DNA of 34,538 nucleotides, taken from Lentisphaeria bacterium. GTDB taxonomy: Bacteria > Verrucomicrobiota > Lentisphaeria > Victivallales > Victivallaceae. Under the pieces are notes generated by a model. That model was not told the origin of the DNA and ran no database searches. It worked only from the letters and a program-made list of their open reading frames with translations. Shown piece by piece: positions 1-34,538 of the stretch. Each line of letters starts with the position of its first letter. Position 1 is the stretch's first letter. The position numbers were made by a program, and so were the translations under genes. The stretch lies in the NCBI GenBank assembly GCA_017454215.1, contig JAFTDL010000350.1:1-34538 (forward strand), read 5' to 3'.

Positions 1-297
1 GGCGAATTTCAGGACATCATCCCCGACCGCCACGCCATGACCCCCGATCAGATCATCGGCGACGTCGAGTCGGTCTTCCGCCTGATGGATCTGCTCGACA
101 AACTCGAGGAACGCGAACGCAAGATCCTCGAGATGCGCTTCGGGCTCAAGGGCGGCCGCGCCCAGACCCTCGAAGAAGTCAGTCAGGAGATCGGACGCAC
201 CCGCGAACGCGTCCGCCAGATCCAGAATCAGGCGCTCGCCAAGCTGAAGCAGCTCCTCGCCGACGAGAGCGGTTTCAACAACAGCAACAACGACTGA
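1..297 (+). CDS. rpoD: Primary RNA polymerase sigma factor, C-terminal part (5' end outside window)
   Basis: The frame is open from the first base, so this is the 3' end of a longer gene. The visible 98 residues cover sigma region 4: LEERERKILEMRFGL with the acidic/arginine-rich helix typical of region 4.1, then TLEEVSQEIGRTRERVRQIQ, the region 4.2 helix-turn-helix that contacts the -35 element, and the usual ALAKLKQLL end. Family knowledge: primary (RpoD/SigA) sigma factors carry exactly this ending and set housekeeping promoter recognition. The regular TTGNAA-17-TATATT promoters seen across the window fit such a factor. A strong terminator follows at 316-364. A non-essential group 2 sigma is possible because regions 1-3 are not visible, but the RERVRQIQ motif and length are typical of the primary factor. 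Confidence 0.88.
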   Translation, partial: GEFQDIIPDRHAMTPDQIIGDVESVFRLMDLLDKLEERERKILEMRFGLKGGRAQTLEEVSQEIGRTRERVRQIQNQALAKLKQLLADESGFNNSNND

Positions 298-315
298 TCT
301 TTCGAAAACGGTTTG

Positions 316-364
316 CGCGGGGCGGGGGTATCTTCGAGGATAAAACCCGCCCCGCGGCGTTTTT
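316..364 (+). terminator. Rho-independent terminator of the sigma factor gene
   Basis: An 11-bp perfect GC-rich stem (316-326 with 346-356) with a 19-base loop is followed by GCG and a T run at 360-364. It starts 18 bases after the sigma factor stop codon. Confidence 0.85.
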
Positions 365-456
365 CGGGCAAAAGCGGCTCGAACGGCGCAAGCGCCACTT
401 GCAAAACGCGAAAAACATATTATCGTGAATAAGAACGACTTTCGAGGGAGGACTTC

Positions 457-804
457 ATGGGCAAACTGGTGAAAATTCTCTGTTCCACCATGACCGTATT
501 CGTCGTGGTGCTTTTCGGCAGCGCGTATCTGACCTTGCAGCTGGAAGCGAAAGCTCCGGATGCCAACATCAAAAATTACAGCGATGCGCTGTGGTGGTGC
601 CTCCACGCGTCGTCAGTGGGGAACAGCGACGTATTCCCCGTGACCGTATACGGCAGACTGCTGGGGGTGTTCGTGATCATCGTGGGGTACGGCTTGTTCA
701 CGATCAACGTGGGTACCATCAGCGCCGCCCTGACCCACATGCTGAGGGAGGCCCATTACGACAAACTCTTCAGGGAGTTCGGCAAGGACCACCCCAAGGA
801 GTGA
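457..804 (+). CDS. Two-TM ion channel-like protein (Ion_trans_2 fold) with non-canonical selectivity filter
   Basis: A 115-aa protein with the TM1 - pore loop - TM2 plan of a minimal potassium channel: TM1 at about residues 7-27, pore helix SDALWWCLHAS at 42-52, filter at 53-58, then TM2 at about 66-92 and a short charged tail. The flanks match Ion_trans_2 proteins (DALWW before the filter; FPVTVYGRLLGVFVII after it). The filter itself reads S53-V-G-N-S-D58 where potassium channels have T-V-G-Y-G-D, so Thr, Tyr and the second Gly are replaced. It may therefore be non-selective, selective for another ion, or non-conducting. The start is supported by GGGAGG nine bases upstream. It is monocistronic and convergent with the GT39 gene (9 bp between them). 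Bases 365-456 hold no promoter with good spacing: TTGCAA at 399 lies only 13 bp from TATTAT. Confidence 0.8.
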   Translation: MGKLVKILCSTMTVFVVVLFGSAYLTLQLEAKAPDANIKNYSDALWWCLHASSVGNSDVFPVTVYGRLLGVFVIIVGYGLFTINVGTISAALTHMLREAHYDKLFREFGKDHPKE

Positions 805-813
805 ACGCGCGGG

Positions 814-2304
814 CTACTTTATCTCCGTGCCCGGCGGCAGGTAGCCGAGAACGAAATAGCGCGTCTTCTTTTTGCCGAAGCGCGAGCCGAACTTGATCAT
901 GCAGCGCCGGAACACGACTTTCGTGCCCGCGCGTTTGAGAAACTCGTCGAAGTCCTTTTCCCTGGCGTCGATCAGCAGCGCGCCGTGCTTCCTTATCCTT
1001 TCGCGGTAAAGGTCGATCATCACGTCGTCGTCGGGTTCGCACACCGGCGGGTGCTGTCTGCTGTAATGGTCGAGCAGCGCCGCGAAGCGCAAGCCCCCCA
1101 CCGCCACCGGGATCGGCTTATCCGAATGCTCCTTCCAGAACGTCTCCGCCGCCTCGACCACCGGCGCGGGCTCCATGTGCACCCCGTCCGAAGTCCGGCA
1201 CAGCACGTCGATCACCATCCCGATCAACACCGCCGCGATGAACGCCGCAAGCAGTATCGACAGCCGCCTGAACAGCCTTTTATCCACTTCCACCGGGCAG
1301 AGCGACATCACCGCGATCCCGCTCAGCGACGCGACCGAGCACAGCCACATCAATATTATGTCCGTCCCCGTCAGCGCGAGCACCAGATACACCGCCCCCG
1401 GCAGCAGCGAAACGACCCCGGCGAAGTGCAGCGCCTCGCGGTTTTTCGCGGCGGCTTTCCACCCCGCGAGCGAAAACCATTTGCCGCCCTCCGCGCGCGG
1501 AGCCCCCGGCAGCAGCGCCAAAGCCACCGCGACCGCCTCCATCGCCAGCGGGTACAGCGCCGCCCCCAGCACGAAAAGCGGCATCAGGATATTGTGCTTC
1601 TGCTCCAGCCGCGATCCGACGTGACCGAAACACACGAAGTGGTGTTCGACCAGCCAGTTGAGGTGCGGCGCAAGCACCGCGAGAAAGATCAGCGCCGCCA
1701 GATACGGCTTCCACGAAGCCAGTCGGCGGCGGTACTCCCTGCGCGTCATGACGACGATCGCAAACCCGACCAGTATCAGCCCGAACGAGTATTTGTTGAG
1801 TATCCCCAGACCGCAGACCGCCCCGAGCAGGCTCCACTGCCAGACCTTGTTCTCGCGGAGCGAACGGATCAGCAGATACGCCGCGATCGGCGCCAACGCG
1901 ATCTCGACCAGATAGGTGCAGAACTTCATCTCCGACGGCGTGTAGTACAACAGAAAGTAAAGCAGCAGCGCCGCCGCCGCCGCCCGGTAACGCTCGAAGA
2001 ACTGCCGCGCCGTCAGAAACGTGAAAAACACCCCCAGACCGATGCTCAACTGCGCCGCGAGATACAGCCCCCAGTCGCGGTGTCCCGTCACCCACGAGAA
2101 AAAGTATCCGAGCCACCCCGACAGCGGCGGGTGCTTGCTGTAGCCCCACTGCATTTCCTCGCCCCAGACGATCGTTTCGTAGATGTCGATGCCCAGCACG
2201 CGCTGAAAGATCGAACACTGCAATGTCCACACCAGCACCGAGACGAGGATGAATGCCCCCAGCACCAACTCCGGACGGTCGAATACGCTTTTTCTGTTCC
2301 GCAT
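814..2304 (-). CDS. GT39/PMT-family membrane glycosyltransferase (ArnT-like)
   Basis: A polytopic membrane protein of 496 aa. TM1 (LVLGAFILVSVLVWTLQCSIF) is followed by a large first periplasmic loop with IDIYETIVWGEEMQW and GYSKHPPLSGWLGYFF, the region that holds the catalytic acidic residue and the HPP motif in ArnT/PMT-type enzymes. About ten more hydrophobic segments follow, then a soluble C-terminal domain of about 110 residues. Such enzymes move a sugar from a polyprenyl-phosphate donor to lipid or protein outside the inner membrane; the acceptor here is unknown. I chose the ATG at 2304, residue 16 of the longest frame, because it gives the typical short N-terminus and has GGAAAGG upstream; the frame could open at 2349, overlapping the upstream gene. 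It is probably co-transcribed with the EamA-type gene 22 bp upstream. Confidence 0.8.
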   Translation of the reverse strand: MRNRKSVFDRPELVLGAFILVSVLVWTLQCSIFQRVLGIDIYETIVWGEEMQWGYSKHPPLSGWLGYFFSWVTGHRDWGLYLAAQLSIGLGVFFTFLTARQFFERYRAAAAALLLYFLLYYTPSEMKFCTYLVEIALAPIAAYLLIRSLRENKVWQWSLLGAVCGLGILNKYSFGLILVGFAIVVMTRREYRRRLASWKPYLAALIFLAVLAPHLNWLVEHHFVCFGHVGSRLEQKHNILMPLFVLGAALYPLAMEAVAVALALLPGAPRAEGGKWFSLAGWKAAAKNREALHFAGVVSLLPGAVYLVLALTGTDIILMWLCSVASLSGIAVMSLCPVEVDKRLFRRLSILLAAFIAAVLIGMVIDVLCRTSDGVHMEPAPVVEAAETFWKEHSDKPIPVAVGGLRFAALLDHYSRQHPPVCEPDDDVMIDLYRERIRKHGALLIDAREKDFDEFLKRAGTKVVFRRCMIKFGSRFGKKKTRYFVLGYLPPGTEIK

Positions 2305-2326
2305 GTTATATCTATGCCTTTCCGTC

Positions 2327-3271
2327 TTATCTTGACGACGCCCATGCATACAATCCGATGGCGCCGACCATGATCGTCGCCATCACCGCCCGCCGCACCC
2401 AGACCCGCGCCGGAACGTCGGGTTCGACATCCGACCAGCCCAGTCGCGCCAGCAGCACGCCCAACAACACCGACACCACCCCGCGGCTCGCCTGGATGAT
2501 GCTGCCGAAAACCACGCCGACGATCCCGAACGACGCGAACAACAGCAGCATCGCCGTGAACCGCAGCACCGAATACGGCAGCGCACCTTTGCAGGCATCG
2601 CCCTCGAACTTCATCTTCAGGAACACCGCGGCGGCGATGATCCCCAGAAACACATACGCGAGCGACGTCGCACAGATCGCCTTCAATGTCGCGGCGTCGC
2701 CCGGCATCGCCTTGACGAAGATCGCCCCCGTGATGTCGGTGGTCGAAAATCCCAGCAGCGCCAGAACGAGATACAGCGCCCCCCTGCGGCCGATGCGGAT
2801 GCCGGAAAAGTTCATGCCGACGGCGGAAACGGCGGTCAGCACCACCGCCAGCAAGTGCCGCAGATTCAGCTCCGATCGGAGGAACGGGTACGTTATCAGC
2901 GCGATGGATATGACCTTCATCCCCAACAGCGAACTCAGCCGCGAGGCTTCGATCTCGCTCAGCGCCTTGAAAAAGCAGTAGAAGGCGACGTGGTACGCCG
3001 CCACGAAAACCGCCATCGCCGCGGAAAATTTCCACAGCTCCGCGCCGCGCGGGAAGGTCGTGAACGGACACGTCGCGGCGAAGACCGCCGCCCCCATCAT
3101 CCCCATCAGCAGCTGCGAATAGATCACCAGCTTGACGGAAGAGTGAAAGCGGTTGCCGAAGCGCCGCGAAAACACGTACGCGGATGACTGCATCACCGCG
3201 CTGACGAGACCGATCGTTACCCCGAAAAACATGATCCCCACGAAAAAAACCAAACCGCCGTAGTCATTCAT
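2327..3271 (-). CDS. DMT superfamily permease (EamA-like, ten TM)
   Basis: A 314-aa very hydrophobic protein with ten predicted membrane segments in two repeats of five, the EamA/DMT plan. TM1 carries SAVMQSSAYVFSRRF, similar to the first repeat of EamA exporters, and the second half starts near GRRGALYLVLALLGFSTTDITGAIFVK, again with the characteristic start of an EamA unit. Members export or import small metabolites or amphipathic lipid-linked sugars; the substrate cannot be read. Being paired with a GT39-type transferase suggests, but does not prove, an envelope role, for example in flipping a donor lipid. The annotated ATG has a poor ribosome site, and a promoter-like TTGAAT-17-TATTTT (3297-3302 and 3274-3279) would start RNA at or inside this ATG, so ATG 3232 (residue 14) is a credible alternative. 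Confidence 0.75.
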   Translation of the reverse strand: MNDYGGLVFFVGIMFFGVTIGLVSAVMQSSAYVFSRRFGNRFHSSVKLVIYSQLLMGMMGAAVFAATCPFTTFPRGAELWKFSAAMAVFVAAYHVAFYCFFKALSEIEASRLSSLLGMKVISIALITYPFLRSELNLRHLLAVVLTAVSAVGMNFSGIRIGRRGALYLVLALLGFSTTDITGAIFVKAMPGDAATLKAICATSLAYVFLGIIAAAVFLKMKFEGDACKGALPYSVLRFTAMLLLFASFGIVGVVFGSIIQASRGVVSVLLGVLLARLGWSDVEPDVPARVWVRRAVMATIMVGAIGLYAWASSR

Positions 3272-3350
3272 AAAAAATACACCGTGACGCCCGGATATTC
3301 AAACCCGGCGATCCGTTTGCGCCGCCTGTCCGTTCACGATCGCCGCATTA

Positions 3351-3379
3351 TTGAAATTGCCGTAGGCATAGTGTATATT
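3351..3379 (+). promoter_or_regulatory. Promoter of the bifurcating-complex operon
   Basis: TTGAAA (3351-3356), a 17-bp spacer and TATATT (3374-3379). The predicted start near 3386 leaves a 40-base leader before the NuoE-like ATG. Confidence 0.65.
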
Positions 3380-3428
3380 ATCATTTCACAATGTAATACC
3401 GCCAACATCCAATGCGGGAGCACTTATC

Positions 3429-3872
3429 ATGGATGCAAAATTTTCGTTTCTCAACAAGGTCGACCGCGATCCCGGCAACCTCATCAAGGGGCTGCAGCTG
3501 GTCCAGGCGGCGGAGGGGTATGTCTCCGACGACGGCATCCGCGCCGTGGCGGAATACTTCTCGATACCGCCCGTCGAAGTCGAGGGCGTCGTGAGCTTTT
3601 ACGCCCAGTTCAAGCGGGTCAAGCCCGGCCGCCACAAGATCTCGGTATGCGACGGCACCGCCTGCCACATCAAGGGCGCGGCGCAGGTTTTGGAATGGAT
3701 GCGTCAGGAGCTCAGGATCGACTCCGGCGAAACCACGGACGACGGCAAATTCTCGCTGGAAACCGTCGCCTGCCTCGGGTGCTGCAGTCTCGCCCCCGTG
3801 ATGAGCGTCGACGGCAAGGTCTACGGCAAGCTGGACCGCAAGAAGATGGTCAAAATACTCAAGGAGTTCTGA
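3429..3872 (+). CDS. NuoE/HydC-type [2Fe-2S] subunit of a bifurcating NAD(P)H oxidoreductase
   Basis: A 147-aa thioredoxin-fold [2Fe-2S] protein. The helical N-terminus (NLIKGLQLVQAAEGYVSDD) and the VEGVVSFYAQF segment are typical of NuoE. The cluster ligands are visible as CDGTACH (Cys-x4-Cys) and CLGCC, with the usual C-x3-C spacing adopted as CLGCCSLAPVM. Such subunits pass electrons to or from the adjacent NuoF-like NADH/FMN subunit in complex I, in HydABC hydrogenases, formate dehydrogenases and Stn transhydrogenases. The start is supported by GGGAG eight bases upstream. The next gene begins three bases after the stop, so the subunits are translated together. With no other complex I genes nearby, a soluble cytoplasmic complex is the better reading. 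Confidence 0.9.
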   Translation: MDAKFSFLNKVDRDPGNLIKGLQLVQAAEGYVSDDGIRAVAEYFSIPPVEVEGVVSFYAQFKRVKPGRHKISVCDGTACHIKGAAQVLEWMRQELRIDSGETTDDGKFSLETVACLGCCSLAPVMSVDGKVYGKLDRKKMVKILKEF

Positions 3873-3875
3873 CAA

Positions 3876-5585
3876 ATGGATCCCCGGATAAAAATACTGC
3901 GGATCGGTGTCGCCAGCTGCGGCATCGCCGCCGGAGCCGAAGCGGTGCAGTCCAAGCTCAAGGAGTGCGCCGGCAGCATCCCCGTCGTCGGTGTCGGCTG
4001 TCTCGGCAGCTGTTACGCGGAACCGATGGTCGAAGCGGTCCTCGAGGACGGCTCCGGCATCCTCTACGGCAACGTCACGCCGGATGACGTTCCCGGCATC
4101 CTCGAACTCGGCGACGCCAAGCGTTTCACTCCCCCGCCGCAGCGCGAGGCGAAACAGCTCGTCAGGGTGATGGCGCTCGCGGGACGGATCGACCCCACGG
4201 ATTTCGACGACTACGTTTCCCACGGCGGCTACGCGGGTTTGAAGAACGCGCTCGAAATGTCCCCGGAGGAGGTCGTCAACGAAGTCAAGCTTTCCGGTCT
4301 GCGCGGGCGCGGAGGCGGCGGCTTCCCGACCGGGAACAAGTGGAGCTTCCTCGCCGCCAAAAAGGCGGAGCAGAAAATACTCATCTGCAACGCCGACGAG
4401 GGCGACCCCGGGGCGTTCATGGACCGTTCGCTGATGGAGAGCGTGCCGCACCAGATGCTCGAAGGCATGCTGATCGCCGCCCACGCCACCGGAGCCACCA
4501 AGCTCTTCATCTACTGCCGCGCCGAATATCCGCTGGCGATCAAGCACCTCCGGATCGCCATCGAACAGATCCGCGAACGCAAACTCAACGTCATCGACGG
4601 GCGGACGCTCGACATCATCATCAAGGAGGGCGCGGGCGCCTTCGTCTGCGGCGAGGAGACCGCGCTCATCGCCTCGCTGGAGGGCAAACGCGGCACGCCC
4701 CGCTTCCGCCCCCCCTTCCCCACCGACAGCGGTTACATGAATCATCCGTCGATGATCAACAACGTCGAGACCTTCGGCAATGTGCCGCTGATCCTGCGCG
4801 AAGGCGGCGAAGCCTACGCGAAGATCGGGACGGCGGGCAGCAAAGGAACAAAACTCTTCGCTCTGGCCGGAGATCTCTCCAATCCGGGACTGGTGGAAGT
4901 GCCCATGGGGACCACCATCGCCGAGATCGTCTTCGAGATCGGCGGCGCCGACCGCGACAAGGTCAAAGCCGTTCAGACCGGCGGTCCCTCGGGCGGCTGT
5001 ATCCCGGTGGAACTCTTCGATACGCCGGTGGACTACGATTCACTGAAGGCGCTGGGCGCCATTATGGGTTCCGGCGGCATGATCGTCATCGGCAAGGACC
5101 GCTGCATGGTCGAGACCGCCCGGTACTTCCTTGATTTCACCCATCGTGAAAGCTGCGGCAAATGCACTTTCTGCCGCGTGGGCACCACACGGATGTTCGA
5201 AACTCTGGAACGCATCGTCGCCGGCAGGGGACAGGAGTCCGACATCGCCCTCCTCGAAGATCTGGGCAGAAAAGTCAAGGCCGGAGCCCTTTGCGGACTG
5301 GGGCAGACCGCTCCGAATCCGGTGCTGGCCACGCTCCGCTACTACCGCAATGAATACGAGGAGCACGTCAAGAACCACCGGTGCCCCGCCCATCAGTGCG
5401 GCGCGCTGGTGAAGCTGGAGATCGATCACGCCAGATGCGTCAAGTGCCGGATGTGTGTCAGAACCTGTCCCGTCGGCGCCATCGACGGAGACTTCCGGAT
5501 CGATCCCGAAAAATGCACCCGGTGCAACAGTTGTCTGGACGTCTGTCCCAAAAACGCCATTTCCCGGACGGACATAGGAGAGTGA
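3876..5585 (+). CDS. NuoF/HydB-type NADH- and FMN-binding subunit with C-terminal 2[4Fe-4S] domain
   Basis: A 569-aa protein with four parts: an N-terminal thioredoxin-like segment (1-95, with GVGCLGSCYAEPM); the FMN/NADH domain (GLRGRGGGGFPTGNKW near 138, CNADEGDPGAFMDRS near 171, GAGAFVCGEETALI near 252); an SLBB segment; and the [4Fe-4S] helical domain ESCGKCTFCRVGTTRM near 423 with the fourth cysteine in ALCGLGQTAPNP. A two-cluster ferredoxin follows (CVKCRMCVRTCP and CTRCNSCLDVCP, from about 520). Complex I NuoF lacks the N-terminal and ferredoxin extensions; HydB-type subunits of electron-bifurcating hydrogenases and Stn transhydrogenases have both. It should exchange hydride with NAD(H) and feed the FMN-centred bifurcation site. 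AAGGAG lies just upstream, inside the end of the preceding gene. Confidence 0.9.
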   Translation: MDPRIKILRIGVASCGIAAGAEAVQSKLKECAGSIPVVGVGCLGSCYAEPMVEAVLEDGSGILYGNVTPDDVPGILELGDAKRFTPPPQREAKQLVRVMALAGRIDPTDFDDYVSHGGYAGLKNALEMSPEEVVNEVKLSGLRGRGGGGFPTGNKWSFLAAKKAEQKILICNADEGDPGAFMDRSLMESVPHQMLEGMLIAAHATGATKLFIYCRAEYPLAIKHLRIAIEQIRERKLNVIDGRTLDIIIKEGAGAFVCGEETALIASLEGKRGTPRFRPPFPTDSGYMNHPSMINNVETFGNVPLILREGGEAYAKIGTAGSKGTKLFALAGDLSNPGLVEVPMGTTIAEIVFEIGGADRDKVKAVQTGGPSGGCIPVELFDTPVDYDSLKALGAIMGSGGMIVIGKDRCMVETARYFLDFTHRESCGKCTFCRVGTTRMFETLERIVAGRGQESDIALLEDLGRKVKAGALCGLGQTAPNPVLATLRYYRNEYEEHVKNHRCPAHQCGALVKLEIDHARCVKCRMCVRTCPVGAIDGDFRIDPEKCTRCNSCLDVCPKNAISRTDIGE

Positions 5586-5592
5586 TGAAGAA

Positions 5593-7611
5593 ATGAATAT
5601 CGAATTTACCATCGACGGACGGTCCGTTTCCGCCGCGCCCGGCCAAACGATCCTTGAAGCGGCCAGGGCGCACGGCATAGAGATCCCTTCGCTCTGCCGC
5701 GAACAGCGCGTCAGCCGCACGACCAGTTGTTTCGTCTGCGTCGTCAAGGACTGCAAAACGGGACGTTTCCTGCCGTCCTGTTCCGCCTGTCCCGCTCCGG
5801 GCCAGGCCGTCGAATCGAACACGGATGAAGTTTGGGATATGCGCCGGACGGCATTGAACCTGCTTTTGAGCGAACACTCCGGCGACTGCGAAGCTCCCTG
5901 TGTGCTCGCCTGTCCCGCCCACGCGGCCGTGGAGGATTACGTCCGCGCCGGGAGGCAGGGAGATTTTCTCAAGGCTCTCACCATCATCAAGAAGCGCATT
6001 CCGCTGCCCATGACCGTCGGCCGCGTCTGTCCGCGTTTCTGCGAAAAGGACTGCCGCCGCAATGTCTACGGCAAGCCCGTCGCCATCAATGAATTCAAGC
6101 GTCTGGCCGCCGATCTCTGTTACGACAGCTACATGGAGGACCTTCCCGCCGAAACGGGCAAAAAAGTCGCGATCGTCGGCGCGGGTCCCGCCGGATTGTC
6201 GGCGGCCTATTATCTCCGTCTGGCCGGTGTGGCCGTCACTGTCTTCGACGCCATGCCGGCGGCCGGCGGCATGACGCGGTACGGGATCCCCGAATACAGA
6301 CTGCCGAAAAAGGCCGTCCTCGACCGGGAACTCGCCCATTTCGAAAAACTGGGCGTGACCTTCGAGTTCAACCGGACTCTGGGAAAAGATCTTCAGCTGG
6401 AAACTCTCAAAAAAGAGTTCGATGCCGTCATCATCGCCATCGGATGCTGGAAAAGCTCTGGGCTCCGCTGTCCCGGCGAGGAACTGGCCGTCTCCGGCAT
6501 CGATTTTCTGCGGCACGTTTCTGAAAACGGCAATGTCGCCCCCGATCCCGGCCGGACCATCGTCGTCGGCGGCGGCAACACCGCCATGGACTGCGTGAGA
6601 ACGAGTGTCCGTCTCGGCAGTCCCGATGTCCGCTGCTTCTACCGCAGAACGGAAGCGGAGATGCCTGCTGAAAAGATCGAGATCGCCGAATCCCGCGAGG
6701 AGGGCGTCAAATTCGAATTTCTGGTCGCTCCGGTCAAACTGGAGAAACGCGACGGCAGTCTGATCCTCACCTGCCGCCGGATGAAGCTGGGCGAACCCGA
6801 CGCCTCCGGCAGACGCAAGCCCGTGGAGATCCCCGGCAGCGACTTCGAGACGGTTGCCGATACGGTCATCGCCGCCATCGGTCAGAGCACCCGTGCTCCG
6901 GAAGGTCTGCCCGTCAACCGTTTCGGCTACCTCGAAAGCGAGGCCCCTGCCCCCGGACTTTATGCGGCGGGCGACTGCGTTTCGGGCGCCGCCACCGTCG
7001 TTGAAGGCATCGCTTCAGGCCGCCGGGCGGCCGTTGCCGTATGCAAAGATCTGCTGGGCATCGGGGAGGAGCCCGAATCGAAGATATTCGTCTCCCGCGG
7101 CGCGTGGCAGGAACTCAAACGCGACGATCTGGTCTTTCTGAGAACGGATGTTTCGGAGCGCGACAGGGAGAAACTTGATTTCATTTCCCTCGACGAGCGC
7201 AGGACGACGTTCAAGGAGGTCACCTCCACTATGCCCCGCGAACGGGTGATGGCCGAGGGCGAACGCTGCATCGAGTGCAGCTGCACCGACAAGAAAAACT
7301 GCAAACTGCGTCGGCACGCGGATGAGTACAACTGCGATCCTCAGGCTTTCAAAGGGGGAAAGCAGGTCCTTGCCTACGATACGCGGCATCCGCTCATCAT
7401 TCAGGACCGCGGCAAGTGCATCAAATGCGGCACCTGCGTCAAGATCTGCAGGGAAGTTGTCGGCAAGTCGCTCCTTGCCTTGAAAAAACGCGGATTTTCC
7501 ACCTGCGTCGAAACGGCTTTCAATGCGGGATTCCCCGAAAGCTGTTCCGATTGCGGCGCCTGCGTCGAGGCCTGTCCCACCGGCGCGCTCGACTGGCGGC
7601 ACAAAGCCTGA
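5593..7611 (+). CDS. StnA-like fusion: 2Fe-2S ferredoxin + GltD/NfnB-type FAD-NADP(H) module + ferredoxin
   Basis: A 672-aa fusion. Residues 1-75 are a NuoG/HydA-type [2Fe-2S] domain with cysteines 35, 46, 49 and 63. Residues 90-175 resemble the cluster-binding N-terminus of GltD (CEAPCVLACP, VCPRFCEKDC). A GltD/NfnB flavoprotein follows, with FAD motif VGAGPAGLSAA near 196 and NADP motif VVGGGNTAMDC near 326. Near 559 is CIECSC, and the end is a ferredoxin domain (CIKCGTCVKICREVVG near 609, CSDCGACVEACPTGAL near 653). The [FeFe]-hydrogenase H-cluster domain found at the end of HydA is absent, so this is not a hydrogenase. Together with the two genes upstream it matches the Sporomusa-type Nfn (StnABC), which links NAD(H), NADP(H) and ferredoxin. 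The ATG has AGGAG 12 bases upstream. mtaB starts one base after the stop. Confidence 0.85.
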   Translation: MNIEFTIDGRSVSAAPGQTILEAARAHGIEIPSLCREQRVSRTTSCFVCVVKDCKTGRFLPSCSACPAPGQAVESNTDEVWDMRRTALNLLLSEHSGDCEAPCVLACPAHAAVEDYVRAGRQGDFLKALTIIKKRIPLPMTVGRVCPRFCEKDCRRNVYGKPVAINEFKRLAADLCYDSYMEDLPAETGKKVAIVGAGPAGLSAAYYLRLAGVAVTVFDAMPAAGGMTRYGIPEYRLPKKAVLDRELAHFEKLGVTFEFNRTLGKDLQLETLKKEFDAVIIAIGCWKSSGLRCPGEELAVSGIDFLRHVSENGNVAPDPGRTIVVGGGNTAMDCVRTSVRLGSPDVRCFYRRTEAEMPAEKIEIAESREEGVKFEFLVAPVKLEKRDGSLILTCRRMKLGEPDASGRRKPVEIPGSDFETVADTVIAAIGQSTRAPEGLPVNRFGYLESEAPAPGLYAAGDCVSGAATVVEGIASGRRAAVAVCKDLLGIGEEPESKIFVSRGAWQELKRDDLVFLRTDVSERDREKLDFISLDERRTTFKEVTSTMPRERVMAEGERCIECSCTDKKNCKLRRHADEYNCDPQAFKGGKQVLAYDTRHPLIIQDRGKCIKCGTCVKICREVVGKSLLALKKRGFSTCVETAFNAGFPESCSDCGACVEACPTGALDWRHKA

Positions 7612-7612
7612 C

Positions 7613-8878
7613 ATGAAAAAAACGGCTGTCGTCCGCACGCTGGGGTGCCGCCTCAACAGCGCCGACACGGCGTTGATACAGGCCAGACTCGAAAGCATCG
7701 GCTGCACGGTCCTCCCCGATGACGCCGTGTCCTTCGATCTGGCCGTCCTCAACACCTGCGCCGTGACCGCGGAGGCCGTCAGAAAAAGCCGGCAGGAACT
7801 GCGAAAACTGAAAAAACTCTGTCCCTCCGCCGTGATCGCCGTTGCCGGATGCGCCGTGGAAGCCGCCGGAGAAACGTTCCGTCAGGAGGGGGCGGATCTT
7901 ATTCTGACCAACCCCGACAAGCGGGATCTGGCGAAGATACTCTCCGGCCATCCGGCGCTGAACCGCGCAAGCGGTGATATGACCGGAAACTTCCGGGAGT
8001 CGGCGGAGGCTGTGTTTCCGTTCCGGAGCCGGGCCTTCGTCAAAGTGCAGGAGGGATGCAATAATTTCTGCACTTACTGCATCGTGCCGTATGTCCGCGG
8101 ACGGGAACGCTCCCGGAAATTCGACGAGGTCGTTTCGGAGTGCCGCCGTCTGGTCGGGGCCGGGTTTCCGGAGCTGGTGCTGACGGGCGTCAACACCTGC
8201 GCCTACTCCGATGAAGGCAGAAATCTGGGCGATCTGGTGAGGACCGTTGCGGCTCTGCCGGGAGATTTCAGGATCAGATTGAGTTCGACGGAACCCCATA
8301 TCAACAACCGGTCGATCCTCGACGTCATGGCGGAAACGCCGAAAGTGTGCCGTTTTCTCCATCTTTCGCTCCAGCACGGCAGCGACCGCATCCTGCGGGC
8401 GATGAACCGTCATTATCTGGCCGGAGAGTATGCGGATTTTGTCGCGGAAGCACGGGCGAAGATCCCGGATATCCATCTGGGAAGCGATGTCATTGCGGGA
8501 TTTCCCGGCGAAACCGATGAGGATTTTTCCGTTTGCGCCGATTTTGTCAGGCGGATGGCCTTTGCCAATCTGCACGTATTTGTCTACTCGCCCCGTCCGG
8601 GGACGCCTGCGGCGGTCATGCCTGACCGTCCCGCCGCGGAGGTCGCAGAACGCCGGGCCGCGGGATTAAGACGGATCGGACAGAGAAGCAGGCAGGAGTT
8701 CATCCGTTCCCAGATCGGCAAGGAACTTCCGGTCATCTTCGAGACCGTTTCGAACGGAGTTGTCAGGGGATGGAGCGACAACTACATCCAGCTGACCGTT
8801 CCCGCCGATTCCGCAAGGACCGGCGCCATTGTCAGGATCATCGGCGATGAGAAAAATCTCGGAACGCAGAATGTCTGA
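7613..8878 (+). CDS. mtaB: tRNA t6A37 C2-methylthiotransferase MtaB (radical SAM)
   Basis: A 421-aa MiaB/MtaB-type enzyme that converts N6-threonylcarbamoyladenosine-37 to the 2-methylthio form in ANN-decoding tRNAs. The N-terminal UPF0004 domain has its three cluster cysteines in TLGCRLN, NTCAV and VAGCAVE. The radical SAM cluster is CNNFCTYCIVPYVRGRER, followed by TGVNTCAY, LSSTEPH, LHLSLQHGSD and VIAGFPGETDEDF, all typical. The C-terminal TRAM-like part is short. The TLGCRLNSADT and TGVN signatures favour MtaB over MiaB or RimO. The start was set at ATG 7613, one base after the upstream stop; the open frame extends further upstream, but that part overlaps the ferredoxin domain. It is likely translationally coupled to the StnA-like gene, although no functional link is obvious. 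Confidence 0.92.
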   Translation: MKKTAVVRTLGCRLNSADTALIQARLESIGCTVLPDDAVSFDLAVLNTCAVTAEAVRKSRQELRKLKKLCPSAVIAVAGCAVEAAGETFRQEGADLILTNPDKRDLAKILSGHPALNRASGDMTGNFRESAEAVFPFRSRAFVKVQEGCNNFCTYCIVPYVRGRERSRKFDEVVSECRRLVGAGFPELVLTGVNTCAYSDEGRNLGDLVRTVAALPGDFRIRLSSTEPHINNRSILDVMAETPKVCRFLHLSLQHGSDRILRAMNRHYLAGEYADFVAEARAKIPDIHLGSDVIAGFPGETDEDFSVCADFVRRMAFANLHVFVYSPRPGTPAAVMPDRPAAEVAERRAAGLRRIGQRSRQEFIRSQIGKELPVIFETVSNGVVRGWSDNYIQLTVPADSARTGAIVRIIGDEKNLGTQNV

Positions 8879-8918
8879 TAAAAAATTCCGATTTTTCGGA
8901 GAATGGATGGATTTCATC

Positions 8919-8947
8919 TTGAATAATTTGTCAAGACGGCTTATATT
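8919..8947 (+). promoter_or_regulatory. Promoter of the tail-specific protease gene
   Basis: TTGAAT (8919-8924), a 17-bp spacer and TATATT (8942-8947), about 39 bases upstream of the ATG. Confidence 0.65.
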
Positions 8948-8985
8948 CGCAGAAGTATTTTGAAAAAAACGAAGGATCGTCAGTG

Positions 8986-11175
8986 ATGAAGAAAAGATTT
9001 TTTCTGCTTTTTTTTCTGTTGCCCGCAGTGACGGCATCGGTTGTGCACGCCGCGGCGGAACGTGCCTACCGGGATGGTGAATTGAGCATGATCACCCGCC
9101 TGGCGACATGGGTGTTCTACCGCAATCACTACCGTCCGCAGAAAATCGACGGAAATTTTTCACACACCCTCTTCGATGAGTATTTCGACACGCTGGATCC
9201 GCAGAGGCTCTATTTCACCCGCCGGGACGTGGCCGAATTCAGCTCTTTCCGTGACGGTCTCGGTCCGTCGCTTCTCAAGGGCGAGACGGAATTTGCGTTC
9301 AGGCTTTATCAGCTGTACAGAAAACGGCTGGGCGAATTCATCCGTTTCGCCGAAACGGAGTGCCGTACTCCGGCGGACTTCACCGTCGACGAATACTGGG
9401 ATCTCAAGCGCGACAAGGCCGAACGTCCCGCCGATGCCGCGGAACAGCGGGAACTCTGGCGTCTCAGGGTCAAGAACGACCGGCTCTATTACCACCTCGT
9501 CGACAAGGCGATGGCCGAGGACAAGGATCTGCAGAAGGATAAAAAGCAGGAGGCTGCCGCGGCGGCGTGGAAGTGGGCCGGGACCACACCTGAAAAATGT
9601 CTGCTCAAACGGCTCCGGGATATTTCCAACGAAGTCATGAAGAAGGACCGTATCGACATTCTCGGCACCTATCTCAACACGCTGGCTCAGGTCTTCGGTC
9701 CCCACTCCAGCTATTATCCGCCGAAACTCTCGGAGGATTTCGATATCAACATGAGTCTGTCGCTCACCGGCATCGGGGCAACGCTGTCAAGCGACGACGG
9801 GTTCATCAAGGTCGTTTCCCTTGTTCCCGGCGGTCCCGCCGCAAAGGACGGCCGTCTCCGGGTCGAGGACCGCATCGCCGCGGCCGTCCAGCAGAATCTT
9901 GACGCGACGAATCTCATCGACATGCCGGTGTCGCAGGCGGTCCGCTACATCCGCGGCCCTGTCGACAGCCGCGTCTGTCTCGGCGTGCTGACCGACAAAC
10001 GGGGAGCCAATCCCCTGCCCCTGAACTCCGTTGTGACGTTCCTGACTTATTTTTCGCAGCTGACCGGACTTCCCGATGTGTCGGGAGCCTTTCCCGAGTG
10101 GCGCGGCAATATCTATCTCAGGCCCTACGTGCTGAAGCGTTCCAAAGTGGAACTGGTCGACAACGGAGCGAAGGGGAAAGTCCGGAGCGTCAGGAGCGCC
10201 GACGGCAGGACCCGCAAAGTGGGCGTTCTCGAACTGCCGAGTTTCTATCACGATTTTTCCGCCGTCCGCCGCGGAGACGCCAATGCCAGGCGCTGCAGCG
10301 TGGATGTGGAAAAGATCCTCGCCGATTTCAACCGGGAAAAGGTGGACGCCGTTCTGATCGACCTGCGTCACAACGGCGGCGGCAGTCTCCCCGAGGCTCT
10401 GGAAATGACGGGCCTCTTCATCAGGACGGGACCGATCGTTCAGGTGAGAAACACCGACAAAAGCATCGATGTGGAGGAAGATGACAATCCCAAAATGGTC
10501 TACTCCGGTCCGCTGGTGATCCTGACCAGCAAACTTTCCGCCTCGGCAAGCGAGATTTTCACTGCGGCTCTGCAGGACTGCTCCCGCGCCATCGTCGTGG
10601 GCGACAGCAGGACTTTCGGCAAGGGAACGATCCTCAAGGTCGAGGAGCTCACGCCCCACTTCCGCTGGCTGGCGCGGCGGCTGCCGGCTGGATCCGCGAC
10701 ATTCGAGACGGCCATGTTCTACCGGATCACCGGGGATTCCGTCCAGCAGCTGGGAATAACGCCGGACATCAAACTGCCCTCCTTCACGGAGGAAGTCAAA
10801 ATCGGGGAAATGTTCCTGCCGCACCATCTGCCGTTCGATCAGATCCAGCCGGTCCCCTGCGGGCAGTTCGACACCGACATCAGGCGCAAGGCGAAATTGC
10901 TCGGGGAAGCGTCCGCCAAACGCATTCAGGCATCCCCGGAATACCGGCTTCTCAACAAACGCATCGCAAACTACCGCGCGCACCGGGACCGGACCCGCAT
11001 CAGCCTTCTCGAGTCGAAACGCTGGGCCGAGTACCGTACCGTAAAGGAGATGGACGAAGCTGCGGAACGTCTGCTCTCCGGCGATCAGGAGCTTAAGAAA
11101 AAGGACAAGCCGCTCAGCGATCCGGTCCTGAACGAGGCCGTCAGCATCGCCGCCGATTACGCCGCGATGAAGTGA
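8986..11175 (+). CDS. prc: Tail-specific (C-terminal processing) protease, S41 family, exported
   Basis: A 729-aa protein, close to the size of E. coli Prc. A signal peptide (MKKRFFLLFFLLPAVTASVVHA) is followed by the helical N-terminal domain (FDEYFDTLDPQRLYFTRRDV is diagnostic for Prc/CtpA), a PDZ domain at about 240-330 (SLTGIGATLS, VVSLVPGGPAAKDGRL) and the S41 core (VDAVLIDLRHNGGGSLPEAL). The active site shows the SASASE nucleophile motif and FGKGT with the general-base lysine. The C-terminal part resembles the DUF3340 extension of Prc. It acts in the periplasm on unstructured C-termini, commonly trimming envelope proteins. A GTG at 8983 directly precedes the ATG at 8986; GAAGGA nine bases before the ATG favours the latter. 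It has its own promoter and is convergent with the YgjP-type gene, 9 bp apart. Confidence 0.9.
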   Translation: MKKRFFLLFFLLPAVTASVVHAAAERAYRDGELSMITRLATWVFYRNHYRPQKIDGNFSHTLFDEYFDTLDPQRLYFTRRDVAEFSSFRDGLGPSLLKGETEFAFRLYQLYRKRLGEFIRFAETECRTPADFTVDEYWDLKRDKAERPADAAEQRELWRLRVKNDRLYYHLVDKAMAEDKDLQKDKKQEAAAAAWKWAGTTPEKCLLKRLRDISNEVMKKDRIDILGTYLNTLAQVFGPHSSYYPPKLSEDFDINMSLSLTGIGATLSSDDGFIKVVSLVPGGPAAKDGRLRVEDRIAAAVQQNLDATNLIDMPVSQAVRYIRGPVDSRVCLGVLTDKRGANPLPLNSVVTFLTYFSQLTGLPDVSGAFPEWRGNIYLRPYVLKRSKVELVDNGAKGKVRSVRSADGRTRKVGVLELPSFYHDFSAVRRGDANARRCSVDVEKILADFNREKVDAVLIDLRHNGGGSLPEALEMTGLFIRTGPIVQVRNTDKSIDVEEDDNPKMVYSGPLVILTSKLSASASEIFTAALQDCSRAIVVGDSRTFGKGTILKVEELTPHFRWLARRLPAGSATFETAMFYRITGDSVQQLGITPDIKLPSFTEEVKIGEMFLPHHLPFDQIQPVPCGQFDTDIRRKAKLLGEASAKRIQASPEYRLLNKRIANYRAHRDRTRISLLESKRWAEYRTVKEMDEAAERLLSGDQELKKKDKPLSDPVLNEAVSIAADYAAMK

Positions 11176-11184
11176 TCGCAGGCG

Positions 11185-11844
11185 TCACTCCGCGCCGAAC
11201 CAGGGATTGGCCCGAACGAAGCGGCGCAGCGCAGTGCGGTGTTCCGCGTAGCGAGGGTCCAGTCTGCTCAGCTGTCTGTAAAACGCGGGAGAGTGATTCA
11301 GTTCCGCCCGGTGGGCCAGTTCGTGACAGATCACCGAGTCGACAAGATCCGCGGGACATCTGACGAGGTGCCATGAAAAATTCAGATTGCCCTGGGCCGA
11401 ACAGGATCCCCAGCGGGTCACGGCGCCGTTGACGTGGACTTTTCCGATGGGGATGCCGAATCTCTCCGCCAGAATGCCCGCCCGCGGAACGATGAGCCTC
11501 CCGGCCAGAGAACGATAGACCTTTTCGAGCATCCTGAGCCGTTCCGTTTCACTTCCCGGCGGGATCATGAATTTTTCTCCGTCAAACTGAACCAGACGGT
11601 GACTGGTGACGAGCGGATAGCCCTGCCCGAGGCAGAGAAGCATGACGCCGTCTTTCAGTACGGGGCGTGTTTTTTTCAGGAACTCCGCCCGCTGTTTCAG
11701 CCGTTCGACGATCCGGCGGTGACGAAGGAGGAGCGCCTGCGCTTCCTCTTCGGTGTAGCCGACGGGAGCATGAACTTCGATTTCGCCATCGCGGCCGATG
11801 CGCAGGGAGATCCTCCTGCGGCGGGGAGAGAGAAAGAGTTTCAT
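11185..11844 (-). CDS. YgjP-type (DUF45) zinc metallopeptidase
   Basis: A 219-aa protein with the M48-like YgjP/DUF45 pattern: a basic N-terminus with an RRISLRI strand, then AVTRWGSCSAQGNLNFSWHL, DSVICHELAH (HExxH zinc site near residue 170), and NHSPAFYRQLSRLDP with the third histidine ligand. Family members are probably cytoplasmic zinc peptidases; the substrate is unknown. There is no signal peptide. GGAAG lies about nine bases before the ATG. It begins 17 bp after asnB and is probably read from the same promoter, a chance pairing as far as can be seen. Confidence 0.85.
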   Translation of the reverse strand: MKLFLSPRRRRISLRIGRDGEIEVHAPVGYTEEEAQALLLRHRRIVERLKQRAEFLKKTRPVLKDGVMLLCLGQGYPLVTSHRLVQFDGEKFMIPPGSETERLRMLEKVYRSLAGRLIVPRAGILAERFGIPIGKVHVNGAVTRWGSCSAQGNLNFSWHLVRCPADLVDSVICHELAHRAELNHSPAFYRQLSRLDPRYAEHRTALRRFVRANPWFGAE

Positions 11845-11861
11845 GGTCTTCCGGAATGCCG

Positions 11862-13763
11862 TCAGGCCGACTTTTCGTTATCGAGAAAGATCGCCAGCAC
11901 CAGCAGACTCAGAAGCAGATAACTCCAGTCTCTCCGGCCGGTCTGATGGCTCGACCAAAGTTCCGCAAGCCGGTCCCGGTCGATGAAACCGCCGCGGCAC
12001 AGGTCTCCGTCGAAAAGCGTGCTCTGCGCTCTGTCGCGCCAGTCTTCGCGCAGCCAGCGGGCCACGGGCACGCCGAATCCCCGTTTGGGACGTTTCCGCA
12101 GTTCCGGAGGAATGACGTCGGCGAATGCCTTTTTGAGGATGTGTTTGCGATCCGTTCCGTGCAGTTTGCAGTTCATCGGCAGACTGGCGGCGAACTCGAC
12201 GACCTCCCGGTCGAGGAACGGCGACCGCACTTCCAGACCGCAGGACATGGAAGCCGTATCCATCTTGGGCAGGATATCGCCCGGCAGATAGGTGAAGACA
12301 TCCAGTTCCGAACAGCGTTCTTCCCTGTCGCGGGCCGTCAGGTCGGGTTCGACGCGCGTAAACACTTCGCTGGAGTCATGACGGACGGCATCGCGCATCA
12401 TCTCGCCGAAAAGACCGCATTTCACCTCGGACGGGCAGCGGTCGAGAAGGTCGAAATAGGCACTTTGACCGTCATCCGACAGCAGACGGAACAGGCGGCG
12501 CAGACGTCCGGGAAGAGTCCGTTCTCCCTTGTCGGGGAGCACGGATGCGGCCACCCCGAAGAGTTCCCTGCGGAGAAGCGGAAACAGCATCTCGGTCTGC
12601 CGCAGGATCTTCATGGCGACATAGCGGTCGTAACCGCAGAAAAGTTCGTCGGCGCCGTCTCCGCTGAGGGCGACGGTGATGTCCCGTCTCGCGAACCGGC
12701 ACAGCTGCGCCGCAGGCAGAATGGAGGCGTCGGCAAAGGGCTGACCGATCTTGCGCAGGAGTCCAGTCAGCTGATCGAAACTGCCGGGAGAGATCACCTC
12801 TTCGTGACAGACCAGTTCCACGCCGGGAAGACGCCTGATATGCTCCGCCGCGCAGCGGGCGGCCGAACGCTCATCGTAGAGAGCATCCGCAAATCCCGCC
12901 GTGTACGCATCGCACCTGCGGGGAGCCAGCAGTTTCGCCGCCGTTGCGGCGACGATGGTGGAGTCTATGCCGCCCGAGAGAAAGACGCCCAGCGGCACAT
13001 CGGCGACCAGACGTTTTTTTACGGATTTCTCCACCAGTCCCCGCAGTTCACGGACAGCGTCCTGAAACTGAAGATCCTGAGGCTTGAATGCAAAATTCAC
13101 GTGCCAGTAGCTGCGCAGAGAGAGCGTGCCGCTGTCGAGCTGGTAATCCAGCAGATATCCGGGCGGCAGTTTTTTCACCTTGCGGTAGATCGTGTTGGGT
13201 TCCGGAATATACTGCAGAGAGAGAAAATCGCTGACGGCGTTCATGTCGATATCCCGGCTCATGTCGGGGTGTTTTTTCAGGCCGCAGAGTTCACTGGCGA
13301 AAATCAGACTGTTCTTGTGCAGAAAATAGACCAGCGGTTTTTTCCCGATCCTGTCCCGCGCCATGAGAACGCGCTTTTTGCTTCTGTCGTAAACGGCGAA
13401 TACGAACATGCCCGAAAGGAGCGGCAGGAATTCGCTGCCCATCTGTTCGTAAAGGTGGATGAGGACTTCCGTGTCGGACTGCGAGGAAAAGTGATGCCCG
13501 ATGGACTCCAGTTCTCTGCGGAGTTCCCGGTAGTTGTAGATCTCGCCGTTCAGGACCACCGTTATATTCCCTCTCGTCATGGGCTGGCGTCCGGTCTCGA
13601 TGTCGATCACCGACAGACGGCGGTGTCCGAGGGCGACGGTGTCATCCGAAAAAAAGCCCTCGGCATCGGGTCCGCGGTGGGCCTGGGCGTCCGTCATCAG
13701 ACGAATGATCCGGTCGGCCTCCTCGCGGGAACGGTAATTGAGTATTCCGCTTATCGCGCACAT
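11862..13763 (-). CDS. asnB: Asparagine synthase (glutamine-hydrolysing)
   Basis: A 633-aa protein with both AsnB domains. The glutaminase domain starts MCAISGILN, with Cys2 as the nucleophile after Met removal, and shows AHRGPDAEGF, LGHRRLSVID and NGEIYNYRELR. The synthetase domain shows the PP-loop LSGGIDS, ALSGDGADELFCGYDRY, and the C-terminal PKMDTASMSCGLEVRSPFLD. It makes asparagine (or, in some paralogues, amidates surface-sugar or peptide precursors) from aspartate, glutamine and ATP. I moved the start from the upstream in-frame ATG (13781) to 13763 because Cys2 must be exposed; AGGA sits about nine bases upstream. The end LVLAIFLDNEKSA is normal for the family. Confidence 0.92.
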   Translation of the reverse strand: MCAISGILNYRSREEADRIIRLMTDAQAHRGPDAEGFFSDDTVALGHRRLSVIDIETGRQPMTRGNITVVLNGEIYNYRELRRELESIGHHFSSQSDTEVLIHLYEQMGSEFLPLLSGMFVFAVYDRSKKRVLMARDRIGKKPLVYFLHKNSLIFASELCGLKKHPDMSRDIDMNAVSDFLSLQYIPEPNTIYRKVKKLPPGYLLDYQLDSGTLSLRSYWHVNFAFKPQDLQFQDAVRELRGLVEKSVKKRLVADVPLGVFLSGGIDSTIVAATAAKLLAPRRCDAYTAGFADALYDERSAARCAAEHIRRLPGVELVCHEEVISPGSFDQLTGLLRKIGQPFADASILPAAQLCRFARRDITVALSGDGADELFCGYDRYVAMKILRQTEMLFPLLRRELFGVAASVLPDKGERTLPGRLRRLFRLLSDDGQSAYFDLLDRCPSEVKCGLFGEMMRDAVRHDSSEVFTRVEPDLTARDREERCSELDVFTYLPGDILPKMDTASMSCGLEVRSPFLDREVVEFAASLPMNCKLHGTDRKHILKKAFADVIPPELRKRPKRGFGVPVARWLREDWRDRAQSTLFDGDLCRGGFIDRDRLAELWSSHQTGRRDWSYLLLSLLVLAIFLDNEKSA

Positions 13764-13792
13764 GAATAAGAGTCCTTTCATTCAGGTTTATT

Positions 13793-13820
13793 AATATAAC
13801 TTAAGTTGCCCCGTTTTCAA
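13793..13820 (-). promoter_or_regulatory. Promoter of asnB
   Basis: On the minus strand: TTGAAA (13815-13820), a 16-bp spacer, TATATT (13793-13798). The -35 element lies 11 bp from the -35 of the divergent thiL promoter, so the two polymerase sites nearly abut. Confidence 0.6.
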
Positions 13821-13831
13821 TTCCGCAAACC

Positions 13832-13859
13832 TTGCAAAGCGGGAAAAAAGCTGTATATT
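13832..13859 (+). promoter_or_regulatory. Promoter of the thiL-tsaE-CPBP-phosphatase operon
   Basis: TTGCAA (13832-13837), a 16-bp spacer and TATATT (13854-13859). The leader to the thiL ATG is only about 34 bases, too short for a thiamine riboswitch. Confidence 0.65.
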
Positions 13860-13899
13860 AACGGAACCGGGAAGAAAGGAAAAAACAGGGAACGGGAGA

Positions 13900-14775
13900 A
13901 TGATCGACGAAATCGAAATTTTACGCAGACTTCCCGCCCTTCTGCCCCTGAACGGCAGGATCTCCGTCGGCGCCGGTGACGACTGCGCCGTCATAAACAT
14001 GCCGGGCAAATGTCAGCTCCTGGCCGCCGCGGATCAGGTGATCGAAAAAGTTCATTTTCTTCCGGAGACCCCGCCGCGGCTCGTGGGACGCAAACTGATG
14101 AACCGCAATCTGAGCGACATCGCCGCCATGGGAGGAACGCCGCTGACCGCCCTGCTGACCGTTGCCGCGGGGGAAAAGGATTCCCGCTGGGTGGAGGAGC
14201 TCGTTTCCGGAGCGGCCGAAGCCGGAAGCGTGTTCGATGTGCCCATCTGCGGCGGCGACACGGCCGCCCTGCCCCATGACGGCGCGGCGGCCTCGCTGAC
14301 CATTCTGGGAGAAGTTCCCCGGGGAACGGCGGTCCTGCGCTCGGGAGCCCGTCCCGGGGACGGCGTTTTCGTCACGGGCTGTATCGGCAACTCGTTTCAC
14401 TCGGAACATCACCTGAATTTCACACCGCGTCTTGCGGAAGGCGCGTTCCTGCGTCCCCTCGCCTCGGCCATGATCGACATCAGCGACGGACTGCTGCTCG
14501 ACGCCATGCGTCTGGCCGATGCCTCGGGAGTGTCGGTCATGCTGTATCCGGAGGCGGTCCCCCTCCGGACCGGAGCCGTCGCGCCCGGGGCTTTCTCCGA
14601 CGGTGAAGACTATGAACTGCTCTTCACTTCGTCCCATGACGTTCCGCAGATGAAACCGGAAAAAACCGCGGTCATTACGCGCATCGGTCAAGTCGTTCCG
14701 CGTCGGGCGGCGCCGGTCGTCACGCGGGATGGCCGCCCGTTCACCATGGAAAACAACGGATATGTGCACAGGTAA
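13900..14775 (+). CDS. thiL: Thiamine-monophosphate kinase
   Basis: A 291-aa PurM-fold kinase that phosphorylates thiamine monophosphate to thiamine pyrophosphate with ATP. Visible motifs: VGAGDDCAVI near the N-terminus (Mg-binding aspartates), VGRKLMNRNLSDIAAMGGTP, ICGGDTA, MIDISDGLLLDAMRL and FSDGEDYELLFT, all characteristic of ThiL and in the right order. It is a little short (about 290 versus 300-330), with a shortened nucleotide-binding loop region. GGGAGA lies directly before the ATG. The next gene, tsaE, starts inside its last 14 bases, so the two are translationally coupled. Confidence 0.93.
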   Translation: MIDEIEILRRLPALLPLNGRISVGAGDDCAVINMPGKCQLLAAADQVIEKVHFLPETPPRLVGRKLMNRNLSDIAAMGGTPLTALLTVAAGEKDSRWVEELVSGAAEAGSVFDVPICGGDTAALPHDGAAASLTILGEVPRGTAVLRSGARPGDGVFVTGCIGNSFHSEHHLNFTPRLAEGAFLRPLASAMIDISDGLLLDAMRLADASGVSVMLYPEAVPLRTGAVAPGAFSDGEDYELLFTSSHDVPQMKPEKTAVITRIGQVVPRRAAPVVTRDGRPFTMENNGYVHR

Positions 14776-15199
14776 CAAAGAAGTCATCATAAGCCGGTCG
14801 GAGACGGAAACGGAAAATGCCGGCTCCCGTCTGGCACGAAACCTCGCCGCCGGAAGCATCGTTCTGCTCCGGGGCGACCTCGGCGCCGGGAAAACGGTGT
14901 TTTCACGGGGGTTCGCCCGGGGACTCGGCGTGACGGAGGTCGTGTCGAGTCCCACCTACACCATCGTGCAGGAATACGAACTGCCCGGCGGCGGCCGCCT
15001 CTATCACCTCGACCTTTACCGGATCCCGGGCGTTGACGCGGCGCTGGCTTTCGGCGTGGACGAGTTTCTCGACGATCCCCGCGGCATTGCTCTTGTCGAA
15101 TGGCCCGACCGGATCGAGGGCATCCTTTCCCGGAACGCCGTCAATGTCAGACTGGAACATCTTTCCGACAGCGAAAGACGCATAACGATATGCCGCTGA
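14762..15199 (+). CDS. tsaE: tRNA threonylcarbamoyladenosine biosynthesis ATPase TsaE
   Basis: A 145-aa P-loop protein: RGDLGAGKTVFSRGFARGLG (Walker A), SSPTYTIVQEY (conserved SPT[YF] motif), YHLDLYRI and ALVEWPDRI (Walker B region), in standard TsaE order. TsaE works with TsaB and TsaD to make the t6A37 modification in tRNA. The ATG at 14762 was chosen, overlapping the end of thiL by 14 bases; the frame opens earlier at 14729, but that part only reads thiL. The product's modification is the substrate of MtaB, encoded 6 kb upstream, though the two genes are in different transcription units. Confidence 0.92.
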   Translation: MCTGNKEVIISRSETETENAGSRLARNLAAGSIVLLRGDLGAGKTVFSRGFARGLGVTEVVSSPTYTIVQEYELPGGGRLYHLDLYRIPGVDAALAFGVDEFLDDPRGIALVEWPDRIEGILSRNAVNVRLEHLSDSERRITICR

Positions 15200-15894
15200 G
15201 AGATGTGTTTTTTCCGGCGGATGATGAAAAGGAAAATCTGCCGCTCCGCGTACTGATCCCCGCCTTTGTCGGCGGCTGTCTGTTTGTTCTGGCTCCCCTG
15301 CCCCGGCTGCTCACGGTGCAAGACGGCGTTTCCGCCATGCTGGCGTCATCGTTCGTCTCGCCCGCCGCCGGGATCGTTCTGATGGCGGCGCTTCTCGTTC
15401 GTTCGGGCGGATGGCAGACGCTGCGGATCCGTCCGCCCGACGGGAAAGACCTCCGGTGCTGTCTTGCCGGGACCTGCCTTGTCATCGCAACCTGCGCGGC
15501 GGTCAACGCGCTCTGGAAACTGCTTCTGAAAGACTGCGGGATCCCCTACGCCGAGGAACAGGCGCTCATGGTCCTCGCAAAAAATATTCACGGAATGGAT
15601 TTTGTGCTTCTGGCGCTGCTGGTCACGATCCCGGTCCCCATTGCGGAAGAGCTGCTTTTCCGCAGGATCCTGTATGCGCTGCTGCTGCCCGCGGGAAGAG
15701 GGTTCGCCGTGATCGCCTGCGCAGCGGTCTTTTCGGCGGTCCATCTCTATCTTGCGGGTATCCCGGGGCTGTTCATTGTCGGTGCGGGATTTCAACTGCT
15801 CTATCTGCGCAGAAAAAATCTCGCCGTATCCATCTTGTGCCATTTGCTTTTCAACGCATGCGCCGTCGCTGCCGCCGCGTTTGCGGCGGACTGA
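15190..15894 (+). CDS. CPBP-family intramembrane glutamic protease
   Basis: A 234-aa polytopic membrane protein of the CAAX/CPBP (Abi) family. The catalytic motifs are present: EELLFRR near residue 153 (EExxxR), FSAVH (FxxxH) and HLLFN (HxxxN). About seven hydrophobic segments surround them. Family members are intramembrane proteases, or inactive relatives used in bacteriocin self-immunity and envelope maintenance; the target is unknown. The start at 15190 overlaps the end of tsaE by 10 bases. The start further upstream at 15100 would only add tsaE-antiphase sequence, so I excluded it. Confidence 0.85.
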   Translation: MPLRDVFFPADDEKENLPLRVLIPAFVGGCLFVLAPLPRLLTVQDGVSAMLASSFVSPAAGIVLMAALLVRSGGWQTLRIRPPDGKDLRCCLAGTCLVIATCAAVNALWKLLLKDCGIPYAEEQALMVLAKNIHGMDFVLLALLVTIPVPIAEELLFRRILYALLLPAGRGFAVIACAAVFSAVHLYLAGIPGLFIVGAGFQLLYLRRKNLAVSILCHLLFNACAVAAAAFAAD

Positions 15895-15915
15895 AACAGG
15901 CGCGGGAGGCTTTTT

Positions 15916-16392
15916 GTGAAACGTATTTTGTTTGTCTGTCACGGCAATATCTGCCGCAGTCCGATGGCGGAGTTCGTCATGAAGGATCTGGTCGAAAAGG
16001 CTCATCTGAAAGAGCATTTTCATATCGAATCCGCGGCCGTCAGCTCCGAGGAGCTGGGGAATCCCGTTTATCCTCCCGCAAGAAGCATTCTTGCCGAACA
16101 CGGTCTCGCCTGTGCCGGGAAACGAGCCGAACTGATGACGGAACGGGATTATCAGCGTTTCGATCTCATCGTCTGCATGGATGACAGCAATATCCGCCGG
16201 GCAAAGCGCATTCTGAACGGCGATCCGGAAGAAAAACTTGTGCTGCTGATGAATTTCACGGACCGTCCCGGGAACGTATCCGATCCGTGGTATACCGGAG
16301 ATTTTTCGGCGGCGTGGCGCGATATTTCAAAGGGCTGCCGGGCCCTTCTCGACAGACTGCTGCAAGACGGCGTCGGAACGACGCGGGACTGA
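15916..16392 (+). CDS. Low-molecular-weight protein-tyrosine phosphatase
   Basis: A 158-aa LMW-PTP. The P-loop VCHGNICRSPMAEFV gives the C-x5-R-S active site with its nucleophilic cysteine at residue 8, and the general acid is in VSDPWYTGDF. Length and order are typical. In bacteria these enzymes often dephosphorylate tyrosine kinases of exopolysaccharide export, or arginine phosphates; no kinase is seen here. The start is GTG at 15916 with a strong GGGAGG six bases upstream. It is the last gene of the thiL operon and converges on ispF with 8 bp between stops. Confidence 0.9.
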   Translation: MKRILFVCHGNICRSPMAEFVMKDLVEKAHLKEHFHIESAAVSSEELGNPVYPPARSILAEHGLACAGKRAELMTERDYQRFDLIVCMDDSNIRRAKRILNGDPEEKLVLLMNFTDRPGNVSDPWYTGDFSAAWRDISKGCRALLDRLLQDGVGTTRD

Positions 16393-16400
16393 CGACCGGA

Positions 16401-16883
16401 TCAGAAGAGTTTTTTTATCAGCACGACAGCCTCGGCGGCGATCCCTTCGCCGCGGCCGGTGAAGCCCAGCTTTTCGGTCGTCGTGAATTTGACCGAAACC
16501 TGATCGAGGGCAACGCAAAGTCCATCGGCAAGATTCGAGCGCATTTTCTCCCGCCACGGTCCCAGTTTCGGGGCCTGGGCGATCAGCGTCACGTCGGCGT
16601 TGACGATTCCGTAACAGGAGAAGCGGGGGGATCTCATCACGTTTTCGAGCAGATGCATGCTGTCCGCCCCGGCGTAAGCGGGGTCGCTGTCGGGAAACCA
16701 TTGACCGATATCTCCCAGAGCAGCCGCGCCCAGCAGCGCGTCGATGAGAGCATGAACGGCGACATCCGCATCGCTGTGGCCGTCGAGTCCGCGCTCATAC
16801 GGAATATCGACGCCGCACAGGATCAGTTTGCGGTTTTCGACCAGACGGTGAACGTCATACCCCTGTCCGACTCTGAACTCCAC
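16401..16883 (-). CDS. ispF: 2-C-methyl-D-erythritol 2,4-cyclodiphosphate synthase
   Basis: A 160-aa IspF of the non-mevalonate isoprenoid pathway, making MEcPP and releasing CMP. The zinc ligands Asp10 and His12 lie in GQGYDVHRL and His44 in VAVHALIDALLGA; further signatures are LDGHSDAD, GDIGQWFPDSD and VKFTTTEKLGFTGRGEGI. The start codon is GTG with AAGGGAG six bases before it. It is not fused to IspD. Its 190-bp upstream region contains a structured element (16905-16995) that recurs upstream of the PBP-stub/rodA genes, ending directly at this gene's ribosome site. The product feeds undecaprenyl phosphate synthesis, so that shared leader is suggestive. Confidence 0.95.
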   Translation of the reverse strand: MEFRVGQGYDVHRLVENRKLILCGVDIPYERGLDGHSDADVAVHALIDALLGAAALGDIGQWFPDSDPAYAGADSMHLLENVMRSPRFSCYGIVNADVTLIAQAPKLGPWREKMRSNLADGLCVALDQVSVKFTTTEKLGFTGRGEGIAAEAVVLIKKLF

Positions 16884-16904
16884 GGCAGACTCCCTTCTTG
16901 AAAA

Positions 16905-16995
16905 GCTCTGTTCCCTTCCCCCGAGCCCCTGTCCTTTTGCGGGAAAAGCGGAGTGTTTCGGAACAGGATCCGCCGACCCGTGCGGGAGACAGAGC
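16905..16995 (-). promoter_or_regulatory. Conserved structured leader-like element, copy A (upstream of ispF)
   Basis: Read on the minus strand, this 91-bp stretch aligns end to end with copy B at 30807-30914. Shared blocks are GCTCTGT at the 5' end, CACGGGTCGGCGGATCC, CCGAAAC, AAAAGGACAGGGG, CGGGG, AAGGGA and ACAGAG at the 3' end. The ends can pair (CTCTGT with ACAGAG), and CTGTTCC can alternatively pair with GGAACAG. The 3' end lies 22 bases before the ispF GTG. Compared with copy B it lacks about 20 bases near the 3' end and has no good promoter directly upstream. It could be a cis-acting RNA leader, a degenerate small RNA gene, or a dispersed repeat; I do not recognise the family. Confidence 0.55.
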
Positions 16996-17001
16996 GTCTT
17001 G

Positions 17002-17044
17002 AAAAAAAAGAAAACTTTTTCCCGGTGTCGAACGGAAAAAAGTT
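17002..17044 (-). terminator. Rho-independent terminator after the 36-aa protein gene
   Basis: On the minus strand an 11-bp stem (17034-17044 with 17013-17023, one G:U pair, 10-base loop) is followed by a run of eight T (17002-17009). It lies 33 bases after the stop codon and just before copy A of the structured element. Confidence 0.65.
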
Positions 17045-17076
17045 CTCATCGAAATCTTTTCAGGGAAGAACGACCC

Positions 17077-17187
17077 TTACTTCTTCTTCGCAGCGGCCGC
17101 CTTGGCAGCCATATCCCGCGCGTGGACACGCTCCAGATACGCTTTGCGGCGGTTGCGTTTTTCAACTTTATTCAGCTGCTGACCCAT
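17077..17187 (-). CDS. Small strongly basic protein, 36 aa, unknown function
   Basis: A 36-residue protein that starts MGQQLNKVEKRNRRKAYLER and ends AAKAAAAKKK. Fourteen residues are Lys or Arg, with no hydrophobic segment, as in ribosome-associated or nucleic-acid-binding peptides. Support for a real gene is unusually good for its size: an AAGGAG site six bases before the ATG, a perfectly spaced promoter upstream (17234-17262) and a terminator downstream. I recall short MGQQLNKV-like proteins from Verrucomicrobia/Lentisphaerae genomes, but this is memory, not a search. It has no known function. The next gene in the same direction is ispF, beyond the terminator. Confidence 0.75.
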   Translation of the reverse strand: MGQQLNKVEKRNRRKAYLERVHARDMAAKAAAAKKK

Positions 17188-17233
17188 TTTCGACTCCTTG
17201 GTTCCTTGTTGCTGTAAAAACAGTATGAGGTAT

Positions 17234-17262
17234 AATATAACGCGCGAGGCGCGCGATTGCAA
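17234..17262 (-). promoter_or_regulatory. Promoter of the 36-aa basic protein gene
   Basis: On the minus strand: TTGCAA (17257-17262), a 17-bp spacer, TATATT (17234-17239). A CGCGCG-rich palindrome fills the spacer (17241-17255). The leader is about 40 bases. Confidence 0.7.
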
Positions 17263-17297
17263 ACGCCCGTCGGAAAAAAACGCCGTATTCGGACAAA

Positions 17298-18167
17298 TTA
17301 CTTCAAAAAATCGGGACGTGAACGGAAAAAGCTCCATTCCTCGGGATGCTCGACCGCCTTGCCCGGCGCCAGAGTGACCAGCGGCGAAAGTGTCTCCGCC
17401 TCCAGCATGCCGCGCGTGGTGAAAAACTCGCAGTTGCACCCGAAATCGGGATATTCGCGATCCCGGTACGCGGGAAAACGCTTGACAAGGTAGGCGCCGT
17501 CCAGCTCGCAGGCGATGTATCCGGCGGAGTTGAACACGCCGAACTTCAGCGGTTCGCCCGAGCCGCCCTGCTCGCTCATTTCGATGAAGCGCTTCCCCCA
17601 CTTGAAACGGGGATCGGACATATCGGTGTAGGGCCACATGGCCATGGCCCGCGCCGGCAGCAGCGCGTGTCCCTCGCCCCTGCCGTTGGGCATGTATTTT
17701 TCCTGCGGCACGATCACCCTGCAGCCGGGGGCGATGACAGTGAGCGCCCACGCCGCCAGACGGATATCCCAGCGTCCCGTGTTGAATATGCGGTGGAGGA
17801 TCCTGACTTTCCCGTCGGCCAGACTGATCTCCAGTTCCTTGCGGATGCCGTTCTCGACCTCCTCCGGACAGATGAAAGTGACGGTATCGTTGTCGATTTT
17901 GTACGGGACCGGGACATTATCCACGAAATAAGAACGGGGCGCGGCCTCGGGCGCATGCCAGAGACGGTGACCTCCGTAGCTCTGCCACGTGTTTTTCCGC
18001 ACGGAATCCAGCTGTTCCCTGAATTCGCACATGAAATTCCGGCCTCCGGAAAAACCGGCGCCGATAATGCGCGGACCGAAGGCGGTCGTCGCAAAAACAT
18101 CAATGCCGCCGTCCGAAAGTCTGATGCAGTCGCGAATGCCGTGAAATTCGCATTTTTCGGTTATCAT
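17298..18167 (-). CDS. DUF4380 protein (aldose-epimerase-like sandwich)
   Basis: A 289-aa protein resembling DUF4380: FATTAFGPRIIGAGFSGGRN at the start, GGHRLWHAPEAAPRSYF (the family hallmark), a central RRIFN-like strand and a C-terminal CEFFTTRGMLEAETLSPL. The family looks like galactose mutarotase-type beta-sandwiches and is thought to bind sugars; no enzymatic role is established. It has no signal peptide. An in-frame ATG at 18188 overlaps the upstream stop as ATGA, but the ATG at 18167 has the better ribosome site (GGGGGGAT), so I use it. It is the last gene of a four-gene minus-strand operon. Confidence 0.75.
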   Translation of the reverse strand: MITEKCEFHGIRDCIRLSDGGIDVFATTAFGPRIIGAGFSGGRNFMCEFREQLDSVRKNTWQSYGGHRLWHAPEAAPRSYFVDNVPVPYKIDNDTVTFICPEEVENGIRKELEISLADGKVRILHRIFNTGRWDIRLAAWALTVIAPGCRVIVPQEKYMPNGRGEGHALLPARAMAMWPYTDMSDPRFKWGKRFIEMSEQGGSGEPLKFGVFNSAGYIACELDGAYLVKRFPAYRDREYPDFGCNCEFFTTRGMLEAETLSPLVTLAPGKAVEHPEEWSFFRSRPDFLK

Positions 18168-18184
18168 GTTCACATCCCCCCGTT

Positions 18185-19819
18185 TCATTCGTTATTCGTC
18201 CGCAAGACCCCCTTCCAGAGAGAGAGGGGGTGGTCGTTGTAGGTGTATTCCTGCGGCAGAAGATTGGTCCAGCTTCTGTCGGCGGTACCGGGAAATTCCG
18301 TTCCGATCAGGAAAACGACGGATTCTTCGGCGGGTATCTCGTCGATGGAGCGGATCTTTGTCGCCTTGACGCCTGCGTAAAACAGTTCGCCGTAGAGGTC
18401 ATTGATGCCGATCTTGTACAATTTTTCGCAGCCGGCGGGAGCCAGAACTTTTCTGAGATCCGCGCCGATACGGCGTTTGTCGGTTTTCTGCGCCCGGTAC
18501 GGAGCCATCACGCCTCCGTAAAAAATACCGCACGAAACGGAGACCAGCAGCAGCATGATCCAGAGCGGCTGCTGTCTGCGGCAGGATCTGAATATGAGAA
18601 AAATGATCAGCAGCAGAATGCAGCAGACGGCGACGACGGCGGGAAAGTGAAGCGCATCCCGGAAGGCAAGGGAGTTTTTGAGACTGATGAACAATCCCAG
18701 CCATTTTTCGGGAACCAGCAGCACGGTGATGAAAGCCGCGACAAGTCCCGCGGCCAGAAGTTCGCCGGCAAAGAGGATCCCGCGCACGCGTTCGCCGTAT
18801 CGGCGAGTTCCCAGTTCGTAGGTGATGCCGGTCTGGATGGCCAGCGGACCGAGCAGAAAGAAAATATCACGCGACTCCCGGTCGTTGAAGAGCCAGACGA
18901 TCGCAAGGATAACGAAAGTCAGCGTTCGCAGATAGCGGCTGAAAATGGGCGTCTTGTCCAGTTCCTGCAGGGCGACGCAGAAGGGAAGCCAGGCGATCAG
19001 CGACCACGGCAGGAGCCTGAGCGGCAGGAGCAGAGGAAACTCTATGATGTCCAGAAAATATTTCTTTTTGTAAAACAGAACGCTGTCGATCCAGAGATCG
19101 TACAGACTGCCGTCGGAGCGGAGAAGGAAAGGAAAAGTCCATGCCGCCACGACGCCCGCGAGCAGCAGTACGGCGACGACGAAGCCCGGACTGCGGAATT
19201 TTGATTTGACCGACAGCGGTCTTCTGAAAAAAAACATCGGCGCGATGAAATACAGCAGCATCGAGAAACCGCATGAGAGAAAACTCAGCGCGGTCAGCAC
19301 CGAAGAGCAGATCCACGCTTTGTTCCAGTTCGACTTGCGGATCCCGTAATAGAAGAACACGAGCTGGGCGGAGAGCAGAAAGAACGCCCCGGTCGTCGCG
19401 GGATTTCCCTCGACGGCTTTCTCCATGGCGATCAGCGGAGTGAGGTAAAACGCGGCGGCGACGAATCCGGCCTTGGGCGTTCTCTGACTGGCCGCGGCGA
19501 AGTAGACGAGGACGCCGCCCGCGGCGAGCATCAGCATGGAGATCCCCCGCATGACCAGTTCGACCGGCGCTCCGGTCAGGCTGTGGATGCCCCATGTCGC
19601 CGCGGGGAATACGGGGACGGCATTGTATTCGGGAACGCCGTGGGCCGTGACCAGCAGTGAACGGGGATTGAACTCCACGGCTTCGACGGCGAAAACACAT
19701 TCCTGCCTGAAAAGTTCTCTTTCGGCCGACAGCCACGGCAGATAGATCACAAGAAACGCCGCCGCAAGCGCGCAGACGCAGGCGGTCCGGCTCCAGATAC
19801 GTTCAGAGTAAGGTCCCAT
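18185..19819 (-). CDS. GT39-like polytopic membrane glycosyltransferase
   Basis: A 544-aa membrane protein: TM1 (CVCALAAAFLVIYLPWL), then an extracytoplasmic loop (ERELFRQECVFAVEAVEFN), followed by about eleven further hydrophobic segments and a soluble C-terminal tail of about 100 residues. The layout is that of ArnT/PMT-type (GT39) transferases and it resembles the protein at 814-2304 in plan but not closely in sequence; the HPP-type motif is not clear here, so the assignment is weaker. It would act at the outer face of the inner membrane using a polyprenyl-linked sugar. ACGGA before the ATG is a modest ribosome site. The gene lies 38 bp after the isochorismatase-like gene. Confidence 0.65.
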   Translation of the reverse strand: MGPYSERIWSRTACVCALAAAFLVIYLPWLSAERELFRQECVFAVEAVEFNPRSLLVTAHGVPEYNAVPVFPAATWGIHSLTGAPVELVMRGISMLMLAAGGVLVYFAAASQRTPKAGFVAAAFYLTPLIAMEKAVEGNPATTGAFFLLSAQLVFFYYGIRKSNWNKAWICSSVLTALSFLSCGFSMLLYFIAPMFFFRRPLSVKSKFRSPGFVVAVLLLAGVVAAWTFPFLLRSDGSLYDLWIDSVLFYKKKYFLDIIEFPLLLPLRLLPWSLIAWLPFCVALQELDKTPIFSRYLRTLTFVILAIVWLFNDRESRDIFFLLGPLAIQTGITYELGTRRYGERVRGILFAGELLAAGLVAAFITVLLVPEKWLGLFISLKNSLAFRDALHFPAVVAVCCILLLIIFLIFRSCRRQQPLWIMLLLVSVSCGIFYGGVMAPYRAQKTDKRRIGADLRKVLAPAGCEKLYKIGINDLYGELFYAGVKATKIRSIDEIPAEESVVFLIGTEFPGTADRSWTNLLPQEYTYNDHPLSLWKGVLRTNNE

Positions 19820-19857
19820 ATTCCGTAAAAATCGAGTTCATTCGCCGTCCGGCATCA

Positions 19858-20409
19858 TCACCGCACAAGTTTCGACACGGCCTTGAATGCCGGATGTTTC
19901 GCCGTCCGCAGCAGCATGAAAAGAATGGCCTCGCTGCTCGCGACCAGCGCGCCGGACGCCCGCATCTGGGAGATCGCGCTTTCACGATCGCTCTCCCTGC
20001 GGCTGGCGACGGCGTCCTGCGCGACAATGGTCCGGAACCCCGCTTCGAGACTCTCCAGCACGCTCTGAAAAACGCACACGTGGGATTCGATCCCGCAGAA
20101 AATGAGTGTCTGCGGCGGACTTTTCTTCAATCCTTCCGCGAACAGCGGTTCTGCGAATACGGAAAAACCGGTTTTGGCGATGACGGGAGTTCCCGGCAAG
20201 AGAAGTTCAGAAAACTCCGGGAGCGTCGCTCCCAGTCCCTGCGGATACTGTTCCGTAACGATGACGGGCATTCCCAGCTCTCCCGCGCCGGAAAGCAGCA
20301 GTTTGATCCTGTTCCCGGCCTGTTCGAAGCCGGACATGGCAGGAACGAGACGCGCCTGCACGTCGATCATGACAAGACGGCTCGACGCCGCTTCAGGAAA
20401 AAGACTCAT
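19858..20409 (-). CDS. Isochorismatase-like hydrolase
   Basis: A 183-aa cysteine hydrolase-fold protein. The catalytic triad of the family is visible: Asp16 in LVMIDVQARLVP, Lys79 in VIAKTGFSVF, and Cys112 in FCGIESHVCVFQSV. Length and spacing match the YcaC-like branch rather than true isochorismatases or nicotinamidases (the zinc-site pattern of the latter is not seen). Substrate unknown. AAGGGGA lies upstream of the ATG. It sits 15 bp after a small exported protein gene and 38 bp before a membrane glycosyltransferase, probably one operon, with no evident pathway. Confidence 0.87.
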   Translation of the reverse strand: MSLFPEAASSRLVMIDVQARLVPAMSGFEQAGNRIKLLLSGAGELGMPVIVTEQYPQGLGATLPEFSELLLPGTPVIAKTGFSVFAEPLFAEGLKKSPPQTLIFCGIESHVCVFQSVLESLEAGFRTIVAQDAVASRRESDRESAISQMRASGALVASSEAILFMLLRTAKHPAFKAVSKLVR

Positions 20410-20424
20410 ACATTCATCCCCTTC

Positions 20425-20799
20425 TCAATAATTTCCGCCCGTGGACACACCTGTCAGCGCCACGGGCAGAAGTGCGATATCCCAGGTCAATTTGAACGGA
20501 GCCACAGCCCCCAGCGTCGTGTTCTGGATCCCCGTTTTGAAATATCCGAACGGCCACCCCAGCAGGGTCTGCCCCAGTCCGAGGGGCAGACGGAAGATGC
20601 CCACCATGTCGTAACCGATCTTGACCATGTGCACCGCGCCGGACTGCATGCCCCTCATCACGTAGGGCGTTGCGATCGAAGCCGCTTTCAGGGCCAGCGG
20701 GGCGAACACGGCCATGGTCACTGGGTCCATGGCGCGAGCGCGCGCCGGCGCGAAGAGCGCCATTGCCAGCAGAATGAAAAAAATCGCTTTTTTCGGCAT
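20425..20799 (-). CDS. Small exported protein of unknown function
   Basis: A 124-aa protein with a clear signal peptide (MPKKAIFFILLAMALFAPARARA) and a mature part of about 100 residues rich in Gly, Leu and Val: several weakly hydrophobic stretches such as FRLPLGLGQTLLGWPFGYF and TWDIALLPVALTGV, no cysteine. It may sit in or on a membrane. I do not recognise the family. The ATG at 20799 has AGGA five bases upstream; a GTG at 20811 in the same frame is possible. It is the first gene of the operon that runs to DUF4380, with its promoter at 20855-20883. Confidence 0.65.
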   Translation of the reverse strand: MPKKAIFFILLAMALFAPARARAMDPVTMAVFAPLALKAASIATPYVMRGMQSGAVHMVKIGYDMVGIFRLPLGLGQTLLGWPFGYFKTGIQNTTLGAVAPFKLTWDIALLPVALTGVSTGGNY

Positions 20800-20854
20800 C
20801 GGTCCTGTCACTTTCCGGTCATGCCCGGCATGTTCCTCAAATGTCCCTGTTGAA

Positions 20855-20883
20855 AAAATACATCGTCAAATGCGTTTCGTCAA
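20855..20883 (-). promoter_or_regulatory. Promoter of the exported-protein/isochorismatase operon
   Basis: On the minus strand: TTGACG (20878-20883), a 17-bp spacer, TATTTT (20855-20860); the leader is about 50 bases. Confidence 0.5.
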
Positions 20884-20911
20884 CCGCGCGTATATAAATT
20901 CAACGAAAAAG

Positions 20912-21685
20912 TCAGCACAATATTTTCAGCGCATTGACAGAAAACATGACGATCCCGGCGAGAAACAGCACGCAGTAGACGCACAGCCGGAAGATCCTCT
21001 CGTCGGCTTTGCGGTGCAGAAAGTCCCCGAGAAACATTCCGGCCAGAACGAAAGGCAGGGCGACGAGAAAACTTTTGCCCATGCCGGCTGTCCAGACGGT
21101 CCCCTGAAACGTCCATTCGGCGATGCGGATGAAGTTCATGGTCAGCCAAAGCATGGTCAGCGTCATACGGAAGAGGCCCTTTTCGGGCAGCGCACGGGAG
21201 GCGTAGATGATGACGACGGGGCCGCCCGTGCCGAATGCGCCGTGAACGATGCCCCCGAGAACAAGGAGCAGACGCATGAGGACGCCCCTGCCCCGTCCGG
21301 CGGGGACCGGAGGAGCCGTTTCTTTTCTCAGTGTCCTGATGCCGCCTCCGGCGCCGACGGCGATCATGACGCAGGCGAGGAGCAGACTCAGCGCGGGCGC
21401 GGAAAGACGGTTGAAAAGAAAGATGCCGACGGGCAGACCGGCGGCGACATGAAGCGCGATGAAAAAGTATTCCTTCCACACCACCGAACGCCAGGAGCGA
21501 AAGGCGATGTACAGAGACAGCAGGACACTGAGCGTGCAGAGATACGGAACGCTCATTTTCAGGCCCAGCAGCATGCTTACGAAAGGCAGCGCGATGACCG
21601 AGCTCCCGAAGCCCGTGATGCCTTCGAGCGTGAACGAACAGAAAACGACCGCCCCGGCGGCAAGCAGTGTCGTCAGATCTTCCAT
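20912..21685 (-). CDS. TauE/SafE-family permease
   Basis: A 257-aa protein with eight predicted membrane helices in two repeats. The first repeat starts GAVVFCSFTLEGITGFGSSVIALPF and the second GGIVHGAFGTGGPVVIIYASR, the paired G-x-x-G-F/G-T-G-G pattern of TauE/SafE (sulfite exporter) proteins. Members export sulfite, sulfoacetate or other small organosulfur anions, or take up related anions; the substrate here is not determinable. GGAG lies nine bases before the ATG. The gene has its own promoter and a leader holding a terminator-like hairpin, so its expression may be controlled by attenuation. Confidence 0.87.
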   Translation of the reverse strand: MEDLTTLLAAGAVVFCSFTLEGITGFGSSVIALPFVSMLLGLKMSVPYLCTLSVLLSLYIAFRSWRSVVWKEYFFIALHVAAGLPVGIFLFNRLSAPALSLLLACVMIAVGAGGGIRTLRKETAPPVPAGRGRGVLMRLLLVLGGIVHGAFGTGGPVVIIYASRALPEKGLFRMTLTMLWLTMNFIRIAEWTFQGTVWTAGMGKSFLVALPFVLAGMFLGDFLHRKADERIFRLCVYCVLFLAGIVMFSVNALKILC

Positions 21686-21703
21686 GAAACGGACTCCGCG
21701 TTC

Positions 21704-21741
21704 AAAAAACAGAACGGTCCCGGCTGACCGAAGGACCGTTC
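21704..21741 (-). terminator. Terminator-like hairpin in the TauE/SafE leader
   Basis: On the minus strand a 9-bp stem (21733-21741 with 21712-21720), extended by a 3-bp inner stem, is followed by TGTTTTTT (21704-21711). It lies between the permease promoter and its ATG. It could end transcripts from the DUF4434 gene upstream or attenuate the permease's own transcript. A 13-codon ATG frame (21702-21743) spans it exactly but lacks a ribosome site. Confidence 0.65.
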
Positions 21742-21760
21742 ATCGACGGAAAACGCGGAT

Positions 21761-21789
21761 AATATATCCCGCCTGTTCCGATTTTTCAA
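21761..21789 (-). promoter_or_regulatory. Promoter of the TauE/SafE permease
   Basis: On the minus strand: TTGAAA (21784-21789), a 17-bp spacer, TATATT (21761-21766). The -35 lies nine bases after the stop of the DUF4434 gene. Confidence 0.65.
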
Positions 21790-21797
21790 CAGCAGCC

Positions 21798-22742
21798 TCA
21801 ATCGGGAAAGCCGTTTTTGAGATACTCCCGGTAACGGTCGTAGAGGTGATGCGCCGAGGGATACATGCTGTTGGGACTCATGAAGTGCGAAAACTCGAAG
21901 GTGAGCGCCTTTGTCACCCCGGCGCTTTCCGCGGCTTTGAGTTTTATCATCAGCTTCTCCCACTTGATGGGCAGAAAACGGATGGGCATATCCCGGTCGA
22001 AAGTCTCGCTGTTGGTCCAAAGCTCTATGCCGTATTTATCCGCGAGCCGCTTGTTGAGCAGCATCGCAGGGCCCAGTTCCTCGTAGGTCACGTGGCCGTC
22101 CTGAAAGGCGATGATGTCCACGTTGCCCGCAACGGTCTTCATGATGTGATTCCATGAGCGCTCGTGATCCTCGAAATCCAGATCGTGAGCGCCGGGCTCA
22201 TTGGGCATCCATGCCTTTCTGCCCAGCATTCCCGGAGAGATGAGCGTCGGCAGATTTCCGGAGATCTGCTTGCAGTAGCTGCTGTAACGCAGGAACTCCT
22301 GAACGATCCGCTCGTCCCGTACGGCGATCTCCTTCGACAGATACCAGCCCTTGAATGCTTTCCTGTGCCCGTAGCGGGACCAGACTTCGTCGAGCAGGCG
22401 GCGCTCCACATCCCACCGGGCCTCGAGATCGACGTCCCCGTACTGGCCGTTGTGACGCAGCGCGTAGGTCCCGAAAAAGTACCGCATACCGTATTTTTCG
22501 GCCAGATCGAGGAACATGTCGACCAGATCGACGGGCGGCTTGTAACAGCCGAACTCGCCGACGAGTATCTTCGACGGATAGGTGATGAATTTTTCCAGTC
22601 CGGAACGGATCATGATGACCGTGTCGATCCCGATCGCCTTCATGGCGGCGAAATCCCGGTCCCACTCTTCCCTGCCCCAGTTCTGATGGGGGATGTCCGA
22701 ACTGATCTCGTCGAGAAACGTTGCTTTTATCCGAATGCCCAT
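21798..22742 (-). CDS. DUF4434-type TIM-barrel protein (putative glycoside hydrolase)
   Basis: A 314-aa protein without signal peptide resembling DUF4434 proteins: IKATFLDEISSDIPHQNWG at the start, then the first barrel strand DFAAMKAIGIDTVIMIRSG, LAEKYGMRYFFGTYALR, AFKGWYLSKEIAVRDE (a conserved tryptophan and glutamate pair at a barrel strand end), NVDIIAFQDGHVTYEEL and KALTFEFSHFMSPNS. The family is thought to include sugar-degrading enzymes, with glutamates in GWYLSKE and near FQDG as candidate catalytic residues; activity is not established. AGAAAGG lies upstream of the ATG. It follows the 1774-aa mosaic gene by 13 bp and is clearly in its operon, suggesting intracellular processing of material the exported protein handles outside. 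Confidence 0.75.
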   Translation of the reverse strand: MGIRIKATFLDEISSDIPHQNWGREEWDRDFAAMKAIGIDTVIMIRSGLEKFITYPSKILVGEFGCYKPPVDLVDMFLDLAEKYGMRYFFGTYALRHNGQYGDVDLEARWDVERRLLDEVWSRYGHRKAFKGWYLSKEIAVRDERIVQEFLRYSSYCKQISGNLPTLISPGMLGRKAWMPNEPGAHDLDFEDHERSWNHIMKTVAGNVDIIAFQDGHVTYEELGPAMLLNKRLADKYGIELWTNSETFDRDMPIRFLPIKWEKLMIKLKAAESAGVTKALTFEFSHFMSPNSMYPSAHHLYDRYREYLKNGFPD

Positions 22743-22755
22743 AACTGCCTTTCTC

Positions 22756-25700
22756 TCATTTTGAGGTGAATACGTAAACAGAACCGTTCAGAGTGACGGC
22801 GACGACGGTGTTTCCGGAGACGGCGGCCTGAGCCATGATCTGGGAGTCCAGCTGCGCCTGCCAGAGGCGTTTTCCGGAAGCAAGATCAAGCGCGTACAGT
22901 TTGCCGTCGAGGGCGCCGCAGATCACGGTGTTTCCCGCGACGACGGGCGTCGCCGAAATCTCCGCGTATCCGTTTCTGTGACAGGGCGTCGACGGGATCA
23001 GGGCCCGTCCGGGTTTGAAATGCCATACCGGTCTGAGGGTCGCTCTGTCGAGCGCATGCAGTCCGTCGGGAGAGCCGAAAACGATGATCTTTTCGGTCAC
23101 GGCGGGAGCGGACGCCGTCTCCATGCCGGCGGGCTTGTCCGTCTCCTGAAGGATCCTTCCGTCGGCGGGATCTATGACGAAGAACTTCTTTCTGCCCTTG
23201 AAATAGATCTTTCCGTCAGCGTATACGGGAGAGGCATCCAGATAGGTGAAGTCCCTCCCCCGGGCCAGAGTCCAGAGGATCCTGCCGGTCGCCGTGTCGA
23301 AACCCTTCAACCCGTACCGCCAGGAGACGCCGGAAACGCCCACGCGGCCCGCGACGGCGACGCCGCCCGTCCAGACGCCGCCCGTCTCACGGGTGGTCCT
23401 GCCCTGATAACGGATCTTTCCCGCGGCGCAGTCGACAAGGATGGGCGCTTCGTTGTAAAGATAGAGCGTCCCGTCGTCCACGACCGCGGCGCCGTACATG
23501 CCGTTGGTCTTTTCCACGTCGGCGACGGAGGTATTCCAGAGGATCCTGCCGTCGCTCCGGCGCAATGCGGTGATCTTGCCGTCCGCGCCGCAGACATCGA
23601 CGGCTTTGTCGTCACAGGCCGCGCCGCCCCTGACCGCCGCGCCGACGGTCCCTTTCCAGAGGAGCTTCCCGCTGGAAGCGTCAAAGGCAAAAACTGCGGA
23701 ATTTTCCGCCGTGTCGTTGTCGCTGACCGTGACGAAGATCCTGCCGCCGGAGATGACGGGACAGGCGTGGTGGATCGTTCCGCCCGTCTCCGCTTTCCAG
23801 CGGAGCAGAAGAGGCGTGCCGATCTTCCCGGGCACGACCGCGTTGCGGCTGCTGCCGCGTCCGGACATGAGGTAGGGCGAACCGAGTTTCACTTCCGGCG
23901 CGGCGGGGTCGGGAGACACGACGGGGCCGCCGATCTTCCCGGGATTGGAATAGACCGTTTCCGAAACAAGTTTGCCGTTCTTTTCCCTGAAAACGCGGAA
24001 AGCCCGCGGCGAACCGTCCAGTCCGCCGCTGGGCGCGGGGGAACACTCCCAGACCGGAATGCCGTTGAACTTGCGGCAGAGCAGACTGTGGGTGTGTCCG
24101 CAGATGAAGCCCGCGATCTTTTCAGCGTGTTCGGCCATGAGGTGCTCGATCACCCGGTCGCCGTACTGGGGCGGTTCGTGCCGGTGGATGACGATCTTTT
24201 TACCGGCGGGAAGCAGAGCAAGCTCCTTCTTCAGCCAGTTGAACTGGTTGTCGGGATCCTTGAGATTCCGCTCGTAGACGATGTTGTAAAAGCGGAAATT
24301 TCCGGCGTCGAAGGAATAGTAGACGGGGCCGAAATTCCTTTCGTAGGCCTCGCGGGTGTGCTCGGTCCCCTTCTTTTCCATATCGTGATTGCCGGGAATG
24401 ACGAAGACGTCCATCCCGCACAGCGGCATTTTTTCGGCATGAACGGGGAGCCCCACGATGTCGCCGGAGTGGAGCAGAAAATCGCCTTTCTCCTTCCGGC
24501 CGAGATCGGTGATCTCGCCCAGCCAGGCCTCGGGCCCGCGGGCCTCGGTGTCCGTCACCTGAAAGAACACCAGCTGACGTTTTCCCGCAGGAACGAAGCC
24601 GAAGTCGAAATCGTCGTCGCCGACGCTGCGGAAGAAGGGAGTGCTGCACCTGTATCCTGCCGGACGGGAAGCGAAAACAAATCTTGCGTCCGAGTTTTTG
24701 GCGAGCTTGAACGTGCCGTCGTCACCGGTCCGCACGATGTCGATGCCGTCGGAGACGCGGACTCCGGCAAGACCTTTTTCGCCGTCGTCCCGTTTGCCGT
24801 TGCCGTTTTTATCTTCGAAGACGATCCCCGAGAATCCATCTGTTTTCTTTTTCGCCTTCCCGACGCCGCGATAAGTCACGCTCTGGCGGATGACGGCTTT
24901 CCCGCCGTGAGGAATACTGAAGTGATAAAGCGGTTCGACCGTGAGGATCCCGGCGCTTTCCCGCCACAGATGAACGCCGTAGCAGCCGTCGTCGAACCTG
25001 AAGTCGAGCGCTTCCTCTTCCCCGAAGGAGTTGACGGCAAAGCGGACCTTTGCCCCGTTCCATATCTCTTTTTTTGCGTTGGAGAACTCAAGGCGCGCGT
25101 CCTTTCTGTGCCACACGGTCGAAGTCTGGGAACCGACGGGAGAAGAGAGTTTTCCCGAAGTGACGCAGGCGGCGGCGCCCGGCAGCTTTCCCTCGGGGAT
25201 CAGCGTTCCCGGCATCGGAACGTTGCGCACGCGGGCGAAGAATTCGATCGCCTTGCCGGAACCGGCCTTGTTGACGATCTCCCATTCGCAGACAACGGTA
25301 TTTCCCTTGTCGGCAAGAGAGATCCGCTTGACGATCTCCACGCCGGTATACTTTTCAGCCTCGGGATTGGCGTCCTCGGGCGCAGGGACCGTATAGCGGA
25401 ATTCGAGTGCATCCCCCCTCTTCCGGGCGGAGAACTTCTCCCTTCCGGAGATGAAAGGAACGACCAGTTCCGCCAGACGGCCGCGGGTCCCCCGCAGGGC
25501 CAGCAGGTCGTTGAGCGCCGAAGCGGCGGAACGCCAGCCCATGACAAGAGCCTGATCGTCGGCGTTGATGTAGATGCTGCGCCTGGAGCCGGAGAGCTTG
25601 AGCATAGCCAGTTTTTCGGGCCGCAGCAGACCGTGGGCGAGAGGATCCTTTTCCGCGGTCTTTCCCGACGCGGAGTCGAGAAATTTCCGCAGTTCTTCGG

Positions 25701-28080
25701 TGATCCTGCCCGCGGGAGAAACTTTGTTTTCGGCGGAAAACTCCCAGATACCCGCATCGCAGGCTGCGATCCTGACCAGATATTTTCCGTCGGAAGTCCG
25801 TTCCGGCGCGGAGCATCCGGCAAGCGCGGCGGGAACGAGCCGTCCGTCTTGGGGTGCAAGTTCGAGAATGACCTTTTCCCCGGGGTGATAGTTGATGACC
25901 GTCAGCAGAAGTCTGTCCCCCAGTTTGTGCACGGTATGACGCAGACTGGGAATGAAATCCGGCGTCTGCATGACGAAACTGGCGCCGTCGTCGGAGAGTT
26001 TGCGCCGGACCGTGTTTTTCGGGGAAAAAGCAATGGCATCGTCGCAGCGGGTGCCCTCCATGTAGAATTTTTCGGCCGCCCCGACGATGCGGGAAGCCCG
26101 GAGCATTTCGTGCAGATAGGCGCCGTCGAAAAGGTCGTTGGGCCAGAAACCGATGCCGACGCCTCCCAGCATGGCGGTGGCGACGATGTTGAGTTTCACG
26201 CCGCGGGGCGTATAGCGGATGTAAAACCGGCGGGAGACCTCGGAGGGGTCGATGAAGGGGAACCACGGCGTCTTCAGATGCCTGCGGTTGAACGCGGTGG
26301 AGTCGTAGTAGCTGACGCCCTCGAAATAGGGCATGTTGCGCATGTAGTCCAGACCGATGTTGTCGCTCAGGCGGCAGTCGACGGCGCACCAGTCGGCGAT
26401 CAGGGAACCGGTGTGGTGCAGGATGTCGGTTACCAGAGTGACTTTTTTCCCGGGGAAGTGCTTGCGGCAGGCGTCGTAATAGCGCTGAATGATCTGCCGG
26501 TGCTGTTCGATCCTGAACTTGAACCAGACGCCCGTGTGCCGGGAGAGGATCTGCTCCATGGTCGGAACAGTCTTCATTCCGGCGAACTTTGCGAACTCTT
26601 TCCGGCAGACCGGGCAGAAGCAATGGCGGGTGGGATGAGGTTCGAGGTCGAGATCGATGAGGTCCATTTCGGTTTTCCCCGCACGCTCGCGCAGGAGCGT
26701 GGGAAAATAGTTGTCCCAGATGAAGCCTTCCGGGTCGCGGATCAGGTAGTCCGGGCAGAGCACCTCGTCGGGTTCCCGGGGTGACCGGGGAAAGCAGAGC
26801 GGGAATTTAACGTTCCGCGCCTTGGGATCATTGCGTTTCCACCGGGCGAACCCCAGCCGCGGCATGCTGCCCATGCTGCCGACCTCCATGGATTTCAGGA
26901 AGCCCGCCGTCTTCCTGCGCAGGACCTCCTGATCCGCCCGGCGCCACGCCCATGGGTCGATGCAGATCACCTGCGGAACGGACAGGGCCTTCCAGAGCCT
27001 GATGTGCTGTTCGCCGATCTCGTCGGGCGCCCCGATCAGATTCGGCACGAAGGTGGGACAGATGATGAATTTTTCGGGAACTTTTCCGCCGAGATCCAGC
27101 GGCGGCAGGATCTCGAGAAGCAGCGGCTGCGGCGCATCGCCTTCGGCGTACCACCTGCCGGCCCCCTTCTTCCCGGGCTCGCCCGTCGCCCGGACGAACA
27201 CCCGGTAGGAGTTGTTCCACGCGTTCCAGTCCTTCATCACGTGGGGAGGCAGAACAAAGGTGTAACGGGTCATGCCGCCGGCAAGTTTTTCGCGTTTCGG
27301 CGTTTCGCAGCTCCATTTCCAGACCGCGCCCCTGTCGTCGGCGGGACGGGTGGCGGCGCCGCCGATGATCTCGAAGCCTTTGGGAAGTTCAAAGAAAACG
27401 GACTGCGCTTTTGCCGGTCTCTTTCCTGTGAAAGTGCAGTCCCAGGTGGCGATGAAATTCTGTGAAACGCGGTACTTCCCGTTCTGAAAGTCAACGGGGA
27501 CGAGATTCAATCTTTTTTTTTTTACCGCAGGCCCGGAAGCGGCCGCCTTTTCATCGACCTCTTCGAGACTTATATCGGCAAAATCGGCGGTCCCCGTGGC
27601 CAGAGTCAGCGAAAGATAAAACGAAACGAGCTGATCGGGTTTCAGCTTTCCCGTCTTGAAGGTGCCCCGGTAGTCGGTCCAGCCGGTGGTGCCTTCGATC
27701 ATGTGCCACATTTGGGCGGCGCCGGAGAAAAGATACTTCCCGGCCGTGACGCTGATGCCCGCGCCGTGGGTGACCTTGTTGGGCAGCTGGCGCTTCACGT
27801 CCTTCGTCCGCATGCGGAACTTGAACATGTAGGTGGCGTCGGGTTTGAGTTTCAGCTGCTGGACGCAGAGCGTCGCGAACTTGTTGTCCTTGTCGTTGGT
27901 GAGCGAGAGGTAAAATCCGTCGCCCTCCTTCTTTATCTCGCGGGTGCCGGGACTTTTGGTCCACGAACCGAAAGTCCAGGATTTCGCGCCGTTGGTGAAT
28001 TTGCCGTTCTGAAGCAGATTCTCCCCCGCCTGCAGGGCGAAAAGGCACAGCAGGACCCAGATGACAGCAGTCTTTTTCAT
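22756..28080 (-). CDS. Giant secreted mosaic protein: CBM-like, glycosidase-like barrel, phosphoesterase, PQQ-type propeller
   Basis: A 1774-aa protein with a signal peptide (MKKTAVIWVLLCLFALQA). Modules by eye: a carbohydrate-binding-like beta-sandwich at 19-175 (ENLLQNGKFTNGAKSW...); a second sandwich at about 190-335; a glycosidase-like barrel at about 336-700, with DLDLEPHP near 475 and the FCPVCRKEF cysteine pair near 484; beta-rich regions to about 1070; an SdrD-B-like/phosphoesterase N-terminal domain at 1080-1150 (FEDKNGNGKRDDGE); a calcineurin-like phosphoesterase at 1168-1360 (VTDTEA, LHSGDIVG, IPGNHDM near 1229, IHRHEPP, GHTHS near 1327); and a PQQ-type beta-propeller at 1417-1774 with repeated LYALDLASGKRLWQ-like blades. 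In the phosphoesterase the first metal motif is DTE instead of DxH. The N-terminal module is duplicated in the 175-aa protein at 29127-29654. It is co-transcribed with the pseudopilin-like gene 30 bp upstream. Confidence 0.8.
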   Translation of the reverse strand: MKKTAVIWVLLCLFALQAGENLLQNGKFTNGAKSWTFGSWTKSPGTREIKKEGDGFYLSLTNDKDNKFATLCVQQLKLKPDATYMFKFRMRTKDVKRQLPNKVTHGAGISVTAGKYLFSGAAQMWHMIEGTTGWTDYRGTFKTGKLKPDQLVSFYLSLTLATGTADFADISLEEVDEKAAASGPAVKKKRLNLVPVDFQNGKYRVSQNFIATWDCTFTGKRPAKAQSVFFELPKGFEIIGGAATRPADDRGAVWKWSCETPKREKLAGGMTRYTFVLPPHVMKDWNAWNNSYRVFVRATGEPGKKGAGRWYAEGDAPQPLLLEILPPLDLGGKVPEKFIICPTFVPNLIGAPDEIGEQHIRLWKALSVPQVICIDPWAWRRADQEVLRRKTAGFLKSMEVGSMGSMPRLGFARWKRNDPKARNVKFPLCFPRSPREPDEVLCPDYLIRDPEGFIWDNYFPTLLRERAGKTEMDLIDLDLEPHPTRHCFCPVCRKEFAKFAGMKTVPTMEQILSRHTGVWFKFRIEQHRQIIQRYYDACRKHFPGKKVTLVTDILHHTGSLIADWCAVDCRLSDNIGLDYMRNMPYFEGVSYYDSTAFNRRHLKTPWFPFIDPSEVSRRFYIRYTPRGVKLNIVATAMLGGVGIGFWPNDLFDGAYLHEMLRASRIVGAAEKFYMEGTRCDDAIAFSPKNTVRRKLSDDGASFVMQTPDFIPSLRHTVHKLGDRLLLTVINYHPGEKVILELAPQDGRLVPAALAGCSAPERTSDGKYLVRIAACDAGIWEFSAENKVSPAGRITEELRKFLDSASGKTAEKDPLAHGLLRPEKLAMLKLSGSRRSIYINADDQALVMGWRSAASALNDLLALRGTRGRLAELVVPFISGREKFSARKRGDALEFRYTVPAPEDANPEAEKYTGVEIVKRISLADKGNTVVCEWEIVNKAGSGKAIEFFARVRNVPMPGTLIPEGKLPGAAACVTSGKLSSPVGSQTSTVWHRKDARLEFSNAKKEIWNGAKVRFAVNSFGEEEALDFRFDDGCYGVHLWRESAGILTVEPLYHFSIPHGGKAVIRQSVTYRGVGKAKKKTDGFSGIVFEDKNGNGKRDDGEKGLAGVRVSDGIDIVRTGDDGTFKLAKNSDARFVFASRPAGYRCSTPFFRSVGDDDFDFGFVPAGKRQLVFFQVTDTEARGPEAWLGEITDLGRKEKGDFLLHSGDIVGLPVHAEKMPLCGMDVFVIPGNHDMEKKGTEHTREAYERNFGPVYYSFDAGNFRFYNIVYERNLKDPDNQFNWLKKELALLPAGKKIVIHRHEPPQYGDRVIEHLMAEHAEKIAGFICGHTHSLLCRKFNGIPVWECSPAPSGGLDGSPRAFRVFREKNGKLVSETVYSNPGKIGGPVVSPDPAAPEVKLGSPYLMSGRGSSRNAVVPGKIGTPLLLRWKAETGGTIHHACPVISGGRIFVTVSDNDTAENSAVFAFDASSGKLLWKGTVGAAVRGGAACDDKAVDVCGADGKITALRRSDGRILWNTSVADVEKTNGMYGAAVVDDGTLYLYNEAPILVDCAAGKIRYQGRTTRETGGVWTGGVAVAGRVGVSGVSWRYGLKGFDTATGRILWTLARGRDFTYLDASPVYADGKIYFKGRKKFFVIDPADGRILQETDKPAGMETASAPAVTEKIIVFGSPDGLHALDRATLRPVWHFKPGRALIPSTPCHRNGYAEISATPVVAGNTVICGALDGKLYALDLASGKRLWQAQLDSQIMAQAAVSGNTVVAVTLNGSVYVFTSK

Positions 28081-28110
28081 GGAATGTGTTTCCTTATGTT
28101 GCGGTCGGGC

Positions 28111-28896
28111 TCAGAGCGCCTTGATCGAACCGTGAACCTTATAATAGTCGAATCCGACCTTGAGCGGAACTTTGTAGTCGCTTGCGGTCATGCCGTCCTT
28201 GAGGAACACGCCCCCTGTTCTGGCCCCGGCGTGTCCGTCCATGTACGCCACCTGACATCTGCCGTTGGAAACGGGAGAAACGGTGCTGCCGTAAGGACGG
28301 GTCTCGCTGGCGCCGTGGCGGTAGCGGGCATAAAGCAGACTGGCGGCGACGATCTGATTTTTCACACCGCTGTCGTAGCAGTAGATCGCCTTGGTCGCCT
28401 GCGTGAGAGAAGTCGTCTTGCGGAAAAAGTTGTAATCGGCAAGTGAGATATACCCGGCCAGCCACGGATTGACTGCATAGTGGGTATAGCGGAAATCATC
28501 GCTCGGGTGGAATTTTCCGGCCTCGGCGGGACAGGCGAAACTGCCGGTGGCGATGTAGCCGTTGTAGGTCAATCCGTATCCCGGACCGCAGACGCTGTGC
28601 GGCTCTCCGTCGGTCTTTCTGCCGGAAAGCAGGCAATACCACAGCCCCCGGTTGCTGTCTCCGTTGCACGAGGGGGTGATCCAGTCGTCGTTCGCCCCTG
28701 CGTACAGCTGGACTCCCGTACCGATCTGCTTCAGGTTGTTCATACAGCTGGAGCTCTTGGCCCTGTCCCGCGCCGACTGCAATGCCGGCATGAGCATGGC
28801 GGCCAATATGGCGATGATGGCGATGACGACCAGGAGCTCGATCAAGGTAAATCCGCTCCGGACATCCTGGGTTTTTCTGCGATCGAACATTTCCAT
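28111..28896 (-). CDS. Type II pseudopilin-like protein (prepilin leader, DUF1559-like)
   Basis: A 261-aa protein with a short basic leader ending in the prepilin peptidase site [19 protein letters not shown], followed by a hydrophobic helix. The globular part keeps marks of the DUF1559/xcpT-like family expanded in Lentisphaerota and Planctomycetes: [18 protein letters not shown] after the helix and a C-terminal [12 protein letters not shown]. Cleaved after Gly and methylated at Phe, it would anchor in the inner membrane and may form part of a secretion pseudopilus. The ATG at 28896 has AAGGAG eight bases upstream and a textbook promoter; the frame continues far upstream but that part is non-coding. 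It is the first gene of the giant-protein operon. Confidence 0.88.
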
Positions 28897-28971
28897 ATAA
28901 CGCTCCTTTTTTCCGTTAAACTGCTTCTGTCGGCAATGGTTTTGACCACACACTTCTCCGGTGACGGGTAT

Positions 28972-29000
28972 ATTATATACGGGATCGGGAGCATTGTCAA
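28972..29000 (-). promoter_or_regulatory. Promoter of the pseudopilin/giant-protein operon
   Basis: On the minus strand: TTGACA (28995-29000), a 17-bp spacer, TATAAT (28972-28977), a perfect consensus. The first nine bases around the -35 (ATTGACAAT) are identical to those of the promoter at 29722-29750. The leader is about 68 bases and no structure was recognised in it. Confidence 0.75.
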
Positions 29001-29065
29001 TGTCAAATCCTGCCGAAACATGCGTCAAATCGTAGCAGACAAGCAAAGACGACGGCGAAGGCAGA

Positions 29066-29099
29066 AAAAAATCCCCGCAAAGCACATCGGCTGCGGGGA
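29066..29099 (-). terminator. Rho-independent terminator of the CBM-like protein gene
   Basis: On the minus strand a perfect 7-bp stem (29093-29099 with 29074-29080) with a 12-base loop is followed by ATTTTTTT. It isolates the gene at 29127 from the giant-protein operon. Confidence 0.85.
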
Positions 29100-29126
29100 A
29101 CGGAAAAACAGACCCGGAAAAAGTGT

Positions 29127-29654
29127 CTACTTCACCTTCTCCACCGATATGTCGGTGAAATCGGCCGAACCGGAACAAAGAGTCAGGCTCAAGTAAAGGG
29201 AAACCGGTTTGTCTCCGACCTTTCCCGAGTTGAAGCGCCCCTGATAAACGGTCCGCCCGGTGGTGCCTTCGATATTGAACCACCTCTGCGAAGCTCCGGA
29301 AAAAATATCCCGTCCGCAGGTGATGCTTATCCCGGCGCCGTGATTGACCTTGCCCGGCGTGTGGCGTCTCACGTCTCTGGTCCGCATGGAGAACTTATAC
29401 TGATACTCCGTGTCGGGTTCCAGTCTGATGTGCTGGACGCACATGGTGGAGAACCCGGTATCGCCCGGATTGAAAAGCGTGATGAATTTTTTGCCGTTCT
29501 CGTCACCCAGTTTTTTTCCGCCGGGACTTTTTGTCCACGCGGAGAAGGACCAGCCTTTCTCCACTTGGGTCAGATCGCCGTTCCGCACCAGATTTTCCGC
29601 CGACACCGCGACAGCGGCGGATACGGCTGCGAGAAGAAGATACTTTTTAAGCAT
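29127..29654 (-). CDS. Exported stand-alone CBM-like domain protein, paralogue of the giant protein's N-terminus
   Basis: A 175-aa protein: signal peptide ([19 protein letters not shown]), then a single beta-sandwich domain resembling CBM4/9-type modules. By eye about half of its residues match residues 19-175 of the 1774-aa protein, including ENLxxNG, WTKSPG, MRTxDVxR, NHGAGIS/THGAGIS, IEGTTG and YLSLTL. It holds nothing beyond this module, so it would bind but not cut. The real start is ATG 29654 (AAGGG upstream); the frame extends to 30047, but that part opposes the AraC gene. It has its own promoter and terminator and is divergent from the AraC-type regulator. Confidence 0.8.
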
Positions 29655-29721
29655 TCGCACACCCTTTCTGTTGGTCTTCAGATTGCCGCGGAGGTCAGGA
29701 GAAACACCGCGGCGGGGCTGT

Positions 29722-29750
29722 ACTATACACGATACGGCGAAAATTGTCAA
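29722..29750 (-). promoter_or_regulatory. Promoter of the CBM-like protein gene
   Basis: On the minus strand: TTGACA (29745-29750), a 17-bp spacer, TATAGT (29722-29727); it lies 65 bp from the -35 of the divergent AraC-type gene. Confidence 0.75.
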
Positions 29751-29814
29751 TCGGCGGATCCCGCGGCCGGCGAAAAAAAAGGAGAGTTTTTCAAGGCCGC
29801 AAGACCGGGACCGC

Positions 29815-29843
29815 TTGCAAAAGAAGGAAAACTCCGTTATATT
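29815..29843 (+). promoter_or_regulatory. Promoter of the AraC-type regulator
   Basis: TTGCAA (29815-29820), a 17-bp spacer and TATATT (29838-29843), giving a leader of about 41 bases. The 65-bp gap to the divergent promoter's -35 is a plausible place for operators; it holds a GC-rich stretch CGGCGGATCCCGCGGCCGGCG. Confidence 0.7.
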
Positions 29844-29890
29844 TCGGTATCGCGGCGGCGAAGAAGCCGCGCAGAGGGGATCACCGGTAA

Positions 29891-30736
29891 ATGTATCAGT
29901 TCGATCTTGACATATCACAGCTGAAACGGGAAAGCGGTTTTCCCTACCGTCTTTCCAAAGTTTTCTACTGCCGCGATCTGGTCCTCCACGCCAGCCGGGG
30001 ATACGCGCCGAGCGATCACTTCGAGGTGTGTCTGCGGCTCGAATCAAAGTCCGCCGTGTGCGAAGACATCATCAACGGCGAGCCGATCCATCTGCCCTTC
30101 CCTCATGCCGTCTGGAAACTGCCGCAGCAGACGATCCTGACGCGGGACGAACGCGGCAGAGACGTTCTGGCGCTGCTCTATCCCCCCGAGAGCGTGGAGC
30201 TTTTCAGACAGGCGGACATGATCCCGCCCCGGGGCGACCTGCCCTTCACGGTCACGCCGCAGATATCTTCGATCATGGACAAGATCGTCAGTCTGGTGAA
30301 GGGAATGAATTCCGCCGGAGTTGCGGACAAACTCGACTGGCTGGGATTTTCTCTCATAAAAGAGGTCCTTATGGCCGGCCGGCAGGAAACAGTGACGCAG
30401 ACGATGGAGCAGAAAATGAACGACATCGCCCTGTGGCTGACTGTCCATTGCGCGGAGCCCCCCGAGTTTCATGTTCTCGCCGAGCAGAACGACATGTCCT
30501 ATACGTGCTTCTACCGGGAATGGCGGAGATTTTTCGACGTGACGCCTCTGCAGTTCGTCATCAACGCCCGCCTGAAGACCGCGGCCGGTCTGCTGGAGGG
30601 AACGGACATACCGATTTCGCGGATCGTCAGGATCGTCAATTTTTCGGGAACTTACGCATTCTACCGCAGATTCCGCGAAAAATACGGCGTTTCTCCCCGG
30701 CAGTACCGGGAGAATTTCCGCGCCGGAACATTCTGA
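29891..30736 (+). CDS. AraC-family transcriptional regulator
   Basis: A 281-aa protein. The N-terminal 150 residues form a cupin-like sensory domain (HLPFPHAVWKLPQQTI, ALLYPPESVELFR). The C-terminal domain has two helix-turn-helix units: FHVLAEQNDMSYTCFYREWR and ISRIVRIVNFSGTYAFYRRF, followed by REKYGVSPRQYRENF, the family's hallmark. Such regulators usually sense a sugar or related small molecule. Its position divergent from the CBM-like gene, and upstream of the giant-protein operon in the same direction as that gene, makes regulation of both plausible but unproven. GAGGGG lies about eleven bases before the ATG. Confidence 0.88.
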   Translation: MYQFDLDISQLKRESGFPYRLSKVFYCRDLVLHASRGYAPSDHFEVCLRLESKSAVCEDIINGEPIHLPFPHAVWKLPQQTILTRDERGRDVLALLYPPESVELFRQADMIPPRGDLPFTVTPQISSIMDKIVSLVKGMNSAGVADKLDWLGFSLIKEVLMAGRQETVTQTMEQKMNDIALWLTVHCAEPPEFHVLAEQNDMSYTCFYREWRRFFDVTPLQFVINARLKTAAGLLEGTDIPISRIVRIVNFSGTYAFYRRFREKYGVSPRQYRENFRAGTF

Positions 30737-30763
30737 TCAGGCGGAGATCCTCAACCGCAGGAC

Positions 30764-30792
30764 TTGCATAAATCGGAAAAACGGAGTATATT
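30764..30792 (+). promoter_or_regulatory. Promoter of the leader/PBP-stub/rodA operon
   Basis: TTGCAT (30764-30769), a 17-bp spacer and TATATT (30787-30792). A run of nine T directly follows, and copy B of the structured element begins about eight bases after the predicted start, near 30799. Confidence 0.7.
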
Positions 30793-30799
30793 TTTTTTT

Positions 30800-30922
30800 C
30801 CGGAAAGCTCTGTTCCTGACACGGGTCGGCGGATCCCGCTCCCGAAACCCCGTTTTTTTGAAAAGGACAGGGGGCCCGGGGAGAAGGGATCATCGCCCCT
30901 TATCGGGAACAGAGTGTTCCGG
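30800..30922 (+). promoter_or_regulatory. Conserved structured leader-like element, copy B (upstream of PBP stub/rodA)
   Basis: The element starts at the predicted transcription start and can fold into a long hairpin: CCGGAA (30800-30805) with TTCCGG (30917-30922); CTCTGTTCC with GGAACAGAG (starting 30808); an internal bubble with ACACGGGTCGGCG on the 5' side; GATCCC with GGGATC, then CTCCC with GGGAG and CCCC with GGGG. The core (30807-30914) aligns with copy A at 16905-16995. No U run follows, so the RNA reads on into the 30980 gene: a leader of about 180 bases. A long hairpin with a central bubble is reminiscent of 6S RNA, but at about 120 bases it is short and I do not recognise it. Confidence 0.6.
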
Positions 30923-30979
30923 AAAGGACCGGAGTGCGGTCGCAGATCAGAGAACGGGTGTTATCCGGCGGAGTGGAAC

Positions 30980-31660
30980 GTGGAAAATTCGGAACTTTTT
31001 CATGCGCGGTCGCGGGCGGCGGCTGCGGTTTTCTTTCTGCTCTTTTCAGTCATTGCCCTGCGGGCGCTCCAGATAGGCGTCGTTTCACGCGGCCGTTTTC
31101 TGCGCGCGGGTGAAAAACTCTCGCTCAAAAACGTTTCCATTCCCGCCCGGCGGGGCAGCATTCTGGATGGAAACAACGTGCCGCTTGCGTGGAGCGAACG
31201 GCACTTCGAGCTGTGGTCCGCCCTCCCTGCCGGAGAACACTTTCTGCCGCGCCAGCAGGAAAAACTGCGCGAAATATTTCCCGACAGCGTTTTTTCGTCG
31301 GTGACCGGCAGTTCATCCGTGCTTCGTCTCAGCCTGACAGCGAAGGAGATCGCGGCGCTGGAGCCTCTGATCCTGCGCGGATTTCCGGTCAGGATACGCT
31401 CGAAAACCAGACGGCTCACCGTCAACTCCGCAGAGATCGGAAAACAGATCGGCCGTGTCAGAAACGGCGTCGGCGTTTCCGGCTGGGAGAAAAAATACGA
31501 TCACCTGCTGCGGGGACGAAACGGCAAAGGCCAGGTCATGCTCGACCGCAGAAGGAACTGGATCCGCTCGACGTGGAAGCTGACCGCTTCTCCCGTTCAC
31601 GGCCGGAATGTCGTCGTTCCGGTCACCGTCCGGCAAACGGGGAAAGGCGCGGGGAAATGA
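30980..31660 (+). CDS. Penicillin-binding protein dimerisation-domain stub (MrdA-like, no transpeptidase domain)
   Basis: A 226-aa bitopic membrane protein. A short cytoplasmic start and one TM helix (AAAAVFFLLFSVIALRALQIGV) precede a PBP2/PBP3-type pedestal domain: KNVSIPARRGSILDGNNVPLAW is the classical R-G-x-I-x-D-x-N-G-x-x-L-A motif, and VGVSGWEKKYDHLLRGRNGKGQ is the G-x-x-G-x-E-x-x-Y-[DE]-x-x-L-x-G motif. It stops at SPVHGRNVVVPVTVRQT, exactly where class B PBPs enter the transpeptidase domain (usually 'G-x-x-L-x-L-T-I-D'). None of the S-x-x-K, S-x-N, K-T/S-G motifs is present. The start is GTG 30980 with GGAG seven bases upstream. It overlaps rodA by ATGA. It likely acts as a RodA partner. 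Confidence 0.75.
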   Translation: MENSELFHARSRAAAAVFFLLFSVIALRALQIGVVSRGRFLRAGEKLSLKNVSIPARRGSILDGNNVPLAWSERHFELWSALPAGEHFLPRQQEKLREIFPDSVFSSVTGSSSVLRLSLTAKEIAALEPLILRGFPVRIRSKTRRLTVNSAEIGKQIGRVRNGVGVSGWEKKYDHLLRGRNGKGQVMLDRRRNWIRSTWKLTASPVHGRNVVVPVTVRQTGKGAGK

Positions 31661-32757
31661 AGGGACATCTCACAAGCGAAAACCTCGTTCCCGCGTGCAC
31701 CTTCCTGCTGGGTATCTGCGGACTGCTCACCATTTCAAGCGGACAGAGCACCGCGGATGAGCCGCTGCGTCTGGTCGTGCGCCAGTTTCTGTTTCTTGCG
31801 GCCGGGATCGGACTGCTGACGCTGGCGGCCCATATCCGGTTTGCTGTCTGGCGCGCCGTTGCGCCCGAGGTGTTTTTCTTTTTCTGGATCACGCTCATGC
31901 TCCTGCCGATCTTCGGGACCCGGATCAACGGCATGTGCGGCTGGTTCCGCATCGGGATCCTGAGTTTTCAGCCCAGCGAGTGCGGACGGCCGTTCTTTCT
32001 GCTGGCCCTGGTTTCGGTGTTCTGTCAGGTCCCCGCGGGAGCGAAACGTCTGGCCGCCTCGGCGGTCCTGACGGCGCTGTGGCTGCTGCCGATCTGGTTT
32101 CAGCCCGACTTCGGCACGGTCATGATCTACGCCCTCGCCTTCGTCATCATTTATTTCATCGCCGGGGCGCCGTGGAAACACCTGTTCCTTCTCGCAGGGA
32201 CGGCACTTATTTCGGGCGTGTGCATCGCCGCCGCGCATCCCTATGTGCTGCGGCGTTTCACGGGGTTTCTCTTTCCCGACCGGGATCCCGCGGGCAGCGG
32301 ATGGCATGTCCGGCAGTTCGAACTGGCCGTTTCCCGCGGTCACTGGTTCGGTTCCAAAATGGGCAGCGCCGTTTGGAGCAACGCGTATCTGCCCTTCTCC
32401 TACAACGATTCCGCCGGGGCGACTCTGCTCGAGACCCTCGGCGTCGCGGGCGCGGCCGTGCCCGCCCTGCTCTTCGCGGTTCTGCTGTGCTCTCTGTACA
32501 GGATCGCCGTCCGGCGGGAGCTTGCCGGACAGAATCGCCTTTTCATCGCCGGGACGGCGGTTTTTCTCGGACTTCAGGTCCTCGTTCACATGGGCGTCAA
32601 TCTGGCGCTGCTGCCGCCGACGGGACTGGTCCTGCCGTTCATCAGCTACGGCGGCAGTTCGATGACCGGTTATTGTCTCATGCTGGGTATTGCCCTTGCC
32701 GCCGCAAACGACGGCGGTTCTTTTTCAACTGTTTCATCGTCAACGACAACAACATAA
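31657..32757 (+). CDS. rodA: RodA-like SEDS peptidoglycan glycosyltransferase
   Basis: A 366-aa SEDS protein with about ten TM helices. Signatures: GIRINGMCGWFRIGILSFQPSE-like (TRINGMCGWF...FQPSECGRPFF), WFQPDFGTVMIY, FGSKMGSAVWSNAYLPFSYNDSAGATLLETLG and the C-terminal TGLVLPFISYGGSSM. Asp251 in SYNDSA aligns with the catalytic Asp (HTDF) of RodA, although the usual PERHTDFIF context is changed to PFSYNDSAG. It polymerises lipid II into glycan strands. The start overlaps the stop of the PBP-stub gene (ATGA), so the two are coupled as in ordinary mrdA-rodA pairs. The C-terminus ends in a Ser/Thr-rich tail (SSSTTTT). FtsW is less likely since the partner resembles MrdA. Confidence 0.87.
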   Translation: MKGHLTSENLVPACTFLLGICGLLTISSGQSTADEPLRLVVRQFLFLAAGIGLLTLAAHIRFAVWRAVAPEVFFFFWITLMLLPIFGTRINGMCGWFRIGILSFQPSECGRPFFLLALVSVFCQVPAGAKRLAASAVLTALWLLPIWFQPDFGTVMIYALAFVIIYFIAGAPWKHLFLLAGTALISGVCIAAAHPYVLRRFTGFLFPDRDPAGSGWHVRQFELAVSRGHWFGSKMGSAVWSNAYLPFSYNDSAGATLLETLGVAGAAVPALLFAVLLCSLYRIAVRRELAGQNRLFIAGTAVFLGLQVLVHMGVNLALLPPTGLVLPFISYGGSSMTGYCLMLGIALAAANDGGSFSTVSSSTTTT

Positions 32758-32781
32758 CTGCAGAAGCAGGGAAAGGTCAAA

Positions 32782-34374
32782 ATGGAACCGAACAAGGAAA
32801 AATGGGGGTCCCGCTGGGGATTTCTTCTGGCGACCGCGGGATCGGCGATCGGTCTGGGAAACATCTGGAGATTTCCCTACGTCACGGGGGTGAACGGCGG
32901 CGCGGCCTTCGTCTGCGTCTACATCGTTTCGATCCTCGTCGTCGGACTGCCGCTGATGATCGCCGAACTGGCCATCGGCCGGGCGGCGGGCTGTCATCCG
33001 GCATGGGCGTTCGACCGCTTCACCGCCGGCAAAAGGACGCCCGTGACGGACTGTCTCGGCATCATTCTGATCCTGAGCGGCCTGCTGATGGTCCTTTTCG
33101 GCCGTCCCGGACACGCGCTTCTGCTGCTTTTCTTCGGGATCTTTCTGGCCGTGAAAGGCTGGAAATGCATAGGCGTCACGGTCGGCGTCATCGTTCCCTT
33201 CATCATCATGTCCTACTACGGCGTCATCGGCGGCTGGACCGTCATCTACATGTTCAAAGCCTTTGCCGGCGGTCTCGAATTTGCCACGCCGGATCAGGCG
33301 GCGTCGGTATTCAAGCCCATCGTGAGCGCGGCGAAGGGACAGGAGTTTTCGCTCTGTTCCGCGCACGCGCTTTTCGTCGCGGCGGCGGCGGCCGTGGTTT
33401 TCGCGGGCGTCAGAAACGGCATCGAAAAAAGTTCCAAAGTTCTGATGCCGCTGCTTTTCATTCTGCTCGGCGCACTGGTCCTGCGGGGCGTGTCCCTGCC
33501 GGGCGCGTCCAGGGGACTGCGCTTTTTCCTGTCGCCGGACTTCAAGGCGCTGGGGCCCGAAAGCGTCCTCATCGCCATGGGACAGGCGTTCTTCACGCTG
33601 AGTCTGGCCATGGGCATCACCATGACCTACGGCAGTTATCTCAAGCGCGACGTCAACATCGTCCGCAGTTCCCTGCTGGTGATCGGACTCGATACGCTGG
33701 CGGCCGTTCTCGCGGGAGTCGCCATCTTCACCTCGGTATTCGCGATGAAACTCGATCCGGCCCAGGGACCGGGACTGGTTTACATGGTGGTGCCGTCGGC
33801 CTTCAATCTCGTGCCGGGCAATCTGGGATGGCTGTGGAACGGCCTCTTTTTCATGATGCTCACCATTGCCGCGCTGACCAGTTTCATCAGTCTGCTTGAA
33901 CCTCTGGTCGGATACGCGACAAGGCAATTCGGACTTTCGCGTCACGGAGCATCGCTGCTGGTCGCCGTCAGCGTCTATCTGGCCGGACTGCTCTCGGCGT
34001 TCGGCTGCGCCGACTGGCGTCATCTGAGGCCGCTGGAGAAATTCTTCAAGATGTTTTTCCTCGATGCCGGGCCGTCGTTCTTCGAACTTGCGGACAACTT
34101 CGCCAGCAACTGGATGCTGCCGCTCGGCGGACTGGCCATCGCGGTCTTCTGCGGCTGGGTCTGGGGCAGCAAACGGGCTCTGAAGGAGGTGCGCCGCGGC
34201 ACGAAATCCGGGCGACTCGACACCGATCTGCTGGTCCTGCTGGCCGGATTCTCGAATCGGGAATATCCGCGGCAGTCGCTGTTCACCCCGGCGATCCTCT
34301 GGTCGCTCGCCATCAGGTGGGTCACCCCCGTACTGGTGATCTTCGCATTTCTTTACGGCATCGGCGTTCTCTGA
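32782..34374 (+). CDS. Sodium:neurotransmitter symporter-family (NSS/SLC6) transporter
   Basis: A 530-aa membrane protein. TM1 shows SRWGFLLATAGSAIGLGNIWRFPYV (the unwound NSS TM1 with the GLGNxWRFPY signature), followed by NGGAAFVCVYIVSILVVGLPLMIAELAIGR. SYYGVIGGWTV (TM3), AFFTLSLAMGITMTYGSYL (TM6) and LTSFISLLEPLVGYATRQF (TM8) complete the core. It should take up an amino acid or related amine with sodium. Between TM2 and TM3 there are about 45 extra residues (about 86-130), mostly hydrophobic, not found in LeuT/MhsT. AAAGG lies six bases before the ATG. It follows rodA by 24 bp, so it may be co-transcribed with it. Substrate unknown. Confidence 0.87.
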   Translation: MEPNKEKWGSRWGFLLATAGSAIGLGNIWRFPYVTGVNGGAAFVCVYIVSILVVGLPLMIAELAIGRAAGCHPAWAFDRFTAGKRTPVTDCLGIILILSGLLMVLFGRPGHALLLLFFGIFLAVKGWKCIGVTVGVIVPFIIMSYYGVIGGWTVIYMFKAFAGGLEFATPDQAASVFKPIVSAAKGQEFSLCSAHALFVAAAAAVVFAGVRNGIEKSSKVLMPLLFILLGALVLRGVSLPGASRGLRFFLSPDFKALGPESVLIAMGQAFFTLSLAMGITMTYGSYLKRDVNIVRSSLLVIGLDTLAAVLAGVAIFTSVFAMKLDPAQGPGLVYMVVPSAFNLVPGNLGWLWNGLFFMMLTIAALTSFISLLEPLVGYATRQFGLSRHGASLLVAVSVYLAGLLSAFGCADWRHLRPLEKFFKMFFLDAGPSFFELADNFASNWMLPLGGLAIAVFCGWVWGSKRALKEVRRGTKSGRLDTDLLVLLAGFSNREYPRQSLFTPAILWSLAIRWVTPVLVIFAFLYGIGVL

Positions 34375-34401
34375 ACGGAACGGAAAAAAACGGATATCCG
34401 C

Positions 34402-34429
34402 TTGCATATTCCATGACAGACATTATATT
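34402..34429 (+). promoter_or_regulatory. Promoter of the RNase P RNA gene
   Basis: TTGCAT (34402-34407), a 16-bp spacer and TATATT (34424-34429). The predicted start is near 34436, where the RNA would begin. Confidence 0.6.
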
Positions 34430-34435
34430 ATAAGA

Positions 34436-34538
34436 ACGGGAACATGTCGTTTGCGGGCAATCGCGGCCGGGAGGCGGCGGGATCCATCCCGCCGTCCGCT
34501 GACCGGCTGAGGAAAGTCCGGACTGCATGGAGCAGGGA
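34436..34538 (+). ncRNA. rnpB: RNase P RNA, 5' part (cut by window end)
   Basis: The universally conserved CR-I segment GAGGAAAGTCCGGACT begins at 34509 and continues as GCATGGAGCAGGG, the diagnostic sequence of bacterial type A RNase P RNA, the ribozyme that matures tRNA 5' ends. Upstream, GCCGG at 34466 can pair with CCGGC at 34503 (P2), and GGCGGGA (34478) pairs with TCCCGCC (34487) as the P3 hairpin. The 5' end is placed about seven bases after the -10 element and is approximate; the rest of the gene lies outside the window. Confidence 0.9.

Follow-up and report, generated by a model that had tools for sequence, protein, structure and literature searches.

A fused Lentisphaeria gene joining a glycosidase-like barrel to a phosphoesterase-propeller unit, and its possible action on phosphorylated glycans

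Why does a single exported protein carry a sugar-binding module, a glycosidase-like barrel, a phosphoesterase and a propeller, and do these modules act on the same substrate? The question is raised by a gene of a gut Lentisphaerota bacterium in the window analyzed here (the whole stretch of 34,538 nucleotides of contig JAFTDL010000350.1, Lentisphaeria bacterium, assembly GCA_017454215.1). An open reading frame on the reverse strand (22756..28080), with an ATG start, a TAAGGA sequence 5' of it and zero internal stops, encodes 1774 aa; its modules, given below with their coordinates, all lie on this strand. A signal peptide-like N terminus without a lipobox (residues 1–18, 28027..28080, read by eye) is followed by a CBM4/9-like module, a beta-sandwich, a GH-like barrel, a galactose-mutarotase-like domain, a MetallophosN domain, a calcineurin-like phosphoesterase and a BamB-like propeller. 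The original prediction of one exported protein of 1774 aa agrees with the intact frame and this N terminus, and its reading of the modules was upheld by Pfam, which matched MetallophosN, Metallophos and PQQ_2 and, with a score short of the cut-off, CBM_4_9; about 900 mid-protein residues are without a family in Pfam and NCBIfam scans of the fused protein. The surface anchoring that it proposed found no backing, as inspection by eye showed neither a lipobox cysteine nor a sorting signal at the C terminus. It mentioned neither the galactose-mutarotase-like domain nor a D-x-E change in the phosphoesterase.

A full-length orthologue was found in a different species, a goat rumen Lentisphaeria MAG (G032, JAFSTC010000071.1). 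It is also 1774 aa long, shows 78.2% of protein identity and lies in the same operon, with the DNA collinear across about 14 kb; the module order, which it had been proposed to check in other Lentisphaerota, matches along the whole length. The dN/dS ratio between the window gene and that of G032 is 0.147 overall. Taken singly, eight segments give values of 0.10–0.25, the one at the joint between the barrel and phosphoesterase halves (residues 1079–1165) giving 0.11, and purifying selection thus acts on every domain. Among the candidates scored in 60 genomes (own genome included), G032 is the single other one with the full-length gene; 14 genome rows had more than eight candidates, of which eight were scored, and paralogues may be missed there. 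The combination had been called unusual, and the complete fusion is indeed rare, occurring in two of 288 phylum genomes, G032 and the window's own genome (G000), which is again counted. At E<=1e-20 the phosphoesterase-propeller half was found in 29 genomes of this sample and the barrel half in 16. One scan of genome contigs that reached outside the phylum gave five loci, each with Lentisphaerae or Lentisphaeria in its title, and no description of the same architecture was found in the literature, judged from titles.

Split relatives point to the origin of the gene. A paralogous operon in the own genome (C49) divides these parts among adjacent genes and preserves their order, which runs pseudopilins, barrel (1168 aa), CBM-MetallophosN-phosphoesterase-propeller (878 aa), DUF4434 (314 aa) and GH28. 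Trees join the C49 barrel to the fused barrel as its sister (support 100/99) and put the phosphoesterase half of C49 into the clade that is sister to the fused half (support 96/95); judged by its sequence, the window gene is a fusion of two neighboring cistrons. In a close relative (G019), whose contig begins inside the barrel gene at about residue 735, only the barrel half is present; it is 70% identical over residues 764–1079, terminates in a stop codon where the joint would be and is directly followed by DUF4434. The phosphoesterase half may have been lost there or gained in the window genome and G032; since G019 keeps the barrel and DUF4434 without it, the coupling of barrel and phosphoesterase is not obligatory. 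A second fused/split pair is formed by a DUF4838-phosphoesterase-propeller fusion in G013 and adjacent genes in G033 (identity of 52% for DUF4838 and 56% for phosphoesterase-propeller). The predicted coupling of a glycosidase-like module with a phosphoesterase is thereby strengthened, both by the split version in the own genome and by this parallel DUF4838 pair.

The carbohydrate-binding module (approximately residues 20–177, 27550..28023) matches CBM_4_9 (PF02018) over residues 21–157 with an E value of 1.4e-4 and 22.7 bits, under the cut-off of 25.9; homologues and a neighboring CBM-only gene share the module, and a stand-alone CBM by the related G033 locus clears the same cut-off (26.8). 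It is followed by a beta-sandwich to which no family was assigned (about 190–325, 27106..27513, from strands in the model), by the glycosidase-like barrel (about 333–690, 26011..27084) and, behind it, by a C-terminal beta domain read from the secondary structure of the model (about 691–799, 25684..26010). Pfam gave zero barrel matches in 16 members scanned, window included, NCBIfam gave none for the barrel in the window protein, a barrel profile found no PDB chain with the E limit set to 1 or to 10, and no barrel relatives were found in viral contigs. A low-confidence model of residues 333–795 built from six sequences (pLDDT 59.5) matches clan GH-A beta-galactosidases (GH42/GH35) with a Foldseek E value of 2.7e-5, the best Z score being 10.3 to 1kwg (rmsd 5.8, 327 aligned). 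The barrel was not resolved in an earlier model of residues 186–1085 (mean pLDDT 63.9); the Foldseek rows listed for it were mutarotases, antibody folds, periplasmic domains of YidC and a small number of glycosidases, and fold families beyond these may also fit. The model of residues 333–795 gives weak evidence that the barrel may belong to clan GH-A. Across 18 homologues D478 and E480 are conserved in 18 of 18, and P481 and E614 in 17 of 18; E480 is a candidate acid/base and E614 a candidate nucleophile, which would make a plausible catalytic pair. Clan GH-A enzymes carry their two catalytic carboxylates on strands 4 and 7.

The galactose-mutarotase-like beta-supersandwich (about 800–1078, 24847..25683) was recognized from fold matches of the model of residues 186–1085. 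The best row is a NDH-PSI-LHCI chain (Z 16.4, rmsd 3.3, 231 aligned), galactose mutarotases reach Z 14–16, and Foldseek gives an E value of 1.2e-5 to a mutarotase-related protein; GH36 enzymes, also among the matched rows, share this accessory fold.

The fusion joint, where the G019 barrel gene ends, lies immediately ahead of the MetallophosN domain (about 1083–1165, 24586..24834), which matches PF16371 over residues 1099–1146 (E 4.7e-13, 49.6 bits against a cut-off of 35.6). The calcineurin-like phosphoesterase (about 1166–1400, 23881..24585) matches Metallophos PF00149 over residues 1190–1332 (E 1.2e-9, 39.3 bits, above the cut-off of 21.5) and keeps motifs II–V (GD, GNHD, H and GHxH) as GD 1206–1207, GNHD 1230–1233, HRH 1299–1301 and GHTH 1328–1331. 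Canonical Metallophos motif I is D-x-H; the window phosphoesterase departs from it and reads D1177-T-E1179, the glutamate E1179 (24544..24546) replacing the histidine. Absence of the canonical histidine could mean a loss of activity. MetallophosC (PF16370) was not found in the window protein at E up to 1. Among 30 propeller-bearing domains (18 from the genus and family and 12 from the phylum sample), motif I is D-x-E in 27, D-x-Q in two (G015 and G031 C84) and D-x-H in one (G034), whereas the seven propeller-less relatives that make up the rest of the 19 phylum rows all have D-x-H and all have MetallophosC. The association of D-x-E with the propeller over these 19 rows has a Fisher p of 2e-5, in a test that counts kin sequences as independent and omits the three genus and family exceptions (two D-x-Q and one D-x-H); a MetallophosN match in G044 (C352) was left out of the motif comparison. 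Going by this motif, D-x-E phosphoesterases with a propeller are a distinct lineage. The domain is also among the best conserved between the window and G032 proteins (83% of identity, dN/dS 0.10).

The C-terminal propeller (about 1420–1774, 22759..23823) matches PQQ_2 at 4.2e-33, and its closest PDB sequence relatives are BamB chains and 'v31Bagel8', which we take to be a designed propeller. Seven Trp-docking-like motifs were counted, and the propeller probably has eight blades. NCBIfam shows only distant BamB and quinoprotein resemblance in the fused protein, with 92.2 bits for the BamB equivalog TIGR03300 (cut-off 285.2) and 49.2 bits for the PQQ-dependent dehydrogenase family (cut-off 480). 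A vicinal Cys-Cys pair is the hallmark tested for a PQQ-dependent dehydrogenase, and the propeller sequence has none; PQQ-dependent oxidation was rejected on this absence and on scores far under the family cut-off. BamB propellers are protein-binding scaffolds, and a propeller that is BamB-like and devoid of the Cys-Cys pair is therefore read as a scaffold or binding domain and not as a PQQ enzyme. The original suggestion that the propeller may act as a scaffold agrees with this reading.

The partners of the phosphoesterase-propeller unit were surveyed at 18 loci of the genus and family. Six have a catalytic-like module in cis: the barrel in G000 C243 and G032, DUF4838 in G013, G024 and G027 (scanned in the G013 fusion, and deduced for the other two, whose frames measure 1348 and 1346 aa, from this length and their like N termini), and another N terminus in G007. 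Three have the partner in the next gene (barrel in G000 C49, DUF4838 in G033 C20 and G031 C84), two have DUF4838 within three genes (G031 C52 and G003 C39), and one has LamG in cis (G034). Three more have other carbohydrate-type neighbors (G020, G004 and G003 C108), namely an F5/8-CBM9 protein twice, with a GH20 farther along in G004, and a SASA esterase. The last three (G031 C22, G015 and G035) have no carbohydrate-type neighbor and are counted against the reading preferred below. In total, 15 of the 18 loci have carbohydrate-type modules on the chain or close by, and the phosphoesterase-propeller recurs as a partner, fused or adjacent. DUF4838 would be met as a neighbor by chance in about 0.8% of cases in G033 and about 4% in G031, where the adjacency is weak alone because DUF4838 genes are abundant.

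DUF4838 is expanded in the genus, with 99 matches in G013, 48 in G031, 36 in G003, 28 in G000 and 8 in G033. The SASA-type esterase gene adjoins the phosphoesterase-propeller gene in G003 (L086:7310-9625). The G007 gene (L042:7464-12002, 1513 aa) encodes an N terminus that looks glycosidase-like and two CBM-like repeats, both judged by eye, ahead of MetallophosN, phosphoesterase and propeller. Its N-terminal 800 residues have no Pfam or NCBIfam family, and a relationship with the window barrel was rejected (hhalign probability 0.9%).

The genes around the fusion include the pseudopilin-like protein and the DUF4434 protein without a signal peptide that had been predicted for the operon. The DUF4434 gene (21798..22742, reverse strand, 314 aa, no signal peptide seen) begins 13 bases downstream of the fused gene; its product matches PF14488 at 7.5e-70 (236.1 bits, over the cut-off of 30) and PDB entry 4h41, 'putative alpha-L-fucosidase', at 1.5e-106. 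Counting barrel loci at E<=1e-20 among the candidates scored in the 60 genomes (28 loci, weaker rows left out), six have DUF4434 no more than 10 kb from the barrel gene (G000 C243, G000 C49, G032, G019, G007 C110 and G028), and the other 22 have none at that distance on the contig; several barrel contigs end nearby, and a genome has up to ten DUF4434 matches. Upstream lies the pseudopilin-like/DUF1559 gene (28111..28896, reverse strand, N_methyl 1.6e-8), in the same place in G032. DUF1559 prepilin-like genes, recognized by an N-terminal stretch of 10 residues, recur by glycan-enzyme genes in the window, C49, G032, G013, G033, G003, G031 C52 and G020. Farther upstream, a secreted CBM-only protein (29127..29654, reverse strand) has 52% of protein identity to the fusion CBM, with DNA identity of 70–72% in two pieces, and its gene is probably a partial duplicate of the N-terminal end of the fusion; it was not seen at the G032 locus, and a similar CBM-only gene adjoins the G033 phosphoesterase gene (L054:5921-6436). 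A putative AraC-like regulator is divergent (29891..30736, forward strand, read by eye). Pectin-type enzymes lie near the C49 and G032 loci, a hint that the substrate may be a plant cell-wall glycan; none was noticed in the window.

Barrel and phosphoesterase are fused here and encoded by neighboring genes in relatives, which suggests joint action on the same extracellular sugar chain. Our preferred reading, held tentatively and at somewhat less than even confidence, is that the fused chain couples extracellular dephosphorylation of a glycan to glycosidic hydrolysis, with both activities and the common substrate being presumed. The exported chain would bind the glycan via its CBM; the GH-A-like barrel, braced by the mutarotase-like domain, would cleave a glycosidic bond with E480 as putative acid/base and E614 as putative nucleophile, and the two-metal phosphoesterase, with a glutamate in motif I, would take a phosphate ester off the same glycan, which we infer to be phosphorylated. 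The BamB-like propeller may tether the phosphoesterase, either to the substrate or to a partner, and the freed sugar would be imported and possibly acted on inside the cell by the DUF4434 enzyme.

Other explanations have to be weighed against this one. A sequencing error at the joint that merged two genes might be suspected from the split version in the own genome and from the stop that G019 has at the joint, and a joining of two genes by assembly error had been named as what would overturn the prediction. It is extremely improbable and ruled out in practice, because a separate species carries an uninterrupted gene of identical length, with purifying selection acting across the joint. An extracellular scavenger of phosphate or nucleotides, merely co-regulated and co-exported with glycan enzymes so that the two active sites never share a substrate, would explain why three of 18 loci lie away from glycan genes, why G019 manages without the phosphoesterase half and why the unit joins such unlike partners (barrel, DUF4838, LamG and the unrelated G007 N terminus). 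However, the two independent fused/split pairs each have a glycosidase-like partner and the remaining 15 loci are on or near carbohydrate-type modules, and we consider scavenging unlikely.

On the other hand, the D-x-E phosphoesterase might be catalytically changed or dead and, together with the propeller, serve the barrel as a platform for binding or for docking proteins. The near-exclusive split of motif I between propeller-bearing and propeller-less MetallophosC-type domains fits such a platform, as does the scaffold role of the propeller family in BamB. Nevertheless, motifs II–V are kept in the window protein, the domain is among its best conserved, and a glutamate is able to bind metal, so that a platform is distinctly unlikely. 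Coupled dephosphorylation and hydrolysis thus stays the preferred reading. A wider claim, which we regard as doubtful, is that MetallophosN, the D-x-E motif and the propeller together make an undescribed class of extracellular phosphoesterases for phosphate-bearing glycans, repeatedly recruited, on the same chain or in an adjacent gene, by different glycosidase modules of Lentisphaerota, and that with the barrel a glycoside hydrolase family new to science has its founding member.

Work on carbohydrate degradation seldom takes account of the phosphate that gut and plant-cell-wall glycans may carry. Natural fusions in which a phosphoesterase is paired with a glycosidase-like barrel point to substrates requiring the two together, and they offer a single protein for testing. 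In the D-x-E lineage, nature provides a clean variation on a two-metal site that is very common. The barrel family lacks a Pfam model, and it occurs in a phylum, Lentisphaerota, for which glycan systems have been little described.

The domain architecture combines known kinds in a new variation, and the pairing is clear as biology. With MetallophosN-Metallophos-MetallophosC phosphoesterases (PF16371, PF00149, PF16370) the window protein has in common the N-terminal domain, the core and motifs II–V; it differs from them by a BamB-like propeller in place of MetallophosC and by D-x-E in place of D-x-H. BamB and PQQ-repeat propellers are close enough for BamB chains to be among the nearest PDB sequence relatives, whereas the window propeller scores far under the BamB equivalog cut-off, lacks a lipobox and is part of an enzyme chain. 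The barrel resembles clan GH-A beta-galactosidases (GH42 1kwg, GH35) in a weak fold match and in a suitable order of its conserved Glu pair, but its sequence matched neither a PDB chain nor a Pfam family. The downstream DUF4434 product matches 4h41 over its whole length, although it has no visible signal peptide, and the function of 4h41 is the depositor's label. A further parallel is offered by multicatalytic PUL enzymes such as CE15-GH8 of Bacteroides eggerthii (PMC8417218), where, as here, a side-group hydrolase and a glycosidase share one chain in a glycan-utilization locus; the side-group hydrolase is a carbohydrate esterase there, whereas here it is a phosphoesterase with a propeller, in another phylum and joined to a barrel without a family.
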